Assembly (NCBI RefSeq): GCF_900215295.1
Contig: NZ_OCMF01000001.1
Location: 1,116,001-1,180,000, forward strand
From: Salinimicrobium sediminis
Lineage (GTDB): Bacteria; Bacteroidota; Bacteroidia; Flavobacteriales; Flavobacteriaceae
Direction of reading: 5' to 3'
DNA: 64,000 bases
The position numbers and the translations under genes are program-made. Within the stretch, counting starts at the first letter, position 1; every line of letters begins with the position of its first letter. The notes under the pieces are model-generated. The model was not told the origin of the DNA and ran no database searches. It saw only the letters and a program-made list of their open reading frames with translations. This document shows positions 1 to 64,000 of this stretch, piece after piece.

Positions 1-763
1 GAATAAAATCTCTTTTCTGATTTCCGTCTTCGAAGATCATCGGCGGATTGTTATTCAGCAGTCTTGACGCAAAAATTGCAAGCACTCCCGTGTAGGGATT
101 GGAGAGTGCCTGCCGGGTCCCATAAACATTAAAGAACCTCAATGCGGTTGTAGAGATATTATAGGCTTTTCCTGTTATAAGGCTCAGCCGCTCCTGGTCA
201 TATTTTGAAAGCGCATAAACCGAAGAAAGATTGGGTGTTTTGGTTTCGGGAGTTGGAACAGGTCTTAGTTCTTTTCTATTTTCATCATACATCTCCCATT
301 CGCCTTTTTTTAAATCGGATAGCTTTCTTTCGCAATCCATTCTTTTTTCGCCTTTTTCATCAAGATAAAGTCCTTCCCCATAGATGCTCATACTGGACGC
401 AGTAACCAGTTTTTCCACGGGTTTGTCTATTAAAGCTTCCATGAGCACTGCTGTTCCCACATTGTTGACCTCTGTATAATCCTTTATTTGATACATACTT
501 TGTCCTACCCCCACCATTGCAGCGAGGTGGATCACAGCGTCAACCCCTTCAAGGGCTTTGATTACAGCTTCCTTATCACGAACATCGCCAATTTGTAGTT
601 CCACATCGGGATTGAGATAATCTGGACGGGAGGCATTTTCCCCGTGCACCTGTTCAGAAAGATTATCCAGGGCCCGCACCTGATATCCTTTGTTCAAAAG
701 TTCATCTGCGAGATGGGATCCTATAAATCCTGCTCCTCCTGTTATCAAGACTCTTTTCTGCAT
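1..763 (-). CDS. NAD-dependent epimerase/dehydratase, 3' end outside window
   Basis: Reading leftward from the ATG at 763, the frame stays open to the window edge, giving about 254 residues of an extended short-chain dehydrogenase of the nucleotide-sugar epimerase type. The N-terminus carries the Rossmann glycine motif GGAGFIGS (residues 9-16), followed by an HLAAMVG segment. A Tyr-x-x-x-Lys pair (YALSK, near residue 185) supplies the catalytic residues. The part that would show substrate specificity is incomplete, so UDP- or dTDP-sugar use is family inference. The SDR gene lies only 19 bases upstream in the same direction, so the two may be co-transcribed. Confidence 0.85.
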   Translation of the reverse strand, partial: MQKRVLITGGAGFIGSHLADELLNKGYQVRALDNLSEQVHGENASRPDYLNPDVELQIGDVRDKEAVIKALEGVDAVIHLAAMVGVGQSMYQIKDYTEVNNVGTAVLMEALIDKPVEKLVTASSMSIYGEGLYLDEKGEKRMDCERKLSDLKKGEWEMYDENRKELRPVPTPETKTPNLSSVYALSKYDQERLSLITGKAYNISTTALRFFNVYGTRQALSNPYTGVLAIFASRLLNNNPPMIFEDGNQKRDFI

Positions 764-782
764 CAATTTAAGTTTTGGTTAG

Positions 783-1490
783 TTAGAATTGTTGTAAGGT
801 TGGTCTGGTTATAATTTTATTTATACAGGTTCCTTTTTTTTTGTTGAGGGCATACCATACATCTTCGGCAATCTCTTCGGGAGCTATTGCACCCATACCC
901 ATTTTTTCTACAGAATTGTCTCCGGATACCTGGGCTTCATAAAAGTTTGTGTCTACAATACCCGGGCTTACCACTGTGACGCTGATATGTGGGAGCGTTT
1001 CCAATCTTAAAGTTTCTGCTATGACTTCAAGGGCTGTTTTTGAGGCCGCGTAAATTCCACCATAGGGATGTGGTTGATTAGCAGATACTGAAGAAATAAA
1101 AACTACATTTCCCTTTTCTTCGGAAAGCATGTTAGGGGTAAAGGCCCGAATACATCTTAAGGCTCCCATAACATTGATATCAAGGATCTCTTTCCATTTT
1201 TCAGGATCTCCCTCTGTTAGCTTTTCAGATATTCCGCGTCCCGCATTGAGGATGAGGTAGTCGGGATGACCAAAATTTTCTGTTGTCCAGGCGTAGAGTT
1301 CATCAACGTCCTTTCCTTTGGCCACATTACATTTTCGGAAATATATTTCGGTATCATCATCCCCGTTCTCTGCAACATCTGCAATGATCACCTTAATCCC
1401 CTCGCGACTTAATTTTTTGGCTATTGCTTTCCCTATTCCGCTGCTTCCGCCGGTGATCAGTGCAAGTTTAGAATAAGTGTTTTCCTTCAT
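783..1490 (-). CDS. SDR family NAD(P)-dependent oxidoreductase
   Basis: This 235-residue protein is a classical short-chain dehydrogenase/reductase of normal length. It shows the cofactor loop GGSSGIG (residues 14-20), NAG (82-84), a serine pair near 133-134 and the catalytic Y147-x-x-x-K151. A downstream PGIVDT segment is also typical. Such enzymes oxidise or reduce alcohols and ketones in the cytosol; the sequence does not reveal the substrate. It lies immediately upstream of the epimerase gene. The roughly 345-base gap upstream gives it its own promoter region. Confidence 0.85.
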   Translation of the reverse strand: MKENTYSKLALITGGSSGIGKAIAKKLSREGIKVIIADVAENGDDDTEIYFRKCNVAKGKDVDELYAWTTENFGHPDYLILNAGRGISEKLTEGDPEKWKEILDINVMGALRCIRAFTPNMLSEEKGNVVFISSVSANQPHPYGGIYAASKTALEVIAETLRLETLPHISVTVVSPGIVDTNFYEAQVSGDNSVEKMGMGAIAPEEIAEDVWYALNKKKGTCINKIITRPTLQQF

Positions 1491-1836
1491 AATCGTGTAA
1501 TACGTTTAGAGCCATTTTACGCCGCATTTTTCGGCAGGAAGGTCGGGTAGGGGGGATGTTAAAAACCTGCGGAAAAAAAAACGGCAAAGTTTGCCTGCCG
1601 CTTCATTTTCAAAGGTATATAAGGAGCTTGTGAAATTGTATTAAAGCAAGCCTAAAACATTCTTAAACACCGCGACTTTACTAAGGGTTTCAGAGAGGAT
1701 CAACAGCAAAAAAATTTATGGTGTTTCGGTGTAATTTCAATTAATGATAGCAGCAACATCAATGGATGCTGCTGCTGCTAAAAAATAAAACAGGAGCAAT
1801 TGCTCCTGTTTTTGTAATAATCCAATTAAGATAACT
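1491..1836. other. Intergenic region, no gene seen
   Basis: The 346 bases between the SDR gene and the gene at 1837 hold no convincing reading frame. They contain a GC-rich patch near 1520-1560, a CAGCAGCA/TGCTGCTGCTG-rich hairpin near 1748-1779 and the perfect palindromic terminator at 1787-1812. Confidence 0.6.
1787..1812 (-). terminator. Intrinsic terminator (26-base palindrome)
   Basis: A perfect inverted repeat of AAAACAGGAGCAA with its complement ends in a T-run on both strands. It lies just past the stop of the leftward gene at 1837-2316 and can serve as that gene's terminator. Confidence 0.75.
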
Positions 1837-2316
1837 TTAAGATCGGGAATATTTCTGAAGATTTTTTTGCCATTTTATCGCATTATCAAGCCGCTCTGTC
1901 TTTTGAGTAACCGGGTCTTCTTCTTCGGCATAAAATATTAACTTTTTGACACCTCCATCGGTGTTTTTCATTTGAAGTGAAATTTCACGAACCTCATCAA
2001 GATTTGAAATAGAAGCTCCGTCTTCATTTGTCTTTAAAAGCTCGATTTTAGTGTCCTGTTCTAAATCTATGGTCTTAAGTTTTGCATCGCTTCCCGATTT
2101 TATAAGGAAGAATTTCCTTGCAGTTTTGTCCAGGCCTAAAGAAAGGCCATTGATGTTTTCGGTTTCATCAAGTTTGAAACCCTGCTGTTGTACCAAAAAT
2201 GCTAATTTCTTTGCTCTTTTCTTTTCCTGAAAAGACTGGTTGTAAACCATATATCCTACCGGAGCTACGAATAATATCAATAGTCCGAAACCCATTAGGG
2301 CTGAAGCTGTATCCAT
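1837..2316 (-). CDS. Hypothetical single-span membrane protein
   Basis: This 159-residue protein begins with one strong membrane segment (about residues 8-25) followed by a Lys-rich stretch (EKKRAKK), which predicts the bulk of the protein in the cytoplasm. The soluble part is charged, with alternating beta-like segments and an acidic patch (YAEEEDP). I do not recognise a family. A 26-base palindromic terminator follows it. The codon pattern and signal-anchor architecture make it a believable gene, but no function can be proposed. Confidence 0.6.
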   Translation of the reverse strand: MDTASALMGFGLLILFVAPVGYMVYNQSFQEKKRAKKLAFLVQQQGFKLDETENINGLSLGLDKTARKFFLIKSGSDAKLKTIDLEQDTKIELLKTNEDGASISNLDEVREISLQMKNTDGGVKKLIFYAEEEDPVTQKTERLDNAIKWQKNLQKYSRS

Positions 2317-2380
2317 TTTATTTAATTTTTAATTGTGAACTTTTAATTTGAAACTGTGCAAAATTTGCAGGATTCCGGGT

Positions 2381-2713
2381 TCACAAGAAAAAATGCTTCG
2401 GAAAGAGTTGCTGGGAAAGATTTCTTCGAATATCCCTGATAAAGAAGTGAGCTGCAGCTTCCGAAGGAACAACAAAAAGATCAAAACCGTAGGGAATAAC
2501 CGAATGCAGCGGGAAAAACGAGGGTTCAGAAAGATCCGGGATCTCCTGAAATGGATTTTCCCTTAAGGCATAGAAAGAAAATCCGGCGGCTCTTAATTCT
2601 TCAGCAGGAAATTTATCTTCCTTAACTTCAGAAGCGGGAAAATTAAACGCAGAAACCTCACCTATACTTAGAAAAGTGAGAAGGAGAAGTAAATATTTTC
2701 CGAAGTTTTTCAT
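2381..2713 (-). CDS. Hypothetical secreted protein, 110 aa
   Basis: The first about 22 residues (MKNFGKYLLLLLTFLSIGEVSA) form a typical Sec signal peptide, with cleavage likely after VSA. The mature part is short, rich in Phe, Pro and Glu, and ends in KHFFL. No family is recognised. The gene lies 41 bases downstream of hemB on the same strand and could be read through from the hem operon. An overlapping frame on the opposite strand lacks a signal sequence and is taken to be its shadow. Confidence 0.5.
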   Translation of the reverse strand: MKNFGKYLLLLLTFLSIGEVSAFNFPASEVKEDKFPAEELRAAGFSFYALRENPFQEIPDLSEPSFFPLHSVIPYGFDLFVVPSEAAAHFFIRDIRRNLSQQLFPKHFFL

Positions 2714-2754
2714 CTGCTGCTGCTGCAGATAAAAGTAATCAAAAAGTGGACCGA

Positions 2755-3720
2755 TTATAAGAGTTTAACAGCGTCTTTCGCAAAATAACTCGCGATCATA
2801 TGAGCTCCGGCTCTTTTAATTGCCGTAAGCTGTTCCAGCATCACGGCATCGTGATTTAGCCAACCTTTTTCGGCTGCAGCTTTGAGCATGGAATACTCGC
2901 CGCTTACCTGGTAAACTGCAACGGGAACATTAACTTTGTTCCTGATGTCACGTACAATATCGAGGTAACAAAGTCCCGGTTTCACCATAACAATGTCTGC
3001 ACCTTCTTCAATATCCTGCAGGGTTTCTTTTACCGCCTCTTCCCGGTTAGCAGGATCCATTTGATATGTCTTTTTATCTCCAAATCCCGGAGCAGAATCT
3101 AAAGCGTCACGGAAAGGCCCATAAAAAGCTGAAGCGTATTTGGCACTGTAACTCATTATTCCGGAATTTACATGACCTTCCTGTTCCAGGAGTTCCCGAA
3201 TGGCTTTTATTCTTCCATCCATCATATCGCTCGGCGCCACGAAATCGGCACCTGCTTTTACATGTGAAAGTGACATTTTTGCCAGCACTTCTTTGGTTGA
3301 ATCATTAACGATTTGACCGTTTTCCACGATACCATCGTGACCGTAGGAAGAGTAGGGGTCAAGAGCTACATCTGTCATCACCAGCATATCGGGTGCCGCG
3401 TCTTTCACTGCCTTAACAGCACGTTGCATAAGCCCGTCCTTGTTGAGAGCTTCTGTTCCTTTATTGTCTTTAAGATTATCGGGTACTTTGACAAAGAGCA
3501 AAACCGATCTCAAACCAAGATCCCACAGTTCCTTCACCTCCTTTTTCAAAAGATCAAGACTGTACCTGTAATAATTGGGCATGGATGTAATTTCTTCCCT
3601 TACATTTTGTCCCTCTACCACAAACATGGGCACAATAAAATCATTAGGAGTTACAATTGTTTCCCTTACCAGGCTTCTTATAGCTTCTGTTGTTCTAAGT
3701 CTTCTATTTCTTATTAACAT
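2755..3720 (-). CDS. hemB: Porphobilinogen synthase (delta-aminolevulinate dehydratase)
   Basis: The enzyme condenses two 5-aminolevulinate molecules to porphobilinogen in cytosolic heme synthesis. The 321-residue length is normal. The two Schiff-base lysines are visible as YSAK (K194) and MVKPG (K247), along with SDMMDGR (164-170). The site that binds catalytic zinc in many family members through a Cys triad reads DVALDPYSSYGHDG here (117-130), with Asp in place of Cys, so this is the magnesium-type rather than zinc-type enzyme. It is the last hem gene of the leftward cluster, separated from hemF by 88 bases of simple-sequence repeats. Confidence 0.97.
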   Translation of the reverse strand: MLIRNRRLRTTEAIRSLVRETIVTPNDFIVPMFVVEGQNVREEITSMPNYYRYSLDLLKKEVKELWDLGLRSVLLFVKVPDNLKDNKGTEALNKDGLMQRAVKAVKDAAPDMLVMTDVALDPYSSYGHDGIVENGQIVNDSTKEVLAKMSLSHVKAGADFVAPSDMMDGRIKAIRELLEQEGHVNSGIMSYSAKYASAFYGPFRDALDSAPGFGDKKTYQMDPANREEAVKETLQDIEEGADIVMVKPGLCYLDIVRDIRNKVNVPVAVYQVSGEYSMLKAAAEKGWLNHDAVMLEQLTAIKRAGAHMIASYFAKDAVKLL

Positions 3721-3808
3721 GTCTAAAGTTCAAAATTTAATGTTTAAGGTTCAAGGTTAGTGTCTTTAATTAAGTCTGAACACTGACCAGTGAACACTGA
3801 CCACTAAT
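3721..3808. repeat. Short degenerate repeats between hemF and hemB
   Basis: The gap holds imperfect copies of GTTCAAGGTT/GTTTAAGGTT-like words and of CTGAACACTGACCA/GTGAACACTGACCAC. The second word recurs in the intergenic repeats near 56.1 and 58.8 kb. No gene is present. Confidence 0.5.
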
Positions 3809-4711
3809 TTACACCCATTCTCTCGGATTCTCCAACACCCGCACCAACTTCTCCTCTTCACTCCCCGGTGCCGGATGGTGATCGTAAACCCATTGCACAT
3901 GCGGGGGAAGACTCATTAAGATGCTTTCAATGCGACCATTGGTTTTTAGTCCAAACAAGGTACCCTTGTCATGGACAAGATTGAATTCCACATAACGGCC
4001 GCGTCTAATTTCCTGCCAGGTTCGTTGTTCTTCATTGTATGGCAGGTCCTTTCTTTTTTCCACAATTGGAACATATGCTTCTAAAAAGCTATCGCCTACA
4101 TCTGTGACAAAAGCATACCACGCCTCTGCCGATCTCTCTTCGGACGGCTTCAGGTAATCAAAGAACAGACCTCCTATTCCCCGGGCTTCGCCCCTGTGGG
4201 AATTATAGAAGTACTCATCACACTTCCTCTTAAATTCGGTGTAAAAACCGGAATCATGTCTGTCACAGGCGGCTTTACAAATTTGGTGAAAATGCTGTGC
4301 GTCCTCTTCAAAAAGGTAATACGGAGTAAGGTCCTGTCCGCCACCAAACCAACTATCAACAGTGTTTCCTGATTTGTCATACATTTCAAAATACCTCCAG
4401 TTGGCGTGTACTGTAGGGACCATTGGATTCTTAGGGTGCAGTACAAGACTGATTCCGCAGGCGAAGAAATCCACATCTCCCACCCCAAAATGCTGTTGCA
4501 TGGCCGGGGCAAGTGGACCGTAAACTTTCGAAATATTCACGCCTCCTTTTTCAAACACAGCACCGTTTTCAATAACTCTGGTACGGCCGCCTCCACCTTC
4601 TTCTCTTTCCCAGAGATCTTCCTTGAAAACAGCCTCTCCATCTATAGCCTCCAGATTGGCGGTGATCCTGTCCTGCAGGTTTTGGATGTATGCGTAGAAC
4701 TTTTCTTTCAT
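3809..4711 (-). CDS. hemF: Oxygen-dependent coproporphyrinogen III oxidase
   Basis: HemF oxidatively decarboxylates coproporphyrinogen III to protoporphyrinogen IX using oxygen. The 300-residue sequence carries the family signatures GGGRTRV (about 40-46), ANWRYFEMY (103-111), WFGGGQDLTPYY (121-132) and HRGEARGIGGLFFD (172-185). Its ATG overlaps the stop of the upstream DUF6973-type gene by four bases, indicating translational coupling. The oxygen-independent hemN is not in this window, so this cluster alone supports aerobic heme synthesis. Confidence 0.97.
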   Translation of the reverse strand: MKEKFYAYIQNLQDRITANLEAIDGEAVFKEDLWEREEGGGGRTRVIENGAVFEKGGVNISKVYGPLAPAMQQHFGVGDVDFFACGISLVLHPKNPMVPTVHANWRYFEMYDKSGNTVDSWFGGGQDLTPYYLFEEDAQHFHQICKAACDRHDSGFYTEFKRKCDEYFYNSHRGEARGIGGLFFDYLKPSEERSAEAWYAFVTDVGDSFLEAYVPIVEKRKDLPYNEEQRTWQEIRRGRYVEFNLVHDKGTLFGLKTNGRIESILMSLPPHVQWVYDHHPAPGSEEEKLVRVLENPREWV

Positions 4712-5199
4712 TTGAGCTTCTCGATAAAAACTAAATTTTCTCTTTCTTCTTCTATTTCCTCCAGGCTCACCACTTGAATTGCTTCCCTGGTTTTTTGCTG
4801 CAGGAACAACACTACCTGCTCTTCACTTCCTGAAAACCGAAGAAAGATTTCCCTTCCTATCCTGTTGTTATGAAGATCCATTCTTCTTGCAAGGGCTTCA
4901 TTTGGAGAAAGCCGCTCATGAAGATCTGTTATTTCCCTGCTCCAACTCACCGATTTTTCCTGAGACCCGGCAATATTTAAACAGTATTTACAAATCAAAT
5001 AGTTCCACAGCGCGTGACGAAAGGCATTTGTCCTGTTGTCCTCGTGATGCAATTCCCCATAAAGGCGGTTACATATTTCCACCGCCTGGTGGGTTGCTTT
5101 GTAGGTGGGGAGAAGGAAAAAAGGCCGCCTTAAAAAAATAACGCAAAGAACAACGAGTTCCCTAAAATTGAGAGTCGCTATTCTTCTTAATATCGTCAT
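4708..5199 (-). CDS. DUF6973-like protein in hem operon
   Basis: This 163-residue protein has a hydrophobic N-terminus (residues 14-31) and three conserved-looking blocks: NRTNAFRHALWN (55-66), DLHERL (92-97) and MDLHNNRIGR (107-116). The His/Asn-rich blocks match my recollection of DUF6973, a family of unknown function. The gene sits three bases downstream of hemE and overlaps hemF by four bases, so it is translated with both. A role in porphyrin handling can be inferred only from this position. The family name should be confirmed by a profile search. Confidence 0.8.
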   Translation of the reverse strand: MTILRRIATLNFRELVVLCVIFLRRPFFLLPTYKATHQAVEICNRLYGELHHEDNRTNAFRHALWNYLICKYCLNIAGSQEKSVSWSREITDLHERLSPNEALARRMDLHNNRIGREIFLRFSGSEEQVVLFLQQKTREAIQVVSLEEIEEERENLVFIEKLK

Positions 5200-5201
5200 T
5201 T

Positions 5202-6230
5202 TTATGAAACCTTATACTCTTTCACCGCTTCCACGAATGCAATAGCATTTTCAACAGGAATATCGGGCAAAATTCCATGGCCAAGGTTGACCACATACTT
5301 ATCCTTTCCGAATTCGTTGATCATGTGATGCACCATCTCTTTGATCTTTGACGGCGGAGAATATAACCTGCTGGGGTCAAAATTACCTTGTAAAGTGATA
5401 TTTCCACCGGTTAATTTTCTTGCCATCTGTGGCGAACAAGTCCAGTCCACACCCAGGGCAGAAGCGCCTGAAGCTGCCATTTTATCTAAAGCAAACCAGC
5501 AGCCTTTCCCAAAAGCAATCACCGGAGTTTCTCCTTTAAGCGCGTCAATGATCTGCTGAATGTACTTCCAGGAGAATTCCTGATAATCTTCCGGAGAAAG
5601 CATGCCACCCCATGAATCAAAGATCTGCACTGCGTCAACTCCGGCCTCTACCTTTGCCTTTAAATAGGCAATGGTAGTGTCGGTGATCTTCTGAAGCAGG
5701 GTATGTGCCGCCTGCGGATTTGTAAAACAGAATTTCTTGGCAATATCAAAGTTTTTGGAGCCCTGTCCCTGCACTGCATAGCACAGGATAGTCCAGGGAG
5801 AACCTGCAAAACCTATTAACGGTACTTCGTCATTAAGTTCCCTCTTTGTCATCTTTACGGCTTCCATAACATACCCCAATGTTTCGTGTACATCAGGAAC
5901 TATTACTTTTTCCACATCACCCGTTGATCTTACAGGATGAGGTAGCCAGGGTCCTAATCCCGGCTTCATTTCCACCTCTATATTCATAGCCTGCGGCACT
6001 ACCAGAATGTCACTGAAAAGGATCGCCGCATCTGTTCCCACCTGGTGAATGGGCATCACGGTGATTTCAGTAGCAAGTTCCGGGGTACGGCAACGGGTGA
6101 AGAAATCATATTTGTCTTTCAGCTTCATAAAATCGGGAAGGTAGCGTCCTGCCTGTCGCATCATCCATACCGGCGGGCGTTCTACGTTTTCACCTTTTAA
6201 AGCTCGAAGAAAGAGGTCGTTTTTTATCAT
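5202..6230 (-). CDS. hemE: Uroporphyrinogen decarboxylase
   Basis: HemE removes four carboxyl groups from uroporphyrinogen III to give coproporphyrinogen III. The 342-residue protein has the N-terminal signature [15 protein letters not shown] (about 18-32), the substrate-pocket segment GFAGSPWT and the C-terminal [10 protein letters not shown] block. It lies downstream of the RAYT gene insertion and upstream of the DUF6973-like gene in the leftward hem operon. Confidence 0.97.
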
Positions 6231-6239
6231 AATATTTTT

Positions 6240-6791
6240 TTATTCCAATGTTAATTCCTGGGATAAAGAAATTCTTTTGATGTCATGCACCTCCAAAAAA
6301 TTTTCTTTACCTCCAAAATGATCTAAAATTTGGTCTGTTTCCAGAATTTTGTTAGAACCATTCATAACCTCCTTATAGGAGGAAAAAGAGTAGTTTCTGA
6401 AATCTTCTCCAAAATGAATTTGAGGATTTAAATTTACGTAGATTATCAGTTGTTTTAGGTACTTTTCACTGTCTACTTGAATTCTTTTGAAATGTTTTTC
6501 GAAAAGGCTTCCGGTTCTATTGTCGGCCTTGTTATAAGCTTTGGCGTAAGAATTAAAGAAATTTGAAAAAGATTGAGTGACTTCTTTTGGATTTCCATCA
6601 ATTCGAATCACCAGGTGAAAATGGTTCTGAAGAAGACAGTAGGCATAAGTTGAAATTTTTTCAGAAAGATATTTATGGTATTGCTTCAGAAAATAAACTT
6701 TGTTTTCGTCATTAGAAAAAATGTTCGTTTTATTAATCCCTCTATTGTAGATGTGGTAAAAGCTATCTTTTTCTAAAACTTCTAATTTCAT
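6240..6791 (-). CDS. REP-associated tyrosine transposase (Y1/HUH family)
   Basis: This protein of 183 residues is a RAYT-type single-strand transposase. It shows the N-terminal FYHIYNRGINKTNIF block, the HUH motif in LQNHFHLVI, and a downstream catalytic Tyr candidate near the YLKQLIIYVNLNP segment. I chose the ATG at 6791. The longer frame starting at 6854 adds 21 residues that are merely the translation of the adjacent palindromic repeat, and RAYTs normally begin just before the FYHIYNRG block. The gene lies between hemD and hemE in the same direction. RAYTs are thought to move or copy REP palindromes rather than transpose autonomously. Confidence 0.9.
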   Translation of the reverse strand: MKLEVLEKDSFYHIYNRGINKTNIFSNDENKVYFLKQYHKYLSEKISTYAYCLLQNHFHLVIRIDGNPKEVTQSFSNFFNSYAKAYNKADNRTGSLFEKHFKRIQVDSEKYLKQLIIYVNLNPQIHFGEDFRNYSFSSYKEVMNGSNKILETDQILDHFGGKENFLEVHDIKRISLSQELTLE

Positions 6792-6804
6792 CCTTCTACT
6801 TTCT

Positions 6805-6839
6805 AGACCTGCAAGGTCTTTTTTTGACCTTGTAGGTCT
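6805..6839. repeat. REP-like palindrome, first copy beside RAYT
   Basis: The arms AGACCTGCAAGGTC (6805-6818) and GACCTTGTAGGTCT (6826-6839) pair with a single mismatch around a seven-base T loop. It lies immediately upstream of the RAYT start codon. Confidence 0.8.
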
Positions 6840-6859
6840 CTTTTGTACAATCATCAGAA

Positions 6860-6890
6860 GACCTACAAGGTTTTGGAAACCTTGCAGGTC
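6860..6890. repeat. REP-like palindrome, second copy beside RAYT
   Basis: The arms GACCTACAAGGTTT (6860-6873) and AAACCTTGCAGGTC (6877-6890) pair around TGG, with one mismatch. Together with the copy at 6805 it forms a BIME-like pair next to the transposase that presumably acts on it. It lies just past the hemD stop. Confidence 0.8.
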
Positions 6891-6903
6891 AGGTAGTCCA
6901 TTA

Positions 6904-7626
6904 TCATTTAAAATATTTCACCACCTGTACGATCACGTTCTCAATGGAAGGTGTCGAGGCAACAATTATATTTGAAGTGTGTTTTTTAGCCTCTGAAGCC
7001 GTGGTTTTGCCAATGCAAAAGGCAACACTTTCTGCAAGTTCATTCTCGCTACAGTAGCTTTTGACAGCACTGGGACTAAAAAATAGCACGCCGTCAAAGA
7101 TACGATCAATTTTTTTTGAGACAGGTTGAGTGTCGTAGACTTCGATCTCAGTGAGCTTTACTCCCGCATCCTTTAAACGCTTCGGAAGTTCATTAAGCCT
7201 TCTCTTGCCGCAGAAAAAAAGAAACTCTTTTTCTCTCAAATCCTTAATTATTTCTGAAGCCAGCTCACTACCGTAGTTGGCCGAAAAGTAAACTCTAAAA
7301 CCATTTTTACTCAGGAATTCCGCAGTCTTTTCTCCAACACAAAAGATATTCTTCTGCTGTAATTGCTTTTTTGAAGGGTGCTCTAAAATTGCTTTTACTG
7401 CATTCTTGCTGGTGAAAATGATATTCGGGGGAATTTCCGGAATATCAAAGGACAAAGGAAGTATAGATATAAAATCTCTTTCCACCAATCCTATTCCCCG
7501 GTTGAGAAGCAATTCCTTCTGATTTACTGATAATTTTTTAGTCGAAAGTACAGTGACCCGGCTCTCTTTGGAGGGTTGAAAAGTGGAGTCTGGATCTTTT
7601 TTTTCTAACAAACTGTAGAGTTTCAA
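6904..7626 (-). CDS. hemD: Uroporphyrinogen-III synthase
   Basis: This 240-residue protein matches HemD in size and layout. There are two similar alpha/beta domains with motifs such as IIFTSKNAVKAIL in the first half and LFFSPSAVKSYC in the second, and a FCIGKTTASEAKK segment near the end. It closes and inverts ring D of hydroxymethylbilane. HemD sequences diverge strongly, so its position between hemC and hemE adds weight. It is 28 bases downstream of hemC in the same operon. Confidence 0.93.
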   Translation of the reverse strand: MKLYSLLEKKDPDSTFQPSKESRVTVLSTKKLSVNQKELLLNRGIGLVERDFISILPLSFDIPEIPPNIIFTSKNAVKAILEHPSKKQLQQKNIFCVGEKTAEFLSKNGFRVYFSANYGSELASEIIKDLREKEFLFFCGKRRLNELPKRLKDAGVKLTEIEVYDTQPVSKKIDRIFDGVLFFSPSAVKSYCSENELAESVAFCIGKTTASEAKKHTSNIIVASTPSIENVIVQVVKYFK

Positions 7627-7654
7627 AATAGGAATTACTTCAGCAGGAGAAGAA

Positions 7655-8578
7655 TTATCCTTTGGTATTATTGACCTGCTGCTTAATCTCCTTCATGAGT
7701 TCTGCGCCACCGGATTGCAGGACCTCTTCCGCACAGGCTTTTCCGAAGCCTTTATTTTCAGAAACAGCAATAGTCTTTTCCACGCCTATTCTTTGTTGCC
7801 CATCCAGACTGAACAGAGCAGCTTTAAAGTGGATCTTGTCACCTTCAATGGTAGCCAATGCTCCAATGGGCGCCGTACATCCTCCCTCAAGGATTCTTAG
7901 AAATTCCCGCTCAATATGAACACAAATTTGAGAGGGTTCATGATTTAAAGCGGCAAGTGCCTTTCTGCAAAAATCATCTTCCTCTTTTGCAACCACCAGC
8001 ATCGCACCCTGTGCAGGCGCCGGAATCATCCATTTGAGATCTATATAAGAATCGGGTTTCAGGTTGATGCGCTCAAGTCCGGCAGCCGCGAAAATAGCTC
8101 CGTTCCAGTCGCTGTCCTGTAGTTTTTGGAGCCGGGTATTGACATTTCCTCTTAGATCTACGATCTCATGATTGGGATATTTGTGCAACCATTGCGCCTG
8201 CCTTCGCAGACTACCTGTCGCCACAACTCCTTCTTCATTCAGAAAATTGGTGCCTTTATGGATCAAAATATCCTGAGTATGTGCCCTTTTTAGAACTGCA
8301 GCTTCAACAATACCTTTGGGAAGCGCGGTAGGAACGTCTTTCATGGAATGCACAGCGATGTCTATAGCATCTGTGAGCATGGCAACATCCAGTGTCTTAG
8401 TAAAGATTCCGGTAATGCCGAATTCATATAATGGTTTATCCAGTACCAGGTCTCCCTGAGATTTTACCGGTACAAGCTCGGTTTTATGACCCAGTTTCTC
8501 CAGCGCACTTTTTACAGTATTAGCCTGCCAAAGCGCAAGTTCACTGTCCCGGGTCCCTATGCGGATTACCCTGCTCAT
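7655..8578 (-). CDS. hemC: Hydroxymethylbilane synthase (porphobilinogen deaminase)
   Basis: HemC polymerises four porphobilinogens into hydroxymethylbilane. The 307-residue protein shows RIGTRDSELALWQA at the N-terminus, HSMKDVPT (77-84) and the dipyrromethane-cofactor cysteine in EGGCTAPIGA (C234). Its start overlaps the end of hemA by four bases, consistent with coupled translation of the first two committed steps. Confidence 0.97.
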   Translation of the reverse strand: MSRVIRIGTRDSELALWQANTVKSALEKLGHKTELVPVKSQGDLVLDKPLYEFGITGIFTKTLDVAMLTDAIDIAVHSMKDVPTALPKGIVEAAVLKRAHTQDILIHKGTNFLNEEGVVATGSLRRQAQWLHKYPNHEIVDLRGNVNTRLQKLQDSDWNGAIFAAAGLERINLKPDSYIDLKWMIPAPAQGAMLVVAKEEDDFCRKALAALNHEPSQICVHIEREFLRILEGGCTAPIGALATIEGDKIHFKAALFSLDGQQRIGVEKTIAVSENKGFGKACAEEVLQSGGAELMKEIKQQVNNTKG

Positions 8579-9834
8579 TTCTTTACAGGTTCTTCCAGTT
8601 GGAAAACCTTTTGGATAAGCTCCAGGCTTTCATCGGTTGAATTTGAATCCCCTCTAAGGTGATTCGCAAACTGCTTCATGATCTTTTGGATGATCCTGTC
8701 TCCAAGGATCTCTGCTTGCCTGTCATTAAAGTTTTCGATCTTTCTGCGTTGAAAATCTACCTCGGCATCTTTCATATCCTTCAGCTTTTTCTTTAAAGCT
8801 TTAATGGTAGGCGCGAATTTTCGGGTTTCAAGCCAGGTATTGAATTCGGCTTCCATTTCAGAAATGATCTGCTTTGCCTGCGGAATGGCTGCCTTGCGAC
8901 GTTCCAGGGTCTCATCTGTCATTTGTGACAGGTGGTCCAGGTGTATTACCGATACTCCCGGAAGGTCCTGCACTTCATCTGAAACATTCTTGGGAATAGA
9001 AAGGTCAAGGATCAAAAGATCTTTCTTGTTGTAAATAAGTTCTTTGGTAATGGTTGGGGTTTGAGCCCCGGTAGCTACAATAAGAATATCTGCCTGGCGA
9101 ATTTCGGCCTGTAGATCGGCGTAATCCTTTACCGTAAGTTCAAATTTTCCTGCGATCTTTTCAGCCTTCTCTTTGGTACGGTTGATAAGCGTGATCTTAT
9201 GATTCTTGGTATGCTTCACCAGATTTTCACAGGTGTTGCGGCCAATTTTACCGGTTCCAAAAAGCAGAATATTTTGGTCTGCCGGATTCTCGTAATTTTT
9301 TAGAATATATTGTACAGAAGCGAAACTCACTGAAGTAGCCCCGGAAGAGATATCGGTTTCATTCTTAATGCGCTTGCTCGTTTGGATCACCGCATTTACC
9401 AGCCTCTCTAAAAACGGATTTGAGACTCCTATATCCTTTGACTGATTAAATGCCGATTTTAATTGGCTGATTATTTCAAAGTCTCCAAGGATCTGGCTGT
9501 CCAGCCCTGTCCCCACCCGAAACATATGAGAAATAGCCTCTTTGTTTTTATACACGTAGGCAACCTTCTCAAATTCTTCAACCGTACCATGCGTGTGTTC
9601 GCATAGCAGTTTGATCAATTGAAAAGGATGTTGCGCAAAACCATAGATCTCGGTTCTGTTGCAGGTAGAAGTTATTAGGAGTTCGTCGATACCTTCAGCC
9701 TTTGCCTGCTCAAGCAAATTCCGTTTACCAACATCATCCAGGCTAAAATGTCCTCTAACTTCTGCGTCGGCTTTTTTATAACTCAGCCCAATGGTATAAA
9801 AATGTTTTCCTCTTGAAATATTATAATCTTCCAT
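8575..9834 (-). CDS. hemA: Glutamyl-tRNA reductase
   Basis: HemA reduces glutamyl-tRNA to glutamate-1-semialdehyde, the first step of the C5 heme pathway. The active-site Cys lies in TSTCNRTE (C58), followed by the GTGKIGRN NADPH-binding loop and a helical C-terminal dimerisation domain. I chose the ATG at 9834 (419 residues). An upstream ATG at 9951 would add 39 residues without family resemblance and would place the start upstream of the -7 promoter match at 9859-9866. It is the first gene of the leftward hem operon and diverges from the AraC regulator gene. Confidence 0.95.
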   Translation of the reverse strand: MEDYNISRGKHFYTIGLSYKKADAEVRGHFSLDDVGKRNLLEQAKAEGIDELLITSTCNRTEIYGFAQHPFQLIKLLCEHTHGTVEEFEKVAYVYKNKEAISHMFRVGTGLDSQILGDFEIISQLKSAFNQSKDIGVSNPFLERLVNAVIQTSKRIKNETDISSGATSVSFASVQYILKNYENPADQNILLFGTGKIGRNTCENLVKHTKNHKITLINRTKEKAEKIAGKFELTVKDYADLQAEIRQADILIVATGAQTPTITKELIYNKKDLLILDLSIPKNVSDEVQDLPGVSVIHLDHLSQMTDETLERRKAAIPQAKQIISEMEAEFNTWLETRKFAPTIKALKKKLKDMKDAEVDFQRRKIENFNDRQAEILGDRIIQKIMKQFANHLRGDSNSTDESLELIQKVFQLEEPVKK

Positions 9835-9858
9835 GTACCTGATTAGGAATTCAACTGG

Positions 9859-9866
9859 CAAATTTA
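9859..9866 (-). promoter_or_regulatory. Candidate hemA promoter -7 element
   Basis: On the minus strand this reads TAAATTTG, an exact match to the flavobacterial -7 consensus TAnnTTTG. It lies 25 bases upstream of the chosen hemA ATG. A convincing -33 TTG at normal spacing is not evident, so the call rests on the -7 element alone. Confidence 0.45.
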
Positions 9867-9999
9867 AGATAACACTAAAGTTAAAAGTAACGCTCAAAGT
9901 ATAATTTTTGTCGCTGCAGGCGATTTTACGCCAAAAACTGATCATTATCATATTTTCAGACTATTTTTGTGCGTCAAAAGGGGAGTTTCAGCAAAATTG

Positions 10000-10016
10000 T
10001 TTAGAGTGAGTCTAAA
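10000..10016. promoter_or_regulatory. Operator-like inverted repeat upstream of the AraC gene
   Basis: TTTAGA and TCTAAA form a perfect inverted repeat around the five bases GTGAG. It resembles the DtxR/MntR-type palindrome at 21235 and matches a site upstream of feoA at 14 of 17 positions. It lies between hemA and the AraC-family gene, downstream of a TATTTTTG element (9962-9969), and so could be an iron-linked regulatory site. No binding data are available. Confidence 0.45.
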
Positions 10017-10055
10017 TAGAAGCTGCTGAAAGTTGTGAAATCAAAAGAGATTCCT

Positions 10056-10946
10056 ATGGAAGAAAATATCGCTCAAGGTACCTTTGAAAAAACAAAACTG
10101 GAAGAAGGTTTTTACCTGCTTAAATTTCAGAATTTGAATAAGACCCCTGTAAAAGTTCAGCGGAATATCAACAGTAGTTTTATTCAATTCCATTTTTCAG
10201 GAAAAGGGGAAAACAGGTTCTTCTTCAACAATGGTGGCTATAAAATAAGCCTAAGTGAAGAAAATTCCCTGCTTTTGTACAATCCAAAACGTGACCTACC
10301 TATAGACCTGGAACTTGAACCTAATGGCTGGGTAGTGTCTATCGTGATCTCCATTAAAAAATTTCATGCCCTTTTTTCTGAAGAGGCGGGTTATATCAGT
10401 TTTTTGAACCTGGAGAATCGCGACAAACAATATTATAAAGACCTGCCGCTTTCTCCCGGAATGGTCATTGCGCTCAACCAGGTTCAGAATTATAATGTAG
10501 GTTTAACGATCAGAAACCTGTATTATAAAGCCAAGGCTTATGAGCTGCTTAGCCTGTACTTCAACAGGGGGAAAGAGCCCGATGTAGAGCAATGTCCATT
10601 TCTTATAGATGAAGAAAATGTCCTTAAGATCAGGAAAGCTAAAGATATTGTGATCGCCAATATGGCCGAACCGCCTTCTCTTCAGGAGCTTTCCAGGGAG
10701 ATTGGCTTAAGCCTGAAAAAATTGAAAGAAGGATTTAAACAGATCTATGGAGATTCTGTTTTTAGTTTCCTGTTTGACTATAAAATGGAGTATGCAAGAA
10801 AGCTCCTTGATTCGGGAGAGTATAATGTAAATGAAGTGGGACTAAAAGTGGGATACAGCACTTCAAGTCATTTTATTGCTGCCTTCAGGAAAAAGTTTGG
10901 AACAACCCCAAAGAAATATCTCATGTCGCTTTCTTCGGAAACATAG
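10056..10946 (+). CDS. AraC family transcriptional regulator
   Basis: This protein of about 296 residues has an N-terminal sensing domain of unrecognised type. A C-terminal double helix-turn-helix of about 90 residues runs from PPSLQELSREIGLSLKKLK to the second HTH in VGYSTSSHFIAAFRKKFG, ending in the TPKKYL motif typical of AraC proteins. I use the ATG at 10056; a GTG at 10035 would add seven residues. The gene lies between divergently read hemA and co-oriented hemH, so control of heme genes is a reasonable inference. The operator-like repeat at 10000 lies in its leader. Confidence 0.88.
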   Translation: MEENIAQGTFEKTKLEEGFYLLKFQNLNKTPVKVQRNINSSFIQFHFSGKGENRFFFNNGGYKISLSEENSLLLYNPKRDLPIDLELEPNGWVVSIVISIKKFHALFSEEAGYISFLNLENRDKQYYKDLPLSPGMVIALNQVQNYNVGLTIRNLYYKAKAYELLSLYFNRGKEPDVEQCPFLIDEENVLKIRKAKDIVIANMAEPPSLQELSREIGLSLKKLKEGFKQIYGDSVFSFLFDYKMEYARKLLDSGEYNVNEVGLKVGYSTSSHFIAAFRKKFGTTPKKYLMSLSSET

Positions 10947-11015
10947 AAATAACCTTCTTCAATGGAACTATCAGATCTTGATCTTCAAAGAATTTTCCGC
11001 AGGAATTTTAAATCG

Positions 11016-11023
11016 TATTTTTG
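11016..11023 (+). promoter_or_regulatory. Candidate hemH promoter -7 element
   Basis: TATTTTTG matches TAnnTTTG exactly and lies 16 bases upstream of the hemH ATG, predicting a very short leader. No clear -33 element was identified. Confidence 0.45.
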
Positions 11024-11039
11024 ATCCCAAATTCAACAA

Positions 11040-12071
11040 ATGAGCAAAGGAGTTTTACTTGTTAATCTGGGTTCCCCCGATAGCACAGATCCTAAGGATG
11101 TAAAGAAATACCTGGATGAATTCCTCATGGATGAACGGGTGATCGACGTGCCTTACTGGGCCCGGACGTTATTGGTGCGGGGAATCATTTTAAATACCAG
11201 ACCTAAAAAGTCGGCAGAGGCCTATGAAAGGATCTGGTGGGAGGAAGGTTCACCTTTGATCGTGCTTTCGGAAAGGCTGCAGGCTAAGGTAAGTGAGCTC
11301 ACTTCTGTTCCCATCGCTCTGGCTATGCGCTACGGAAAACCTTCCATCAAAAGCGGACTTCAGGAATTACATGAGAAAGGAGTGGATGAGGTACTTATTT
11401 TTCCTCTTTATCCACAGTTTGCAATGGCGACTACTGAAACTATCCTGGTATTGGCAGAAGAGCTTCGGAAAAAGCATTATCCGCAGATGCAGTTCACATC
11501 GGTTCCTGCATTTTATAATCATGCCGATTATATTAGGGTACTCGGGACCAGCATTTCAGAATCTCTGAAAGGAGTGGAATTTGACCACCTTTTGTTTTCC
11601 TATCATGGGGTGCCGAAAAGGCACATCAGGAAAAGTGATATTACCAAAAGTCATTGTAAGATCGACGGCAGTTGCTGCCAGACACCATCGGCCGCACATC
11701 AATTTTGCTACAGGCACCAATGCTATGAAACCACCAGGCTGGTGGCCGAATATCTGGGGCTCGAAAAAGGCAAATATTCGGTCTCGTTTCAATCCAGATT
11801 AGGTTTTGATCCGTGGTTACAGCCCTATACCGATCGTACCATAGAACGCAAAGGTCTGGAAGGTGTAAAAAATCTGGCCATCGTTACCCCGGCTTTCGTT
11901 TCAGACTGTTTAGAAACCCTGGAAGAGATCGCCATGGAGGGAAAAGAGATCTTCGAAGAAGTGGGAGGTGAAAAATTTACTGTTGTACCTTGTTTAAATG
12001 ATCGCGATGATTGGGTGAGAGTGCTTTCCCGTTGGATTGATGAATGGGCGAAACAGGAAGTAACGGTGTAA
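11040..12071 (+). CDS. hemH: Ferrochelatase
   Basis: Ferrochelatase inserts ferrous iron into a porphyrin. The 343-residue protein has LLVNLGSPDS at the start, the catalytic His in FSYHGVPKRH (H189) and the acidic SDCLETLEEI block near residue 280. A Cys-rich segment, CCQTPSAAHQFCYRHQC, is present in the middle region. The gene is 21 bases upstream of hemJ, so the two last heme steps are co-transcribed, separately from the leftward hem operon. Confidence 0.97.
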   Translation: MSKGVLLVNLGSPDSTDPKDVKKYLDEFLMDERVIDVPYWARTLLVRGIILNTRPKKSAEAYERIWWEEGSPLIVLSERLQAKVSELTSVPIALAMRYGKPSIKSGLQELHEKGVDEVLIFPLYPQFAMATTETILVLAEELRKKHYPQMQFTSVPAFYNHADYIRVLGTSISESLKGVEFDHLLFSYHGVPKRHIRKSDITKSHCKIDGSCCQTPSAAHQFCYRHQCYETTRLVAEYLGLEKGKYSVSFQSRLGFDPWLQPYTDRTIERKGLEGVKNLAIVTPAFVSDCLETLEEIAMEGKEIFEEVGGEKFTVVPCLNDRDDWVRVLSRWIDEWAKQEVTV

Positions 12072-12091
12072 ATAATAAAACTTCAGCATAA

Positions 12092-12640
12092 TTGGACTAC
12101 TACAATTACATCAAAGCCTTACATCTCATTTTTGTGATCACCTGGTTTGCCGGCCTGTTCTACATTCCGAGGTTGTTTATCTATCATATAGAGGCTTCAG
12201 AAAAACCGGAGCCCGAAAACAGCATTTTAACCACCCAGTTAAAATTGATGACCAAAAGATTGTGGTATATCATCACCTGGCCTTCCGCAGTCCTAGCCAC
12301 ATTATTCGCGGTTTGGCTTTTGATCCTGGTGCCGGGGTGGCTGCAAATGCCGTGGATGCATGTAAAACTGGCTTTTGTGGTCCTGCTCTTCGCCTACCAC
12401 TTTAAATGTCATCATATTTTCAAGCAGATGCAGCATGACAAGATCACCTGGACCTCCAATCAAATGCGGCTGTGGAATGAGGTGGCTACGCTCATTCTTT
12501 TTGCCGTGGTCTTCCTGGTTATACTTAAGGATGCCTTAAACTGGATCTATGGAGTGATAGGGATTTTTTTACTGGCCGCAATGCTTATGTTGGGGATCAA
12601 GATCTACAAGCGCCTTAGGTCCAAAAATCCCAATTTGTAG
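12092..12640 (+). CDS. hemJ: HemJ-type protoporphyrinogen IX oxidase (CopD-like membrane protein)
   Basis: The 182-residue integral membrane protein has four to five hydrophobic segments and begins DYYNYIKALHLIFVITWFAGLFYIPRLFIYH, the HemJ signature in which the first His (H11) is a conserved candidate ligand. MPWMHVKLAFV is a second typical block. It starts at TTG; no ATG fits the conserved N-terminus. HemJ oxidises protoporphyrinogen IX to protoporphyrin IX, the substrate of the adjacent ferrochelatase, and no hemG or hemY is seen in the window. Confidence 0.92.
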   Translation: MDYYNYIKALHLIFVITWFAGLFYIPRLFIYHIEASEKPEPENSILTTQLKLMTKRLWYIITWPSAVLATLFAVWLLILVPGWLQMPWMHVKLAFVVLLFAYHFKCHHIFKQMQHDKITWTSNQMRLWNEVATLILFAVVFLVILKDALNWIYGVIGIFLLAAMLMLGIKIYKRLRSKNPNL

Positions 12641-12690
12641 ACTGGTTTGATAATTGTTGCCTATTTTAGACAGATAAAATTAAATAACTT

Positions 12691-14136
12691 TTGAAATTCT
12701 CCTTAAGAACCCGGCTTTTCCTTTCTATGATAGCATTGGTATTGCTGGCTTCGATCCTGATTGGCGGCATTACTATTCTGCAGTACAAGAAGGAAGCCCA
12801 GGATTATCACCGGGAGCGCCTGGAGAGAAAGGAAGAAGCTATTAGGGAGCACATCAAATTTGTGATGGAGAGCACCACCTATGAGGTAAGTGAAGAAAAT
12901 GTTTATCTCATTCTCAAACAGGATGATAAAATCCACGAGATCTCGCAGGTACATAATATGCCTATCAATATTTACAGCCTGGGTGGGGATATGATTTTAA
13001 AATCGAACCAGTCCTTTTTTCCGGACACTACAGATCTTCAGCTAGATAAGGAAATTTTGACTGAATTGGCGTCTTCTTCCCGAAAAAGGGTATTGAGGCA
13101 AACGGTCAAAAATGACAAAAGATTCCAGTCTTCCTATACCTATATAACCGACAATAAATTTCGGCCACTGGCGGTCCTTAATTTACCATACCTGGAAGAT
13201 GATTATTTCATCACCCGCGACCTGCAGAATTTTCTAATCCGGCTTACCGAGGTTTATCTTTTCATGTTAGTTTTAGCTATTCTGCTTGCCTATTTTCTCT
13301 CCAAATACATCACCCGAAGCCTTAAGACTATTTCAGAAAAGATCCACCAGACGCGGCTGGATAAAAAGAACCAGAAGATCGAGGTGGGGAACGTAAGTGA
13401 AGAGATCTTCACCCTGGTTACGGCATACAATTCCATGATAGACGAGCTGGAAGAAAGTGCGGTAAAACTGGCAACAAGCGAGCGGGAGCAGGCCTGGAGG
13501 GAGATGGCAAAGCAGGTTGCTCACGAGATCAAGAACCCGTTGACGCCAATGAGGCTGAGTGTGCAGAATTTCCAGAGGAAATTTGACCCCAATGATCCGC
13601 AGATGCGGCAAAAGGTGGACGAATTCAGCGACACGCTCATCACACAGATAGATACTATGAGTTCCATTGCTTCTGCTTTTTCCAATTTTGCAAAGATGCC
13701 GGCGCAACAGAATGAAAGGCTAAATGTCCCGAAAATAGTAAAACTGGCGCTCGATATTTTTAATGAAGATTACATCATGTTCTCTACTGAAAAGGAGGAG
13801 ATCATTGCCAAATTTGACCGCACCCAATTAATCAGGGTAGTGACAAATCTGGTGAAGAATGCTGTACAGGCGGTGGATCAAAAAGAGCATCCCGCTATCC
13901 TGGTCACGGTGACCGAAGAGGAAGGGCATGCATGCTTAATTGTTTCAGATAATGGAGTGGGTATAACCGAAGAGAACAAAAGCATGATCTTTGAACCCAA
14001 GTTTACCACCAAATCCAGCGGGATGGGACTTGGCCTGGCTATGGTCAAAAATCTTATGGAGAGTTGCGGCGGGAGTATCGAATTCACATCGAAATTAAAT
14101 AAAGGCACTATCTTTAAAGTTCATTTTCCAAAATAA
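12691..14136 (+). CDS. NtrY-like sensor histidine kinase
   Basis: This 481-residue kinase begins at TTG, the only start that preserves the first membrane segment. The order is TM1 (about 8-29), an extracytoplasmic sensor region, TM2 (about 185-205), HAMP, then the phospho-acceptor H278 in VAHEIKNPLTP, and an HATPase domain with NLVKNAVQA, SDNGVGI and GMGLGLAMV. The HEIKNPLTP form is characteristic of the NtrY group. No response regulator is adjacent; the next gene is an enoyl-CoA hydratase six bases downstream, so the partner is elsewhere. Confidence 0.93.
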   Translation: MKFSLRTRLFLSMIALVLLASILIGGITILQYKKEAQDYHRERLERKEEAIREHIKFVMESTTYEVSEENVYLILKQDDKIHEISQVHNMPINIYSLGGDMILKSNQSFFPDTTDLQLDKEILTELASSSRKRVLRQTVKNDKRFQSSYTYITDNKFRPLAVLNLPYLEDDYFITRDLQNFLIRLTEVYLFMLVLAILLAYFLSKYITRSLKTISEKIHQTRLDKKNQKIEVGNVSEEIFTLVTAYNSMIDELEESAVKLATSEREQAWREMAKQVAHEIKNPLTPMRLSVQNFQRKFDPNDPQMRQKVDEFSDTLITQIDTMSSIASAFSNFAKMPAQQNERLNVPKIVKLALDIFNEDYIMFSTEKEEIIAKFDRTQLIRVVTNLVKNAVQAVDQKEHPAILVTVTEEEGHACLIVSDNGVGITEENKSMIFEPKFTTKSSGMGLGLAMVKNLMESCGGSIEFTSKLNKGTIFKVHFPK

Positions 14137-14141
14137 ATAAT

Positions 14142-14924
14142 ATGGATTTCAATAATATACTTTTCGAACAAAGCGGAAACATTGCTTATATCACTATTAA
14201 CAGGCCCACCAAGCTTAATGCGTTAAATAAAGCCACCATTTCTGAGCTTAATGATGCTTTTTCTGCTGCGGAAGAAATAGAGGATATAAAAGTGATCATC
14301 CTTACCGGAAGCGGTGAAAAAGCCTTTGTGGCAGGAGCCGATATTAGTGAGTTCGCAAATTTTTCTGTGGAAGAAGGCCAGCAGCTTGCAGCCGAAGGTC
14401 AGGCAAAGCTTTTTGATCTCGTGGCTAATTTTCCCAAACCCGTTATAGCGGCTGTAAATGGATTTGCCCTTGGTGGCGGATTAGAACTTGCCATGGCAGC
14501 ACACTTTAGGATCGCCAGTGATAATGCAAAAATGGGATTACCAGAAGTCTCCCTGGGAGTTATTCCCGGTTACGGCGGAACTCAAAGGCTACCTCAGTTA
14601 GTGGGTAAGGGAAGAGCTATGGAAATGATCATGACAGCGGGAATGATCGATGCCAAACAAGCATTGGAATACCATCTCGTAAACCACGTCACTTCTCCTG
14701 AAGAACTTATTCCGCTTGCCGAAAAAATTGCCGGTAAGATCCTCAACAATTCCATGGTAGCCGTTGCCGCAGCTATAAAAGCGGTAAATGCCTCCTACGA
14801 TAATACTGTAAACGGTTTTGAAGTTGAGGTCGAAGAATTTGGAAAAGCTTTTGGTACAGAAGATTTTAAAGAAGGAACTTCAGCATTTCTAAATAAACGC
14901 AAAGCGAACTTTCCGGGAAAATAG
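14142..14924 (+). CDS. Enoyl-CoA hydratase/isomerase family protein
   Basis: This 260-residue crotonase-fold protein has the oxyanion-hole segments AFVAGADI and GFALGGGLELAMA, and the catalytic-Glu block PEVSLGVIPGYGGTQRLP. It would hydrate short-chain enoyl-CoA in fatty acid or amino acid breakdown. It is six bases downstream of the histidine kinase gene, which suggests one transcript without obvious functional link. Confidence 0.93.
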   Translation: MDFNNILFEQSGNIAYITINRPTKLNALNKATISELNDAFSAAEEIEDIKVIILTGSGEKAFVAGADISEFANFSVEEGQQLAAEGQAKLFDLVANFPKPVIAAVNGFALGGGLELAMAAHFRIASDNAKMGLPEVSLGVIPGYGGTQRLPQLVGKGRAMEMIMTAGMIDAKQALEYHLVNHVTSPEELIPLAEKIAGKILNNSMVAVAAAIKAVNASYDNTVNGFEVEVEEFGKAFGTEDFKEGTSAFLNKRKANFPGK

Positions 14925-14975
14925 TCCTTATGGAAATTTTCCTATTATAAGGAATTTTTCCTATTTTTGCTCCTT

Positions 14976-16049
14976 ATGGAGAGGAGCGGGTACATCAAAG
15001 GCAGGGGAGCACAGCATCAGGTCAAGAACAGGTTTGACACCCTAGCCTATGAGATGCGGGATGATTTCCTGAATTTTTGTGCAGTAGAAGGGGAAGAGGC
15101 TATCTCTTCAAAAACGGCTTTTATTGACACCTTTCCAAAAACCATCGTGAATAAAGTCACCAGCCCCGATGTGGGGCTGGAGTTTTCTCTCAACCCATAC
15201 CAGGGCTGTGAACACGGCTGTGTTTACTGCTACGCAAGGAATTCACATGAATACTGGGGCTATGGTGCAGGGCTGGATTTTGAACAAAAGATCCTTGTAA
15301 AACGAAATGCAGTCGAGCTGCTTGAGCAAAAACTCCGTAGCAAGAGCTGGAAAGCTGCACCTATCGTGCTTTCCGGAAATACAGATTGCTATCAACCGGT
15401 AGAACGCAGGCTGGAGATCACCCGAAAGTTGCTGCAGGTGTTCCTTAAGTATAAACATCCTGTGGGGATCATTACCAAAAATGCCCTGGTTCAGCGGGAT
15501 GTGGATATCCTGGAAGAACTTGCAAAGGATAACCTGGTGCGGGTAAATCTGTCTATTACTTCCCTGGATGAAAAGACCAGGCAGCTGCTGGAACCCCGCA
15601 CTGCGAGCATCAAAAAACGTCTGCAGACCATTGAAGTGTTGCATTCCAGGGGGATTCCTGTGAGTGTAATGATGGCACCAATTATACCTTCCATCAACAG
15701 CCATGAGATCCTGCCCCTGGTGAAGGAGATTGCCGAAAGAGGTGCCTGCGGAGTTGGATATACCGTAGTTAGGCTGAATGGCGCTATAGGCGAAGTCTTT
15801 TCTGCCTGGATAAGGAAAGCCATGCCGGACCGCGCAGAAAAGGTCCTTCACCAGATCGCCGAATGTCACAAAGGAAATCTTAATGACAGCCGCTTTGGCA
15901 CCCGAATGAAAGGCGAAGGAAATATTGCGGACCAGGTCGCCCAGCAATTTGCCCTGGCAAGAAAATTATATTTAAAAGATAAAGAGCGCCCTAAACTCAA
16001 TTGCGATCTACATCAGCAGTATAAGGACGGGCAAATGAAGCTATTCTAA
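14976..16049 (+). CDS. Radical SAM protein (SplB-like, PA0069 family)
   Basis: The 357-residue protein carries the radical SAM cluster motif CEHGCVYC in the context NPYQGCEHGCVYCYARNSHEY, and a TIM-barrel-like remainder with VLSGNTDCYQP and GIITKNALV. It belongs to the PA0069/SplB-like radical SAM group; the reaction is unknown. I use the ATG at 14976 rather than a TTG at 14967. A TATTTTTG element ends only six bases before that ATG, which would make the message leaderless or nearly so. It is convergent with the HD hydrolase, overlapping its stop. Confidence 0.9.
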   Translation: MERSGYIKGRGAQHQVKNRFDTLAYEMRDDFLNFCAVEGEEAISSKTAFIDTFPKTIVNKVTSPDVGLEFSLNPYQGCEHGCVYCYARNSHEYWGYGAGLDFEQKILVKRNAVELLEQKLRSKSWKAAPIVLSGNTDCYQPVERRLEITRKLLQVFLKYKHPVGIITKNALVQRDVDILEELAKDNLVRVNLSITSLDEKTRQLLEPRTASIKKRLQTIEVLHSRGIPVSVMMAPIIPSINSHEILPLVKEIAERGACGVGYTVVRLNGAIGEVFSAWIRKAMPDRAEKVLHQIAECHKGNLNDSRFGTRMKGEGNIADQVAQQFALARKLYLKDKERPKLNCDLHQQYKDGQMKLF

Positions 16050-16714
16050 AAATCCCATTTTTGAGAGGTTATTCCCCATTCTTCATAGAACTCCTTTAGA
16101 AAATGCTCCATAAAATCATGTCTTTCTGCAGCCAGTTTTTTCCCGGTGTTGGTGTTCATCCGGTCCTTTAGCAAAAGTAGTTTTTCGTAGAAGTGATTGA
16201 TAGTTGGAGCGGTAGATTTCTTGTATTCCTCTTTGCTCATGTTGAGGTTGGGTTTGATATCAGGATCAAAGAGAGGCCTGTTTTTAAATCCGCCATAATT
16301 GAAGGTACGGGCAATCCCTATTGCACCCAGCGCATCCAGCCGGTCTGCATCCTGCACCACCTGAAGTTCGGGTGAATTGAAAGTCTGCTGTTCATTTCCA
16401 CCTTTAAAGGAGACCCACTTGATAATGTTCTCCACATGTTGGATTATCGTTTCGGGCACTTTTTTTCTTTCCAGAAAATCCCGTGCGATCTTAGGGCCTA
16501 CTGACTCATCTCCATTATGGAATTTATAGTCGGCAATGTCATGAAGCAGGGCTCCCAGTTCTACAACGAACAGGTTGACATCTTCACCTGCCGCAATCTC
16601 CCTGGCGTTCTTAAGTACTCTCTGAATATGAAACCAGTCATGGCCTCCTTCTGCATCTTTAAGCTTTTGCTGCACGAATTCTGTGGTTTCGGCAATGATC
16701 TGTTCTTTATCCAT
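16046..16714 (-). CDS. HD domain phosphohydrolase
   Basis: The 222-residue protein has GGHDWFHIQRVLKNA near residue 23 and the metal-binding LGALLHDIADYKF block, with a later QDADRLDALGAIGIART segment. This is the YedJ-like HD hydrolase arrangement, predicted to hydrolyse a phosphate ester or nucleotide in the cytosol. It is one base downstream of plsC on the same strand. Confidence 0.88.
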   Translation of the reverse strand: MDKEQIIAETTEFVQQKLKDAEGGHDWFHIQRVLKNAREIAAGEDVNLFVVELGALLHDIADYKFHNGDESVGPKIARDFLERKKVPETIIQHVENIIKWVSFKGGNEQQTFNSPELQVVQDADRLDALGAIGIARTFNYGGFKNRPLFDPDIKPNLNMSKEEYKKSTAPTINHFYEKLLLLKDRMNTNTGKKLAAERHDFMEHFLKEFYEEWGITSQKWDF

Positions 16715-16715
16715 A

Positions 16716-17462
16716 CTAGATGATATCGGCAGTAATACTTCGTTCTACTTTAGCTACCAGGGCTTCAGGATCATCTGAATTTGCAGAAAAGGGTTCGTGG
16801 ACCTTCAACCTTAAATGTACTCCTATTCCCATTGGAAAGCTTCCGTAGCGAAAGAGCTTCCAGCTGTTGTTGATGGTAATGGGAACTATAACGGCTTCGG
16901 GCATTTTTTTGATCAAAAGCTGTAAACCTTGTACGGCAAACTTTTTAGGTGCACCGGTACGGCTGCGGGTGCCTTCAGGAAAAATAACGGCAGACCTTTT
17001 ATTCTGGTTGAGGTAATCTGCAAACTTGCTCATCTTCACCAACGCTTCCCTGCCATTTTTGCGGTCTATAAGGAGATTTCCCCCGTGCCTTAAATTGAAG
17101 GAGATGCTGGGAATGCCTTTACCCAATTCCTTTTTACTGACAAACTTCGGGTGGTGTTCCCTAAAATGCCAAATGATGGGAGGGATGTCATACATACCCT
17201 GGTGGTTAGCTACAAAAATGCAGGACTTATCAATTGGCAGCTGGTATGGATTTTCTATGCTATATCGCGTACCCAATAGGTTAAGGCAGCGCAGCAGGAA
17301 AAAATTAAAGATATCAACACTTTTTTTATGAGCCTCATAGCCGCCAAGCTTTAGGCAAATCCACTGTATGGGGTGGAAAACCAAGAGGTTGATGAAGAAA
17401 AAAATGTAAAAAACTACCGAAAGCGGGTAGGAAAGGATCTTTTTAAAAGTTTTCATTTGCAC
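16716..17462 (-). CDS. plsC: 1-acyl-sn-glycerol-3-phosphate acyltransferase
   Basis: This 248-residue membrane enzyme makes phosphatidic acid from lysophosphatidic acid. It has N-terminal hydrophobic segments (about 10-35), the catalytic NHxxxxD motif as NHQGMYD, and the substrate-binding FPEGTRSR block. A PITINNSW segment follows, as usual in PlsC. It heads a two-gene unit with the HD hydrolase. Confidence 0.92.
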   Translation of the reverse strand: MQMKTFKKILSYPLSVVFYIFFFINLLVFHPIQWICLKLGGYEAHKKSVDIFNFFLLRCLNLLGTRYSIENPYQLPIDKSCIFVANHQGMYDIPPIIWHFREHHPKFVSKKELGKGIPSISFNLRHGGNLLIDRKNGREALVKMSKFADYLNQNKRSAVIFPEGTRSRTGAPKKFAVQGLQLLIKKMPEAVIVPITINNSWKLFRYGSFPMGIGVHLRLKVHEPFSANSDDPEALVAKVERSITADII

Positions 17463-17559
17463 TTCCTTACAGAAGCCGCAATTTCTGCAATTTTATCCTG
17501 CTGTGCAAAAATTGAATTAAGCCTGGAGGTTTTCAGATTTACCAGGTTTTTTTAAAAGA

Positions 17560-17594
17560 AAAGCCTGTCAAAAATTTAATTCTTGACAGGCTTT
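17560..17594 (-). terminator. Intrinsic terminator of the bacilliredoxin gene
   Basis: AAAGCCTGTCAA (17560-17571) pairs with TTGACAGGCTTT (17583-17594) around an 11-base loop and is followed on the minus strand by CTTTTCTTTT. It lies 20 bases past the stop of the bacilliredoxin gene. Confidence 0.8.
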
Positions 17595-17613
17595 AAAAAC
17601 TTCTCTCTGCTTT

Positions 17614-18024
17614 TTAGCAGAATTCGTTGAAGGCTTCAGTAAGATTATCGGCAATAATTTCGGCCGGACGTCCTTCGATGTGGTGTCTTTCAAGCATGTG
17701 AACCAGCTCACCATCTCTAAACAAAGCCATTGATGGCGAAGAAGGAGGGAATGGCACCATATAATCGCGGGCTTTATCTGTTGCTTCACGATCTACCCCT
17801 GCAAAAACAGTCACCAGGTGATCAGGTCTTTTGCTGTTTTGTAAAGACATTCTGGCTGCCGGCCTTGCGTTAGCCGCGGCACATCCGCAAACAGAATTCA
17901 CCACTACCAGGGTAGTACCTTTTCTGGCAATTGCCTCATCAACCTGCTCTTCTGTATGTAATTCTTCAAAACCAATGCTGGTAAGGTCCTCACGCATAGG
18001 CTTAACTAATTCCGGTGGATACAT
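17614..18024 (-). CDS. BrxA/BrxB family bacilliredoxin
   Basis: This 136-residue thioredoxin-like protein begins MYPPELVKPMREDL and carries the CGC active-site motif in VNSVCGCAAANARP, both typical of the BrxA/BrxB (YphP/YqiW) family. Members reduce mixed disulfides between proteins and low-molecular thiols. An upstream ATG at 18159 would add 45 residues spanning the -7 promoter match at 18056-18063, so the ATG at 18024 is preferred. Confidence 0.92.
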   Translation of the reverse strand: MYPPELVKPMREDLTSIGFEELHTEEQVDEAIARKGTTLVVVNSVCGCAAANARPAARMSLQNSKRPDHLVTVFAGVDREATDKARDYMVPFPPSSPSMALFRDGELVHMLERHHIEGRPAEIIADNLTEAFNEFC

Positions 18025-18055
18025 ATATTTAAATTTTGTAATTAGAACTAAAGTG

Positions 18056-18063
18056 CAAAGATA
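18056..18063 (-). promoter_or_regulatory. Candidate bacilliredoxin promoter -7 element
   Basis: The minus strand reads TATCTTTG, matching TAnnTTTG, 32 bases upstream of the chosen ATG. It supports the short start of the bacilliredoxin gene. Confidence 0.45.
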
Positions 18064-18143
18064 CCAAATAATTACAAGTGCATAAATTTTAGGCATATAA
18101 ACCCTGGTTCTGTTGAAGCGGAGTTTTACTGAAGCATAAATAC

Positions 18144-18151
18144 TATCTTTG
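18144..18151 (+). promoter_or_regulatory. Candidate promoter -7 element of the DnaJ-domain gene
   Basis: TATCTTTG matches TAnnTTTG and lies 20 bases before the ATG at 18171. It is back-to-back with the promoter match at 18056-18063. Confidence 0.45.
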
Positions 18152-18170
18152 CACCGCAAAAAATTCTGGA

Positions 18171-18899
18171 ATGATCAAATGGTTTGCCGCCTTTGTCGGT
18201 TTAATGTTTTATGGATACCGGGGCGCAATACTCGGATTTATTATAGGAAGTCTCATCGATATGCTCACCAGGTCAGGAGGGGGCGGATTTCGTGTTTTTA
18301 CGCAGGAACAGCAAGTGACCCCGGGAGATTTTGAACTTCACCTGTTGACCCTTTCGGCCATTGTTATTAAAGCCGATGGCAGGGTGAGCCAGCAGGAAAT
18401 GGATTATGTGCGCAACTACTTTGTACAGGCCTATGGGAAGGAACGTGCAAATGCTGTTTTTCGCACCTTTAATGAGGTGGTGAAGAGTAGGGAGCTTGAG
18501 GAGGCAAGAATAGCTCAATTTCTGGCTGCCCGCACCCAATATGCGGCCCGGCTTCAAATCGTTCACTTCCTGTTTAGCATTGCGAATGCCGATGGGCGGG
18601 TGAGTGAGGCCGAGGCGAGAAAAATTCGTTCTATTGCAGGGTATCTTCGAATTGGAGTGAAGGATTTTGAAAGCCTCCATGCCATGTTCTTTAAAACTAC
18701 AGATGATGCCTATAAGATCCTTGAGATCGATAAATCGGCTACCGATGCCGAGGTAAAGAAAGCCTATCGTGAGATGGCTAAAAAATATCATCCGGACAAA
18801 CTTCATCATATGGATGAGGCCTATAGAAAAGGGGCGGAAGAGAAATTCAGAAGGGTGCAGGAAGCCTACGAGAAAATTCAGAAGGAGCGAGGTTTCTAG
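18171..18899 (+). CDS. TerB-like and J-domain protein (DjlA-like)
   Basis: The 242-residue protein has one N-terminal hydrophobic span (residues 4-26), a helical TerB-like region with two repeated ADGRVS(Q/E)xE segments (about 65-150), and a C-terminal J domain with the HPD tripeptide in KKYHPDKL. This matches DjlA, a membrane-anchored DnaK co-chaperone. The two ADGRVS blocks resemble paired metal-binding loops of TerB. It converges on the TonB receptor gene. Confidence 0.9.
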   Translation: MIKWFAAFVGLMFYGYRGAILGFIIGSLIDMLTRSGGGGFRVFTQEQQVTPGDFELHLLTLSAIVIKADGRVSQQEMDYVRNYFVQAYGKERANAVFRTFNEVVKSRELEEARIAQFLAARTQYAARLQIVHFLFSIANADGRVSEAEARKIRSIAGYLRIGVKDFESLHAMFFKTTDDAYKILEIDKSATDAEVKKAYREMAKKYHPDKLHHMDEAYRKGAEEKFRRVQEAYEKIQKERGF

Positions 18900-18915
18900 G
18901 TTTCGGGAAAGCTTT

Positions 18916-21204
18916 TTACTGCAGCAATTTATTTCCGAATTTCAGACCAATAAAAGCTGTTCTTGGTCTTGATGGGCCGTAGACATAATTAGCATCACGG
19001 TCAACTCCCCGGTCGAAATCCTGTTGATATTGGTTAAAGATATTCTGAACTCCCAGGTTCAATTCCAGCTGGAAACCTTGAGATAATCCAAAGATGTAGG
19101 CGGACTTAAAATTTATCTCCATAAAATCGGTGGTCTTTTCAAGTCGGTCCTGGTCAATATAACCTGCCAGGTGAGGGACGTACATGCTTCCGGTATAAAC
19201 GCCTGAAAGGTTGTTCTGCCAATTCTTTACCGGAGCATAGGTGAGGATAAAATTTCCGTAGATGTTAGGGGATTTAAAGAAATTTTCGGCATTTTGAAGT
19301 GATACTTCAGGATCATCACTGAATTGTACAGGGGAATCGTATTGCGCTCTCTGCAATGTCCCTCCCAACTGCAAGATCCAATCGGGATTGGGAGCAAACA
19401 CCGCGTCTAGATTGATCCCGTAGACATCGGCACCTTCACCATTCCTTTTCTCAAAGACAGTTTCAGAAATTCTTTCCAGGATGAAAGGGTTCTGAAGTCT
19501 GGTGTAGAAGGTCTCAAAAGTAAGTCTGTAGTCTTCATCCAACGTGGTTTTGCTCCACTCTGCAGAAGCCAGAAAGCTATGGGAAGTTTCTGAAGAAAGA
19601 TCATCAGAAAATTGCACCAGGCTCACTTCTCCCGCAGCAATCCTGGCGTGGATGTCTTCTGTAAAGACCTGTGGTGCCCTGAAGCCTTTTGCGTAACTGG
19701 TACGAAACTGCAGCTGTTCACTTGCACCAAACAGGAGATTTAATCGCGGATTGAAAATGACATTTTCTTCTGCCGCGTTGTGAATGTCTGCTCTTAAGCC
19801 ACCAAGGACTTTCAATTTTTCGGTGGCTTGCCATTCCTGCTGCACATAGATTCCAAAAATGTTTAGATTCTGGTCGATTTGTGCATTATACCCCGGCTTG
19901 CGATCTCTCATAAGATTGTTCTTGTATTCACTTCCTACTGTAAATATAGCTGTGGACCCAAGAAAATTTTCCTGATCAAAGGAGAATTGACTGCCCAAAA
20001 GGTATGTGTTGTCCAGGGAATTACCGTAGCCTTTTAAGCTCTCATCAAGGGTTTCGCCTTTTCCACCATAGAAATTCTCATTTCGGGAGAGTTGAGCCGT
20101 GGTGTATAGGGAATATCTGAGATTGCCATTTTTTGAGAAGACCTCGTAAGTTAGTCCGCCGCCTATTACATCACTTTCGATCTGCTCGGTAATGTCGGCT
20201 TCGAAGGGCTTTAAATCCAGGTTATTTCCCCCACGGCGGAATTCGTGGATCGTATGGAAATCGAGACTCAGCTCACTGAGATCATTGGGTTTGTAAAATG
20301 ACTTAAATCCTAAGGTTTTATTTTCAACCTGTGTAAGTTCTGTGAAGCCATCTCCATTATGGTCGTACGGAGTGCGGTCTCTGAACATTCCATAGATATT
20401 GAGACCGGCATTGTAGCTATCGCTTAAAACCGTACCATTTACGGTAACCGCCTTATCCCAGGATTCGCTATTTATGGCGGCGAGGTTGCTTCCTATTTCA
20501 AAATAATCTTCAGTCGGGACTTTGGTGATAATGTTTATTGTGCCTGCAATGGCATTAGAACCGTACAAAGCAGAGCCGCCACCGCGTACTACTTCAATTC
20601 GTTCAATAGAGTTTGCCGGGATTTGGTCCAGGCCGTATACCCCGTTTAAAGCACTGAAAACCGGCCGGCTGTCAATAAGAATTTGGGAATAGGCCCCGTC
20701 AAGGCCATTTATACGCACCTGGGAAAAACCGCAGTTCTGGCAGTTGGTTTCCATTCTCAAACCCGGCTGGAAATTGAGCCCCTCACTTAGGCTTATGGAT
20801 TGGGTAGCATTAAATTCTTTGGCAGATGTGACCGAGACTATGACAGGAGCTGTGTGCCTCAACTGTCCGGTTCGACTTGCAGAAATCACCACCTGGTCAA
20901 GCCCGGAGATATCTTCTTTTAGGCTGAAGTTGATAATTTGATCCTCAGGGTTCAATACATCCAGGTGTTTTTTCAAGGTTTTATAGCCCATGGCCTGAAG
21001 TATGAGCTCGTAATGACCAAAGGGAGCTTCAAAAGAAAAAGATCCTTTCTCGTCTGTTGTTGTTCCTGTTGTTGTTCCTTCAAGATAAATACTAACCAGC
21101 GGTACCGGCTCCCCGTTAGCTAACACTCTTCCGGAAATTGTAGCCGTCTGGGTGTGAGCGGTGATAGAAATGAGTAATCCAAGGATGAATAGCAGCGTTC
21201 TCAA
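18916..21204 (-). CDS. TonB-dependent outer-membrane receptor
   Basis: The 762-residue precursor has a signal peptide (about 1-18), a carboxypeptidase-regulatory-like beta domain (22-96), a plug domain starting near 105 and a C-terminal barrel. The plug contains an unusual TNCQNCG (C155, C158) followed by RINGLDGAYSQILIDSRP. The substrate is not evident, but the divergent DtxR-type regulator and the operator-like palindrome between them point to a metal or metal complex. The -7 element TACCTTTG (21220-21227, minus strand) lies directly beside that palindrome. Confidence 0.93.
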   Translation of the reverse strand: MRTLLFILGLLISITAHTQTATISGRVLANGEPVPLVSIYLEGTTTGTTTDEKGSFSFEAPFGHYELILQAMGYKTLKKHLDVLNPEDQIINFSLKEDISGLDQVVISASRTGQLRHTAPVIVSVTSAKEFNATQSISLSEGLNFQPGLRMETNCQNCGFSQVRINGLDGAYSQILIDSRPVFSALNGVYGLDQIPANSIERIEVVRGGGSALYGSNAIAGTINIITKVPTEDYFEIGSNLAAINSESWDKAVTVNGTVLSDSYNAGLNIYGMFRDRTPYDHNGDGFTELTQVENKTLGFKSFYKPNDLSELSLDFHTIHEFRRGGNNLDLKPFEADITEQIESDVIGGGLTYEVFSKNGNLRYSLYTTAQLSRNENFYGGKGETLDESLKGYGNSLDNTYLLGSQFSFDQENFLGSTAIFTVGSEYKNNLMRDRKPGYNAQIDQNLNIFGIYVQQEWQATEKLKVLGGLRADIHNAAEENVIFNPRLNLLFGASEQLQFRTSYAKGFRAPQVFTEDIHARIAAGEVSLVQFSDDLSSETSHSFLASAEWSKTTLDEDYRLTFETFYTRLQNPFILERISETVFEKRNGEGADVYGINLDAVFAPNPDWILQLGGTLQRAQYDSPVQFSDDPEVSLQNAENFFKSPNIYGNFILTYAPVKNWQNNLSGVYTGSMYVPHLAGYIDQDRLEKTTDFMEINFKSAYIFGLSQGFQLELNLGVQNIFNQYQQDFDRGVDRDANYVYGPSRPRTAFIGLKFGNKLLQ

Positions 21205-21219
21205 ATTTATTATTTTTCA

Positions 21220-21227
21220 CAAAGGTA
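21220..21227 (-). promoter_or_regulatory. Candidate TonB receptor promoter -7 element
   Basis: The minus strand reads TACCTTTG, matching TAnnTTTG, 16 bases upstream of the receptor ATG. The palindrome at 21235-21254 covers where the -33 region would be. Confidence 0.5.
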
Positions 21228-21234
21228 TAATTGA

Positions 21235-21254
21235 TTTTTAGGCTAATCTAAAAA
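21235..21254. promoter_or_regulatory. DtxR/MntR-type operator between receptor and regulator genes
   Basis: TTTTTAGGCTAATCTAAAAA is an inverted repeat with outer arms TTTTTAG/CTAAAAA and resembles the TTAGGnnAnCCTAA boxes bound by DtxR-family metalloregulators. It sits in the middle of a 102-base divergent promoter region, adjacent to the -7 element of the receptor and overlapping the upstream part of the regulator promoter, where a metal-bound repressor would block both. Confidence 0.65.
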
Positions 21255-21277
21255 TTGTTTATGAAATTTAAAAAATG

Positions 21278-21285
21278 TATTTTTG
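21278..21285 (+). promoter_or_regulatory. Candidate promoter -7 element of the DtxR-family gene
   Basis: TATTTTTG matches TAnnTTTG and lies 21 bases before the regulator ATG. A TTG at 21255-21257 gives a -33 element at 20-base spacing, immediately next to the operator palindrome. Confidence 0.55.
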
Positions 21286-21306
21286 ACCTGTAAAAAACAA
21301 TAGTCT

Positions 21307-21966
21307 ATGTTTAGCCTTTCCGAAGAGAATTACCTGAAGGCCATCTTCCATTTAGAAAAAAGGTATTCGGGTGGGGTGAGCACCAATGCCCTTGCCGAAG
21401 AAATGGAGACGAAAGCCTCCTCTGTCACAGACATGGTGAAGAAACTTTCGGATAAAGAACTTGTGAAATACCGGAAATATCAGGGCGTTCATCTGAGTGA
21501 TAAGGGAAAGCAGGCTGCCATAGAAGTTATTCGCAAACATCGTCTCTGGGAAGTGTTCCTTGTCGAGAAATTAAATTTCTCCTGGGATGAGGTACACGAC
21601 ATCGCAGAACAACTGGAGCATATCAAGTCCGAAAAGCTTACCGACGAGCTGGATAAATTCCTGGGGCATCCCAAAAGGGATCCTCATGGCGATCCTATTC
21701 CCGATTCAGACGGAAATTTCAGGATCTCCAACAAGTTGTTACTGGCCGACCTCAATGAGGGGCAGTCAGGAATTTGTGTCGGAGTAAAGGATTCTTCCAC
21801 AGAATTCCTGAGATATCTGGACAAGAACGGGATCACACTTGGAAAACCAATTAAGGTAGTGCAGCGGGAAGAATATGATGAATCTTTGTTGATAAGGATT
21901 AATGCGGATGATCTGCGCGTTTCGAAAAGCATTTCCACCAATCTGTTTATAAAACCCACTGAGTAA
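21307..21966 (+). CDS. DtxR/MntR family metal-dependent regulator
   Basis: The 219-residue protein has a winged helix-turn-helix (about 1-70), a metal-binding dimerisation region with HRLWEVFLVEKL and EVHDIAEQLEH, and a C-terminal FeoA/SH3-like domain (about 145-215). Family members bind DNA when loaded with ferrous iron or manganese. It diverges from the TonB receptor across an operator-like palindrome and overlaps the ZIP transporter gene by one base, so autoregulation and control of metal uptake are likely. Iron versus manganese cannot be settled from sequence. Confidence 0.93.
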   Translation: MFSLSEENYLKAIFHLEKRYSGGVSTNALAEEMETKASSVTDMVKKLSDKELVKYRKYQGVHLSDKGKQAAIEVIRKHRLWEVFLVEKLNFSWDEVHDIAEQLEHIKSEKLTDELDKFLGHPKRDPHGDPIPDSDGNFRISNKLLLADLNEGQSGICVGVKDSSTEFLRYLDKNGITLGKPIKVVQREEYDESLLIRINADDLRVSKSISTNLFIKPTE

Positions 21967-22787
21967 TGAATAATATAATCGCATACTTCGAATCTCTGGA
22001 TCCTGTACTGGCGGCTTTCTTAGCCACTTTGTTTACCTGGGGTTTAACTGCATTAGGAGCTTCCCTGGTCTTTTTATTCAAAAAAATGAATAGGGCCCTG
22101 TTTGACGGTATGCTTGGATTTACAGGCGGGGTGATGGTGGCTGCGAGCTTTTGGAGCTTACTCGCCCCGGGGATCGAAATGAGCCAGGGAGAAGGATTTG
22201 TGAAGGTGATTCCTGCAGTAGTAGGTTTTGGATTGGGAGCCTTATTTATTTTTGGGCTGGACAAGATCCTGCCTCATCTTCATGTCAATTTTAAAATGGC
22301 CGATAAAGAAGGGGTGAAAACCCCCTGGCATAAATCCGTACTACTTACCCTTGCAATTACCTTACATAACATACCCGAAGGGCTTGCGATAGGTGTGCTT
22401 TTCGGAGGTGCGGCAATGGGACTCGAAGGGGCCAGTATAGGTGGTGCAGTAGCCCTTGCAATGGGAATAGGTTTACAGAATTTCCCCGAAGGCTTTGCAG
22501 TAGCAATGCCTTTAAGAGGCCAGGGGATGAGCAGATGGAAAAGCTGGAACTATGGGCAACTTTCGGCTATTGTAGAGCCAATTGCTGCGGTTCTAGGGGC
22601 ATGGGCAGTGATGACCTTTGAGCCAATACTGCCTTACGCACTGTGCTTTGCGGCCGGAGCAATGATCTTTGTGGTGGTAGAAGAAGTGATCCCGGAATCC
22701 CAGCAGGATAGGTTTACAGATATTGCCACTATGGGCTTCATTGGCGGCTTTATGGTGATGATGACTCTTGATGTGGGGCTTAGCTAG
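21966..22787 (+). CDS. ZIP family metal transporter
   Basis: The 273-residue membrane protein has about eight hydrophobic segments and the two metal-site motifs of ZIP transporters, HNIPEGLAIG and QNFPEGFAVAMP. It lacks a long His-rich loop. Its ATG shares a base with the stop of the DtxR-family gene, so the two are translationally coupled and the regulator probably senses the transported metal. It converges with the CzcB-type gene, overlapping its end by four bases. Confidence 0.93.
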   Translation: MNNIIAYFESLDPVLAAFLATLFTWGLTALGASLVFLFKKMNRALFDGMLGFTGGVMVAASFWSLLAPGIEMSQGEGFVKVIPAVVGFGLGALFIFGLDKILPHLHVNFKMADKEGVKTPWHKSVLLTLAITLHNIPEGLAIGVLFGGAAMGLEGASIGGAVALAMGIGLQNFPEGFAVAMPLRGQGMSRWKSWNYGQLSAIVEPIAAVLGAWAVMTFEPILPYALCFAAGAMIFVVVEEVIPESQQDRFTDIATMGFIGGFMVMMTLDVGLS

Positions 22788-23908
22788 TTTCCTAGTAAAT
22801 TGAAGGCTCCCCTGGTAAGGATCTGTTTTCCTGTTAAAGCCTCCGGATCTTCAAGAGCAGTATAACCGTTAAAGGTGACGGCAGGCTTTACCTGTCTGCG
22901 TTTGAAATTATAGTTTTCCCCGCTGCTTTGATCCAGGACCAGTACGTAAAAGGCATTGTCCACTTCCACGATTGCTTCTTCAGGAAGAGCAGGTAGATCC
23001 TTGTTTTTGGTGATTATTTGTGCTTCCACGAACATTCCCACCGCAAATTTTTCTTTAAGGCTGTCTGCCAGATGGGCGTGAACTCCTGCCGTGCGATCTT
23101 CATCTATTGTTTTCCCTACCAGCCAGATCTCAGCTTCATAGCTTTTAGCAGGGTATTGAGGCATGGTAAAATGGACCTTTTGTCCTTCCGCGATCCTCAT
23201 CAGGTCTTTTTCAAAAACATTGAGTTCAAGGTGAAGATGATCTGTGTTCACGATTTCCATAATGTTGTAGTTGGGCTCCACGAACATTCCCCTGGATACA
23301 TTGACTTGGTCAACTGTACCGCTAATAGGGGCATTAATTAAAATTTCGGAAGAGACAGTCCCTTCTTCCACCTTCTGCGGGTCGATATTTAACATTTGTA
23401 GCCTCTTTCGTAAAGCATTATACCGCGCCAATCCGGTTTTGTATTCACTCTGGGCCCTTAGGAAGTTTTTTTCTGAAGTGATCTTTTCTCCGAACATGAT
23501 CTCCTGCCTTTCGGTTTCAGACCGGAGATAGTCAAGCTGTCCGGCCAATTCAAGATATTCCTGCTGCAGCTCTACATATCTCGGATTTTCAAGACTTAAA
23601 ATGAGCTGACCCTGCTTAACCTTACTTCCTTCCAAAAGTGGGGAGCGCTTCACGTATCCTCCTTCAAAAACATTAATAATGGCCCTGTTTTCCGGCGGTA
23701 CATCAATTTTTCCGGTTACCCTTATCACGTCGGGAAAATTCTGCACCGTTAATGTCCCCAACTCCATTTCATTATGATCGAATTGCTCTTTGGTAATTCT
23801 AATTCCCTCGAAGTTTTCATTACGGTTAGCGGTATCCACTTCAGGTTCAGATTTGCAGGAAAAGTGGAGCAATACTGCCAAAAAGGCTAAAATTTTAATG
23901 CTTTTCAT
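22784..23908 (-). CDS. RND efflux periplasmic adaptor (CzcB/CusB type)
   Basis: The 374-residue membrane-fusion protein starts with a lipoprotein signal ending LLHFSC (Cys18). A barrel-sandwich segment (VFEGGYVKRSPLLEGSKVKQG) and a coiled-coil hairpin (about 120-175) follow, then the second half-lipoyl INAPISGTVDQV and beta-barrel domains. It connects the inner-membrane RND pump to the outer-membrane channel. It overlaps the pump gene by four bases and forms the efflux operon with it. Confidence 0.92.
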   Translation of the reverse strand: MKSIKILAFLAVLLHFSCKSEPEVDTANRNENFEGIRITKEQFDHNEMELGTLTVQNFPDVIRVTGKIDVPPENRAIINVFEGGYVKRSPLLEGSKVKQGQLILSLENPRYVELQQEYLELAGQLDYLRSETERQEIMFGEKITSEKNFLRAQSEYKTGLARYNALRKRLQMLNIDPQKVEEGTVSSEILINAPISGTVDQVNVSRGMFVEPNYNIMEIVNTDHLHLELNVFEKDLMRIAEGQKVHFTMPQYPAKSYEAEIWLVGKTIDEDRTAGVHAHLADSLKEKFAVGMFVEAQIITKNKDLPALPEEAIVEVDNAFYVLVLDQSSGENYNFKRRQVKPAVTFNGYTALEDPEALTGKQILTRGAFNLLGN

Positions 23909-26900
23909 GGTTCAATGATCATTAGTTGATTTATTGCAATCACGGTTTGATTGTAGGCATAGAGGGTTTCCAGGAAGGATAATCTTATCCTGTAAGCGTT
24001 CTCAAGACTTAATATGTACTGGAAGAAATCTATTTCCCCGTTTTGATAGCTAAGATTTGCTGTTCTTAAGATCTCTTCTGAAAGTTCACCTCCTTCTTCT
24101 TCATAATAGGAGAGTGCCTCTTCATGTTTCTCCATCTCTTTTAAAAGCTGCAGATATTGGGTTTCGAGCAGGAGGTCATTCTGTCGGGCTTCTTCGGATG
24201 CAATTTCAGTGGCTATTTTTGCGGCTTTAATCCGGGCAGCATTTCCGCTGAAGAGAAGAGGGATACGCAGCCCCGCCTGATATCCCGAAAGATGGTCGTT
24301 AAGGTCTTCATTCAACCCCCTGAAATAGCTGAAGGTTATCCCGGGTAAGAGGCGTTGGTTTTCTACTGAAGTTTCGGCTTTTGCCAGGGAAATTTGTTGC
24401 TCATATAATTGCTTCAGTACATGTTTGTCTGTGCCAAGACGGGTAATATCCATTTTTTCGAGAGGAACTGGGGCTATTTGAAGAACTTCGCCAACCTGGA
24501 TGATCTTTAATAAACCGGTATAGGCGAGGCTTACTTCTGTTTCAGCTTTTTTAAGCTCCAGTTTAAGTTCCCGTTGCCGGGCCCGGGCAGTGATCTTTTC
24601 CAGGTAATTGGTCTCTCCCAATTCAAACCTGCGGGTGGCAGCATGAGAAAAATTGCTGTACAAGGTATCGATGACACTAAAAACCTCCCTCTTTTTCTGG
24701 GCATACTGGTATTTTAAGAATCCCAGAGCCAATTGCTGTTCAAGGTTCTTCTGAATAAGTTCATGCTTGAGCTTTTCAAATTTAATTCCCTCTTTATACC
24801 GCTTCAGTAGAGCGAAGTAGAGGGTAGGGAAATCAAAATTTTGATCCACTCCAAACATTTTGAGAGGTTCTCCATTGGCCAAAAATTCGATATCATTTCG
24901 GCTGTAATAAACATCGGTCTTATCAAAACTAAAAGCGGCTCCTTTCATGGTTTCAGCCTGTTTCACCTTTAGGGCTGCGGCCCTGACTTCAGAATTATTT
25001 TCAAGGGCTAAAGTCAGGAGTTCATCAAAAGTCAGTGGTTTTTCCTGAGCGATGCCCGGGATCGAAAGAAGCAAAAGGATCAAAAGAAGCTTTTTCTTTT
25101 TTCCCGATTTTCTTTTGCGGGGTTTTGCTATTTCAGTTTTTCCGAAGATAGAGTACAGGACAGGCAACACAATCAATGTGAGAAAGGTAGCGGTAACCAA
25201 ACCGCCAATTACAACTGTAGCCAGGGGCCTCTGCACTTCTGCACCGGCGTTGGTGGAAACCGCCATTGGTAAAAAACCAAGCGCGGCTGCAGAGGCTGTG
25301 AGCAATACCGCTCTCAATCGATCCCTGGCCCCGATCTTTACAAGTTCATCCCCATGTTCCATTCCCTGTTTTTTTAAATGATTAAAATGTTCGATGAGTA
25401 CAATTCCGTTCAAAACTGCTATCCCGAAAAGGGCAATAAAACCAACTCCTGCCGAGATACTAAAAGGCATATCCCGTAGCCATAACAACCATACTCCACC
25501 AACAGCCGCAAGGGGAATGGCCGAATAGATGATGAGCGTCTCCTTTATGGAATTGAACGCAAAGTACAACAGGAAGAAGATCAGGACGAGGGCAACGGGA
25601 ACCGCAAATTTCAATCTTTTTGAAGCCTTCTGAAGGTTCTCAAACTGGCCGCCGTAGGAGATGGTATAGCCGGGAGGCAGATCCAGATTTTCATCAAGGA
25701 TCTTTTGAACATCATCAACAACCGATTGCAGATCGCGGTTCCTTACATTAATTCCTACTACGATACGTCTTTTAGTTTCATCCCTGGAGATCTTGGCTGC
25801 CGATTTTCGGTAAGTTATTTCAGCGACTTCGCTAAGAGGTATTTTTCCTCCTTCAGGAAGGTCCACGTAAAGGTTTTGCAGATCAGAGATATCTTTCCTG
25901 TTTTCGGTATCCAGTCTTACCACGAGGTCAAAGCGTTTTTCTCCTTCAAACACGTTGCCAACGGTTTTTCCGCCAAAAGCCATACTTACCACTTCATTAA
26001 TATCGGCGACATTCAGACCATATCTGGCGATCTTACTTCGATTGTATTTAACTGCCATTTGAGGCAGTCCTTCTACTTTTTCTACCGTGATATCGGCGGC
26101 GCCTTCCACATTCCTTATAAGATCTTCTATTTGTGCAGCTTTACTGCTAAGGACTCCCAGGTTCTCACCGAAGATCTTAATAGCAATATCTGCCCGCACG
26201 CCGGTAATTAGTTCATTGAACCTCATTTCTATGGGTTGGGTGAATTCCACCTCCATTCCGGGAAGAATTGCCAGGGCCTCCTTAAATTTATCGGCAAGTT
26301 CATCTTTTGAGTCTGCACTCACCCATTCGCCTTTGGGTTTAAGAGTTACAATGACATCACTTTCTTCCATAGACATAGGATCTGTAGGAACTTCTGCAGC
26401 ACCTATTCTTGAAACCACCTGGTCTACTTCAGGAAAATTTTCGATAAGAATGCGTTCTATTTCCGTAGTGATCTCTATGGTTTTACTTAATGAGGTACCG
26501 GTTTTTAGCACAGGCTGGATCACAAAATCGCCCTCATCAAGCGTAGGTACAAATTCTCCTCCCATGGTTGTAAAAAGGTAAATACTGGCGGCAAGGAGCA
26601 GGACCGCTAAACTCAGTACCACTTTCTTTACCCTCAGGGCGCAGGATATTGTGGCCTCATAGATACTGTTCAGAAAATTCATCAATCTTACTGACCAATT
26701 CTTGGATCCCTGTTTTGAAGGCCTAATAAAAATGGAGGATACTACCGGTACATAAGTAAAACAGAGGATCATGGCACCAATAAGGGCAAAACTGAAGGTG
26801 AGGGCCATGGGGCGAAACATTTTTCCTTCCACCCCTGTAAGAGAAAGAATGGGGATGAACACAATTAGAATGATCAATTGGCCAAAGATGGCTGAATTCA

Positions 26901-28248
26901 TCATTTTTGACGCCCCGTTAAGAGTTATTTCATCTTTTAATTCTCTGATTTCTCGTTTTTGAAGGCTTTCAAATTCTTTGCTCTTGCTCGTTATTTTGAA
27001 GGCTATGAATTCTACAATAATCACTGCCCCGTCTATGATGATCCCGAAATCTATTGCGCCAAGGCTCATGAGGTTGGCACCTATTCCAAAGGTGTACATC
27101 ATCGAAAGAGCAAACAACATACAGAGGGGAATTACCGAACCTACAACCAGGCCGGACCTTATATTTCCCAGGAGCAGCACCACGACAAAGATCACGATGA
27201 GAAACCCCAGGACAAGGTTCTCTGTAATGGTAAAGGTGGTTTTGTCAATGAGCAGGCTTCGGTCTAAAAAACCATTGATATAGATTCCTTCGGGAAGAGT
27301 TTCAGAAATTGAAGCTACTCTCTCCTGTACTGCTTCAATGACCTTATTGGAGTTGGCATCCTTGAGCATCATTACCTGCCCCAGGACTTTCTCACCTTCG
27401 GCATTTCCGGTGATGGCGCCATAGCGGGTTGCCCGTCCATAACCTACTTCAGCAATATCCCTGATGTACACCGGCATGCCATTGCGGTTTTCCACCACAA
27501 TATTCCTGATATCCTCAAGAGAATTCACCAGACCTTCCCCGCGGATAAAGTAAGCCTGATTCTCTTTTTCAATATATCCCCCGCCCGCGACGCTGTTATT
27601 TTTTTCAAGAGCAGTAAAAACTTCGGCAGCGGTAATATCCATGGCTGCAAGTTTTTTGGTCTTTATGGCGACTTCATATTGTTTTAGGTTTCCACCCCAG
27701 CTGTTCACTTCCACAACTCCTGGAATTCCCGACAGTTGTCTCTTTACGATCCAATCCTGAATAGTCCTGATTTCGGTAGGAGAATACCTGTTTTCATAAC
27801 CCGGTTTGACGTCGAGGATATACTGGTAGATCTCTCCCAGTCCCGTGGTGACAGGGCCCATTCCGGGAGTGCCAAAGCCTTCCGGAATAGATTGCGCCGC
27901 AGCATCGATCTTTTCGGCAATGAGTTGCCTGGGAAGGTAAGAGTCCATATCATCTTCAAAGACAATAGTGACTACAGAAAGTCCGAACTTCGAAACCGAA
28001 CGAATCTCCACCACCCCCGGCAGGTTTGCCATTTCCAGTTCCACTGGAGCAGTAATGAATTGCTCCATATCCTGGGTGGAGAGGTTTTGGGAAGTGGTGA
28101 TCACCTGTACCTGATTGTTAGTAATATCGGGTACCGCACCAATGGGGATCTGGGTGAGGGAATATATACCGTACCCAACCATTACTGCAGTGAACAGGAG
28201 GATAATAAGTTTATTCTTTAAACTGAACTGTATAATATTTTTGAGCAT
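23905..28248 (-). CDS. CusA/CzcA-type metal efflux RND pump fused to TolC-like channel
   Basis: The 1,447-residue protein has a full RND pump in residues 1 to about 1040, with N-terminal MLKNIIQFSLKNK, the GAIDFGIIIDGAVIIVE segment in TM4 and a second set of membrane helices ending near IVLPVLYSIFG. It then continues through a Lys-rich linker and a hydrophobic stretch, KKKKLLLILLLLSIPGIAQ (about 1048-1066), that looks like a former signal peptide. The rest is an outer-membrane-efflux (TolC/CzcC) domain with long heptad helices. It exports heavy-metal cations with the adaptor encoded downstream. The fusion type is known in Bacteroidota. Confidence 0.93.
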   Translation of the reverse strand: MLKNIIQFSLKNKLIILLFTAVMVGYGIYSLTQIPIGAVPDITNNQVQVITTSQNLSTQDMEQFITAPVELEMANLPGVVEIRSVSKFGLSVVTIVFEDDMDSYLPRQLIAEKIDAAAQSIPEGFGTPGMGPVTTGLGEIYQYILDVKPGYENRYSPTEIRTIQDWIVKRQLSGIPGVVEVNSWGGNLKQYEVAIKTKKLAAMDITAAEVFTALEKNNSVAGGGYIEKENQAYFIRGEGLVNSLEDIRNIVVENRNGMPVYIRDIAEVGYGRATRYGAITGNAEGEKVLGQVMMLKDANSNKVIEAVQERVASISETLPEGIYINGFLDRSLLIDKTTFTITENLVLGFLIVIFVVVLLLGNIRSGLVVGSVIPLCMLFALSMMYTFGIGANLMSLGAIDFGIIIDGAVIIVEFIAFKITSKSKEFESLQKREIRELKDEITLNGASKMMNSAIFGQLIILIVFIPILSLTGVEGKMFRPMALTFSFALIGAMILCFTYVPVVSSIFIRPSKQGSKNWSVRLMNFLNSIYEATISCALRVKKVVLSLAVLLLAASIYLFTTMGGEFVPTLDEGDFVIQPVLKTGTSLSKTIEITTEIERILIENFPEVDQVVSRIGAAEVPTDPMSMEESDVIVTLKPKGEWVSADSKDELADKFKEALAILPGMEVEFTQPIEMRFNELITGVRADIAIKIFGENLGVLSSKAAQIEDLIRNVEGAADITVEKVEGLPQMAVKYNRSKIARYGLNVADINEVVSMAFGGKTVGNVFEGEKRFDLVVRLDTENRKDISDLQNLYVDLPEGGKIPLSEVAEITYRKSAAKISRDETKRRIVVGINVRNRDLQSVVDDVQKILDENLDLPPGYTISYGGQFENLQKASKRLKFAVPVALVLIFFLLYFAFNSIKETLIIYSAIPLAAVGGVWLLWLRDMPFSISAGVGFIALFGIAVLNGIVLIEHFNHLKKQGMEHGDELVKIGARDRLRAVLLTASAAALGFLPMAVSTNAGAEVQRPLATVVIGGLVTATFLTLIVLPVLYSIFGKTEIAKPRKRKSGKKKKLLLILLLLSIPGIAQEKPLTFDELLTLALENNSEVRAAALKVKQAETMKGAAFSFDKTDVYYSRNDIEFLANGEPLKMFGVDQNFDFPTLYFALLKRYKEGIKFEKLKHELIQKNLEQQLALGFLKYQYAQKKREVFSVIDTLYSNFSHAATRRFELGETNYLEKITARARQRELKLELKKAETEVSLAYTGLLKIIQVGEVLQIAPVPLEKMDITRLGTDKHVLKQLYEQQISLAKAETSVENQRLLPGITFSYFRGLNEDLNDHLSGYQAGLRIPLLFSGNAARIKAAKIATEIASEEARQNDLLLETQYLQLLKEMEKHEEALSYYEEEGGELSEEILRTANLSYQNGEIDFFQYILSLENAYRIRLSFLETLYAYNQTVIAINQLMIIEP

Positions 28249-28305
28249 AATTCAATCTTCAAAAAGTGAATTTTTCCTGAAGCTTTCAGAAATTAAAAAA
28301 CAGAA

Positions 28306-28692
28306 TTATACGTAAATGGGAGGCTGAAAGATCTTGTGGGGAGTTTGGGAGGTATAAGAATTGGTGTAGAAAAATGTCACCTGTGGATGTAGTACCGGGG
28401 GAGTTGCAAATTCAAAAATTTGAGGCTCCCCTACCACAAAAATATTGATGGTAGCTTTGGCAGCATCATGCTTAAAAGGAAGGTCTTCATGACCTTCATG
28501 AGCGGTAAGATGATCTTTTTTAGAGCTGCCGTAGTGTTTAGTGAGAAAATCGAAGAAAGAATCTCCATAACTTTCTGAATGAAGCTCTACATGCTGCACC
28601 AGGCCGTCAAGGCGCAAAAGATCTGTCACTCCAAAATTCACACTTTGTAACAGGAGTAAAACCGAAAGCGAGATAGAGAGTAAAGCTTTCAT
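28306..28692 (-). CDS. His-rich secreted protein heading the metal efflux operon
   Basis: This 128-residue protein has a signal peptide (about 1-22) and a His-rich mature part (VQHVELHSES, TKHYG, KDHLTAHEGHEDLPFKHD), ending in an aromatic region with PPIYV. It is read immediately before the CusA-type gene with a 57-base gap. The histidines and the position suggest periplasmic metal binding, but this is inference. I do not recognise a named family. Confidence 0.7.
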   Translation of the reverse strand: MKALLSISLSVLLLLQSVNFGVTDLLRLDGLVQHVELHSESYGDSFFDFLTKHYGSSKKDHLTAHEGHEDLPFKHDAAKATINIFVVGEPQIFEFATPPVLHPQVTFFYTNSYTSQTPHKIFQPPIYV

Positions 28693-28792
28693 TACTATAA
28701 ATTTACTACTTTTTAAGAACTAAATTCGGGCAATAAAGAGATTAATTATTGTCACTTTTGCAACACCTGGTATTATTTGTCGTCCTTAAAAT

Positions 28793-29191
28793 ATGAAGAA
28801 GACTTTTTGGTTATGGTTGCTTATTTTTCCTGTCTTGCTAACGGCACAGGAAAAGCCTGAAGTGAAGAACATCAGCGCAGACCTGGGAATTGGTCAGCAT
28901 CTTAGCTTCGGAAAAATCTCGGTTGATTTTTTAGGGATCATTTCCGATTCCCGTTGCCCGAAAGATGTTACCTGTATCTGGCCCGGGGAAGCAAAGGTCC
29001 TGCTGGGAATTACAGAGAATGGTAAATATTTTGAAAAGGAAGTAGTAATTAGGGGAGGTGGAGCAGAAATTTCAGTGGCTAATGATGTTCTAATGCAGTT
29101 TTCACAGCTTAGACCTTATCCTAAAACCGGAGTCAAAATACCCGCTGATGCATACTGCATGTCATTTTCTGCGGTGATTCCAAAAGGTTAG
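28793..29191 (+). CDS. Small secreted protein with SRCPxxVxCIWxGEA motif
   Basis: The 132-residue precursor has a signal peptide ending LLTAQ (about 1-18). The mature part carries SRCPKDVTCIWPGEAKV, with two cysteines likely to form a disulfide, and a third Cys near the C-terminus (DAYCMSF). This motif recurs in small secreted or lipoproteins of Bacteroidota of unknown role. It converges with the feo operon, overlapping the small Cys-rich gene by four bases. Confidence 0.75.
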   Translation: MKKTFWLWLLIFPVLLTAQEKPEVKNISADLGIGQHLSFGKISVDFLGIISDSRCPKDVTCIWPGEAKVLLGITENGKYFEKEVVIRGGGAEISVANDVLMQFSQLRPYPKTGVKIPADAYCMSFSAVIPKG

Positions 29192-29340
29192 TGACAGCTT
29201 CCGCAGCTGGTCTCGCAGGCTTTGCCGCTTTTTTTCTTGCTTCCGAAGATAAATTTAGGTTTATAGACGAATTTCGTAAACATATATCCCACCGCTATTG
29301 CGAAGGTGATAAAGACTAATATTTCCTGAAGTAGTTCCAT
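29188..29340 (-). CDS. FeoB-associated Cys-rich membrane protein, 50 aa
   Basis: A 50-residue frame starts at the ATG at 29340, one base past the feoB stop, and ends at 29188. It has one membrane helix (about residues 5-23), a basic stretch (KFIFGSKKKSGK) and a Cys-rich tail CETSCGSCH. This is the form of FeoB-associated Cys-rich proteins found after feoB in Bacteroidota. The tail may bind or hand over ferrous iron; that is inference. Confidence 0.9.
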   Translation of the reverse strand: MELLQEILVFITFAIAVGYMFTKFVYKPKFIFGSKKKSGKACETSCGSCH

Positions 29341-29341
29341 A

Positions 29342-31441
29342 TTATTTTAATGTTTGAAAAGCAATAAGAGCTGCCAAATAAGCTATTGCCGTCATTGTTA
29401 CCAACTGGTACATAGGCCATTTCCAGGTGTTGGTCTCCCTTTTTACGATAGCCAGAGTACTCATGCACTGCATGGCAAAGGCATAAAAAAGCAGCAAACT
29501 GATTCCGCTTGCGAAGGTAAAAAGAGGTCCGCCAAGGATATGATTGGTTTCTGAAGCCATTCGCGCTTTAATAGTTTCCTCCTCGTCACTGCCAACACTA
29601 TAAATCGTAGCCAGGGTGCCTACAAAGACTTCCCTCGCTGCAAAAGAACTTACAATAGCTATTCCAATCTTCCAGTCATAGCCAAGAGGTGCCACGGCAG
29701 GTTCAATGGCTTTTCCAATATTTCCAATATAAGAATGCTGTAGCTTATAGGAAGCTACCATTTCATCCAGTTCTGCATCGGGAAGGTTCGCATCTACATT
29801 CTGCGCTTCTACGATCTCACGGGCATTGCTAAAGTTGTCGCCGGGGCCGTAGCTGGCCAGTACCCAGAGAATAATGGAGATTGCAAGAATGATCTTTCCT
29901 GCTCCCAAAACAAAGGCTTTGGTCTTTTCCACTACATTGATCCCAACATTTTTAAGCATTGGTACCTTATAATTAGGCATTTCAATAACAAAATAAGATT
30001 TGCTTTTGATCTTGAGGATCTTGTGAAGTACCCAGGCCGAAAAGATTGCCATTCCAAAGCCCAGCATGTAAAGCAACATAAGAGTTAGTCCCTGCAGGTT
30101 TAGTCCCATAAAGGATCGCTCGGGAATGACCAGTGCAATGATGATTAGGTAAACCGGGAGCCGGGCAGAACAGGTGGTAAAAGGCACTACCAAAATGGTG
30201 ATCAATCTTTCTTTCCAGTCTTCGATGTTTCGGGAAGCCATCACGGCAGGAATGGCACAGGCGGTACCGGAAACCAATGGCACTACACTTTTTCCGCTCA
30301 AACCAAAGCGGCGCATAGTTCGGTCCATTAAAAAGACCACCCGGCTCATATAACCGCTTTCTTCCAGGATCGAAATGAAAAGGAATAGAAATGCGATTTG
30401 CGGAATAAAGATCACGATCCCTCCCAATCCGGGAATGATCCCTTCAGCAATTAAATCCGTAAATGGTCCCGGGGGCATAAATCCGCGGGCAACTTCGCTC
30501 AGCTTCATGAAGGAGGCATCAATAAAATCCATGGGATAACTGGACCAGTCATAGATCGCCTGGAAAATAAGGAGCAGTATGTTAAAAAAGATCACATAGC
30601 CCCATACCTTATGGGTGAGGATCTTATCTAAATTTGCGCGTAAACCTTTTGCAGCATTGGCATCTACGGTTACAGTCTTTTTAAGAACGTCATTTATGAA
30701 TTTGTAGCGAAGAATGGTTTCCTTCTGCTGCATGCGTTTTAGAGTACTTTCATCCTTGGTAACAAAATCCTCCCGAAGGTTAAAGCTATTACGGTTTACA
30801 TTCCCAAAATTCACATCCTGGGTGATCACCAGCCAAAGCTTATAAAGGGATTGCTCTGGAAAAGCTGTGCGTAACCGGTTAAAATATTCCGGATCCATAG
30901 AGGAGGCGTGAAGGCAGGGTTCTGTTGAGATATGCCTGAAGTTGGCAATCTGCTCCTTGAGCTCATCGATCCCAATACGTTTCCTTGCACTAACAAGGAT
31001 GACCTTGGTCTTTAATTCCCGTTCCATTGCCGCAACATCAATGCTAATCCCTCGGCGTTTCATGCGATCGGCCATATTGATCACCAGGATGGTGGGGATC
31101 TCAAGATCTTTGATCTGTGTAAATAGAAGCAGGTTACGTTTTAGGTTCTCCACATCGCTTACCACTACAGCAACATCCGGATAGTCTTTGTCATTCTTGT
31201 TAAGCAGCAATTCGATAACTACGTTCTCATCCAGGGAAGAAGCATTAAGGCTATAGGTGCCCGGCAAATCAAGCACGTGTGCTTTAATATTGCGCGGAAG
31301 CCTGCAAATACCTTCTTTTTTCTCTACTGTAATACCTGGATAGTTGCCTACCTGCTGATTAAGTCCTGTGAGTTGATTAAATACTGAAGTTTTACCCGTA
31401 TTAGGATTGCCAATAAGTGCTACATTGATCTGTTTGGCCAT
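29342..31441 (-). CDS. feoB: Ferrous iron transporter FeoB
   Basis: The 699-residue protein has an N-terminal GTPase domain with GNPNTGKTS (11-19), DLPGTYSL and NMAD. A helical spacer and two Gate-type membrane domains follow, with the pore signature SGTACAIPAVMASR. It imports ferrous iron. It lies two bases after feoA and one base before the small Cys-rich gene, forming a compact feoA-feoB-small-protein operon. The operator-like repeat at 31681 suggests iron control. Confidence 0.97.
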   Translation of the reverse strand: MAKQINVALIGNPNTGKTSVFNQLTGLNQQVGNYPGITVEKKEGICRLPRNIKAHVLDLPGTYSLNASSLDENVVIELLLNKNDKDYPDVAVVVSDVENLKRNLLLFTQIKDLEIPTILVINMADRMKRRGISIDVAAMERELKTKVILVSARKRIGIDELKEQIANFRHISTEPCLHASSMDPEYFNRLRTAFPEQSLYKLWLVITQDVNFGNVNRNSFNLREDFVTKDESTLKRMQQKETILRYKFINDVLKKTVTVDANAAKGLRANLDKILTHKVWGYVIFFNILLLIFQAIYDWSSYPMDFIDASFMKLSEVARGFMPPGPFTDLIAEGIIPGLGGIVIFIPQIAFLFLFISILEESGYMSRVVFLMDRTMRRFGLSGKSVVPLVSGTACAIPAVMASRNIEDWKERLITILVVPFTTCSARLPVYLIIIALVIPERSFMGLNLQGLTLMLLYMLGFGMAIFSAWVLHKILKIKSKSYFVIEMPNYKVPMLKNVGINVVEKTKAFVLGAGKIILAISIILWVLASYGPGDNFSNAREIVEAQNVDANLPDAELDEMVASYKLQHSYIGNIGKAIEPAVAPLGYDWKIGIAIVSSFAAREVFVGTLATIYSVGSDEEETIKARMASETNHILGGPLFTFASGISLLLFYAFAMQCMSTLAIVKRETNTWKWPMYQLVTMTAIAYLAALIAFQTLK

Positions 31442-31443
31442 GG

Positions 31444-31674
31444 CTACGGAAGAATTTCTATTTCGATGTGCATGGCAGTCTCCTTTCTAATGGCGAGGTG
31501 GCTACCATTTATATTCAAATAAAGCGGATCCCTGAATGGGGCAGTTTGAACCAAGACCACTTCATTCCCGGGAAGACAGCCCATTTCTAAAAGTTTCAAC
31601 GGAATATTCTCGGTAGAAAAACCCTTGATTATACCGCGTTGGCCCCTTTTTAGATCGACAATGGTTTTAGTCAA
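31444..31674 (-). CDS. feoA: Ferrous iron transport protein FeoA
   Basis: The 76-residue protein is a stand-alone FeoA/SH3-like domain, with GQRGIIKGF near the start and LLEMGCLPGNEVVLVQTAPFRDPLYLNING in the middle. It is thought to regulate the FeoB GTPase. It is the first gene of the feo operon. Confidence 0.95.
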   Translation of the reverse strand: MTKTIVDLKRGQRGIIKGFSTENIPLKLLEMGCLPGNEVVLVQTAPFRDPLYLNINGSHLAIRKETAMHIEIEILP

Positions 31675-31680
31675 TGTTTA

Positions 31681-31697
31681 TTTAGATTGATTTTAAA
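31681..31697. promoter_or_regulatory. Operator-like site in feoA leader
   Basis: TTTAGATTGATTTTAAA matches the repeat at 10000-10016 (TTTAGAGTGAGTCTAAA) at 14 of 17 positions and shares TTTAGATT with one strand of the DtxR-type box at 21235. It lies between the -7 element at 31703 and the feoA ATG, near the predicted transcription start. Confidence 0.4.
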
Positions 31698-31702
31698 CAA
31701 GA

Positions 31703-31710
31703 CAAAAATA
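31703..31710 (-). promoter_or_regulatory. Candidate feoA promoter -7 element
   Basis: The minus strand reads TATTTTTG, matching TAnnTTTG, 29 bases upstream of the feoA start codon. No convincing -33 TTG was found. Confidence 0.45.
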
Positions 31711-31784
31711 GGGTAAATTTCACTATTAGAAAAACCTTAACATATAAAAGAATTTTAGAATCATTTTTTCCCGCGATTGCTGGC

Positions 31785-32456
31785 TTACCTGTCTTCATTT
31801 TTTAAGATCTCAATGTCTGTAAGCAGCTCCTCTATAGCCTTAGGGTCTGTACCGTCGTAAAAACCTCTTATTCTTCTCTCCTTGTCTACCAGCACAAAAT
31901 TTTCTGTGTGGATGAGGTCAAAGGGACCTCCATCCCCGTCTGACTTTGAGGCGAGATATGATTTCCTCGCGAGGTCATAAATGTCTTTTTTATTCCCGGT
32001 AACCAGGTTCCATTTAGAATCTATTACTCCTTTTTCAAGAGCATATTTTTTTAGTTGTGGCACACTGTCGGCATTTGGGATCACGGTGTGGGACAGCAAA
32101 AGAATATCCTCATCATTTTTCAGTTTCTCCTGGATCTGCAGCATATGATCTGTCATTATGGGACAGATGGTTTGACAGGTGGTAAAAAAGAAATCGGCTA
32201 CATAAATCTTATCCTTGTAAAAATCCTGGGTGATGGTATCCCCATTTTGATTATAGAGCTTAAAATCCTTAATGGTGTGATATTTTCGCACTTCCTGCAG
32301 TGTGGAATCTACCAGTTCATTGTTCACCATATTGGGTTGATATACCGGTAAACGTTTTTCGGGAGACAGGATATTGTAGATGATGGTGATGATGATGGCC
32401 GAAAGCACAAAGAGAAAAATTCCGAAGAATTTATATTTCGCAAAAAACTGTAGCAT
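31785..32456 (-). CDS. SCO1/SenC family protein
   Basis: The 223-residue protein has an N-terminal membrane anchor (about 10-28) and a thioredoxin-like domain with the Sco copper site TTCQTICP (C94, C98) and a distal His (H183, LIHTENF). Sco proteins deliver copper to the CuA site of cytochrome oxidase or act as periplasmic thiol reductases. It stands alone between feoA and the divergent rseP. Confidence 0.93.
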   Translation of the reverse strand: MLQFFAKYKFFGIFLFVLSAIIITIIYNILSPEKRLPVYQPNMVNNELVDSTLQEVRKYHTIKDFKLYNQNGDTITQDFYKDKIYVADFFFTTCQTICPIMTDHMLQIQEKLKNDEDILLLSHTVIPNADSVPQLKKYALEKGVIDSKWNLVTGNKKDIYDLARKSYLASKSDGDGGPFDLIHTENFVLVDKERRIRGFYDGTDPKAIEELLTDIEILKNEDR

Positions 32457-32578
32457 GAGCTCTAAAATTTCCCTGCAAAATTACGATTCTAAATCCCATT
32501 TTTCATTCCTTCCGCACTAAAATTCCCTGATCCTGAAGCGGGTGAGCTTTTATGCTTTTTTAGGAACCTTTAAAAGTT

Positions 32579-32586
32579 TACTTTTG
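32579..32586 (+). promoter_or_regulatory. Candidate rseP promoter -7 element
   Basis: TACTTTTG matches TAnnTTTG and lies 27 bases before the ATG at 32614. It makes a start farther upstream at 32542 unlikely. Confidence 0.5.
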
Positions 32587-32613
32587 TGCGATTTTAATTT
32601 ATCCAAGATTGCT

Positions 32614-33987
32614 ATGGATCCTTTTTTTATTAAAGCATTACAATTAATACTTAGTTTATCCATTCTCATCATCCTGCATGAGATGGGTCATTTTATTCCT
32701 GCAAAGATGTTTGGGATCAAGGTGGAGAAATTCTTCCTTTTCTTCGATGTTAAATTTGCCCTTTTTAAACAGAAAATAGGAGATACCGTCTATGGAATTG
32801 GCTGGCTTCCGCTTGGAGGTTATGTTAAGATTGCCGGGATGATCGATGAAAGCATGGACCGCGAGCAAATGGCGCAACCTGCCAAGCCGTGGGAATTCCG
32901 CAGCAAACCTGCGTGGCAACGGCTTATCGTCATGGTGGGGGGAGTAACTGTAAATATCATTTTAGGATTTTTTATCTATATGATGGTGGTATTCGTATGG
33001 GGCAGCCCTTATATCACGCCGGAAGATATGCCGAATGGTTTTGCGGTTGATGATACTTTCAAGGAATATGGCTTTAGGGACGGTGATAGGGTTCTGGAAG
33101 TAAATAACCAGGAACTTAAGAACAGTATTGACATCAACAAATATCTTTTTCTAAGGGATGTAAAGAATATTACCGTAGAACACCAGGACGGGACTACCGA
33201 AACTATTGCTGTGCCCGAAGATATAGGTTCACAAATGTTTGAACAGGGAGTGATGCAGCCTTTCGTACCTATGACCATTCCTGTATTGGATTCGGTGGTG
33301 GCAGGAAGTCCGGCAGATCTTGCCGGCTTAAAAAAGGGAGACAGGATCATCTCTGTTAACGACATTGAAATTGGATACTGGCATCAATTGACACGAAAGG
33401 TAGACCAGAGTAAAGGACAGGAGTTAAGACTGGTGTATAGCCGCGACGGAGAAATGCAAAGCGTGGAAATGGACCAGGCTAAAGCAGAAGCTCTTGAGAA
33501 AAAGCTGAATGAAGTTTCTTTGACTCCTAATGAAGAAGGAAACCTGGGAGTTTATGTAGATCCTGAAGCTTCCATAAAAATAAGCAGGGAGCACTATTCC
33601 TTTACCGAAAGTATATCAAAAGGTTTTGATCTCGCTTACTGGACGCTGCACGACTATATTGCACAGTTCAAGTATGTGTTTACCAAGAAAGGAGCCACCC
33701 AGGTAGGTGGTTTTGGTGCCATTGGCGGCCTTTTCCCAGATGCATGGAACTGGCAGGCCTTCTGGATGACCACTGCTTTTATTTCTATCATTCTTGCTTT
33801 TATGAATATCCTTCCTATCCCGGCTCTTGATGGGGGGCATGTGGTATTCCTGTTATACGAGATGGTTTCCGGCAGAAAGCCGAATGAGAAATTTATGGAA
33901 TACGCCCAGTTGGTGGGATTTGTGATCCTTATCGCGCTCGTGCTTTTCGCTAACGGAAATGACATTTACCGCTGGTTGTTCGAATAA
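32614..33987 (+). CDS. rseP: RIP metalloprotease RseP (site-2 protease)
   Basis: The 457-residue membrane zinc protease has HExxH as H22-E23-M-G-H26 in the first membrane helix and the second zinc-site motif LPIPALDGGHV near the C-terminus. PDZ segments are found in between (GFRDGDRVLEV and AGLKKGDRIISV). It cleaves membrane proteins within the bilayer, classically anti-sigma factors. I chose the ATG at 32614 because the candidate -7 element TACTTTTG lies inside the longer frame that starts at 32542. Confidence 0.95.
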   Translation: MDPFFIKALQLILSLSILIILHEMGHFIPAKMFGIKVEKFFLFFDVKFALFKQKIGDTVYGIGWLPLGGYVKIAGMIDESMDREQMAQPAKPWEFRSKPAWQRLIVMVGGVTVNIILGFFIYMMVVFVWGSPYITPEDMPNGFAVDDTFKEYGFRDGDRVLEVNNQELKNSIDINKYLFLRDVKNITVEHQDGTTETIAVPEDIGSQMFEQGVMQPFVPMTIPVLDSVVAGSPADLAGLKKGDRIISVNDIEIGYWHQLTRKVDQSKGQELRLVYSRDGEMQSVEMDQAKAEALEKKLNEVSLTPNEEGNLGVYVDPEASIKISREHYSFTESISKGFDLAYWTLHDYIAQFKYVFTKKGATQVGGFGAIGGLFPDAWNWQAFWMTTAFISIILAFMNILPIPALDGGHVVFLLYEMVSGRKPNEKFMEYAQLVGFVILIALVLFANGNDIYRWLFE

Positions 33988-34012
33988 AAATTATATTTAT
34001 TACTGAATATAC

Positions 34013-34046
34013 AGGCTGAAAAAATTAATTTTTCAGCCTTATTTTT
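34013..34046 (+). terminator. Intrinsic terminator of rseP
   Basis: AGGCTGAAAAA (34013-34023) pairs with TTTTTCAGCCT (34029-34039), followed by TATTTTTT. It lies 26 bases past the rseP stop. Confidence 0.8.
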
Positions 34047-34056
34047 TCTTCCTGTT

Positions 34057-35509
34057 ATGAAAACATCTTTCCCGGACTTCGCTATAAAAGGGCTTCTGAA
34101 AATGCCATTTTTGGCAGGTATTCTTTTTCTTTTTGCCTGCTCTTCAGACAATGGATCTGTTCCCGTCAATCCGAATCCCGAACCAGAAGCTGAAACTATT
34201 GTCATTTTCTCTATTAATGACCCTCATGGGAAGATCCACAACTTCGATAAGATCGCTGCAATCATTGAACAAGAGAAGGAAGAGGAATCCCAGGTATTTT
34301 TCGTTTCGGGAGGAGACATTTTCTCGGGAAATCCTATCGTAGATTACCATCCCGAAAAAGGCTTTCCCATTGTTGATCTCATGGGCAAAGCGGGAATGGA
34401 TGTCTCTGCCCTGGGAAATCATGAATTTGATTACGGGCAGGAAATTCTGGAGAACAGGATGCTGCAGGCAAGTTTTCCATTTTTATGTGCGAACCTTACA
34501 AAAAGCACCTCCGGCTTTACAATTCCCGAAGGAAAAGTGCTTATCGAAAAAGATGGCTTTGAAATCGCATTTTTAAGTGTGGTGGAAACCGGCTCTGCAG
34601 ATAATAAACCCCTGTCTCACCCAAAGAAGTTGACAGGGCTTGAGTTTACTGAAGGTGTTACAGCGATGGAAAAATTTGAAGCAGATGAAGAAGTTCAGTC
34701 AGCAGATCTTGTGGTGGCTTTAACGCATTATGGCAGGAATGGAGATAAAATGATCCTCGAGCAACACCGCTTTGTTGATCTGGTGATTGGGGGACATAAC
34801 CATGCAGTGTATAGCGAAAAGGTTGCGGGTCGTTTTATGGTGCAATCCGGAGCAGATCTAAGATACCTCACAAAATTAACTTTGACCGTGGAAGAAGGAG
34901 AGGTGACGAACTATGAGCATGAATTGATCGATCTTGACCTGGTATCCGAAAGAGATCCCGAGCTCACAAAACTTATTGAAGAATACAACAATCAGCCGGA
35001 ATTCTTTGTGGAAATAGGAACTTCTCTGCAGGATCACAATTCGGCAGAAACTGCTTGTTTCTATACCACGGCTTTGCAAACCATAACAGGGGCAGATCTT
35101 GTACTCCAAAACTATGGCGGGATAAGAACCGGCCTGGATTATGGCACTATCACCCCCTTTGGACATTTACACTATAGATCCTTTTCAGAACGGCCTGGAA
35201 TCTTATTCCATGGAGGTGGCGCAGGTGGAAGATTTCATTAATGCCCCCTATGTTTCTTCCCTTGCCTATTCGGGTCTAAGGATCGAACAGATCAACGGCA
35301 GACTCGAATTAATGGATGCTGAAGGTGAGCAGCTGGCAGATGAAGCCATGATCAAAGTTGCTTTAAGCGATTATTTGACCTCAATTTATTCCGGAGATTT
35401 TAAAACTCCTGAAAAGACCTTTGAAAAAACCACAGCCGATTATCTTATTGATTATCTCCTGCAACATCAGTCTGTAATCGATTTGGAGGGCTGCAACCGC
35501 GGGATTTAA
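34057..35509 (+). pseudogene. 5'-nucleotidase/metallophosphatase lipoprotein with frameshift
   Basis: The first frame (34057-35241) encodes a lipoprotein signal (LFLFACSS), a calcineurin-like phosphatase domain (FSINDPHGK, GGDIFSG, ALGNHEFDYG, GGHNHAVYS) and the start of the 5'-nucleotidase C-terminal domain with YGGIRTGLDYGTITP. The natural continuation, LDIYTIDPFQN and onward to 35509, lies in the next frame. Dropping one base from the CCCCCTTT run at 35153-35160 restores TITPLDIYTIDPFQN exactly. The whole would be about 483 residues, normal for UshA-type periplasmic nucleotidases. It is a recent frameshift, a sequencing error in the homopolymer, or less likely +1 frameshifting at CCC-T. 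Confidence 0.85.
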
Positions 35510-35545
35510 ATCCTCCCCGAAAATGGCATTTTTAGAAGTTATTTT

Positions 35546-35914
35546 TCAGCCCTTGAAAATGAAATAGACTGCCAGGATCAGAAAAATGAATCCGATAAGA
35601 TGATTGCTGCTGAAGGTTTCGTTTTTGAAGAAGATCACTGAAAAGATTACAAAAACTACAAGCGTGATCACCTCCTGCAGCACTTTTAGCTGCACGAGAG
35701 AGAATGGGCCGCCTGTACCCCTGAAGCCTATCCTGTTTGCCGGCACCTGAAAGCAGTATTCAAAAAAGGCAATTCCCCAGCTGATCACCACCAGACCAAT
35801 AAGGCCATATTTGGCAATGCCTTTCCACTCTCCAAATTTCAGATGACCATACCAGGCCAGGGTCATGAAGGCATTGGACAGGATAAGGAGTAGAATGGTA
35901 GCTATAGACTTCAT
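35546..35914 (-). CDS. DMT-like membrane protein (DUF486 family)
   Basis: The 122-residue protein has four membrane helices and the segments FMTLAWYGHLKF, SWGIAFFEYCFQVPANRIG and FSLVQLKVLQEVITLVVF, which identify the DUF486 family. It is a small-multidrug-resistance-sized transporter relative of unknown substrate. It stands alone, convergent with the nucleotidase gene. Confidence 0.9.
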   Translation of the reverse strand: MKSIATILLLILSNAFMTLAWYGHLKFGEWKGIAKYGLIGLVVISWGIAFFEYCFQVPANRIGFRGTGGPFSLVQLKVLQEVITLVVFVIFSVIFFKNETFSSNHLIGFIFLILAVYFIFKG

Positions 35915-36044
35915 TTGTTCAAATTTTATAGCTCCAAAATTATCTAAAAAGTAAAGTAGTTTTACCGGATTTTATAAAAGGAAAAAAACTGATACAGGGC
36001 CTTACTTTTTTGGTAGTTTGTTTAGGGAAATAGATTTTTTCAAT

Positions 36045-36052
36045 TATATTTG
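36045..36052 (+). promoter_or_regulatory. Candidate tRNA-Asn promoter -7 element
   Basis: TATATTTG matches TAnnTTTG and lies 25 bases upstream of the first tRNA-Asn. A TTTG at 36017-36020 could serve as -33, at a slightly long spacing. Confidence 0.5.
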
Positions 36053-36076
36053 CAACCGCAAAAATGGTTGCGACAG

Positions 36077-36150
36077 TCCTCCTTAGCTCAGTTGGTTAGA
36101 GCATCTGACTGTTAATCAGAGGGTCCTTGGTTCGAGCCCAAGAGGAGGAG
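36077..36150 (+). tRNA. tRNA-Asn (GTT), copy 1
   Basis: The sequence folds into a standard cloverleaf: acceptor TCCTCCT with AGGAGGA, D arm AGCTCAGTTGGTTAGAGC, anticodon loop CTGTTAA with GTT, and a TTCGAGC T loop. CCA is not encoded. It is identical to copy 2. Confidence 0.97.
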
Positions 36151-36196
36151 CAAAAAGCAGCAGGCAGCTTTTAAAAAATTCTGGACATATTGAAAT

Positions 36197-36270
36197 TCCT
36201 CCTTAGCTCAGTTGGTTAGAGCATCTGACTGTTAATCAGAGGGTCCTTGGTTCGAGCCCAAGAGGAGGAG
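36197..36270 (+). tRNA. tRNA-Asn (GTT), copy 2
   Basis: This 74-base copy is identical to the tRNA-Asn 120 bases upstream, with a different 46-base spacer between them. It is followed by a strong terminator hairpin at 36279. Confidence 0.97.
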
Positions 36271-36278
36271 CAAAATTG

Positions 36279-36303
36279 AAGCCACCATTTAGGTGGCTTT
36301 TTT
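36279..36303 (+). terminator. Terminator of the tRNA-Asn pair
   Basis: AAGCCACC pairs with GGTGGCTT around ATTTA and is followed by a T-run. It begins nine bases after the second tRNA-Asn. Confidence 0.8.
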
Positions 36304-36327
36304 GGTTATATAGGTTGGGGCGAGAAG

Positions 36328-36367
36328 CCTGTCCCGAGCGAAGTCGAGGGGAGCCCAAGAGGAGGAG
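36328..36367 (+). repeat. REP-like repeat joined to tRNA-Asn 3' fragment
   Basis: CCTGTCCCGAGCGAAGTCG-type repeat sequence (36328-36350) abuts GAGCCCAAGAGGAGGAG (36351-36367), which is exactly the last 17 bases of tRNA-Asn. The rest of the tRNA is missing. A further terminator hairpin follows at 36375. Confidence 0.75.
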
Positions 36368-36374
36368 CAAAATT

Positions 36375-36404
36375 AAAGCCCCACATTTTATGTGGGGCTT
36401 TTTG
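36375..36404 (+). terminator. Terminator after the first tRNA-Asn fragment
   Basis: AAAGCCCCACA (36375-36385) pairs with TGTGGGGCTTT (36391-36401), followed by more T. It lies nine bases before the GIY-YIG start codon. Confidence 0.75.
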
Positions 36405-36413
36405 TTTTTACTC

Positions 36414-36704
36414 ATGAACCACGAGGTGTACATTCTTTATTCAAAAACTTTGAATCGCTATTACATTGGTTCATCTTCAGATATTAGGGTTCGAATGCAA
36501 TTCCATGCTACTTCTCCAGGTTATAAATTCACTGGAAAGGCAGGAGATTGGGAGATATTTTTAAAGTTTTTCTGCGAGAATAAAAAACAGGTTTTGGCTA
36601 TTGAAAACCATATAAAAACCATGAAGAGTAAAAATTATATTGAGAATTTAAAGAAGTATTCTGAAATGATAGAGAAGCTGAAAAACAGGTATTCTGACCG
36701 TTAA
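36414..36704 (+). CDS. GIY-YIG nuclease family protein ending in tRNA sequence
   Basis: This 96-residue single-domain protein begins MNHEVYILYS and has YYIG, RVRMQFH and the metal-binding Glu candidate in AIENHIKTMKS, matching the small UvrC/YhbQ-like GIY-YIG family. I chose the ATG at 36414; frames extended upstream translate the repeat and tRNA fragment. The last codons (YSDR and stop) are formed by TTCTGACCGTTAA, which is the anticodon arm of a broken tRNA-Asn. The gene thus replaces the 5' half of a third or fourth tRNA copy. A homing-type role is plausible but untested. Confidence 0.82.
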   Translation: MNHEVYILYSKTLNRYYIGSSSDIRVRMQFHATSPGYKFTGKAGDWEIFLKFFCENKKQVLAIENHIKTMKSKNYIENLKKYSEMIEKLKNRYSDR

Positions 36705-36752
36705 TCAGAGCCCCGATAGCTATCGGGGTTGGTTCGAGCCCAAGAGGAGGAG
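36693..36752 (+). pseudogene. Broken tRNA-Asn with palindrome in variable loop
   Basis: TCTGACCGTTAATCAGAG matches the anticodon arm of tRNA-Asn with one substitution, and GGTTCGAGCCCAAGAGGAGG onward matches its T arm and acceptor 3' side. Between them, the variable-loop GGTCC is replaced by the perfect palindrome CCCCGATAGCTATCGGGG (36711-36728). The acceptor 5' side and D arm are absent. It cannot form a tRNA. Confidence 0.85.
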
Positions 36753-36759
36753 CAAAGTT

Positions 36760-36787
36760 AAAGCCATCTTTTTTAGATGGCTTTTTT
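36760..36787 (+). terminator. Terminator after the broken tRNA-Asn
   Basis: AAAGCCATCT pairs with AGATGGCTTT around a T-rich loop, followed by TTTTG. Its position after the tRNA remnant mirrors the terminators after the other tRNA-Asn copies. Confidence 0.75.
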
Positions 36788-36811
36788 GTTTATAAAGGTT
36801 TGGGCGAGTAA

Positions 36812-36844
36812 AACCCTTTCAGGGTTCCAAACCCTGAAAGGGTT
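36812..36844. repeat. REP-like palindrome
   Basis: AACCCTTTCAGGGTT and AACCCTGAAAGGGTT form a perfect inverted repeat around CCA. Its layout, with a GGTT-nnn-AACC core, parallels the palindrome next to the RAYT gene at 6860. Confidence 0.75.
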
Positions 36845-36860
36845 ATTCCGGGAGTTTAAT

Positions 36861-38669
36861 TTAACTATAAATAGAATGAATAAACTCCTGGTATTTTTCC
36901 GTGATCGTTCTGCGTTTAAGCTTTAGCGTGGGCGTTAATTCTCCCCCTTCAATAGTCCATTCATGTGGGAGCAGGCGGAATTGCTTGATCTGTTCCACCG
37001 GATTGAAATTGAGGTTGTATTTTTTGACAGAATCACTGATCAATTGCCGCACTTCTGCTGCATGAAGAACTTTGTCATTCCCGGGATAGGGTAATTCCTG
37101 GTCCAGATACCATTTTTTGAGGGCTTCAAACGCCGGAACCACAAGCGCGCCAACAAATTTCTGAAATTCTCCTACCACCATGATCTGTTCGATCCATGGA
37201 CTCTCTACCATCTTATTTTCAATGGGCTGTGGAGCTACATACTTCCCGCCGCTGGTCTTGATGAGCTCTTTTTTGCGATCTGTGATCTTCAGGAACTTTC
37301 CATCTATAATTTCCCCGATGTCCCCGGTACGCAACCACTCCCCATCCATCACCTCTTCTGTAAGATCGGGACGTTTATAATAACCCATCATCACATTAGG
37401 GCCTTTACAGAGAATTTCCCCGTCTTCGGCTATTTTCACCTCTACTTCCCTGAGCAGGGGCCCCACTGTGCCAAACATCCTGTTCTTTTCGTTGTAACGG
37501 TTTCCGCTTATAATGGGAGAGGCTTCAGTTAATCCATAACCCTCCTGGATCACTATGCCTGCGGCGGTGAAAATGCGCAGCAATCTCACCTGGCATGCAG
37601 CGGCGCCCGTAATAATAGATTTTACTTCTCCGCCCAATGCATCTCTCCATTTGCTAAAGATCAGCTTATCTGCCAATGCCAATTGCACCATGTAGGATAG
37701 ACTTTTTGGTTTGTTGATCTCAAATTCTTCGGCTAAACCAAGAGCCCAGAAAAACAGCTTTTTTTTGATCCCGGTTAATTCATTTCCCTTTGCCAGGATA
37801 CCTTCATATACTTTTTCCACCAGACGGGGAACGGTGGTGAAAAGCGTGGGTTGAACTTCTTTGAGATTGGCGGCAATGGTATCCATACTTTCGGCATAAT
37901 AAACAGCTGCCCCGCTATAGAACTGGCAGTAGGTGGCCATACGTTCAAAAGCATGATTAAGAGGCAGGAAACTTATCACACGTTTACCTTTAACCCCAAC
38001 TTCCTGTATAACTTCTGCAGCGCCCATAGCATTGCTCAGAATGTTCCTGTGTGATAACATGACCCCTTTGGGAGTACCCGTGGTGCCGGAGGTGTATAAA
38101 ATGGAAACCAGGTCATTTTCCTTTACCTGCCCCCGGTGCTTCTCTACCTGTAGTTTTTCTTCGGGAGTGATCTCCTGCATTAAGGCCGTAAGTTGTTCTA
38201 CTCCCGGGACTTCTTTAAAGGAATAGATCTTCTGCAAAGCAGGTAGTTCTGCTTCGATCTCCATGACCTTTCCAAAGAGGATTTTGTCACCCACAAAGAC
38301 CATCTTCACATTGGCATCCTGAAGAATGAATTTTAATTCTTCGTTGGTAATATTGGGATAAACCGGAACAGAGACGGCACCAATTTGCTGAATAGCCATA
38401 TCTGCCATCATCCATTCGGGACAATTCTGGCTTATAATACCAATCTTATCCCTGCCTTCAACACTACCGTCACCTCCCGAAAATCCCATTTTTAAAAGGG
38501 AAGCACTAATTTCATCTATTTTTTGTTTTACCTCTGCGGTACTGTATTTTCTCCATTCTCCTTCTTCCTTGGCTGCAAGCGTATCGGGCAGAGGAAAGTT
38601 TTCCAATTGATAGCTTAGGCAGTCAAAAAGCCGCTTTGGTTCTCCTGAATTTTTTACCTGTGGATTCAT
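36861..38669 (-). CDS. Long-chain fatty acid-CoA ligase (AMP-forming)
   Basis: The 602-residue enzyme activates fatty acids to acyl-CoA. It shows the AMP-binding P-loop YTSGTTGTPKGVMLSH, the GYGLTEASP block, GEWLRTGDIG and the C-terminal lysine region ITDRKKELIKTSGGKYVAPQ. I chose the ATG at 38669 because family members start shortly before the RLFDCL-type block; an ATG at 38720 would add 17 residues. It ends near the tRNA-Asn array and is transcribed toward it. Confidence 0.93.
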   Translation of the reverse strand: MNPQVKNSGEPKRLFDCLSYQLENFPLPDTLAAKEEGEWRKYSTAEVKQKIDEISASLLKMGFSGGDGSVEGRDKIGIISQNCPEWMMADMAIQQIGAVSVPVYPNITNEELKFILQDANVKMVFVGDKILFGKVMEIEAELPALQKIYSFKEVPGVEQLTALMQEITPEEKLQVEKHRGQVKENDLVSILYTSGTTGTPKGVMLSHRNILSNAMGAAEVIQEVGVKGKRVISFLPLNHAFERMATYCQFYSGAAVYYAESMDTIAANLKEVQPTLFTTVPRLVEKVYEGILAKGNELTGIKKKLFFWALGLAEEFEINKPKSLSYMVQLALADKLIFSKWRDALGGEVKSIITGAAACQVRLLRIFTAAGIVIQEGYGLTEASPIISGNRYNEKNRMFGTVGPLLREVEVKIAEDGEILCKGPNVMMGYYKRPDLTEEVMDGEWLRTGDIGEIIDGKFLKITDRKKELIKTSGGKYVAPQPIENKMVESPWIEQIMVVGEFQKFVGALVVPAFEALKKWYLDQELPYPGNDKVLHAAEVRQLISDSVKKYNLNFNPVEQIKQFRLLPHEWTIEGGELTPTLKLKRRTITEKYQEFIHSIYS

Positions 38670-38736
38670 TCTAATCGCTGTTATCTCTTCCGAAAAAAAG
38701 TGGAAGTTATGTCCCTGCATGATGACACAGGGAGCG

Positions 38737-38744
38737 CAAAAGTA
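38737..38744 (-). promoter_or_regulatory. Candidate promoter -7 element of the acyl-CoA ligase gene
   Basis: The minus strand reads TACTTTTG, matching TAnnTTTG, 16 bases before the upstream ATG and 67 bases before the preferred one. Confidence 0.4.
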
Positions 38745-38824
38745 TTATATAAATAAGATAAAAAGATGCGGGAAGAACCACAAATATTTTCTGAAGCTCT
38801 TTGCTCCTCAACCGGAAAACAATA

Positions 38825-38855
38825 AACCTCCCGGGTATTTAAAATCCGGGAGGTT
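38825..38855 (-). terminator. Hairpin downstream of proC
   Basis: AACCTCCCGG (38825-38834) pairs with CCGGGAGGTT (38846-38855). On the minus strand it is followed by TATTGTTTT, so it can end the proC transcript, although it also resembles the dispersed palindromes of this genome. Confidence 0.55.
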
Positions 38856-38911
38856 GGAATGGTATTTCAAGAGATCAATTTTGAATCTTAAATTTTGAAT
38901 TCTAAATCCAT

Positions 38912-39718
38912 TTAACTTTCTTCTCCCAGTTCCACAGCTCTGTCAAAAGCAGCGTAGGCAGCTTCCTTGATCAATTCCTTTACGTTATTATCGTCCATAG
39001 AATCTAAAGCTGCGCGGGTGGTTCCTCCTTTTGAGGCCACGCGGTCCATCCATAGCGTAGGAGAGAGATCGTTCTGATTGAACAATTCTACCGCTCCTTC
39101 GAACGTCTGACTCACCAGGACGCGGGAATCGTGTTCAGAAAATCCCATTTTTAAGGCTGCTTCCAGCATGGAGTTCATGAAATAGAAAACATAGGCCGGC
39201 CCGCTACCCGAAATTCCGGTAGAGGCATCGATGAATTTCTGGTTTTCCACATGAATGGATTCTCCCGTGGTATCCAGCAGGTTCCTTATCATTAACAATT
39301 CCACGCGGGAAACCTCTTTCGATTCGGTATAAGAGGTTACCCCTTTCCCTACCTGTGCGGGTAGGTTAGGCATGGCACGAACAACTTTATTGATCCCCAG
39401 GCCTTTCTGGATTGTACCAATGGTTACTCCGGCCATAAGGGAAACGGCGATCTGTTCCTTATTCATCATGGGCTTCATCTTCTGGAAGAGTTCTTCACTG
39501 TGATAGGGCTTTACAGCCAGGAAGATCACGTCTGCTTCCGGCAAAGCGTCCTCCAGCTTTTCATACACATCAAAAATGCCCATTTCTTTCAGGGAGATGA
39601 TCTTATCTGGAGACACATCGAAAACCATGAGCTTCCGGCGATTTAAAAATGTTGATCTGGCCATACCTTCTGCATAGGTAAGACCCATATTTCCTGCTCC
39701 AATAACTAAAACTTTCAT
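38912..39718 (-). CDS. proC: Pyrroline-5-carboxylate reductase
   Basis: ProC makes proline from pyrroline-5-carboxylate with NAD(P)H. The 268-residue protein has the Rossmann loop GAGNMG (7-12), AVKPY, MPNLPAQVGKG and the C-terminal signature SGSGPAYVFYFMNSMLEAALKMG. Length and motifs are normal. It is a single-gene unit. Confidence 0.95.
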   Translation of the reverse strand: MKVLVIGAGNMGLTYAEGMARSTFLNRRKLMVFDVSPDKIISLKEMGIFDVYEKLEDALPEADVIFLAVKPYHSEELFQKMKPMMNKEQIAVSLMAGVTIGTIQKGLGINKVVRAMPNLPAQVGKGVTSYTESKEVSRVELLMIRNLLDTTGESIHVENQKFIDASTGISGSGPAYVFYFMNSMLEAALKMGFSEHDSRVLVSQTFEGAVELFNQNDLSPTLWMDRVASKGGTTRAALDSMDDNNVKELIKEAAYAAFDRAVELGEES

Positions 39719-39955
39719 TATATCATTATTTTGTAATGTTTGTGCAAAGACTGTACAGGACCTTCAGTTTTTCCAAATTTTCTCTGTTTCTGCGGAATAA
39801 AATCCGATAGGGTACCATTTTAGAGGGCTCCAGGTAAATTCGGAATAACCATAACTCCCGACAAATGGTCATTTTCCTGAAATTACGTCAGGTTTTTAAG
39901 CTTCCGAAGCAAGGCCCCATGAATTAAGCCCTCTCTAAAATTACATTCCTTTTGA

Positions 39956-39963
39956 TATATTTG
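39956..39963 (+). promoter_or_regulatory. Candidate promoter -7 element of the M28 peptidase gene
   Basis: TATATTTG matches TAnnTTTG and lies 29 bases before the peptidase ATG. Confidence 0.45.
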
Positions 39964-39992
39964 AACAAACCTCAATAAAAACTTAATTTCTC

Positions 39993-41546
39993 ATGAAAAA
40001 ATTTACAGGAATTTTGTTTCTCTGCCTAGTCCTGTGGGGAAACATTGTTATTGCACAGGATGATCCTGTTATTGAAAGCATTGTTAGGGAAGCCGAAGAA
40101 AACTCAAAACTGGAGAGCCTTGCGCATTCGCTGCTGGACAGTATTGGCCCCCGCCTGGTAGGTACGCCACAAATGAACAATGCTCATAACTGGGCTGTCA
40201 AAAAGTTTGAAAGCTGGGGTATCCCTGCCGAAAAGCAGAAATGGGGCGAATGGCGCGGCTGGGAACGCGGCGTAACTCATATTGATATGGTGAGCCCAAG
40301 GTTGCAAACCCTCGAGGGCAGACAACTTGCCTGGAGCCCTTCCACAGGAAAGAAACCTGTAACCGCCGAAGTGATCACCCTGCCTGAAGAAATTCAGGAT
40401 TCCCTGGCTTTCCAGAAGTGGTTGCCTAAAGCCAAAGGTAAGTTCGTCCTTATCTCAATGAAAGAAAATACCGGAAGGCCCGATTATAATTGGGAAGAAT
40501 TTGCAACCGAAGCTTCTTTTGAAAAGATGAAAAAGGAGCGGGAGGAGCAAAGCAATGCCTGGAGAGATAAATTCCGCACCATGGGGTATAATTCCCGCAC
40601 TTTGCCCGTAGCTCTTGAAAAAGCCGGTGCCGCCGGAATTATCACCTCCAACTGGTCCCGCGGATTTGGGGTGAATAAAATATTTGGGGCTTATACAGAA
40701 AAAATCCCCACGCTTGATCTATCTCTAGAGGATTACGGACTGCTTTACAGGCTTGCCGAAAACGGAAGTAAACCCCAGATTAGGGTGACCTCAGAATCTA
40801 AAGATCTGGGCACTGTACCCACCTTTAATACCATTGCTACCATTAAAGGCACCGAACTTCCTGAAGAATACATCGTGCTTTCGGCACATTTTGATTCCTG
40901 GGATGGCGCAACCGGTGCAACCGACAATGGTACGGGAACCATCGTAATGATGGAAACTGCACGTATTCTCAAAAAGCATTATCCAAACCCTAAGCGCACC
41001 ATCATTGTTGGATTGTGGGGAAGCGAGGAGCAGGGACTTAACGGTTCCCGTGCCTTCGTGGAAGATCATCCCGAGATAGTGAAGAACATTCAGGCGGTAT
41101 TTAACCAGGATAACGGAACCGGAAGAGTGGTTAATATCTCCGGAAACGGCTTTTTGCATGCCTATGATTATCTGGGAGACTGGCTGGCCAAAGTGCCCGA
41201 TACTGTCACTCAACACATCGAAACCAACTTTCCCGGAAGTCCGGGTCGTGGAGGTTCAGATTATGCATCCTTTGTAGCCGCGGGAGCACCTGCTTTTAAC
41301 CTTAGCTCCCTGAACTGGGCGTACTGGAACTACACCTGGCACACCAATCGCGATACTTATGACAAGATCGTTTTTGACGATGTGAGAAATAATGTGATCC
41401 TTACAGCTGTTCTTGCCTATATGGCGAGTGAAGATGAGGAGCAAGCATCAAGAGAGCAGATCAAATTAAAGAACAACCCAAGGACCGGGGAGCCTCAAAC
41501 CTGGCCGGAACCACGCTCTCCTAACCGCAAGGGAGGATTGGATTAA
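39993..41546 (+). CDS. M28 family zinc aminopeptidase, secreted
   Basis: The 517-residue precursor has a signal peptide (about 1-21, ending VIAQ). An inserted PA-like region includes KAGAAGIITS near residue 210. The M28 domain has its zinc ligands in HFDSWDGATGATDNGTG (H299 and D311), SEEQGLNGS, NQDNGTGR and the late WHTNRDTYDK. It is predicted to trim N-terminal residues of peptides in the periplasm or outside. It stands alone on a promoter with TATATTTG at 39956. Confidence 0.93.
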   Translation: MKKFTGILFLCLVLWGNIVIAQDDPVIESIVREAEENSKLESLAHSLLDSIGPRLVGTPQMNNAHNWAVKKFESWGIPAEKQKWGEWRGWERGVTHIDMVSPRLQTLEGRQLAWSPSTGKKPVTAEVITLPEEIQDSLAFQKWLPKAKGKFVLISMKENTGRPDYNWEEFATEASFEKMKKEREEQSNAWRDKFRTMGYNSRTLPVALEKAGAAGIITSNWSRGFGVNKIFGAYTEKIPTLDLSLEDYGLLYRLAENGSKPQIRVTSESKDLGTVPTFNTIATIKGTELPEEYIVLSAHFDSWDGATGATDNGTGTIVMMETARILKKHYPNPKRTIIVGLWGSEEQGLNGSRAFVEDHPEIVKNIQAVFNQDNGTGRVVNISGNGFLHAYDYLGDWLAKVPDTVTQHIETNFPGSPGRGGSDYASFVAAGAPAFNLSSLNWAYWNYTWHTNRDTYDKIVFDDVRNNVILTAVLAYMASEDEEQASREQIKLKNNPRTGEPQTWPEPRSPNRKGGLD

Positions 41547-41633
41547 ATAAGGAAACAAGAGTCAAGAGAAAGAATCAAGACTTTGATGGCATTAGGAAAT
41601 GGCTGAAATCATTTCTGACTATGAGCTTTCTTT

Positions 41634-41668
41634 TAGCCCCGGTTTAAAACCCGGGGCTATTTTTTTTG
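41634..41668 (+). terminator. Terminator downstream of the M28 peptidase gene
   Basis: TAGCCCCGG (41634-41642) pairs with CCGGGGCTA (41651-41659), followed by a run of eight or more T. Confidence 0.7.
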
Positions 41669-41680
41669 GTTTTCCCGGAG

Positions 41681-41700
41681 CCACGGATTTTAATCCGTGG
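41681..41700. repeat. REP-like palindrome
   Basis: CCACGGATT and AATCCGTGG form a perfect inverted repeat around TT. It lies between the M28 peptidase and the convergent HD hydrolase and has no terminator T-run. Confidence 0.6.
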
Positions 41701-41777
41701 TAGAGAGAGGTTGAAAATCATAAACTGTTTTAACGGTTTATAATCAGAGGTGTCAAAAAGCTGATTTTTCCGGTGCT

Positions 41778-42302
41778 TCATTTCATTTTCAGGACTTCTT
41801 TTCCCGCTGCGACTTCCCGACGGGCACGGTCGAATAGTTCTTTGTCGCCACCCACTAACACCCGGGTGAGTGCTTCCATTTCAAAAAGATATTTTCGGGC
41901 GAATCCCGGGTCGTTCCTTACGATATCCGGGGTGTTGTCTATAACATCGGCTAATTTGATGGTTTTCGCCTGCGCACTTATATTTGCCTGCCTTTCCACT
42001 TCTTTTTGTTTCCTGGTTTTTCTGTTGAGGTGTGGATAATTTACCTTCATAAATTCATCGGTAAGTTCCCCGACAAGCTGAGCCACCTTAGCTCCAAATT
42101 TTTCCTGTATTTCTTCAATTTCCACAGCTGTGTCTTCCACCACGTCGTGCAGGTATGCAGCGCAGATCATTTCAGAAGTATGGGGAATTCCTCTTACGAT
42201 CTCTGCCACCCGTTTTGGATGTTCTATATAAGGTTCATTTGTGAATTTCCTTTGTTGTTCACCGTGGGCTTCAGTTGCGAACCTCAATGCCTCCTCTTCC
42301 AT
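41778..42302 (-). CDS. Small alarmone hydrolase-like HD protein (SpoT/Mesh1 type)
   Basis: The 174-residue protein is a stand-alone HD hydrolase with AHGEQQRKFTNEPYIEHP (H28) and AAYLHDVVEDT (H52, D53, E56, D57), followed by LADVIDNT as the distal metal ligand. This is the pattern of the SpoT hydrolase domain and Mesh1, without a synthetase or TGS domain. It probably degrades (p)ppGpp or a related nucleotide; that assignment is by family. Confidence 0.85.
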   Translation of the reverse strand: MEEEALRFATEAHGEQQRKFTNEPYIEHPKRVAEIVRGIPHTSEMICAAYLHDVVEDTAVEIEEIQEKFGAKVAQLVGELTDEFMKVNYPHLNRKTRKQKEVERQANISAQAKTIKLADVIDNTPDIVRNDPGFARKYLFEMEALTRVLVGGDKELFDRARREVAAGKEVLKMK

Positions 42303-42355
42303 GAATTTTTTCTTGTCAAATTAATGATTTTTCAGAAGGAGGAAAAGCAACAAAA

Positions 42356-42397
42356 AAGGTTGTTTAAAAAGCTTTGGTCAGCTTTTTAAACAACCTT
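42356..42397 (-). terminator. Strong terminator hairpin
   Basis: An 18-base perfect arm, AAGGTTGTTTAAAAAGCT (42356-42373), pairs with 42380-42397 around TTGGTC. On the minus strand it is followed by TTTTTTG, ending the lipoprotein transcript. Confidence 0.85.
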
Positions 42398-42419
42398 GAA
42401 AAATGCCATTTTTGACAGT

Positions 42420-42794
42420 TTATTTATCCAATGGTGCTCCAACAGGAATAGCACAATCATGCCCGGGTTCCCCGTGTGGCGGATTGACCGACGGAGTTTG
42501 ATTTACTCTCACAGGTGAAACCGTGGTGGACTGGGTGTTGTTGGTAGAAGTTGGCGTAGCAGTATTGGCTGCCGTTCCATTTAACGGTGCTCCTACCGGA
42601 AGGTCACATCTGTGCCCCGGCAAACCGTGCGCAGGATTAACCTTTACCTCTTCAGTAGCAGCATTGGTAGTATTCTCGGTTGCGGCCGGTGTAGCTTCAG
42701 TGGAAGCCTCAGCCTGTTTTTCGCTATCGTTGCAGGAAACCGTAAAGATTAATCCTACGGCGAGTACAAATAGATTCAGTTTAGTTTTTTTCAT
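42420..42794 (-). CDS. Lipoprotein with duplicated NPxHGxPGHxC motif
   Basis: The 124-residue lipoprotein has a signal ending TVSC (Cys21), a Thr/Ala/Glu-rich linker and two copies of a 19-residue unit: VNPAHGLPGHRCDLPVGAPL (about 52-71) and VNPPHGEPGHDCAIPVGAPL (about 103-122), separated by another Thr/Asn/Ser-rich linker. Each unit contains two His and one Cys, so metal binding is possible. I know of similar motif proteins in Flavobacteriaceae but no function. The DUF1028 gene is eight bases upstream. Confidence 0.82.
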   Translation of the reverse strand: MKKTKLNLFVLAVGLIFTVSCNDSEKQAEASTEATPAATENTTNAATEEVKVNPAHGLPGHRCDLPVGAPLNGTAANTATPTSTNNTQSTTVSPVRVNQTPSVNPPHGEPGHDCAIPVGAPLDK

Positions 42795-42802
42795 GACAAG
42801 TT

Positions 42803-43798
42803 TTATTTAGTAAGTTCTTCAAGTTCTTTTTTGGAAATATTCAACAGGCCCGAGGCCGGTAATCTTCTGGTCATTTCTTTCCAGTTGGGATCTGCTTTAA
42901 AAATAGCTTCAAAAAGTGGTTTTGCTTCGTCCATTCTTCCGCTATTCGCCAGGGCAACTGCTGTCCAATATTTCATTTCAAGATTTTCGGGGAACAATTC
43001 CATTGCACCTCCATATTCCTCCAAAGCTTTTTCAACATTGGCTGCTTCCATGGCGAGATCGCCGCGGTTCATAAATTCATAGGCACGGGCAACCTTTAGC
43101 AGGCGCTCCAGCTCTACAAGTGGTTCGGCATGATCATCTACCCGCAGGTCGATCTTCTTTTCCTCCCACGGATGCTCTACTTCTTCGGCACCTACAACAA
43201 TAAGTGCGGCGGATTGTTTTCCGCGGATATCCCCACCGGCAGCTTCCGCAGCCTGTAAAACCTTCAGCACGCGTTCTGCCAAGGGCAGATTTTCATGTTC
43301 CAAAAATGCCTTTTTCATGGCGGGAACAACTTTATCATTCAGCATCATATTAGCCTGTACAGAAAAGTTTTCAGCAGCAAAATCTCCTGCAGCCTCCACA
43401 CATTTTTCTCCTGTATGCACGGCAGTTTCACCATTGGCATTCAAAAATGCAACCTGGCGGTATGCTTTCCCTTCATCAAGGGCTAGAAGTATAGTAAGTG
43501 CTTCTGCAGGAGCCAAGCCTTGTTCCATTAATTTTAATCCATTAGGACCATAAGCCGGATTTACAAAAGACTGGGTGGCGACCACGCCCACTCCTGCCTT
43601 TCCCCAGGAGACTATAGAGCCTACAGAGAACCAGTGGCTTTGCACCCCCACAGCCATTTCTCCCGTTTTTGCATCCCGGGCTACAATAGAATAGGTGTGG
43701 GCAAAAGGATCTTTCATGATCTCAGCAGTTTGAGCAGAAACCTTTGAGCTTAAAGGTAAACAGCAAAGCAAGACAAGAAATAGTCGCATATTTTCCAC
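42803..43798 (-). CDS. DUF1028 domain protein with C-terminal TPR-like region
   Basis: The 331-residue precursor has a signal peptide (about 1-22). The DUF1028 domain begins HTYSIVARDAKTGEMAVGVQSHWF and has GVVATQSFVNPAYGPNGL, a fold related to Ntn hydrolases. The C-terminal about 90 residues form TPR-like helices (YEFMNRGDLAMEAANVEKAL, MKYWTAVALANSGRMDEA). The substrate is unknown. It is followed closely by the repeat lipoprotein gene in a two-gene unit. Confidence 0.92.
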   Translation of the reverse strand: MENMRLFLVLLCCLPLSSKVSAQTAEIMKDPFAHTYSIVARDAKTGEMAVGVQSHWFSVGSIVSWGKAGVGVVATQSFVNPAYGPNGLKLMEQGLAPAEALTILLALDEGKAYRQVAFLNANGETAVHTGEKCVEAAGDFAAENFSVQANMMLNDKVVPAMKKAFLEHENLPLAERVLKVLQAAEAAGGDIRGKQSAALIVVGAEEVEHPWEEKKIDLRVDDHAEPLVELERLLKVARAYEFMNRGDLAMEAANVEKALEEYGGAMELFPENLEMKYWTAVALANSGRMDEAKPLFEAIFKADPNWKEMTRRLPASGLLNISKKELEELTK

Positions 43799-43901
43799 AG
43801 ATTAAGGTCTTTAAAAGTAAGAAATAATATTATACCTCAAATTCCTTATGCAGGGTGGCAAAAAAATGAGATTAATGACAAATAAACCGACTGGAAGTTT
43901 T

Positions 43902-43909
43902 TAAATTTG
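43902..43909 (+). promoter_or_regulatory. Candidate tRNA-Arg promoter -7 element
   Basis: TAAATTTG matches TAnnTTTG and ends 12 bases before the tRNA 5' end, as expected for a tRNA gene with a very short leader. Confidence 0.5.
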
Positions 43910-43921
43910 CATCCCTTAGTT

Positions 43922-43993
43922 GGCCTCGTAGTTCAATGGATAGAATAGTAGTTTCCTAAACTGTAGATCCAAGTTCGATTCTTGGCGAGGCTA
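43922..43993 (+). tRNA. tRNA-Arg (CCT)
   Basis: The acceptor GGCCTCG pairs with CGAGGCT (one G-U), followed by T8 A9. The anticodon stem GTAGT/ACTGT encloses the loop TTCCTAA with anticodon CCT, and the T arm is CCAAG-TTCGATT-CTTGG. CCA is not encoded. Confidence 0.93.
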
Positions 43994-44005
43994 CAAATAG
44001 CTATG

Positions 44006-44035
44006 AAAATGCCCTTTTTAAAAAGGGCATTTTTT
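44006..44035 (+). terminator. Terminator of tRNA-Arg
   Basis: AAAATGCCCTTTTT and AAAAAGGGCATTTT form a perfect inverted repeat with a following T-run, 12 bases past the tRNA. Confidence 0.8.
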
Positions 44036-44125
44036 CTTATTAAAGCTGTCATTTAATTACCGGCTGTTTAATTCTTTGAGGTGACTGCAGGAAATCTTTA
44101 TCTTTAAATACTCAAGCTATTTGGT

Positions 44126-44710
44126 GTGCAGGAAACCTTGATCAAAAATCTCAAAAGAGTTCTGGGAGAAGATATTCCGGAAGAGCTATACGAGCTTCTT
44201 CAGCAATACTCTTTCGAAAAATCCTTTGACAAGAAAGTACTACTTTCTGAAGCGGGCGCAGACTGCAAATACCAATATTTTATCCTGGAAGGCTCTGTCT
44301 ATTCCTATTACGTCAATGAGAAAGGAGATAAGAGCGTGATAGAACTGGCCATTGAAGAGTACTGGATCACCGATGCAGCGAGTTATTTTACCGGCAAACC
44401 TTCCGTAGCAAATATTAAAACCCTGGAACCCACGAGAGCACTATTGATCAACAGAGAGGATTATGATGCCCTTTGCTGTGCTCATCCGCTTTTTGACCGC
44501 TTCTTTCGTATTCTTATGCAAAATGCGCTGGCCTCGCTCCACGACCGGATATTAGGAACCATAAGTGAAGATGCCGAACACCGTTACAGGGAATTTTCAA
44601 GGTTACGTCCTTATTTCGTACAGAGAATTCCGCAATATCTTATTGCTTCTTATCTTGGTATCAAACCACAATCGTTGAGCAGGATTCGGAAAAACCTTTT
44701 TCAGAAGTAA
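44126..44710 (+). CDS. Crp/Fnr family regulator
   Basis: The 194-residue protein has an N-terminal cyclic-nucleotide-binding-like beta roll (about 15-115, with KVLLSEAGADCKYQYFILEGSVYSYY) and a C-terminal HTH ending IPQYLIASYLGIKPQSLSRIRKN. It starts at GTG. The nucleotide-binding Arg/Glu signature is not conserved, as in many Bacteroidota homologs. It lies upstream of the YceI, dioxygenase and pirin genes and may control them; about 100 bases separate it from yceI. Confidence 0.9.
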   Translation: MQETLIKNLKRVLGEDIPEELYELLQQYSFEKSFDKKVLLSEAGADCKYQYFILEGSVYSYYVNEKGDKSVIELAIEEYWITDAASYFTGKPSVANIKTLEPTRALLINREDYDALCCAHPLFDRFFRILMQNALASLHDRILGTISEDAEHRYREFSRLRPYFVQRIPQYLIASYLGIKPQSLSRIRKNLFQK

Positions 44711-44810
44711 TTTGCTAATTCTGCTTTCTTAACATAGGTGAATCATTTTAGAGAAGGATTTGCTGAAATTTGCTTTGTAATTATTTGATTATCAATTTAA
44801 AATACAGGCG

Positions 44811-45353
44811 ATGGTAGCAGGAAATACAATTACATGGAAATTAGACCCGGCTCACAGTGAGCTTACCTTTAGGGTGAAACATTTGATGATAAGCCATGTA
44901 AAAGGGGAGTTTCAAAAATTTGACGGACAACTTATTTCTAAAGGAGAGGATTTCAACAAGGCAAAAATCAAGGCTACAGTAGATTCCCGTTCTATTTATA
45001 CCAATAACCCCGAGCGGGATGAGCATTTAAAAAGCATGGATTTTTTTGATGCAAACCTGTACAGAACATTGAAATTTAAGGGGACAAGTTTCGAAAAACT
45101 GGATGAGGAGAACTACAAATTAACCGGCCTGCTCAAAATTAAGGGCACTACCAAAGAGGTAGTATTGGAGGTGGACTATGGCGGAATAATGACCGATCCT
45201 GCCGGACAGGTCAAAGCCGGTTTTTCCGTCAGCGGAAAGATCAACCGTAAAGACTGGGGCCTCAAGTGGAACGCCGTGCTGGGAAACGGAGGCGTGCTGG
45301 TGAGTGATGAGGTGCGTATCAATGGAGAATTTCAATTTATTAAACAGGCATAA
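44811..45353 (+). CDS. YceI family protein
   Basis: The 180-residue protein has the lipocalin-like YceI pattern: TWKLDPAHSELTFRVKHLMISHVKGEF at the start, DEHLKSMDFFDANLYRTLKFKG in the middle and SGKINRKDWGLKWNAVLGNGGVLVSDEV near the end. YceI proteins bind isoprenoid or amphiphilic ligands. No signal peptide is present, so this copy is cytosolic. It is 18 bases upstream of the ring-cleaving dioxygenase gene. Confidence 0.94.
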   Translation: MVAGNTITWKLDPAHSELTFRVKHLMISHVKGEFQKFDGQLISKGEDFNKAKIKATVDSRSIYTNNPERDEHLKSMDFFDANLYRTLKFKGTSFEKLDEENYKLTGLLKIKGTTKEVVLEVDYGGIMTDPAGQVKAGFSVSGKINRKDWGLKWNAVLGNGGVLVSDEVRINGEFQFIKQA

Positions 45354-45371
45354 TCTTTAAAAAGCATAATA

Positions 45372-46310
45372 ATGGAAAACAAAATATTAGGACTGCATCA
45401 CATCACTGCCATAGCGGGAGATGCACAGCGCAATTATGATTTTTACACCAAGATCCTGGGGCTGCGAATGGTGAAGAAAACAGTCAACTTTGATGACCCT
45501 CAAACCTATCATTTTTATTTTGGAGACGAGGTGGGAAGTCCGGGTACTATTCTTACTTTCTTTCCCTGGCCGGGAGCCAGACCGGGACAGGATGGAGCAG
45601 GAATGGCGACAGAAATTGGATATTCGGTACCTAAAGGCAGCCTGGAATTCTGGAAAGATCGCTTTGAGGAAAAGAATATAAGACACTTCCAGATCAGGGA
45701 AAGGTTTGGAGAAAGGCAATTGCCTTTTTTAGATCCCGATGGTTTGAAATTAACTTTAATAGAGGCTGCACATTCAGATGCTCGCAATGGTTATGAAACA
45801 GAATTGATTCCTTCCCAAAATGTGATCAAAGGTTTCCATGCAGTGACCCTCACTTTAAACTTTATAGAAGAAACCGCAGAGGTATTAACAGAGATCTTCG
45901 GGTATAAAAAGATTAAAACTGAAGGGAGTTTTTACCGCTATGGAACAGATGCCGTGGAAAATGCCGCTTTTGTAGACATTTTTATACTGCCCGATGCCTA
46001 TCGCGGAATAAATTCCAGGGGAACCAATCACCACGTGGCCTTTCGGGTGAAGAATGAAGAGGATCTCATGACGATGAGAGCGAAGGTGCTGGAAAAAGGT
46101 TTGCAGATCACCGAAAAGATCGACCGCAACTATTTCTATTCGCTGTACTTCAGAGAACCGGGAGGAGTGCTCTTTGAGATCGCGACAGATAATCCCGGGT
46201 TTGCCATAGATGAAACCGTGGAGGAGCTTGGTAACAATCTGGTTTTACCCGCAAGATATGAAGCTGCGAGGGCGCAGATTGAAAGAGCTTTACCTGAGTT
46301 AAAACATTAA
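45372..46310 (+). CDS. Ring-cleaving dioxygenase (VOC/MhqO-like)
   Basis: The 312-residue protein has two glyoxalase/VOC modules. The first starts LGLHHITAIAGDAQRNYDFYTKILGLRMVKKTVNFDDP. Metal-ligand candidates are H in GLHHIT, H in TNHHVAFRV and E in GVLFEIATDNPGF. It matches MhqO/MhqA proteins, which detoxify hydroquinones and quinones. Its place next to YceI and pirin genes fits a quinone or electrophile stress unit; the natural substrate is not known. Confidence 0.93.
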   Translation: MENKILGLHHITAIAGDAQRNYDFYTKILGLRMVKKTVNFDDPQTYHFYFGDEVGSPGTILTFFPWPGARPGQDGAGMATEIGYSVPKGSLEFWKDRFEEKNIRHFQIRERFGERQLPFLDPDGLKLTLIEAAHSDARNGYETELIPSQNVIKGFHAVTLTLNFIEETAEVLTEIFGYKKIKTEGSFYRYGTDAVENAAFVDIFILPDAYRGINSRGTNHHVAFRVKNEEDLMTMRAKVLEKGLQITEKIDRNYFYSLYFREPGGVLFEIATDNPGFAIDETVEELGNNLVLPARYEAARAQIERALPELKH

Positions 46311-46415
46311 ATTGTAATAGAAGATATAAGGCTTAAGAAAAATTAGGTCTATTCTGATAAATACTCCGAATCGCTGGTCAATTCAGCTTTTCATCAAGCA
46401 TAAAAACCTGATCAT

Positions 46416-47330
46416 ATGGTAAAACTGGTAATTGATGCCCGGCAGGCTTCCCTTGGGGAAGGAATGAAGGTGAAGCGCATCCTGCCTTTCAGAAAGAAAA
46501 GAATGGTTGGCCCTTTTATTTTCATGGATCACGGCGGCCCCGTGGATCTTCGGCCGGGCCTGAAGAAATCCATGGATGTGCTGCCTCATCCGCATATTGG
46601 TCTTTCTACTGTAAGCTATCTGTTTAGCGGAGAATTGGTCCATAGGGACAGCCTGGGAGTAAAACAGGTGATCAAACCGGGAGAGGTCAACTGGATGACT
46701 GCCGGTAGGGGAATTTCTCATTCCGAGCGCTTTGAAGACCCGGGGATCCTGGCACAAAATTCCCTGGAATTGATCCAGACCTGGGTGGCCCTGCCGGAAA
46801 AACATGAAGAAGATGCGCCTTCTTTTGAGAATTATAAACCCGAAAACTTACCTGTATTTACAGATAAAGGTATTTGGATGCGGTTGATTGCGGGAGATGC
46901 CTTTGGGTTGAGGAATGATGTTGCCACGCTTTCTCCCATGTTCTACCTGCACGTAAAACTTCAGAAAGATGCCGTTTTTGGTCTTCCTGAGAAGCACAGC
47001 GAGCGTGCTATCTACATTGCAAAAGGTAAATTAGAGGTATCGGGTGGGATTTTTTCCGCAGGACAAATGCTTGTCTTCTACAAGAACAATGATCCAATTA
47101 TTAAGGCTAAGGAACCTGCAGAATTAATAGTGCTGGGAGGGGAGCCCCTGGGAGAACGTTTTATCTGGTGGAACTTCGTTTCTTCAAGGAAAGAACGTAT
47201 TGAACAGGCAAAGGAAGACTGGAAGCAGGGGAGAATACTTTTGCCGCCAACAGATAACCGGGAATTCATTCCATTGCCCGAAGATCCATTCAGGAAAAAG
47301 GAAGATCCGTCGCCGGAACCTTTATCCTAA
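46416..47330 (+). CDS. Pirin family protein
   Basis: The 304-residue bicupin protein has the pirin N-terminal block with MVGPFIFMDHGGP, PHPHIGLSTVSYLFSGEL, VNWMTAGRGISHSER, giving the metal ligands H (PHPH), H (ISHSE) and E. Some pirins act as quercetinases or redox sensors. The 105-base gap from the dioxygenase gene allows co-transcription. Confidence 0.93.
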   Translation: MVKLVIDARQASLGEGMKVKRILPFRKKRMVGPFIFMDHGGPVDLRPGLKKSMDVLPHPHIGLSTVSYLFSGELVHRDSLGVKQVIKPGEVNWMTAGRGISHSERFEDPGILAQNSLELIQTWVALPEKHEEDAPSFENYKPENLPVFTDKGIWMRLIAGDAFGLRNDVATLSPMFYLHVKLQKDAVFGLPEKHSERAIYIAKGKLEVSGGIFSAGQMLVFYKNNDPIIKAKEPAELIVLGGEPLGERFIWWNFVSSRKERIEQAKEDWKQGRILLPPTDNREFIPLPEDPFRKKEDPSPEPLS

Positions 47331-47374
47331 TCCTTTCTTTCAATACCCGAAAAAAGGCAGATCTTCAATTATTC

Positions 47375-47788
47375 CTAATGAGGCAACTTATGCCGCAGGA
47401 GGCCATAAATATAAGTTCCTATTAATGCTCCTAAAAGTGTTACCAGGATGGGTAGATAACCCGCCCCAATAAGCGTATAAATTGGTCCTGGGCAGGATCC
47501 CGCCAGGGCCCATCCTAAACCAAAAAGGATTCCTCCATACATATACCGGCTAAAACTTTTGGTCTTAGGATTAAATTTTATGGGTTCTCCGTCAAACGAC
47601 TTCAGCTTATATTTTTTGATGAGCCAGGTTCCCACGATTCCGAGGCTCAGGGCAGAGCCCATAATGCCATACATGTGGAAAGACTGGAATTGAAACATTT
47701 CATAAATGCGAAACCAGGAAGCGGCTTCACTTTTAAACATCACAATCCCGAAGATGACCCCTATGATTAAAAAATTTAAATATTTCAT
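47375..47788 (-). CDS. YeeE/YedE-type membrane protein, second half (DUF6691-like)
   Basis: The 137-residue protein has four membrane helices and the pore-lining Cys motif GSCPGPIYTLIGAG. It is the shorter partner of a split YeeE/YedE transporter, with the other half encoded four bases upstream. YeeE-type proteins import thiosulfate or related sulfur species; the split form is common in Bacteroidota and other bacteria. Confidence 0.88.
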   Translation of the reverse strand: MKYLNFLIIGVIFGIVMFKSEAASWFRIYEMFQFQSFHMYGIMGSALSLGIVGTWLIKKYKLKSFDGEPIKFNPKTKSFSRYMYGGILFGLGWALAGSCPGPIYTLIGAGYLPILVTLLGALIGTYIYGLLRHKLPH

Positions 47789-47791
47789 GCT

Positions 47792-48358
47792 TTAGAAGAT
47801 TAAGGGAAACATTAGGTGAACCATGATGAGACCTCCAAGAAAGAATCCCACAACAGCAATAAGAGAAGGTAACTGCAGGTTACTGAGGCCGGTAATGGCG
47901 TGTCCCGAGGTGCATCCGCCGGCATATCTTGCTCCAAAGCCTATTAAAATACCTCCCACAAGTAAGATCGCCAGGGATTTGGGATCTGTAAACGCCCCGT
48001 TGGCAAAAAGTTCATCTGGCAAATAGGCTTCCCCTGCACTTTCAAAACCCAGGGTCCTAAGAGTGTCCACAGTTTCGGGAGCAATATCTACGGAAGTGTC
48101 TCCGCTCAGGAAATTTGCAGCAAGAAATCCCCCAATGACCGCACCGGCAACCACGATCAGATTCCAACGCTTTGTTCTCCAGTCAAAGGCAAAATAATCT
48201 ATTCTTTTTCCCGCACCACCCATGGCGCACATGGTTTCAAGATTAGATGACATTCCAAAGGTCTTTCCTCCAAACAAAAGCAGGAACAGAATTCCTGCAA
48301 TCAAGGGTCCTCCCACATACCACGGCCAAGGTTCTAAGATCCAATCCATAACTATCAT
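47792..48358 (-). CDS. YeeE/YedE thiosulfate-transporter family protein, first half
   Basis: The protein of about 188 residues has five to six membrane helices and the family motif [19 protein letters not shown], whose Cys lines the sulfur path. I chose the ATG at 48358. A longer frame from 48406 would include a TTATTTTG promoter-like word. It is co-transcribed with the DUF6691-like half downstream. No rhodanese, MBL or sulfite exporter gene is adjacent, unlike many such loci. Confidence 0.9.
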
Positions 48359-48648
48359 TTTAAAGGCTGCAAAATAAGCAGGTTTTTGGTCCGGGGGCAA
48401 TATCATAGGTCACAATCTTTATCTCTTTATTGAATTTTTCAAATCATGACATCTTCAAATTTTTAGATTTTGTATTTGAAGTTCTCAAAAAACGAATTTG
48501 TGTTCATTGGTTTTTGATCATTGTTAATTAAGAATAACCGACAGATCCGCAGATATTTTTTTAATCACTCATACTCCTTTTCTTTCATCCTGAAATTTTC
48601 AAATCATCCCACCTCCAAATCTGAATAACATCTATCTTTATCTTTGAT

Positions 48649-49215
48649 ATGATCAACGAGAAATACTTTGAGAATTTTCCGAAGCTGCAAACGGAGAGAC
48701 TCTTCCTTCGGAAGCAGGAGCTGAAAGATGCGGCCAACCTGCAGTTATTGCGTTCCAATGAGCAGGTCATGACCTACATGGATTCAGACCCTCATCCCGA
48801 TGTGCAGACTTCTGAAGCTTTTATCGCCAAAAACCTAAAAAGCTATCAACAAAAGAAAGGATTCTTCTGGGTGATCATAGCTGCTCAAACCGGCAACTAT
48901 TTGGGAGATATCATCCTGCGCAAGATAGACAGGAGCAACGCCAGGGCAGAGATAGGCTACACGCTCCTGCCCGAATTCTGGGGCCGGGGTTATATGAAAG
49001 AAGCCATGCGTGCGGTCATTTCTTTTGGGTTCAAAGATTTGGGTCTCCACAGCATTGAGGCAAATATTAATCCCGCCAACATCAGCTCCCGGGAACTCCT
49101 GCTAAAAACGGGCTTTGTAAAGGAAGCTTATTTTAGAGAGAATTATTACTACAACGGAAGGTTCCTGGATACGGAGATCTATTCTCTGTTGGAGAAGAAT
49201 TTTAATTTTAATTAA
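48649..49215 (+). CDS. GNAT family N-acetyltransferase (RimJ/RimL-like)
   Basis: The 188-residue enzyme has LQTERLFLRKQELKDA near the start, GDIILRKIDRSNARAEIGYTLLPEFWGRGYMKEA with the acetyl-CoA loop GRGYMKEA, and SIEANINPANISSRELLLKTGFVKE. It would acetylate a protein or small-molecule amine. The -7-like words TATCTTTA (48633-48640) and TATCTTTG (48639-48646) lie directly before its ATG, hinting at a leaderless message. Confidence 0.92.
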   Translation: MINEKYFENFPKLQTERLFLRKQELKDAANLQLLRSNEQVMTYMDSDPHPDVQTSEAFIAKNLKSYQQKKGFFWVIIAAQTGNYLGDIILRKIDRSNARAEIGYTLLPEFWGRGYMKEAMRAVISFGFKDLGLHSIEANINPANISSRELLLKTGFVKEAYFRENYYYNGRFLDTEIYSLLEKNFNFN

Positions 49216-49235
49216 AACAGTTAATTTTCAGAGGC

Positions 49236-49964
49236 GTGAGTAATTTTTTTTCTTCAATTTTCTTTTTTATCCTTTGTATCTCACAGGGTTCGGCACAAAT
49301 CGTTTTTGAAAATGATGAACTGAAAATCGAGCAGATAAGCAAACATGCTTACCGGCATATCTCCTTTCTGGATACTAAAGAATATGGAAAAGTTGCCTCT
49401 AATGGAGTGCTTTATTTAAATAATAATGAAGCCCTGGTTTATGACACTCCGGTAAATGATCATGCGGCTTCTTACCTGATCGGCTGGATAGAAAAGCATC
49501 AGAAAAGTAAGATTAAAGCTGTGGTGGTCACCCACTTTCATGAAGATTGCCTGGGAGGATTAGAGGAATTTCATAAGAACGGGATCCCTTCTTACTCCAC
49601 AACCTTAACTAAGGAGCTGGCACAAAAGAATAATTACTCAGTCCCTCAGAATATTTTTACCAAAAGTCTGGAAATTCATATAGGTGGAATTACAACTGCT
49701 ACTGAATTTTTAGGAGCCGGACACACGCTTGATAATGCGGTGGGGTTTATTCCATCCGAAAAGGTGTTTTTCGGGGGCTGTTTAGTAAAAGCCGCCGGCT
49801 CCGGAAAAGGTAATCTGGCAGATGCCGATGTAGGGGAATGGGCAGAGACTGTGAAAAGGATTAAGCTCAGATTTCCTGATGTAAAAGTTGTGGTGCCGGG
49901 ACATGGAAGTCCTGGCGGACCGGAGTTGCTCGATTATACTATAGAATTATTCCGGAATCCATAA
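49236..49964 (+). CDS. Subclass B1 metallo-beta-lactamase
   Basis: The 242-residue precursor has a signal peptide (about 1-20, ending GSAQ) and starts at GTG. All B1 zinc ligands are present: H100, H102 and H163 (THFHEDC, GAGHTLDN) for zinc 1, and D104, C182 and H223 (GGCLVK, VPGHG) for zinc 2. K185 after the Cys and N193 (KGNLADADV) match substrate-binding positions of B1 enzymes. HFHEDCLGG and FGGCLVK resemble CfiA/CcrA of Bacteroides. It is predicted to hydrolyse beta-lactams, including carbapenems, in the periplasm. It is 20 bases downstream of the GNAT gene. No mobile element is adjacent. Confidence 0.92.
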   Translation: MSNFFSSIFFFILCISQGSAQIVFENDELKIEQISKHAYRHISFLDTKEYGKVASNGVLYLNNNEALVYDTPVNDHAASYLIGWIEKHQKSKIKAVVVTHFHEDCLGGLEEFHKNGIPSYSTTLTKELAQKNNYSVPQNIFTKSLEIHIGGITTATEFLGAGHTLDNAVGFIPSEKVFFGGCLVKAAGSGKGNLADADVGEWAETVKRIKLRFPDVKVVVPGHGSPGGPELLDYTIELFRNP

Positions 49965-50485
49965 TCTCTGGTAGAAATTTGTTGCCTGACCACCATGGAT
50001 TTCCCGAAAGATTTCACAGGAAAGCAGAGGTGACAAAGCCTTTTTTAGTCTGTAAATTTTTCACTTGATTCAATAAAAATTTTTGACGCAAAGCTTGCAA
50101 GGCTCTACCGCGAAGGGCGCAGAGATCTTTTCTTCATTAATTATTGATCATTCCCGATTGGAAAAGCTGCCCGCAGATCTCGCAGACTTCTGACCACTTT
50201 ACCGAAAGTTCTTAGTTTTCCTGAAAGAATTTTACTTCATCCTGCCTGACATTTGTCATGGTGCTAAAATTTTAGCTGCCGTATCTTAATTGAGCATTTC
50301 AAATCCCGACTGTTCTGAAAAATGGGTTTCCTTTTTTTCGGTGTCCTTAGGATTAATGCTCATGATCGACACGACCCATTCGGAATTTTTATCCAGGGAG
50401 GCCGTGGATGAAAATAAATGTATCTCTGTATGGAAAAGGGTCTGACCCTGAATAAAATGGATTACTAAAATATAAACAGGATAAA
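49965..50485. other. Intergenic region with degenerate repeats, no gene seen
   Basis: The 521 bases contain a decayed copy of the GACGCAAAG...GCAAGG...GCGCAGAGAT repeat (about 50094-50135), a CCCGCAGATCTCGCAGACTTCTGACCAC stretch (50170-50198) and no supported reading frame. Both parts recur near 56.0 and 58.7 kb. Confidence 0.6.
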
Positions 50486-51169
50486 ATGCTGTTTAGGATA
50501 ATTATACTACTGGTGGTTTTTCCATTGATCACTTCTTGTGATAGTATTTCTGTATCGACACCTCAACCTGTGGATTCAAAAAATATAATGAATTTCCCCA
50601 GGGATTATAGAGGAACCTGGACTTGTGAAGGCAACACTGTAACTATAGGAAAGGATTTTTATGAATACAGTGAGGTTTTTGATGTTAAGATTCCAAAACA
50701 GCTTGTCGATACTTCTTCTTCCTATCTCCTAAAGAATAACAAGATTTACTATGTCGACAGGTGGAAACAGGAGTTAGGAGAAGGATTTCCATACATGATA
50801 GAAAATGATACCATTTACTATACAGAGCGTACAGTAAGTGAAACAACTCTTGGACAAAATGCTTTTTTAAGAAGAGTGAAGAAAAATTACATTTTGAATG
50901 TCAAACAGGAGAATCAATGGTGGCAACTGGCATTGATCGAAAAAAATAAAGGAGGAGAAATAATAATAAGGATCCAGAATTTAGAGGAGCTCGATAGATT
51001 CTCTAATCACACTCATATTCATACCTTATCAGGTAAATATGACAGGTCCGAGTTTATTGAAGCCAATTGGACAAGAAAGGATCTTTCAGATATGTTGAAT
51101 AATGGGATGTTCTCGGACACCTTATTAGTACTGGAGCCAAACAACAAGATCCGGTGTGATGATTTCTAA
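50486..51169 (+). CDS. Hypothetical lipoprotein
   Basis: The 227-residue protein has a lipoprotein signal peptide ending PLITSC (Cys18), then a Ser/Pro-rich linker. The mature region has NFPRDYRGTWTCEGNTVTIGKDFYEYSE, which reads like a lipocalin-like or copy-number-type beta domain, and a second half beginning NYILNVKQENQWWQLALIEK. No family is recognised. The DUF6064 gene follows in the same direction. Confidence 0.75.
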   Translation: MLFRIIILLVVFPLITSCDSISVSTPQPVDSKNIMNFPRDYRGTWTCEGNTVTIGKDFYEYSEVFDVKIPKQLVDTSSSYLLKNNKIYYVDRWKQELGEGFPYMIENDTIYYTERTVSETTLGQNAFLRRVKKNYILNVKQENQWWQLALIEKNKGGEIIIRIQNLEELDRFSNHTHIHTLSGKYDRSEFIEANWTRKDLSDMLNNGMFSDTLLVLEPNNKIRCDDF

Positions 51170-51223
51170 CCAATTGTCTTCGAATAAAGGGCTTCTTTGA
51201 GGAGAATCAGTAAATATGGGAAT

Positions 51224-51889
51224 ATGGAAACCCCATTCACAATAGAACAATTCTTTGAAGTATTCGGGAAATACAATACTGCAGTATTTCCGGCCCAATT
51301 CATTTTTATTGGATTAGGCTTTCTGGGTTTAGTTCTTATTCATAAACAAAAAAATAACAGCAATCATTTCATCACCGGCTTTCTCGCTTTTCTGTGGCTT
51401 TGGATTGGTTTTATCTACCATATAGGCTTCTTCACCTCGATCAATAAGGCCGCATATGGCTTTGGTGCCCTTTTCATTATTCAGGGTTTATTTTTTGTAA
51501 GAGAGTTTTTCAGAAGCAACCTCGAATTTAGATTGCAAAGGAACTCACGCACTTACCTCGGATACTTTTTTGTTCTTTTCGGGTTGATCCTTTATCCGCT
51601 AACCGGTTACCTGTTTGGGTCAGAATTCCATACTACAATTTCCCTCGGATTACCCTGCCCCACTACCATTCTCACCTTTGGATTCCTCATGCTAACCAAT
51701 AGCAAATTCCCCGGCTATCTTTTGATCATTCCCACTATCTGGGCAATTATAGGAACATTGGCTGCAGTAAATTTTGGCGTGTACCAGGATTTCCTAATGA
51801 TCATTGCAGCCGTTATTGCTGACCTGTACTTGCTGAAAAGGAAGAAAATGCCGGCTGTTTCAGCTGTAAATTATTCAAGAAAATCCTGA
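51224..51889 (+). CDS. DUF6064 family membrane protein
   Basis: The 221-residue protein begins METPFTIEQFFEVFGKYNTAVFPAQ, the DUF6064 signature, and has six or so membrane helices, with a conserved-looking LPCPTTILTFGFLML segment in the second half. The function is unknown. I chose the ATG at 51224 over a TTG at 51197, which would add nine residues without similarity to the family start. Confidence 0.88.
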   Translation: METPFTIEQFFEVFGKYNTAVFPAQFIFIGLGFLGLVLIHKQKNNSNHFITGFLAFLWLWIGFIYHIGFFTSINKAAYGFGALFIIQGLFFVREFFRSNLEFRLQRNSRTYLGYFFVLFGLILYPLTGYLFGSEFHTTISLGLPCPTTILTFGFLMLTNSKFPGYLLIIPTIWAIIGTLAAVNFGVYQDFLMIIAAVIADLYLLKRKKMPAVSAVNYSRKS

Positions 51890-51893
51890 AGCC

Positions 51894-52061
51894 ATGGAAG
51901 GGAAGATCAACAGAGAATGGCATACCTTACATAAGATGCCTAAAAACCCCGGTATGGATCAAAGGATCGCCTGGCACCTTGAACACGCACAGCACTGTGG
52001 CTGCCGAAAGATCGAAGGCAAACTGGCGGAGGAAATGAAGAAAAGAGGAATTAAATTCTGA
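51894..52061 (+). CDS. Small basic protein with MPKNP and HCxC motifs, 55 aa
   Basis: A 55-residue frame starts four bases after the DUF6064 stop. It reads MEGKINREWHTLHKMPKNPG followed by MDQRIAWHLEHAQHCGCRKI and a Lys-rich end. The ordered WH, HLEH, HCGC pattern and dense conserved-type residues suggest a real small protein, perhaps metal-binding. Similar small proteins occur in other bacteria as I recall, without known function. The tight spacing suggests an operon with the DUF6064 gene. Confidence 0.72.
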   Translation: MEGKINREWHTLHKMPKNPGMDQRIAWHLEHAQHCGCRKIEGKLAEEMKKRGIKF

Positions 52062-52442
52062 AATCCGGTTCTCTTTTTTAACAAGCCCTTTTTGATCAAT
52101 TTTTACATCAATAATATATTTTCAGATAAAGTCCGCGAACTCCTGCAAACAGCACAAGGACCTTCTATTCATTGCTAGTTATTTTCCTTGATCGTGAAAA
52201 GCCACGGATGCACCGAGGTTTATTTATTCATATTCCCTTTTGTCTCATTATACAATTCAAATCACTACATCTTTCAATCTGCATTCGGATTTTGTGCTTG
52301 TAATTATGAATTTATTTTCACTTTCATCCTCAAATTTCCTATTGGAATTCAAATACTCTTTTGCCTGAAAGTCAGTAATATATATCTGATTTTAGTACAT
52401 TTATAATAATGACTTCCGAATCTCCTTTTAAAACGGTGAATT
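52062..52442. other. Intergenic region, no gene seen
   Basis: The 381 bases hold A+T-rich simple sequence including TCAAATCACTACATCTTTCAATCT-like words, which recur near 48.4-48.6 and 53.3 kb. A 72-codon frame at 52188-52406 lacks coding character. Confidence 0.55.
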
Positions 52443-53264
52443 ATGAGATCAGTTTTCTTTCTGCTACTGTTGTTTGGACTATCTTTTTCTTCACAAGCGG
52501 CTTTTTTTCAGCAGCCAGATCAGGTTAGGACCGGAGTACTCTCTAAGACGAGTATAATCGATCTCAGTCATGCCTTTTCCGAAGAGACTGTATATTGGGT
52601 CACTGCTAAAGAATTCCGGTTGGATACCGTCTTTGCCGGCCAAACTGATAAAGGATACTACTATTCTGCCTTTGATTTTGAAACGGCAGAGCACGGAGGA
52701 ACACACATAGATGCACCTATACATTTTGCTGCCAATGCTCAAACTGTAGATGAGATCCCACTCCGTAGACTGGTGGGCGCGGCTATTAAGATCGATGTCT
52801 CTTCAAAAGCGATGAATGATCCCGATTACCTGATCTCGGTGGAGGATCTTACCGGCTGGGAAAAAGAACAGCAAATGCAGATCCCCGATGGAAGTATAGT
52901 GTTACTGCAAACCGGTTTCTCCAATTTTTATCCGGACCGTGAGAAATACATGGGCACGGCTGAACGCGGGGAAGAGGCTGTCAAAAAACTGCATTTTCCG
53001 GGCCTATCTCCTGAAGCAGCTCAATGGCTTGTTGATAAGAGAAATATCAATGCGATTGGCCTGGATACTCCCAGTATAGATTACGGGCAGTCTCAAGACT
53101 TTCGCAGTCATGTGATCCTGCTTTCTCAAAACATTCCGGCCTTTGAGAATCTCACTAACCTGGATAAGTTACCTGCAAAGGGTTTTGAGGTCATTGCCCT
53201 GCCCATGAAGATAAAAGGCGGCAGTGGGGCTCCGCTGCGAATCATTGCACTTCTTCCTGACTGA
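52443..53264 (+). CDS. Cyclase family protein (kynurenine formamidase-like), secreted
   Basis: The 273-residue precursor has a signal peptide (about 1-19, ending SQAA). The hydrolase domain has IIDLSHAFSEETVYW, the metal-binding HGGTHIDAPIHFA block, and GLDTPSIDYGQSQDFRSHVILLSQNIPAFENL. Members hydrolyse amides or lactones, such as N-formylkynurenine. The periplasmic location argues against a classical kynurenine pathway role; no tryptophan-degradation genes are nearby. Confidence 0.92.
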   Translation: MRSVFFLLLLFGLSFSSQAAFFQQPDQVRTGVLSKTSIIDLSHAFSEETVYWVTAKEFRLDTVFAGQTDKGYYYSAFDFETAEHGGTHIDAPIHFAANAQTVDEIPLRRLVGAAIKIDVSSKAMNDPDYLISVEDLTGWEKEQQMQIPDGSIVLLQTGFSNFYPDREKYMGTAERGEEAVKKLHFPGLSPEAAQWLVDKRNINAIGLDTPSIDYGQSQDFRSHVILLSQNIPAFENLTNLDKLPAKGFEVIALPMKIKGGSGAPLRIIALLPD

Positions 53265-53389
53265 TCCTGCAAAAAGGGAGTTTTCGTTTATAAAATTTTT
53301 TTCTGCTACTATTTTTTTCTTCCAATCTCCACATCCTCATATCTTTATTTGGAATTTGGTGCTTGAATTTTGGAATTTGCTTTTCAATT

Positions 53390-53432
53390 ACGTTTTCCCG
53401 TAAACTCCTTTAACAAAATTTTAATAAATTTA
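53390..53432. repeat. 43-base upstream element, copy 1
   Basis: ACGTTTTCCCGTAAACTCCT followed by TTAACAAAATTTTAATAAAT and TTA matches the element at 58951 at 36 of 43 positions. It lies upstream of the beta-barrel protein gene. Confidence 0.55.
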
Positions 53433-53534
53433 TTCTATAAAGGGAGGTCAGGTTGGACCGCTGTTGTGCGGGATTCACCGCAATGAATCTCATCGGGAAC
53501 TTACCCTCTTGCCCCCATCATAACCAACAAAAAA

Positions 53535-54758
53535 ATGAAACAACATCTACTGCTATTCTTAACCGCACTTTTAAGCCTTAATGGTTATTCGCAGATCAAA
53601 TTTGAAAAAGGATATTTTATAGATAATGAAGATCAAAAAGAGGAGGGTTTGATCAGGAATGTTGACTGGAGAAATAATCCCTCCGAATTTGAATTTAAAA
53701 TATCTGAAAATAAGGAGTCCAGAAATGAAACATTAGAATCAGTAAAAGAATTCGGCATCTACGATGTGGCAAAATACATCAGGCATATTGTAAAGGTGGA
53801 CAGATCAAGCGGGAATATCAAGAACCTGAGCGAAGACAGAAATCCTGACTTTAACGAGGAAGAACATTTTTTAAAACTGCTGGTAGAAGGCAAAGTCAGT
53901 CTATACTCCCTGGAGGATGGGAATATTACCAGATACTTCTACAGCAAAGATGATTCAGAAATTACCCAATTGATTTATAAAAAATATTTGACTCCCGATA
54001 AAAGTATCGCTATCAATGATGGATACAGGCAGCAGCTGTGGAATGATCTTAGTTGTTCAGCTTTTAGCGTGAGAAAGGTGGAGAGGCTGGAATACAAAAA
54101 AAGGGAACTGATAAATTATTTTAAGGACTATAACGAATGCCTTGAACAGGAGTATGTTGTTTATGATGAAACACAACAAAGGGACCTATTCAATTTAAGC
54201 ATCCGGCCCGGGATAAATTACTCCTCTCTTTCCATTGAGAACCTCGCTGTAAACTCAAGAGATACAGAATTTGATAATGAGATTGGTCTAAGGTTTGGAG
54301 TAGAAGCGGAATTCCTTATGCCGTTCAATAAAAACAAGTGGGCTATCATTATAGAACCCACTTATCAATATTATAGATCTGAAAAATCACAGGAAAAAGA
54401 CAATGTGAACGGGGGGACCCTAATCTCCAAAGTCGATTACAGATCCATTGAGTTGCCAATTGGGGTGAGACATTATTTATACCTCAATGATAGCTCAAAG
54501 CTCTTCCTGAACCTTTCCTATGTTATTGACCTTAATCTGGGTTCTGAACTCGATTTCTATAGAATGGATAATACTCTGCATTCTAATCTGGAGGTCAAAT
54601 CCAGAGGGAATATAGCTATGGGGATTGGATACAGGTTTAAGGATACTTACGGCGTTGAACTCAGATACCACACCAGCCGGGAAATTTTGGGCAATTATTC
54701 GCACTGGAATTCTGAGTACAGGACCGTTTCTTTTATTCTCGGGTATTCCTTCTTTTAA
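53535..54758 (+). CDS. Hypothetical outer-membrane beta-barrel protein
   Basis: The 407-residue precursor has a signal peptide (about 1-19, ending NGYSQ). The first half (about 20-210) starts IKFEKGYFIDNEDQKEEGLIRN, a domain I have seen preceding barrels in Bacteroidota. The second half (about 215-407) is a PorT-like beta barrel with alternating strands ending in YRTVSFILGYSFF, the terminal aromatic expected for outer-membrane insertion. The substrate or role is unknown. The 43-base element at 53390 lies upstream. Confidence 0.8.
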   Translation: MKQHLLLFLTALLSLNGYSQIKFEKGYFIDNEDQKEEGLIRNVDWRNNPSEFEFKISENKESRNETLESVKEFGIYDVAKYIRHIVKVDRSSGNIKNLSEDRNPDFNEEEHFLKLLVEGKVSLYSLEDGNITRYFYSKDDSEITQLIYKKYLTPDKSIAINDGYRQQLWNDLSCSAFSVRKVERLEYKKRELINYFKDYNECLEQEYVVYDETQQRDLFNLSIRPGINYSSLSIENLAVNSRDTEFDNEIGLRFGVEAEFLMPFNKNKWAIIIEPTYQYYRSEKSQEKDNVNGGTLISKVDYRSIELPIGVRHYLYLNDSSKLFLNLSYVIDLNLGSELDFYRMDNTLHSNLEVKSRGNIAMGIGYRFKDTYGVELRYHTSREILGNYSHWNSEYRTVSFILGYSFF

Positions 54759-54804
54759 TCAGACTGCCTACAAAAAGGGTTTCAAAAATGGTCTTTTTAG
54801 GTAC

Positions 54805-55038
54805 TTATCCGGTAAGAATACTTCCTTTAAAAATCATATTGAATCCGCTTTTAAAAGGCCCTGGGAGTAGTTTAAGCACCTCAGAAAAATCTACACTTCC
54901 GAGTATGGATTGAAGCCTGCCGGCCATTTCCGAAGAACAAAGTGGTTCTGATCTTTGATGATCGATCAACGAAATGGGAAGGCCAAAATCATAATATTTT
55001 TCACATAGATCCCTGATGAACAGATAATTAATCGTAAC
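54805..55038 (-). pseudogene. Possible gene remnant, 77 codons without start
   Basis: On the minus strand a frame is open for 77 codons and reads like protein (YYDFGLPISLIDHQR, CSSEMAGRLQSILG, VDFSEVLKLLPGPFKSG) but has no start codon: the preceding ATG is followed at once by TAA. It lies in a 344-base gap between two plus-strand genes. It may be the decayed 3' end of a gene; no family is recognised. Confidence 0.35.
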
Positions 55039-55102
55039 TTACATCTCCCTCCCAATAATGGCTCCCTGCATTTTTTGAGTATTAATCTTAATATATATAG
55101 CC

Positions 55103-55879
55103 ATGAAAAAAGTAATGTACTGGTTATTCCTGATCCCGTTTATGGCTCTGGCACAAAATCCTGAGCAAAGCAATCAGCAATACGCTGTATTTGAAAATGC
55201 CATTTTAACCCCACAGCCGGATAAGGTCCAACAGTTCGAAGCGGGGATTGCAGCACACAACAAAAAATTTCACGCTTCCGATCCTTACGGAGCCCGGGTC
55301 TATTACATCTCGAACGGACCAAATGTTGGCAAATACATGTGGGTCATGGGGCCCCTTCCCTGGAGTGCTATGGACAAAAGACCTGAGGATAAGGCGCATG
55401 ACGACGACTGGATCAACAATGTTGTGAAGTATATGACTGCAGATTCCGATCAATCCTACTGGCGGTTTAACAATGAACTCTCCAATTTCCCTAAAGATTT
55501 TAAAGTAAACAAGTTACTGGTGGATACCTATGATATCAAACGCTTCAGGGACGAAGGGGCAAAGGCATCAATGGAAAAGATAGCGAAGGTGATGAAGGGG
55601 AAATATCCCGATATGGCCTACGGAGTCTACACCAACGAATTACCCGCGACCAAAGATGGGCGGGACCTTTCTATGGTTTTTTTCTTTGATGATATGGCAT
55701 GGATGGGGGAAGACCCCAAATTCGTAGAGGCTTACGAAGAAATGTACGGCGCCGATAGCTGGAAAAGTTTTATGCAGGAATGGGAGCAATCTACCGATGG
55801 AAAGCAGTCTGAACTATGGATCTTCGAACCTGAACTCAGTGGACTGCCCGCAGACGTCAAGGCCATGGACCGGCAATAA
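55103..55879 (+). CDS. Hypothetical secreted protein, 258 aa
   Basis: The precursor has a signal peptide (about 1-17, ending ALAQ). The mature part has two ferredoxin-like, ABM-type halves (YAVFENAILTPQPDKVQQFEAGIAAHNKKFH and KASMEKIAKVMKGKYPDMAYGVYTNEL) rich in aromatic residues. I do not know a named family. A clear terminator follows at 55902, so it is a single-gene transcript. Confidence 0.78.
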   Translation: MKKVMYWLFLIPFMALAQNPEQSNQQYAVFENAILTPQPDKVQQFEAGIAAHNKKFHASDPYGARVYYISNGPNVGKYMWVMGPLPWSAMDKRPEDKAHDDDWINNVVKYMTADSDQSYWRFNNELSNFPKDFKVNKLLVDTYDIKRFRDEGAKASMEKIAKVMKGKYPDMAYGVYTNELPATKDGRDLSMVFFFDDMAWMGEDPKFVEAYEEMYGADSWKSFMQEWEQSTDGKQSELWIFEPELSGLPADVKAMDRQ

Positions 55880-55901
55880 AATACATTAATTATTATTCAT
55901 T

Positions 55902-55932
55902 AAACCCACTTTGTAATAGGTGGGTTTTTTTG
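55902..55932 (+). terminator. Intrinsic terminator
   Basis: AAACCCAC (55902-55909) pairs with GTGGGTTT (55920-55927), followed by TTTTT, 23 bases past the stop of the gene at 55103. Confidence 0.8.
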
Positions 55933-56027
55933 TAGGGTTTTGTCTCTCACGACAAACATCCATGGGAAATTTGTTTACGGCAATTATTTGTAAAATGTTT
56001 AACCGGGAAAAGGTCTCCCGACTATTT

Positions 56028-56123
56028 TCACGCAAAGCCCGCAAAACTCAACCGCAAAGAACGCAAAGAGATTTTTTTTCTGACTACTGACCACTGACCA
56101 CTGATCTTTTTTTCCCGCAGCTC
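56028..56123. repeat. Dispersed intergenic repeat, copy A
   Basis: It reads TCACGCAAAGCCCGCAAAA, CTCAACCGCAAAGAACGCAA, AGAG plus a T-run, then CTGACTACTGACCACTGACC, ACTGATC plus a T-run, then CCCGCAGCTCA. The same modules in the same order occur at 58731. Confidence 0.75.
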
Positions 56124-56394
56124 ATACATTCTTCTCATATCCTTCCTCCCGTCATTTCGAGCCTGCCTGTTTGTAGATAGGTTAATCCGGAACTGTGAGG
56201 GCAGAGACGGATTAATATTGAGAAAAGGGATGTTCACAAAACCACTTTGAAAAAAGCTTCAGAAATCTAAAAATTCAGCTAAATCTCTCCTAAAGAATCC
56301 GGTTGAATTCGGGGCTTTGGCCTAAAATGGGTAACTTAGAGATTCAGGTAAAACCTGATCAAAAAACTTAACTAACCATAAATTTTCTTACCAC

Positions 56395-56871
56395 ATGAAC
56401 ATTTACGAAGCAATTAAGCAAGACCACGACATACAAAGAGATCTTATTGCCAGGTTATTAGAAACTTCCGGGGATACTAAAGAGCGTCAGGAGCTTTGGT
56501 CTCAGCTTAGAAAAGAACTGGAAGTTCATGAAGTTGCCGAAGAACGACACTTTTATTCACCTCTCATAGACACCGACAAAATGCAGGAAGATGCACGACA
56601 TGGAATGGCAGAGCACCATGAGATCGATGAACTTATACAGGAACTGGAGGACACCGGAATGGATTCTCCTCACTGGCTGGGAGCCCTGAAGAAGTTGAGG
56701 GATAAGGTGCACCATCATTTGGAAGACGAAGAGGAGGAGTTCTTTGGAAAGGCAAAAAAGGTCTACACCCAAAAGGAGAGCGAAGAACTCGCTGCAAAAT
56801 ATGAGAAGTCCAGGGAAGAATACAAAAAAGGATGGCCGGAATCGATCCCGGGTTCAGACCACGAAGAATAG
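56395..56871 (+). CDS. Hemerythrin domain protein
   Basis: The 158-residue four-helix protein has the diiron ligand pattern of HHE hemerythrins: QDHDIQRDL (H10), HEVAEERHFYSPL, MAEHHEIDELI and KVHHHLEDEEEEFF. The C-terminal tail is charged. Such proteins bind oxygen or nitric oxide, or protect against oxidative and nitrosative stress. It is a single-gene unit between repeat-rich gaps. Confidence 0.92.
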   Translation: MNIYEAIKQDHDIQRDLIARLLETSGDTKERQELWSQLRKELEVHEVAEERHFYSPLIDTDKMQEDARHGMAEHHEIDELIQELEDTGMDSPHWLGALKKLRDKVHHHLEDEEEEFFGKAKKVYTQKESEELAAKYEKSREEYKKGWPESIPGSDHEE

Positions 56872-57104
56872 AACACCCTAAAATGTCATTTTAAAGGCGC
56901 TTTTGCGCAGTACTCTAATGCTGCGCAGAATTTCTGTTGTTTACTGATCATTGCAAATTGAAAATCTTTCCCGCAGCTCACGCAAAGTTTTTCAGAACTG
57001 CCAATTTTGAATTAACCAGTCCCTAATTCCCTGAATAATAAAAATTTAAATTAACTTAGAACCGCCCTCCCGAATCGTTCTCTTTGTAACCAACACTTTA
57101 ATAA

Positions 57105-58574
57105 ATGATAACCTCAATTGATCTATGCCTTCGGAAAAGCGGCTATCTGGCAGCTATTCTGTTCCTGAGCACCGGGATGCTTCTTGCCCAGGAAAAATCT
57201 CAACAGATAAAAGATCTGCTGAATAAATATCACGAGTACGGCCAGTTCAACGGTTCAGCTCTGGTCGCCGATGATGGAGAATTGGTCTTCAGCGACGGTT
57301 TCGGAATGGCCAACATGGAATATGATATTCCTAACAAGCCGGAAACAAAGCACCGGCTGGGTTCTATCACCAAACAATTCACCGCAGCTTTGATCCTGCA
57401 ACTTGTCGAAGAGGGGAAGCTGGAGCTGGATAAACCCATTTCCACATATCTGCCCAATTATAAAGGGCCCGCAGCCAATGTGGTCACACTTCACCACCTG
57501 CTTACCCACAGTTCGGGAATTCCAAGCTATACATCCTTTCCTGGATTCTTTGAGGAGCAAAGTCGGGACCCTTCAAGTCCGGCAGAATTTGTAAAGGTCT
57601 TTGCTGATTCTACCCTGCAATTCACCCCTGGGGAAAAATTCGCCTATAACAACTCGGGATATTTCCTGCTGGGGCATATTATTGAAGAAGTAACAGGAAA
57701 ATCATATGAGCAGGTGTTGCAGGAAAAGATCCTTGAACCTCTCGACATGGATGATACAGGTTATGATCATCATGCTACCATATTGAAGAACCGGGCTGCG
57801 GGTTATGAGAAGAACGGCAACGAATATGTAAACGCACCATATTTGGATATGTCCCTTCCCTATGCTGCGGGATCGATGTATTCAACTGTGGAGGACCTGT
57901 ACAAATGGGACAGGGCGCTGTATGAGGACGAGATACTTTCTGCAGAATCTAAAGAATTAATGTTCAGTCCGCTAATGCCCGATGGGGATGGGAAATATGG
58001 CTATGGCTGGAGTATAGGAGACCTTCCTGTGGGCACTTCGGGAGACAGCGTTTCCATTGTGGCCCATGGCGGCGGTATCAACGGCTTCAATACGTTGATC
58101 GTTCGCGTGCCTGAAGAGGAAGATCTTATTGTTCTGCTGAATAATACCGGGGGTACAATGTTAAGGGAAATGGCAATGGGTATTAATAACATCCTGCACG
58201 GTGAAAAAGCCGATATGCCAAAAAGATCTATTGCAATGGAAGTGCTTCCTGTTTTCGCCAAAGACGGAGTGGATGCGGGACTCGCAAAATACAGGGCACT
58301 GAAAGCCGATGAGACCTATGGCCTAAAGGAGAATGAAATGAACCAGATTGGTTACCAACTGCTGCAGAACGGAAAGACCAAAGAAGCCATTGAAGTCTTC
58401 AAAATAAACGTAGCCGAATACCCGGATTCCTGGAACACCTATGACAGCCTTGGGGAGGCTTATATGATGGATCGTCAAAGGGATAAAGCCATTGCCAATT
58501 ATGAAAAATCCATAGAAATGAACCCCGATAATCAAAACGGGAAAGACATGCTGGCGAAGATCAGGGCACAATAA
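57105..58574 (+). CDS. Serine hydrolase (class C beta-lactamase fold) with TPR tail
   Basis: The 489-residue precursor has a signal peptide (about 12-29, ending LLAQ). A beta-lactamase/DD-peptidase domain has S87-x-x-K90 (GSITKQF), Y181-x-N183 (YNNSG) and a HGGG block in VAHGGGINGF replacing KTG. The C-terminal about 60 residues are TPR-like (SWNTYDSLGEAYMMDRQRDKAIANYEKSIEMNPDN). Family members are esterases, peptidases or D-aminopeptidases, so true beta-lactamase activity is not implied. Its end is duplicated in a 24-base tandem repeat. Confidence 0.92.
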   Translation: MITSIDLCLRKSGYLAAILFLSTGMLLAQEKSQQIKDLLNKYHEYGQFNGSALVADDGELVFSDGFGMANMEYDIPNKPETKHRLGSITKQFTAALILQLVEEGKLELDKPISTYLPNYKGPAANVVTLHHLLTHSSGIPSYTSFPGFFEEQSRDPSSPAEFVKVFADSTLQFTPGEKFAYNNSGYFLLGHIIEEVTGKSYEQVLQEKILEPLDMDDTGYDHHATILKNRAAGYEKNGNEYVNAPYLDMSLPYAAGSMYSTVEDLYKWDRALYEDEILSAESKELMFSPLMPDGDGKYGYGWSIGDLPVGTSGDSVSIVAHGGGINGFNTLIVRVPEEEDLIVLLNNTGGTMLREMAMGINNILHGEKADMPKRSIAMEVLPVFAKDGVDAGLAKYRALKADETYGLKENEMNQIGYQLLQNGKTKEAIEVFKINVAEYPDSWNTYDSLGEAYMMDRQRDKAIANYEKSIEMNPDNQNGKDMLAKIRAQ

Positions 58575-58602
58575 GAGAAGAAGATCAGGGCACAATAAGA
58601 GA
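58556..58602. repeat. 24-base tandem duplication over the stop codon
   Basis: The unit beginning GAAGATCAGGGCACAATAAG at 58556 is repeated at 58580, 24 bases on. Each copy contains the same TAA, so the protein ends at the first one. Confidence 0.85.
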
Positions 58603-58617
58603 AAAAGTTTCAACTAA

Positions 58618-58644
58618 AAAACCTTCCATTCCGGAAGGTTTTTT
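58618..58644 (+). terminator. Intrinsic terminator
   Basis: AAAACCTTCC (58618-58627) pairs with GGAAGGTTTT (58633-58642) around ATTCC, followed by further T. It ends the serine hydrolase transcript. Confidence 0.8.
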
Positions 58645-58730
58645 GTTTTTCCACTATCTTCAAAAATGTTTAATTGATATGTTGATGAAACCTTTACTTC
58701 CGTCTATAATCTAAAGTCTACCGAACAATT

Positions 58731-58846
58731 TCACGCAAAGCCCGCAAAGTTCAACAGCAAAGAGCGCAAAGAGTTTTTTTTCTGACCACTGACCACTTAC
58801 CACTGATCATTTTTTTTCCCGCAGACCACGCAGATTTTCGCAGATA
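58731..58846. repeat. Dispersed intergenic repeat, copy B
   Basis: It reads TCACGCAAAGCCCGCAAAG, TTCAACAGCAAAGAGCGCAA, AGAG plus a T-run, then CTGACCACTGACCACTTACC, ACTGATCA plus a T-run, then CCCGCAGACCACGCAGATTT. It matches copy A at 56028 almost throughout. Decayed copies are at about 50094 and 56942. Confidence 0.75.
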
Positions 58847-58950
58847 ACCAAACCCCGTCCGTTCGAGTGAAGCCGGACCTGCGGGAGCAGGGGCGGATTT
58901 GTATCGAGAACAACTAATCACAAATTAACCATTGACTAATTCACCAAATT

Positions 58951-58993
58951 ACGCTTTACCGTAAACCTCCTTAACTGAATTTTAATAAATTTA
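58951..58993. repeat. 43-base upstream element, copy 2
   Basis: ACGCTTTACCGTAAACCTCC followed by TTAACTGAATTTTAATAAAT and TTA matches the element at 53390 at 36 of 43 positions. It lies about 110 bases upstream of the giant multidomain gene. Confidence 0.55.
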
Positions 58994-59101
58994 CAGAAGC
59001 CCTATAAACTGTAGTTGTTCTGGCGAAAAAATAAGAGGAATTGATTCTTCGATAAATACAAACAACATAATATTTCTCCAAAATTGAGCTTTAAAAATAT
59101 A

Positions 59102-62100
59102 ATGACCTATAAATTGAATAAGAAGGTCGCTGAAAAACATCTTGATGAGCTAATTGATACTTTTTATCAACATTTTGCTACAGGAGGAAGAACAATTAAA
59201 TATGTTTTTGACTTTTCTGAAGTTGAATGGATGTCGAATGAAGAACTACTTACTTTTACTGGATTGTTTAAGTCTTTAATTGATTCGGATATTGACTTCA
59301 ATGTACAATTTTTAAAAGATGGTTCTAGTGAAACAATTAACAAGAGAAAAGCCAAACAAATTATACAATTATGGGATGTTTGGAAAATTTATTCAATTGT
59401 TCCTCACAAAGATTACAATCTATACTTTGATATTGACGGCAATTTTATTGAACGTCTGAGAGCAGAATATAATATTCAGACAGTCACACAAGAAATTTAT
59501 GAGAGCTATGGTATAACACCATTTGTCACCCTAGAAAAAATCGAATCTTACGATGATCAAAGGATCGTGGAAAAGCTTCACGAAATTTACAGATTGGAAG
59601 CGGCTACAAGTGAAATTTTACACGAGAATAACTGTTACTTACCATTCCATAATGAAACTCTAACTTCCATCGTATCAAAAGAGTTATTTGAAAATTTCTT
59701 AGATCATTATGACCAAAGCCTTTTTAGCCCTAAAAGTAAAGTAGCTTTCCTGAGCCTCGTATTAAAAAGAAAGCTAAATACAGAAAGATTGGGGAAGGCT
59801 AAGGTGCAGGAAATCCTTAAAAGAAACTTCAAAGAAGAATCATTTCCTGAATTAAGAGATTTCTATGTTGAAATGGATAACCCGGACGTGTTTCTAAACC
59901 GTTCTTTACTTCAACTCTCCTTTGTTGATTTCGGGGAAGGAATTCCTAAAACCTTGAAATCAGCCTACTATAGGAATACCGGCACTGGGTATAGTAAAGA
60001 ACATACATCTCAAAATGAAGATACTCGAATTCTTGAATATGCCTTTAAACATGATTCTTCCCAACATGAATTAAAAGATAAGTATTCTAAAGAATTTGCT
60101 GTTCCACGGGGGTTATTTGATCTGCTTTCAGTCGTGAAAAGATTTGAGGGGGTTATCATTGCTCGAAGTCACTATGGAAAAATTGCCTTCGACTTCTCGT
60201 GTGGTAAATCGATGGAGGAAGCTGTGCGGTATTTTGGGGATCAGTCAAAGATTTTTCCAGGAACATTATTTACTATTTATATACCAGAAAGGGAAATTCA
60301 ATTTGAAATTGACTCTTCTTCCATTAAACCTTACGACTCACTTGCCGAATATTCTTTTAAGAAAAATGAAGTAAAACATGTAAGTCTTTTTGAAATACAA
60401 ACTGAACAAAAAAACCAGAAAACGGATAAGGGAGAATTTTACAATATACTCTTCGACTCCTTTCTTAAGAAAATTCAAAATAATTCTGAAACATTAATTT
60501 ATTTGGACTTTACTGGTTGGGAAATAGATGAAAGAGTTACTAAGAAAATTATCTTTTTTCTATGCACTGATTATAGAATAAACCTGAATAACAATGTTAT
60601 TGTAGTAAATCCACCTTCAAAAAGATTTTTAGCTTCAATAAGGGATCAACTATTAGATCTAGAAGAAGTCCACCGAAGGTTTAAAATACATCCAACGCCT
60701 TTCGTATTTTTTGATAACAATGAATTAGAAATTTTTTGGCTGGGTATATTTTCTGAACAAGACATCGAAAAATTAAATAAACTTCTTTTTGAAGAACACG
60801 ATTTAAGGAAATCTGACTTTGAAAATCCAGAAGCAATTATTGGTCATATTAACCATTATGATAATTATGGAAATTTAGTTTCTATTATTAACTCTACTCA
60901 ATTAAAATTACATTATACAGGTGAAGCATCGAAAATAGAAGATAGTGAAATTGAAAAGATAATTGCTCCTTGTATAAAATCTTCAAAGGACACAGTTTAT
61001 CTTTGTAATGGCAACTATTACCAATATCAATATTTAGAATTATTTGACGCCTTGTCGGATGAAGACAAACGCAAATTTCTCAATGAAATTTTACTACGAA
61101 AAATTCAAAGTTCTATTGATGATTGGAACCAATATATACTTGTAGGAATTACCTCTAGCAGTCATAAGATAGTTGACTACTTTGAATCCCGGTTGGGAGG
61201 AGATCGTAAAAATTATGTTCGTTTAAATAATTACTTTTCTTTCGAGGAGGAAGCAGAATTTAAACAAGGTATTTATAAAGGCTCAAAAGTAATTCTTCTT
61301 TGCGATGTTGTTTCTACAGGTTACATGGTTGAACGTTTTATTTCAAGACTGAATATATTAGAAGCATCAATTGAAAAAATAGGAGTCCTTGTTGATGCAA
61401 TCGATACTGATTTTAACCCTGATAAATACAATTATTCTGAAATTAAAAATAAAATTATTTCGGTTTATAAAAAGCCCCTTAAAAAATATACCCGAAATAA
61501 TATTTCTGCAAAGTTGAAACATGGAGAACTGAAAGTAATAAGAATTAATCCTTTTACCAATACACCAATAACTCAGGGAATTGATGAGAGTAATTATAAT
61601 AAATCGGTTCTTCTCAATAATGAGGATTTTGCAAAATTAATATCGGTAGATCAAATACAGGTAGGTTATTTTAATTTTAATAGTCTTGTGCATCCGTACT
61701 TTTTTAACATGCACTCTATTTTATCCGACCCAAGAAAATCTCAAAATTTAATTACCCAACTCTTCGACGCATTACAGAAACAAACTTCTCTAGAAGAAAT
61801 TGGGGTGGTATTTTATCCGAAATCTTCAGGTATTCATAAGATTGATTTCAAATTGTTGCAGGACAAGTACTTCAAGAATCACAACACTCTTTTTTTTGAG
61901 TTGGAGAGATTTCTAACCAATGAAGGATGGCGTTTTCCACATCCTCCTCAATATTTAGTTCAAATTAGTAGAGAGAAAAGAACTATGATTCTTGATGACG
62001 GCTCTTGCTCAGGTGAATCTATATCCCAGATGATTGATGAAGTATCCTTTTTAAATGTTAAAAGCATAACTGTTTTGTCCCTTGTAGGCCGAATTAACAA

Positions 62101-63847
62101 CCATAAAAGAGAATTCTTTTCAAGAATAAAAAAAATAGACAGTGGAGGGAAGGAAATTCCTGTAAAAATATTCTTTGGGAGTAACTGGCACATCCCGACG
62201 TACCATCAGTCCAAGAGCCCAGTAATTGAAGAGAATAAATGGCTGGATCAATTAATTCAATTACCAAATATTCCACAAGGAATTAAGACTCTTGTAAAAA
62301 CTATCAAAAAGGAGATTACTCCTAAAGAAATTTCAGAAGGGAATAGTTCTTATTTATTAAAAACCAAAGAAGGATTTGCAATTCATGACGAACTCGCACT
62401 TGTGCGTAATGAATTTGGAAAGATTTCTGAATACAGATTTTACAAAGAATATTTCCAATTTTTCGATCAGTTTATTTCCTATCATGAATCCAAGAATTCA
62501 AAAGAGAGAGGACATTTTCCCTATAGAAAGATTGAGGCCGTATGTGCCGTTTTCTTACACGAACCATATTTATTTGATAAAGTCAAAGCGGTCATTCCGG
62601 ATGTGGTTGATAAAATAGAAAAATTTGTGGAATTATTTGTTATTGAAAATAAAATACCACAAGACTTGTTGTGTTATCAATGGAATAAAAAAGATATGAT
62701 TCATCTATTATTTATTATTTACAAAGATGAAACTTTACTTGACATATTAAATAATAACTTGAAAAAGCTATTAATTTTTTCCTCCGACAGTCAATCCACA
62801 GTTAACTATTTTCTTTATAAACTGCTGAAATATTTCCCTCTCGAAAAATCAGAAACAAGAATTAAAAGACTTGATAATCAATTTAAAGAAATCTTAGAAA
62901 ATGTAGAAACAGATAATGTAACTCTAAATAAACAAATAAAAAAGTTCTATAATTTTTTAAAGACTTTGCCCTCAGGTACGGATATAGAATCACTCTTACG
63001 GACGTTAAGAGAAAATTACAAAAAGGAAAAAGAACCAGACTTGCATGATGACAAAATTTCTTTTAATCATAATATCTCTTTGATTCTTGGTAAGATTAGA
63101 GAGGCAATGGACAAAATAGAATCTAAAGAAACGATCCCTTCATCTCTATCGGATGCAATAGTTAAAGGTTGGTTCCAGGTCTTTAATTTCATTTCCCCAA
63201 TATTAACTTTTTCCATTACGTATGAGGAGTACCTTGCTCCTTTCCCTTATTTCAAGTTGCTTAATACTACAGAAAGGGACTCTGATTCTTTAAGAACACT
63301 TGTGGGAGCTAATGAAACAATGATTTTTTCAATTGATCAATCGTTTAACGATATCAACAAATTAAAAAAGATTGAAAGGAATACTATACTAATTCAATCG
63401 AACTTTTCATTGAACACAGATTTTCACAGACTAATTGAGCATCGGTGGACGGATTGGTCCCGATTCTACCAAAAATTAGAAAAAGAGTTGAAGAGGTTAG
63501 AATTAAAAGTAAAGCTGGATAATCAATTAAATAAAAACCATTTAAAAATCCAAATACCAAAAATCTATTCTTATAAACTAATAATTGATGAATTAATAAA
63601 CAACCTTAAAAATCATTGTAAAAAAGAAAAAGGAGCAGAGGTATATTTATGTCTTCAGGATATAGGTTCAAACGGTATTCAGCTCCACATTATTAATCCA
63701 ATTGCAGACATTAGCCACTCCAACAGTAATGGAGAAGGCACCAAATGTCTCAACCTTCTTTCAACAGCCGGCCATTTTGGATTTGAATATCAAGCCCAGA
63801 TTAAGGAAGGAAACTATGATCAAATTTTGAAATTCCAAACATTATGA
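59102..63847 (+). CDS. Giant STAS/GHKL-ATPase/phosphoribosyltransferase-like protein
   Basis: The 1,581-residue cytosolic protein (a TTG at 59084 would add six residues) has no signal or membrane span. In order I see: a STAS-like segment (about 32-75, VFDFSEVEWMSNEELLTF); a GHKL ATPase with N-box E194-L-F-E-N198, D276-F-G-E-G280 and PRGLF (335-339), ending GTLFTIYIP (387-395); a second STAS-like segment near 465-540; a PRTase-like domain with VGITSSS (681-687) and LLCDVVSTG (732-740); a second one with ILDDGSCSGES (963-973); a long helical region; and a second, degenerate GHKL-type end with DELINNLKNH (1496-1505) and NGEGTKCLNLL (1543-1553). It is visibly A+T-richer than neighbouring genes, suggesting transfer. 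It overlaps the next gene by ATGA. A sensor/effector role in cellular conflict or stress is inference. Confidence 0.85.
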   Translation: MTYKLNKKVAEKHLDELIDTFYQHFATGGRTIKYVFDFSEVEWMSNEELLTFTGLFKSLIDSDIDFNVQFLKDGSSETINKRKAKQIIQLWDVWKIYSIVPHKDYNLYFDIDGNFIERLRAEYNIQTVTQEIYESYGITPFVTLEKIESYDDQRIVEKLHEIYRLEAATSEILHENNCYLPFHNETLTSIVSKELFENFLDHYDQSLFSPKSKVAFLSLVLKRKLNTERLGKAKVQEILKRNFKEESFPELRDFYVEMDNPDVFLNRSLLQLSFVDFGEGIPKTLKSAYYRNTGTGYSKEHTSQNEDTRILEYAFKHDSSQHELKDKYSKEFAVPRGLFDLLSVVKRFEGVIIARSHYGKIAFDFSCGKSMEEAVRYFGDQSKIFPGTLFTIYIPEREIQFEIDSSSIKPYDSLAEYSFKKNEVKHVSLFEIQTEQKNQKTDKGEFYNILFDSFLKKIQNNSETLIYLDFTGWEIDERVTKKIIFFLCTDYRINLNNNVIVVNPPSKRFLASIRDQLLDLEEVHRRFKIHPTPFVFFDNNELEIFWLGIFSEQDIEKLNKLLFEEHDLRKSDFENPEAIIGHINHYDNYGNLVSIINSTQLKLHYTGEASKIEDSEIEKIIAPCIKSSKDTVYLCNGNYYQYQYLELFDALSDEDKRKFLNEILLRKIQSSIDDWNQYILVGITSSSHKIVDYFESRLGGDRKNYVRLNNYFSFEEEAEFKQGIYKGSKVILLCDVVSTGYMVERFISRLNILEASIEKIGVLVDAIDTDFNPDKYNYSEIKNKIISVYKKPLKKYTRNNISAKLKHGELKVIRINPFTNTPITQGIDESNYNKSVLLNNEDFAKLISVDQIQVGYFNFNSLVHPYFFNMHSILSDPRKSQNLITQLFDALQKQTSLEEIGVVFYPKSSGIHKIDFKLLQDKYFKNHNTLFFELERFLTNEGWRFPHPPQYLVQISREKRTMILDDGSCSGESISQMIDEVSFLNVKSITVLSLVGRINNHKREFFSRIKKIDSGGKEIPVKIFFGSNWHIPTYHQSKSPVIEENKWLDQLIQLPNIPQGIKTLVKTIKKEITPKEISEGNSSYLLKTKEGFAIHDELALVRNEFGKISEYRFYKEYFQFFDQFISYHESKNSKERGHFPYRKIEAVCAVFLHEPYLFDKVKAVIPDVVDKIEKFVELFVIENKIPQDLLCYQWNKKDMIHLLFIIYKDETLLDILNNNLKKLLIFSSDSQSTVNYFLYKLLKYFPLEKSETRIKRLDNQFKEILENVETDNVTLNKQIKKFYNFLKTLPSGTDIESLLRTLRENYKKEKEPDLHDDKISFNHNISLILGKIREAMDKIESKETIPSSLSDAIVKGWFQVFNFISPILTFSITYEEYLAPFPYFKLLNTTERDSDSLRTLVGANETMIFSIDQSFNDINKLKKIERNTILIQSNFSLNTDFHRLIEHRWTDWSRFYQKLEKELKRLELKVKLDNQLNKNHLKIQIPKIYSYKLIIDELINNLKNHCKKEKGAEVYLCLQDIGSNGIQLHIINPIADISHSNSNGEGTKCLNLLSTAGHFGFEYQAQIKEGNYDQILKFQTL

Positions 63848-64000
63848 TTAAAACCAGAAATATAAATTTATTTGTGTTTGACACCAAAACAAACTTCGAG
63901 AAGTCACAAGAATTTTTGGGTACATCTTTTAAATCGATAAATCAAGTTGACAGTTTAGAGTCATTTAACGCACACTTAGAAAGATTAAATGATGAGGAGC
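63844..64000 (+). CDS. Partner gene of the giant protein, 3' end outside window
   Basis: An ATG overlapping the stop of the giant gene (ATGA) opens a frame that runs to the window end (52 codons). It begins MIKTRNINLFVFDTKTNFEK. The first hydrophobic strand ending in Asp, INLFVFD, would suit a receiver-like or other alpha/beta domain, but too little is visible to assign a family. The overlap indicates translational coupling, so this product probably works with the giant protein. Base composition is A+T-rich, like its neighbour. Confidence 0.75.
   Translation, partial: MIKTRNINLFVFDTKTNFEKSQEFLGTSFKSINQVDSLESFNAHLERLNDEE

Follow-up and report, generated by a model that had tools for sequence, protein, structure and literature searches.

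A 1,581-residue protein of Salinimicrobium sediminis, made of regulatory, ATP-binding-like and nucleotide-enzyme-like parts, is encoded directly in front of a small effector predicted to destroy ATP. In one relative this effector is exchanged for a type predicted to destroy NAD. The two genes therefore most likely form an anti-phage system of the abortive-infection kind, related to but distinct from Detocs (Rousset et al. 2023, Cell), and we put the probability of this reading at roughly 0.62. Protection against phage was not assayed and no experiment on the pair was found, so that the assignment rests on the effector and the genomic context.

The window, i.e. the whole stretch of DNA analysed, comprises 64,000 nucleotides (bases 1116001-1180000 of a 1.68-Mb contig of a 3.48-Mb genome). 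The giant open reading frame has no internal stop, and a TTG lies upstream of its ATG at 59084. The sequence-only reading had described one long frame with an ATPase N-box and D-x-G-x-G motif, two PRPP-loop-like motifs, two STAS-like segments and a second, C-terminal N-box. This observation is confirmed. The N-box begins at E194, D-x-G-x-G lies at 276-280, LLCDVVSTG at D735, ILDDGSCSGES at D965-G971 and the C-terminal N-box around N1501. The motifs are more than chance: in an alignment of 11 homologs E194, N198, H202, D276, G278, G280, T739, D965, G967 and G971 are invariant, and D735 and N1501 are each kept in 10 of 11. Of the two STAS-like segments only the first is supported. The A+T-rich composition, for which a comparison of G+C and codon use with the rest of the genome had been proposed, is real. 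G+C is 0.30-0.33 over the two genes against 0.39-0.45 on the left and 0.44-0.50 on the right. GC3 is 0.267 for the giant and 0.276 for the partner, against a mean of 0.450 (SD 0.060, minimum 0.307) for 49 other window ORFs of at least 150 aa. The coupled partner that had been mentioned lies almost wholly beyond the end of the window, which is why its effector domain had gone unseen. The kinase-like nature of the C-terminus and the likeness to Detocs had not been seen either.

Features of the giant gene and its partner (positions in the window; residues of the respective protein)
Position	Strand	Residues	Feature
59102..63847	+	1-1581	Giant gene, putative sensor/hub: STAS1 - GHKL (by motif) - possible STAS2 - PRTase1 - PRTase2 - helical region - histidine-kinase-like C-terminus
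59102..59476	+	1-125	STAS-like domain 1
59573..60301	+	about 158-400	N-terminal GHKL ATPase, by motif only
60389..60781	+	430-560	Possible second STAS-like segment, unproven
60899..61501	+	600-800	PRTase domain 1, PRPP loop LLCDVVSTG
61655..62221	+	852-1040	PRTase domain 2, PRPP loop ILDDGSCSGES
62384..63298	+	1095-1399	All-helical region (model), function unknown
63299..63844	+	about 1400-1581	Histidine-kinase-like C-terminus
63844..64000	+		Start of the partner gene, overlapping the giant by 4 bases (ATGA) and running on to 65136 outside the window: 430 aa, His-bearing pseudo-receiver (1-145) and PNP effector domain (147-424)

To collect relatives of the giant, several searches were carried out. 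A search with the single protein found a relative in 3 of 395 genomes of the phylum, the own one included. A pattern scan of a collection of 84,980 species gave 3 loci, all Bacteroidota, one of them already in hand; Limnovirga soli (Bacteroidota; G126) falls in the same class as the source genome. Profile searches gave 4 of 395 genomes in one class sample (two of them already known), 1 of 197 in the class of the remote homolog G014 (itself) and 6 of 201 in one family, of which five are intact and one (G923) is a remnant with stops that was left out. One locus that was recovered twice at the same contig position (G453 and L013) and Limnovirga were each counted once. In all, 11 distinct intact giants were obtained (1,572-1,867 aa as called), with pairwise identities of 15-48%. 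Seven weak matches (E 9e-5 to 9e-4) covering short or PRTase-sized stretches were dropped as probably ordinary PRTases, without being checked one by one. No relative was found in plasmid records (window protein and two homologs as queries), in phage records (window protein only) or in two pattern scans of viral contigs. The species-collection and viral scans depend on two short peptide patterns each, and all whole-genome samples were drawn within one phylum, so restriction to Bacteroidota is not shown. The gene pair is conserved in 11 of 11 intact homologs with a spacing of -26 to +9 bases (one of -122 as called, probably due to an over-long start).

The domains of the giant were then analyzed by profile and fold. 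A profile of the 11 N-termini found the STAS protein TM1442, an anti-sigma-factor antagonist, in the PDB at E 0.0031. Of the 6 chains listed up to E 10, 5 are STAS or MlaB type, the other four of these at E 1.2-2.3. The following segment has 16 invariant columns (E194, L195, N198, H202, N266, D276, G278, G280, L285, A314, F315, G337, L338, G350, G387 and T388), which correspond to the N-box, D-x-G-x-G and glycine motifs of GHKL ATPases. Neither Pfam nor the PDB-profile search recognised a GHKL domain here, and an hhalign comparison with a HATPase_c protein (P0007) matched at the N-box with E 0.0022 but a probability of only 13%. As this part was not modelled, its fold, which had been named beforehand as a point on which the domain assignment should stand or fall, was not examined, and beyond the motifs the GHKL assignment is left undecided. 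The second STAS-like segment is compatible with the alpha/beta order in the model, but comparison with STAS1 or DUF4325 gave nothing useful.

The tandem PRTase folds are supported by Pfam, PDB profiles and fold. For the first, Pfam PF00156 (Pribosyltran) scored E 4.8e-6, at 26.4 bits just over the cut-off of 26.3, and a PDB profile of OPRTase matched at E 4.9e-4; in homolog G014 the Pfam match reached 3.7e-8 over two stretches. For the second, an NCBIfam HGPRTase model matched at E 0.0036 (best stretch 957-1004), and PDB profiles gave OPRTase 3mjd at 5.9e-4 (profile positions 443-540) and the purine PRTase 1vdm at 0.0096 (565-602). The model of residues 400-1581 is good (mean pLDDT 81.7, pTM 0.69). 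Its best PDB folds by Foldseek are PRTases (HP1257, orotate PRTases) and the sensor kinase HK853, at E 4e-5 to 1e-3. These fold matches are modest, with target TM-scores of about 0.4-0.6, and as no aligned ranges were given, which part matches is inferred. Fold prediction without any PRTase had been set out in advance as a result that would overturn the domain reading, and this was not observed. The HK853 entries (E 4e-4 to 1e-3, target TM about 0.4) are assigned to the C-terminus, where a profile of the YycG kinase ATP domain also matched at E 0.013, while chance matches begin near 0.025. The C-terminus has no D-box and no candidate phospho-His conserved in the alignment of 11, so it looks like a pseudo-kinase.

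The partner protein carries a PNP domain (Pfam PNP_UDP_1, E 7.3e-11). Among PADLOC models the closest is PDC-M60C (E 1.1e-33 over residues 142-424 of 430), ahead of "Effector, PN-superfamily" at 2e-9. To learn what PDC-M60 stands for, we analyzed five plasmid relatives. The two complete operons scanned (1,165/162/412 and 1,159/152/397 aa; kinase, receiver and receiver-PNP) match PDC-M60A, B and C, and one further C gene matches C; of the other A genes one is interrupted by an IS, one is split and one is short. Kinase, "buffer" and response regulator is the composition described for Detocs (PMC11728103), so that PDC-M60C corresponds to DtcC, the Detocs effector. The top 50 PDB folds of the partner model are all MTAN or futalosine hydrolase and concern the PNP part. 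The MTAN catalytic residues E12, E174 and D197 correspond to E159, E373 and D399 of the partner, which are near-invariant. A search of 395 genomes with PDC-M60C gave 9 hits, including the own genome and G126; the other 7 are PNP genes that are not next to such a giant in the stretches read.

The N-terminus of the partner shows beta-alpha units in receiver order, (beta-alpha)5, with strand 3 ending at H59. This rests on a model of mean pLDDT 72.8 built from 9 sequences, and an hhalign comparison with 12 receivers found no hit, so the claim is one of topology and position, and homology to receivers is neither supported nor excluded. H59 is invariant in the nine partners of this type, whereas all five DtcC proteins examined have the acceptor Asp.

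Eight of the 11 partners end in PNP (tested with Pfam in four, assigned by alignment in the other four). One, G1004, ends in TIR (TIR_2, E 7.5e-7). On the tree of giants G1004 is sister to the PNP-bearing G965 (support 100/97) inside the PNP clade, and the receiver-like domains of the two partners are 44% identical over 158 aa (E 9e-34), indicating that the effector was swapped. The two most remote homologs, whose placement on the tree is unsure because of long branches, differ. The partner of G014 has a Pfam receiver (E 4.7e-9) before a part that looks HD-like by eye. That of G418 has receiver-like DDD and LDI motifs by eye before an APH-like domain (E 2.8e-6), with a caspase-like ORF, again by eye, two genes on. 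Pfam listed neither the HD domain, nor the G418 receiver, nor the caspase. Thus a giant and its coupling domain are paired with changing effectors, the usual look of an immune system.

The likeness to Detocs raised the question of membership. Both have a kinase-like large protein followed by an effector of receiver topology fused to PNP, and the best local match of the giant to DtcA is C-terminus to C-terminus, although weak (E 0.0024, probability 12%). However, the giant matched no PADLOC family even at E 10, while two control DtcA proteins scored E 0 and 1.9e-82. The acceptor Asp is replaced by His in 9 of 9 partners, and the PDC-M60C match begins only at residue 142. No small ORF that could be a separate DtcB receiver gene was seen between or directly beside the two genes, as judged from the ORF listing, the neighbours not having been scanned by HMM. 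There are two genes, not three, and the giant in addition carries STAS, GHKL motifs and two PRTases. As it fails three tested defining features (DtcA, DtcB and the acceptor Asp), the pair is not a Detocs member, and we regard it as a variant of two-component-like PNP/TIR immunity that most likely works like Detocs but differs from it in these features. A true phosphorelay, in which the giant is an unusual histidine kinase that phosphorylates the partner at H59 or another residue as DtcA does DtcC, would fit the HK853-like fold, the DtcA match, the Pfam receiver of the G014 partner and the receiver-like motifs seen by eye in the G418 partner. It is unlikely given that the C-terminus has no D-box and no conserved candidate phospho-His, that the acceptor Asp is replaced by His in 9 of 9 partners and that no DtcB-like gene was seen in the ORF listing, although the Pfam receiver of the G014 partner means that a phosphorelay may exist in part of the family.

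Other systems were compared one by one. PNP and TIR effectors also occur in abortive systems such as CBASS, pAgo and NLR-like systems, and PNP in CBASS, Detocs, pAgo, DRT8 and NLR-like systems is listed as degrading (d)ATP (PMC10952713); here the effector is coupled to a pseudo-receiver and a PRTase giant. For conflict systems with receiver domains outside histidine kinases and with PNP, TIR or caspase effectors, receivers were proposed as kinase-independent, nucleotide-responsive switches (PMC8195603), but in MoxR-vWA/iSTAND contexts, and the word "phosphoribosyl" does not occur in the main text of that paper. STAS-GHKL partner-switching modules share STAS1 next to a GHKL motif set, here fused in one giant with PRTases and a kinase-like tail; a phosphorylatable Ser and a sigma/anti-sigma partner were not looked for. 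Tiamat (TmtA) was matched weakly by one remote homolog (E 0.025) and not by the window protein. A 2026 machine-learning survey names PRTase in the legend of a figure of validated E. coli systems, and HATPase, REC and a purine phosphorylase domain among predictions (PMC13092281); a relationship to any of these was not assessed. In the library searched no paper on this architecture was found.

The gene pair, the giant's STAS1, invariant GHKL motifs, tandem PRTase folds and kinase-like C-terminus, the loss of the acceptor Asp in a receiver-like domain and the exchange of effectors follow from sequence or models, as does the variable slot described below. How the system works is inferred. In this view, the kinase-like C-terminus holds the pseudo-receiver in the resting cell and keeps the effector off. 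The tandem PRTases would bind PRPP or a nucleotide and, with the ATP-dependent GHKL/STAS part, register a phage-caused change in the nucleotide pool or a phage protein. The conformational change would pass to the C-terminus without a recognisable His-Asp relay and release or assemble the effector. The PNP would then split (d)ATP as DtcC does, and the cell would stop before phage matures; in the TIR version NAD would be destroyed instead.

PurR-like PRTase folds that sense PRPP or ppGpp are known, and the pur operon repressor (E 0.31, by profile) and a ppGpp-bound protein (E 4.4e-4, by fold) are among the matches of the giant. In PRTase1 the first acid of the PRPP loop is C, N or T in 11 of 11 homologs. 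In PRTase2 the first acid is D in 11 of 11 and the second is kept in 7 of 11, the window protein included, so this domain may be an enzyme rather than a sensor. The loop residues thus do not settle whether the acidic pair of a type I PRTase is retained, and PRPP-dependent transfer was not measured. It is conceivable that the PRTases make a nucleotide-like signal that turns the effector on, as PRTases are described to do in Ter systems (PMC7824862), or that they salvage the adenine released by a leaky PNP. We consider this unlikely, since PRTase1 lacks the first acid throughout and G418 lacks both. Moreover, both PRTase loops are kept in giants with TIR and other effectors and are not tied to adenine, which argues that they serve sensing or signalling rather than salvage of the PNP product. 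A further, only tentative possibility is a pseudo-two-component immune system in which two PRTase folds, turned from enzymes into a gauge of PRPP or purine nucleotides, let the cell sense phage takeover of nucleotide metabolism. The alarm would travel without an Asp acceptor, through a kinase-like tail to a receiver whose acceptor Asp has become an invariant His, and fire whichever metabolite-destroying effector, ATP-splitting PNP or NAD-splitting TIR, is plugged in. If true, the system adds a phosphorylation-independent branch to two-component-like immunity and gives PRTase folds a testable sensing role in immunity. It would also provide a natural test case for pseudo-receivers, whose activation in bacteria is called a mystery (PMC12632262), as the same His-bearing domain precedes PNP in one species and TIR in its closest sampled relative.

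To investigate the genomic context, we analyzed the region upstream of the gene to the right, tolC of an RND pump, which is kept in 9 of 11 other genomes of the genus sampled. Stretches of 11 kb holding tolC and 8.7-9.5 kb upstream were examined in 8 of the 9, and none contains the giant or the PNP gene (0 of 8); the rest of those genomes was not searched. That homologs might be core genes in all relatives had been specified as an outcome against a transferred accessory system, and this was not what was found. Long ORFs within about 5.2 kb upstream of tolC were scanned with PADLOC models in 6 of the 8 genomes (8 proteins; L076 and L077 were not scanned and shorter ORFs were left out). Four of the six carry GajA and GajB (Gabija; E 4.5e-280 and 9.7e-236), PDC-S06/PrrC-like (2.3e-303), a PtuA-like ATPase (9e-32, with two further genes between it and tolC) or a dGTPase-like protein (2.3e-57) with PDC-S19 (1.4e-158). 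The proteins of the other two species gave nothing at 1e-10 (one mad8 match at 5.9e-4, one none). Hence 6 of 8 slot proteins scored 1e-10 or better, against 0 of 10 other genes of the window. The control genes were picked across the window and look core-like, and the slot ORFs were picked by length, so the contrast shows a variable defence slot rather than an exact enrichment.

The proposal of the sequence-only reading, a GHKL, STAS and PRTase protein belonging to a transferred accessory system with defence or stress signalling as an inference, is in the main supported, and the defence part is strengthened by the low-G+C islet, the PNP and TIR partners and the slot. A stress or metabolic regulator of the STAS/GHKL partner-switching kind with a housekeeping nucleosidase would fit the PNP fold, which is closest to SAH/MTA nucleosidase and futalosine hydrolase, and STAS plus GHKL is typical of sigma-factor partner switching. 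It is very unlikely in view of the sparse, patchy occurrence, the G+C islet, the defence-model genes in the slot, the TIR swap and PDC-M60C as the best model. Around the other homologs, a large NTPase-like neighbour of G956 had no PADLOC match, whereas a capP-like gene (E 1.7e-18) and, by eye, SMC/Wadjet-, type I R-M (HsdS/HsdR)-, integrase-, RadC- and relaxase-like ORFs were observed.

The slot holding the pair is a variable site in the genus. In four of six species scanned, the stretch upstream of tolC carries Gabija, PDC-S06/PrrC-like, PtuA-like, dGTPase-like and PDC-S19 genes. Further genes were observed in the vicinity of other giants. Directly upstream of the Flavobacterium sp. 245 giant lies a capP-like gene (E 1.7e-18). 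Near the Limnovirga pair, a STAS-GHKL-like protein (HATPase_c E 2.6e-5) and a DUF4325 STAS-like protein are encoded. One long PADLOC DrmA model matches both (E 1e-13 and 0.0038, respectively), hinting at DrmA fusions with such an N-terminus. Behind the giant and partner of homolog G418, an unassigned ORF, a caspase-like ORF and another unassigned ORF were found in one run, where the caspase-like assignment was made by eye and was not listed by Pfam. In genome G923 lies a remnant of a giant's N-terminus, which contains two TAG stops and is located near a contig end.

Two further loci contain PNP genes. A 470-aa PNP protein with an HNH-like N-terminus (by eye) scores E 2.3e-43 with PDC-M60C and sits beside an AAA ATPase-like fragment. 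At the second locus, a PNP gene heads a run of ORFs, two of which are GTPase-like by eye, possibly representing another conflict operon.

Coordinates of the loci observed (L numbers denote the sequence stretches examined)
Stretch	Position	Strand	Feature
L080, L075, L079, L081	upstream of tolC in congeners; window equivalent left of 65429		variable slot
L009	1296-2039 and 2276-2575	+	STAS-GHKL-like and DUF4325 STAS-like proteins
L050	14302-18174		run of ORFs behind the G418 pair
L023	916-2328	-	PNP protein with HNH-like N-terminus
L027	244-6464		run of ORFs headed by a PNP gene
L056 (G923, contig C23)	11588-11965		remnant of a giant
L011	8732-9970		capP-like gene
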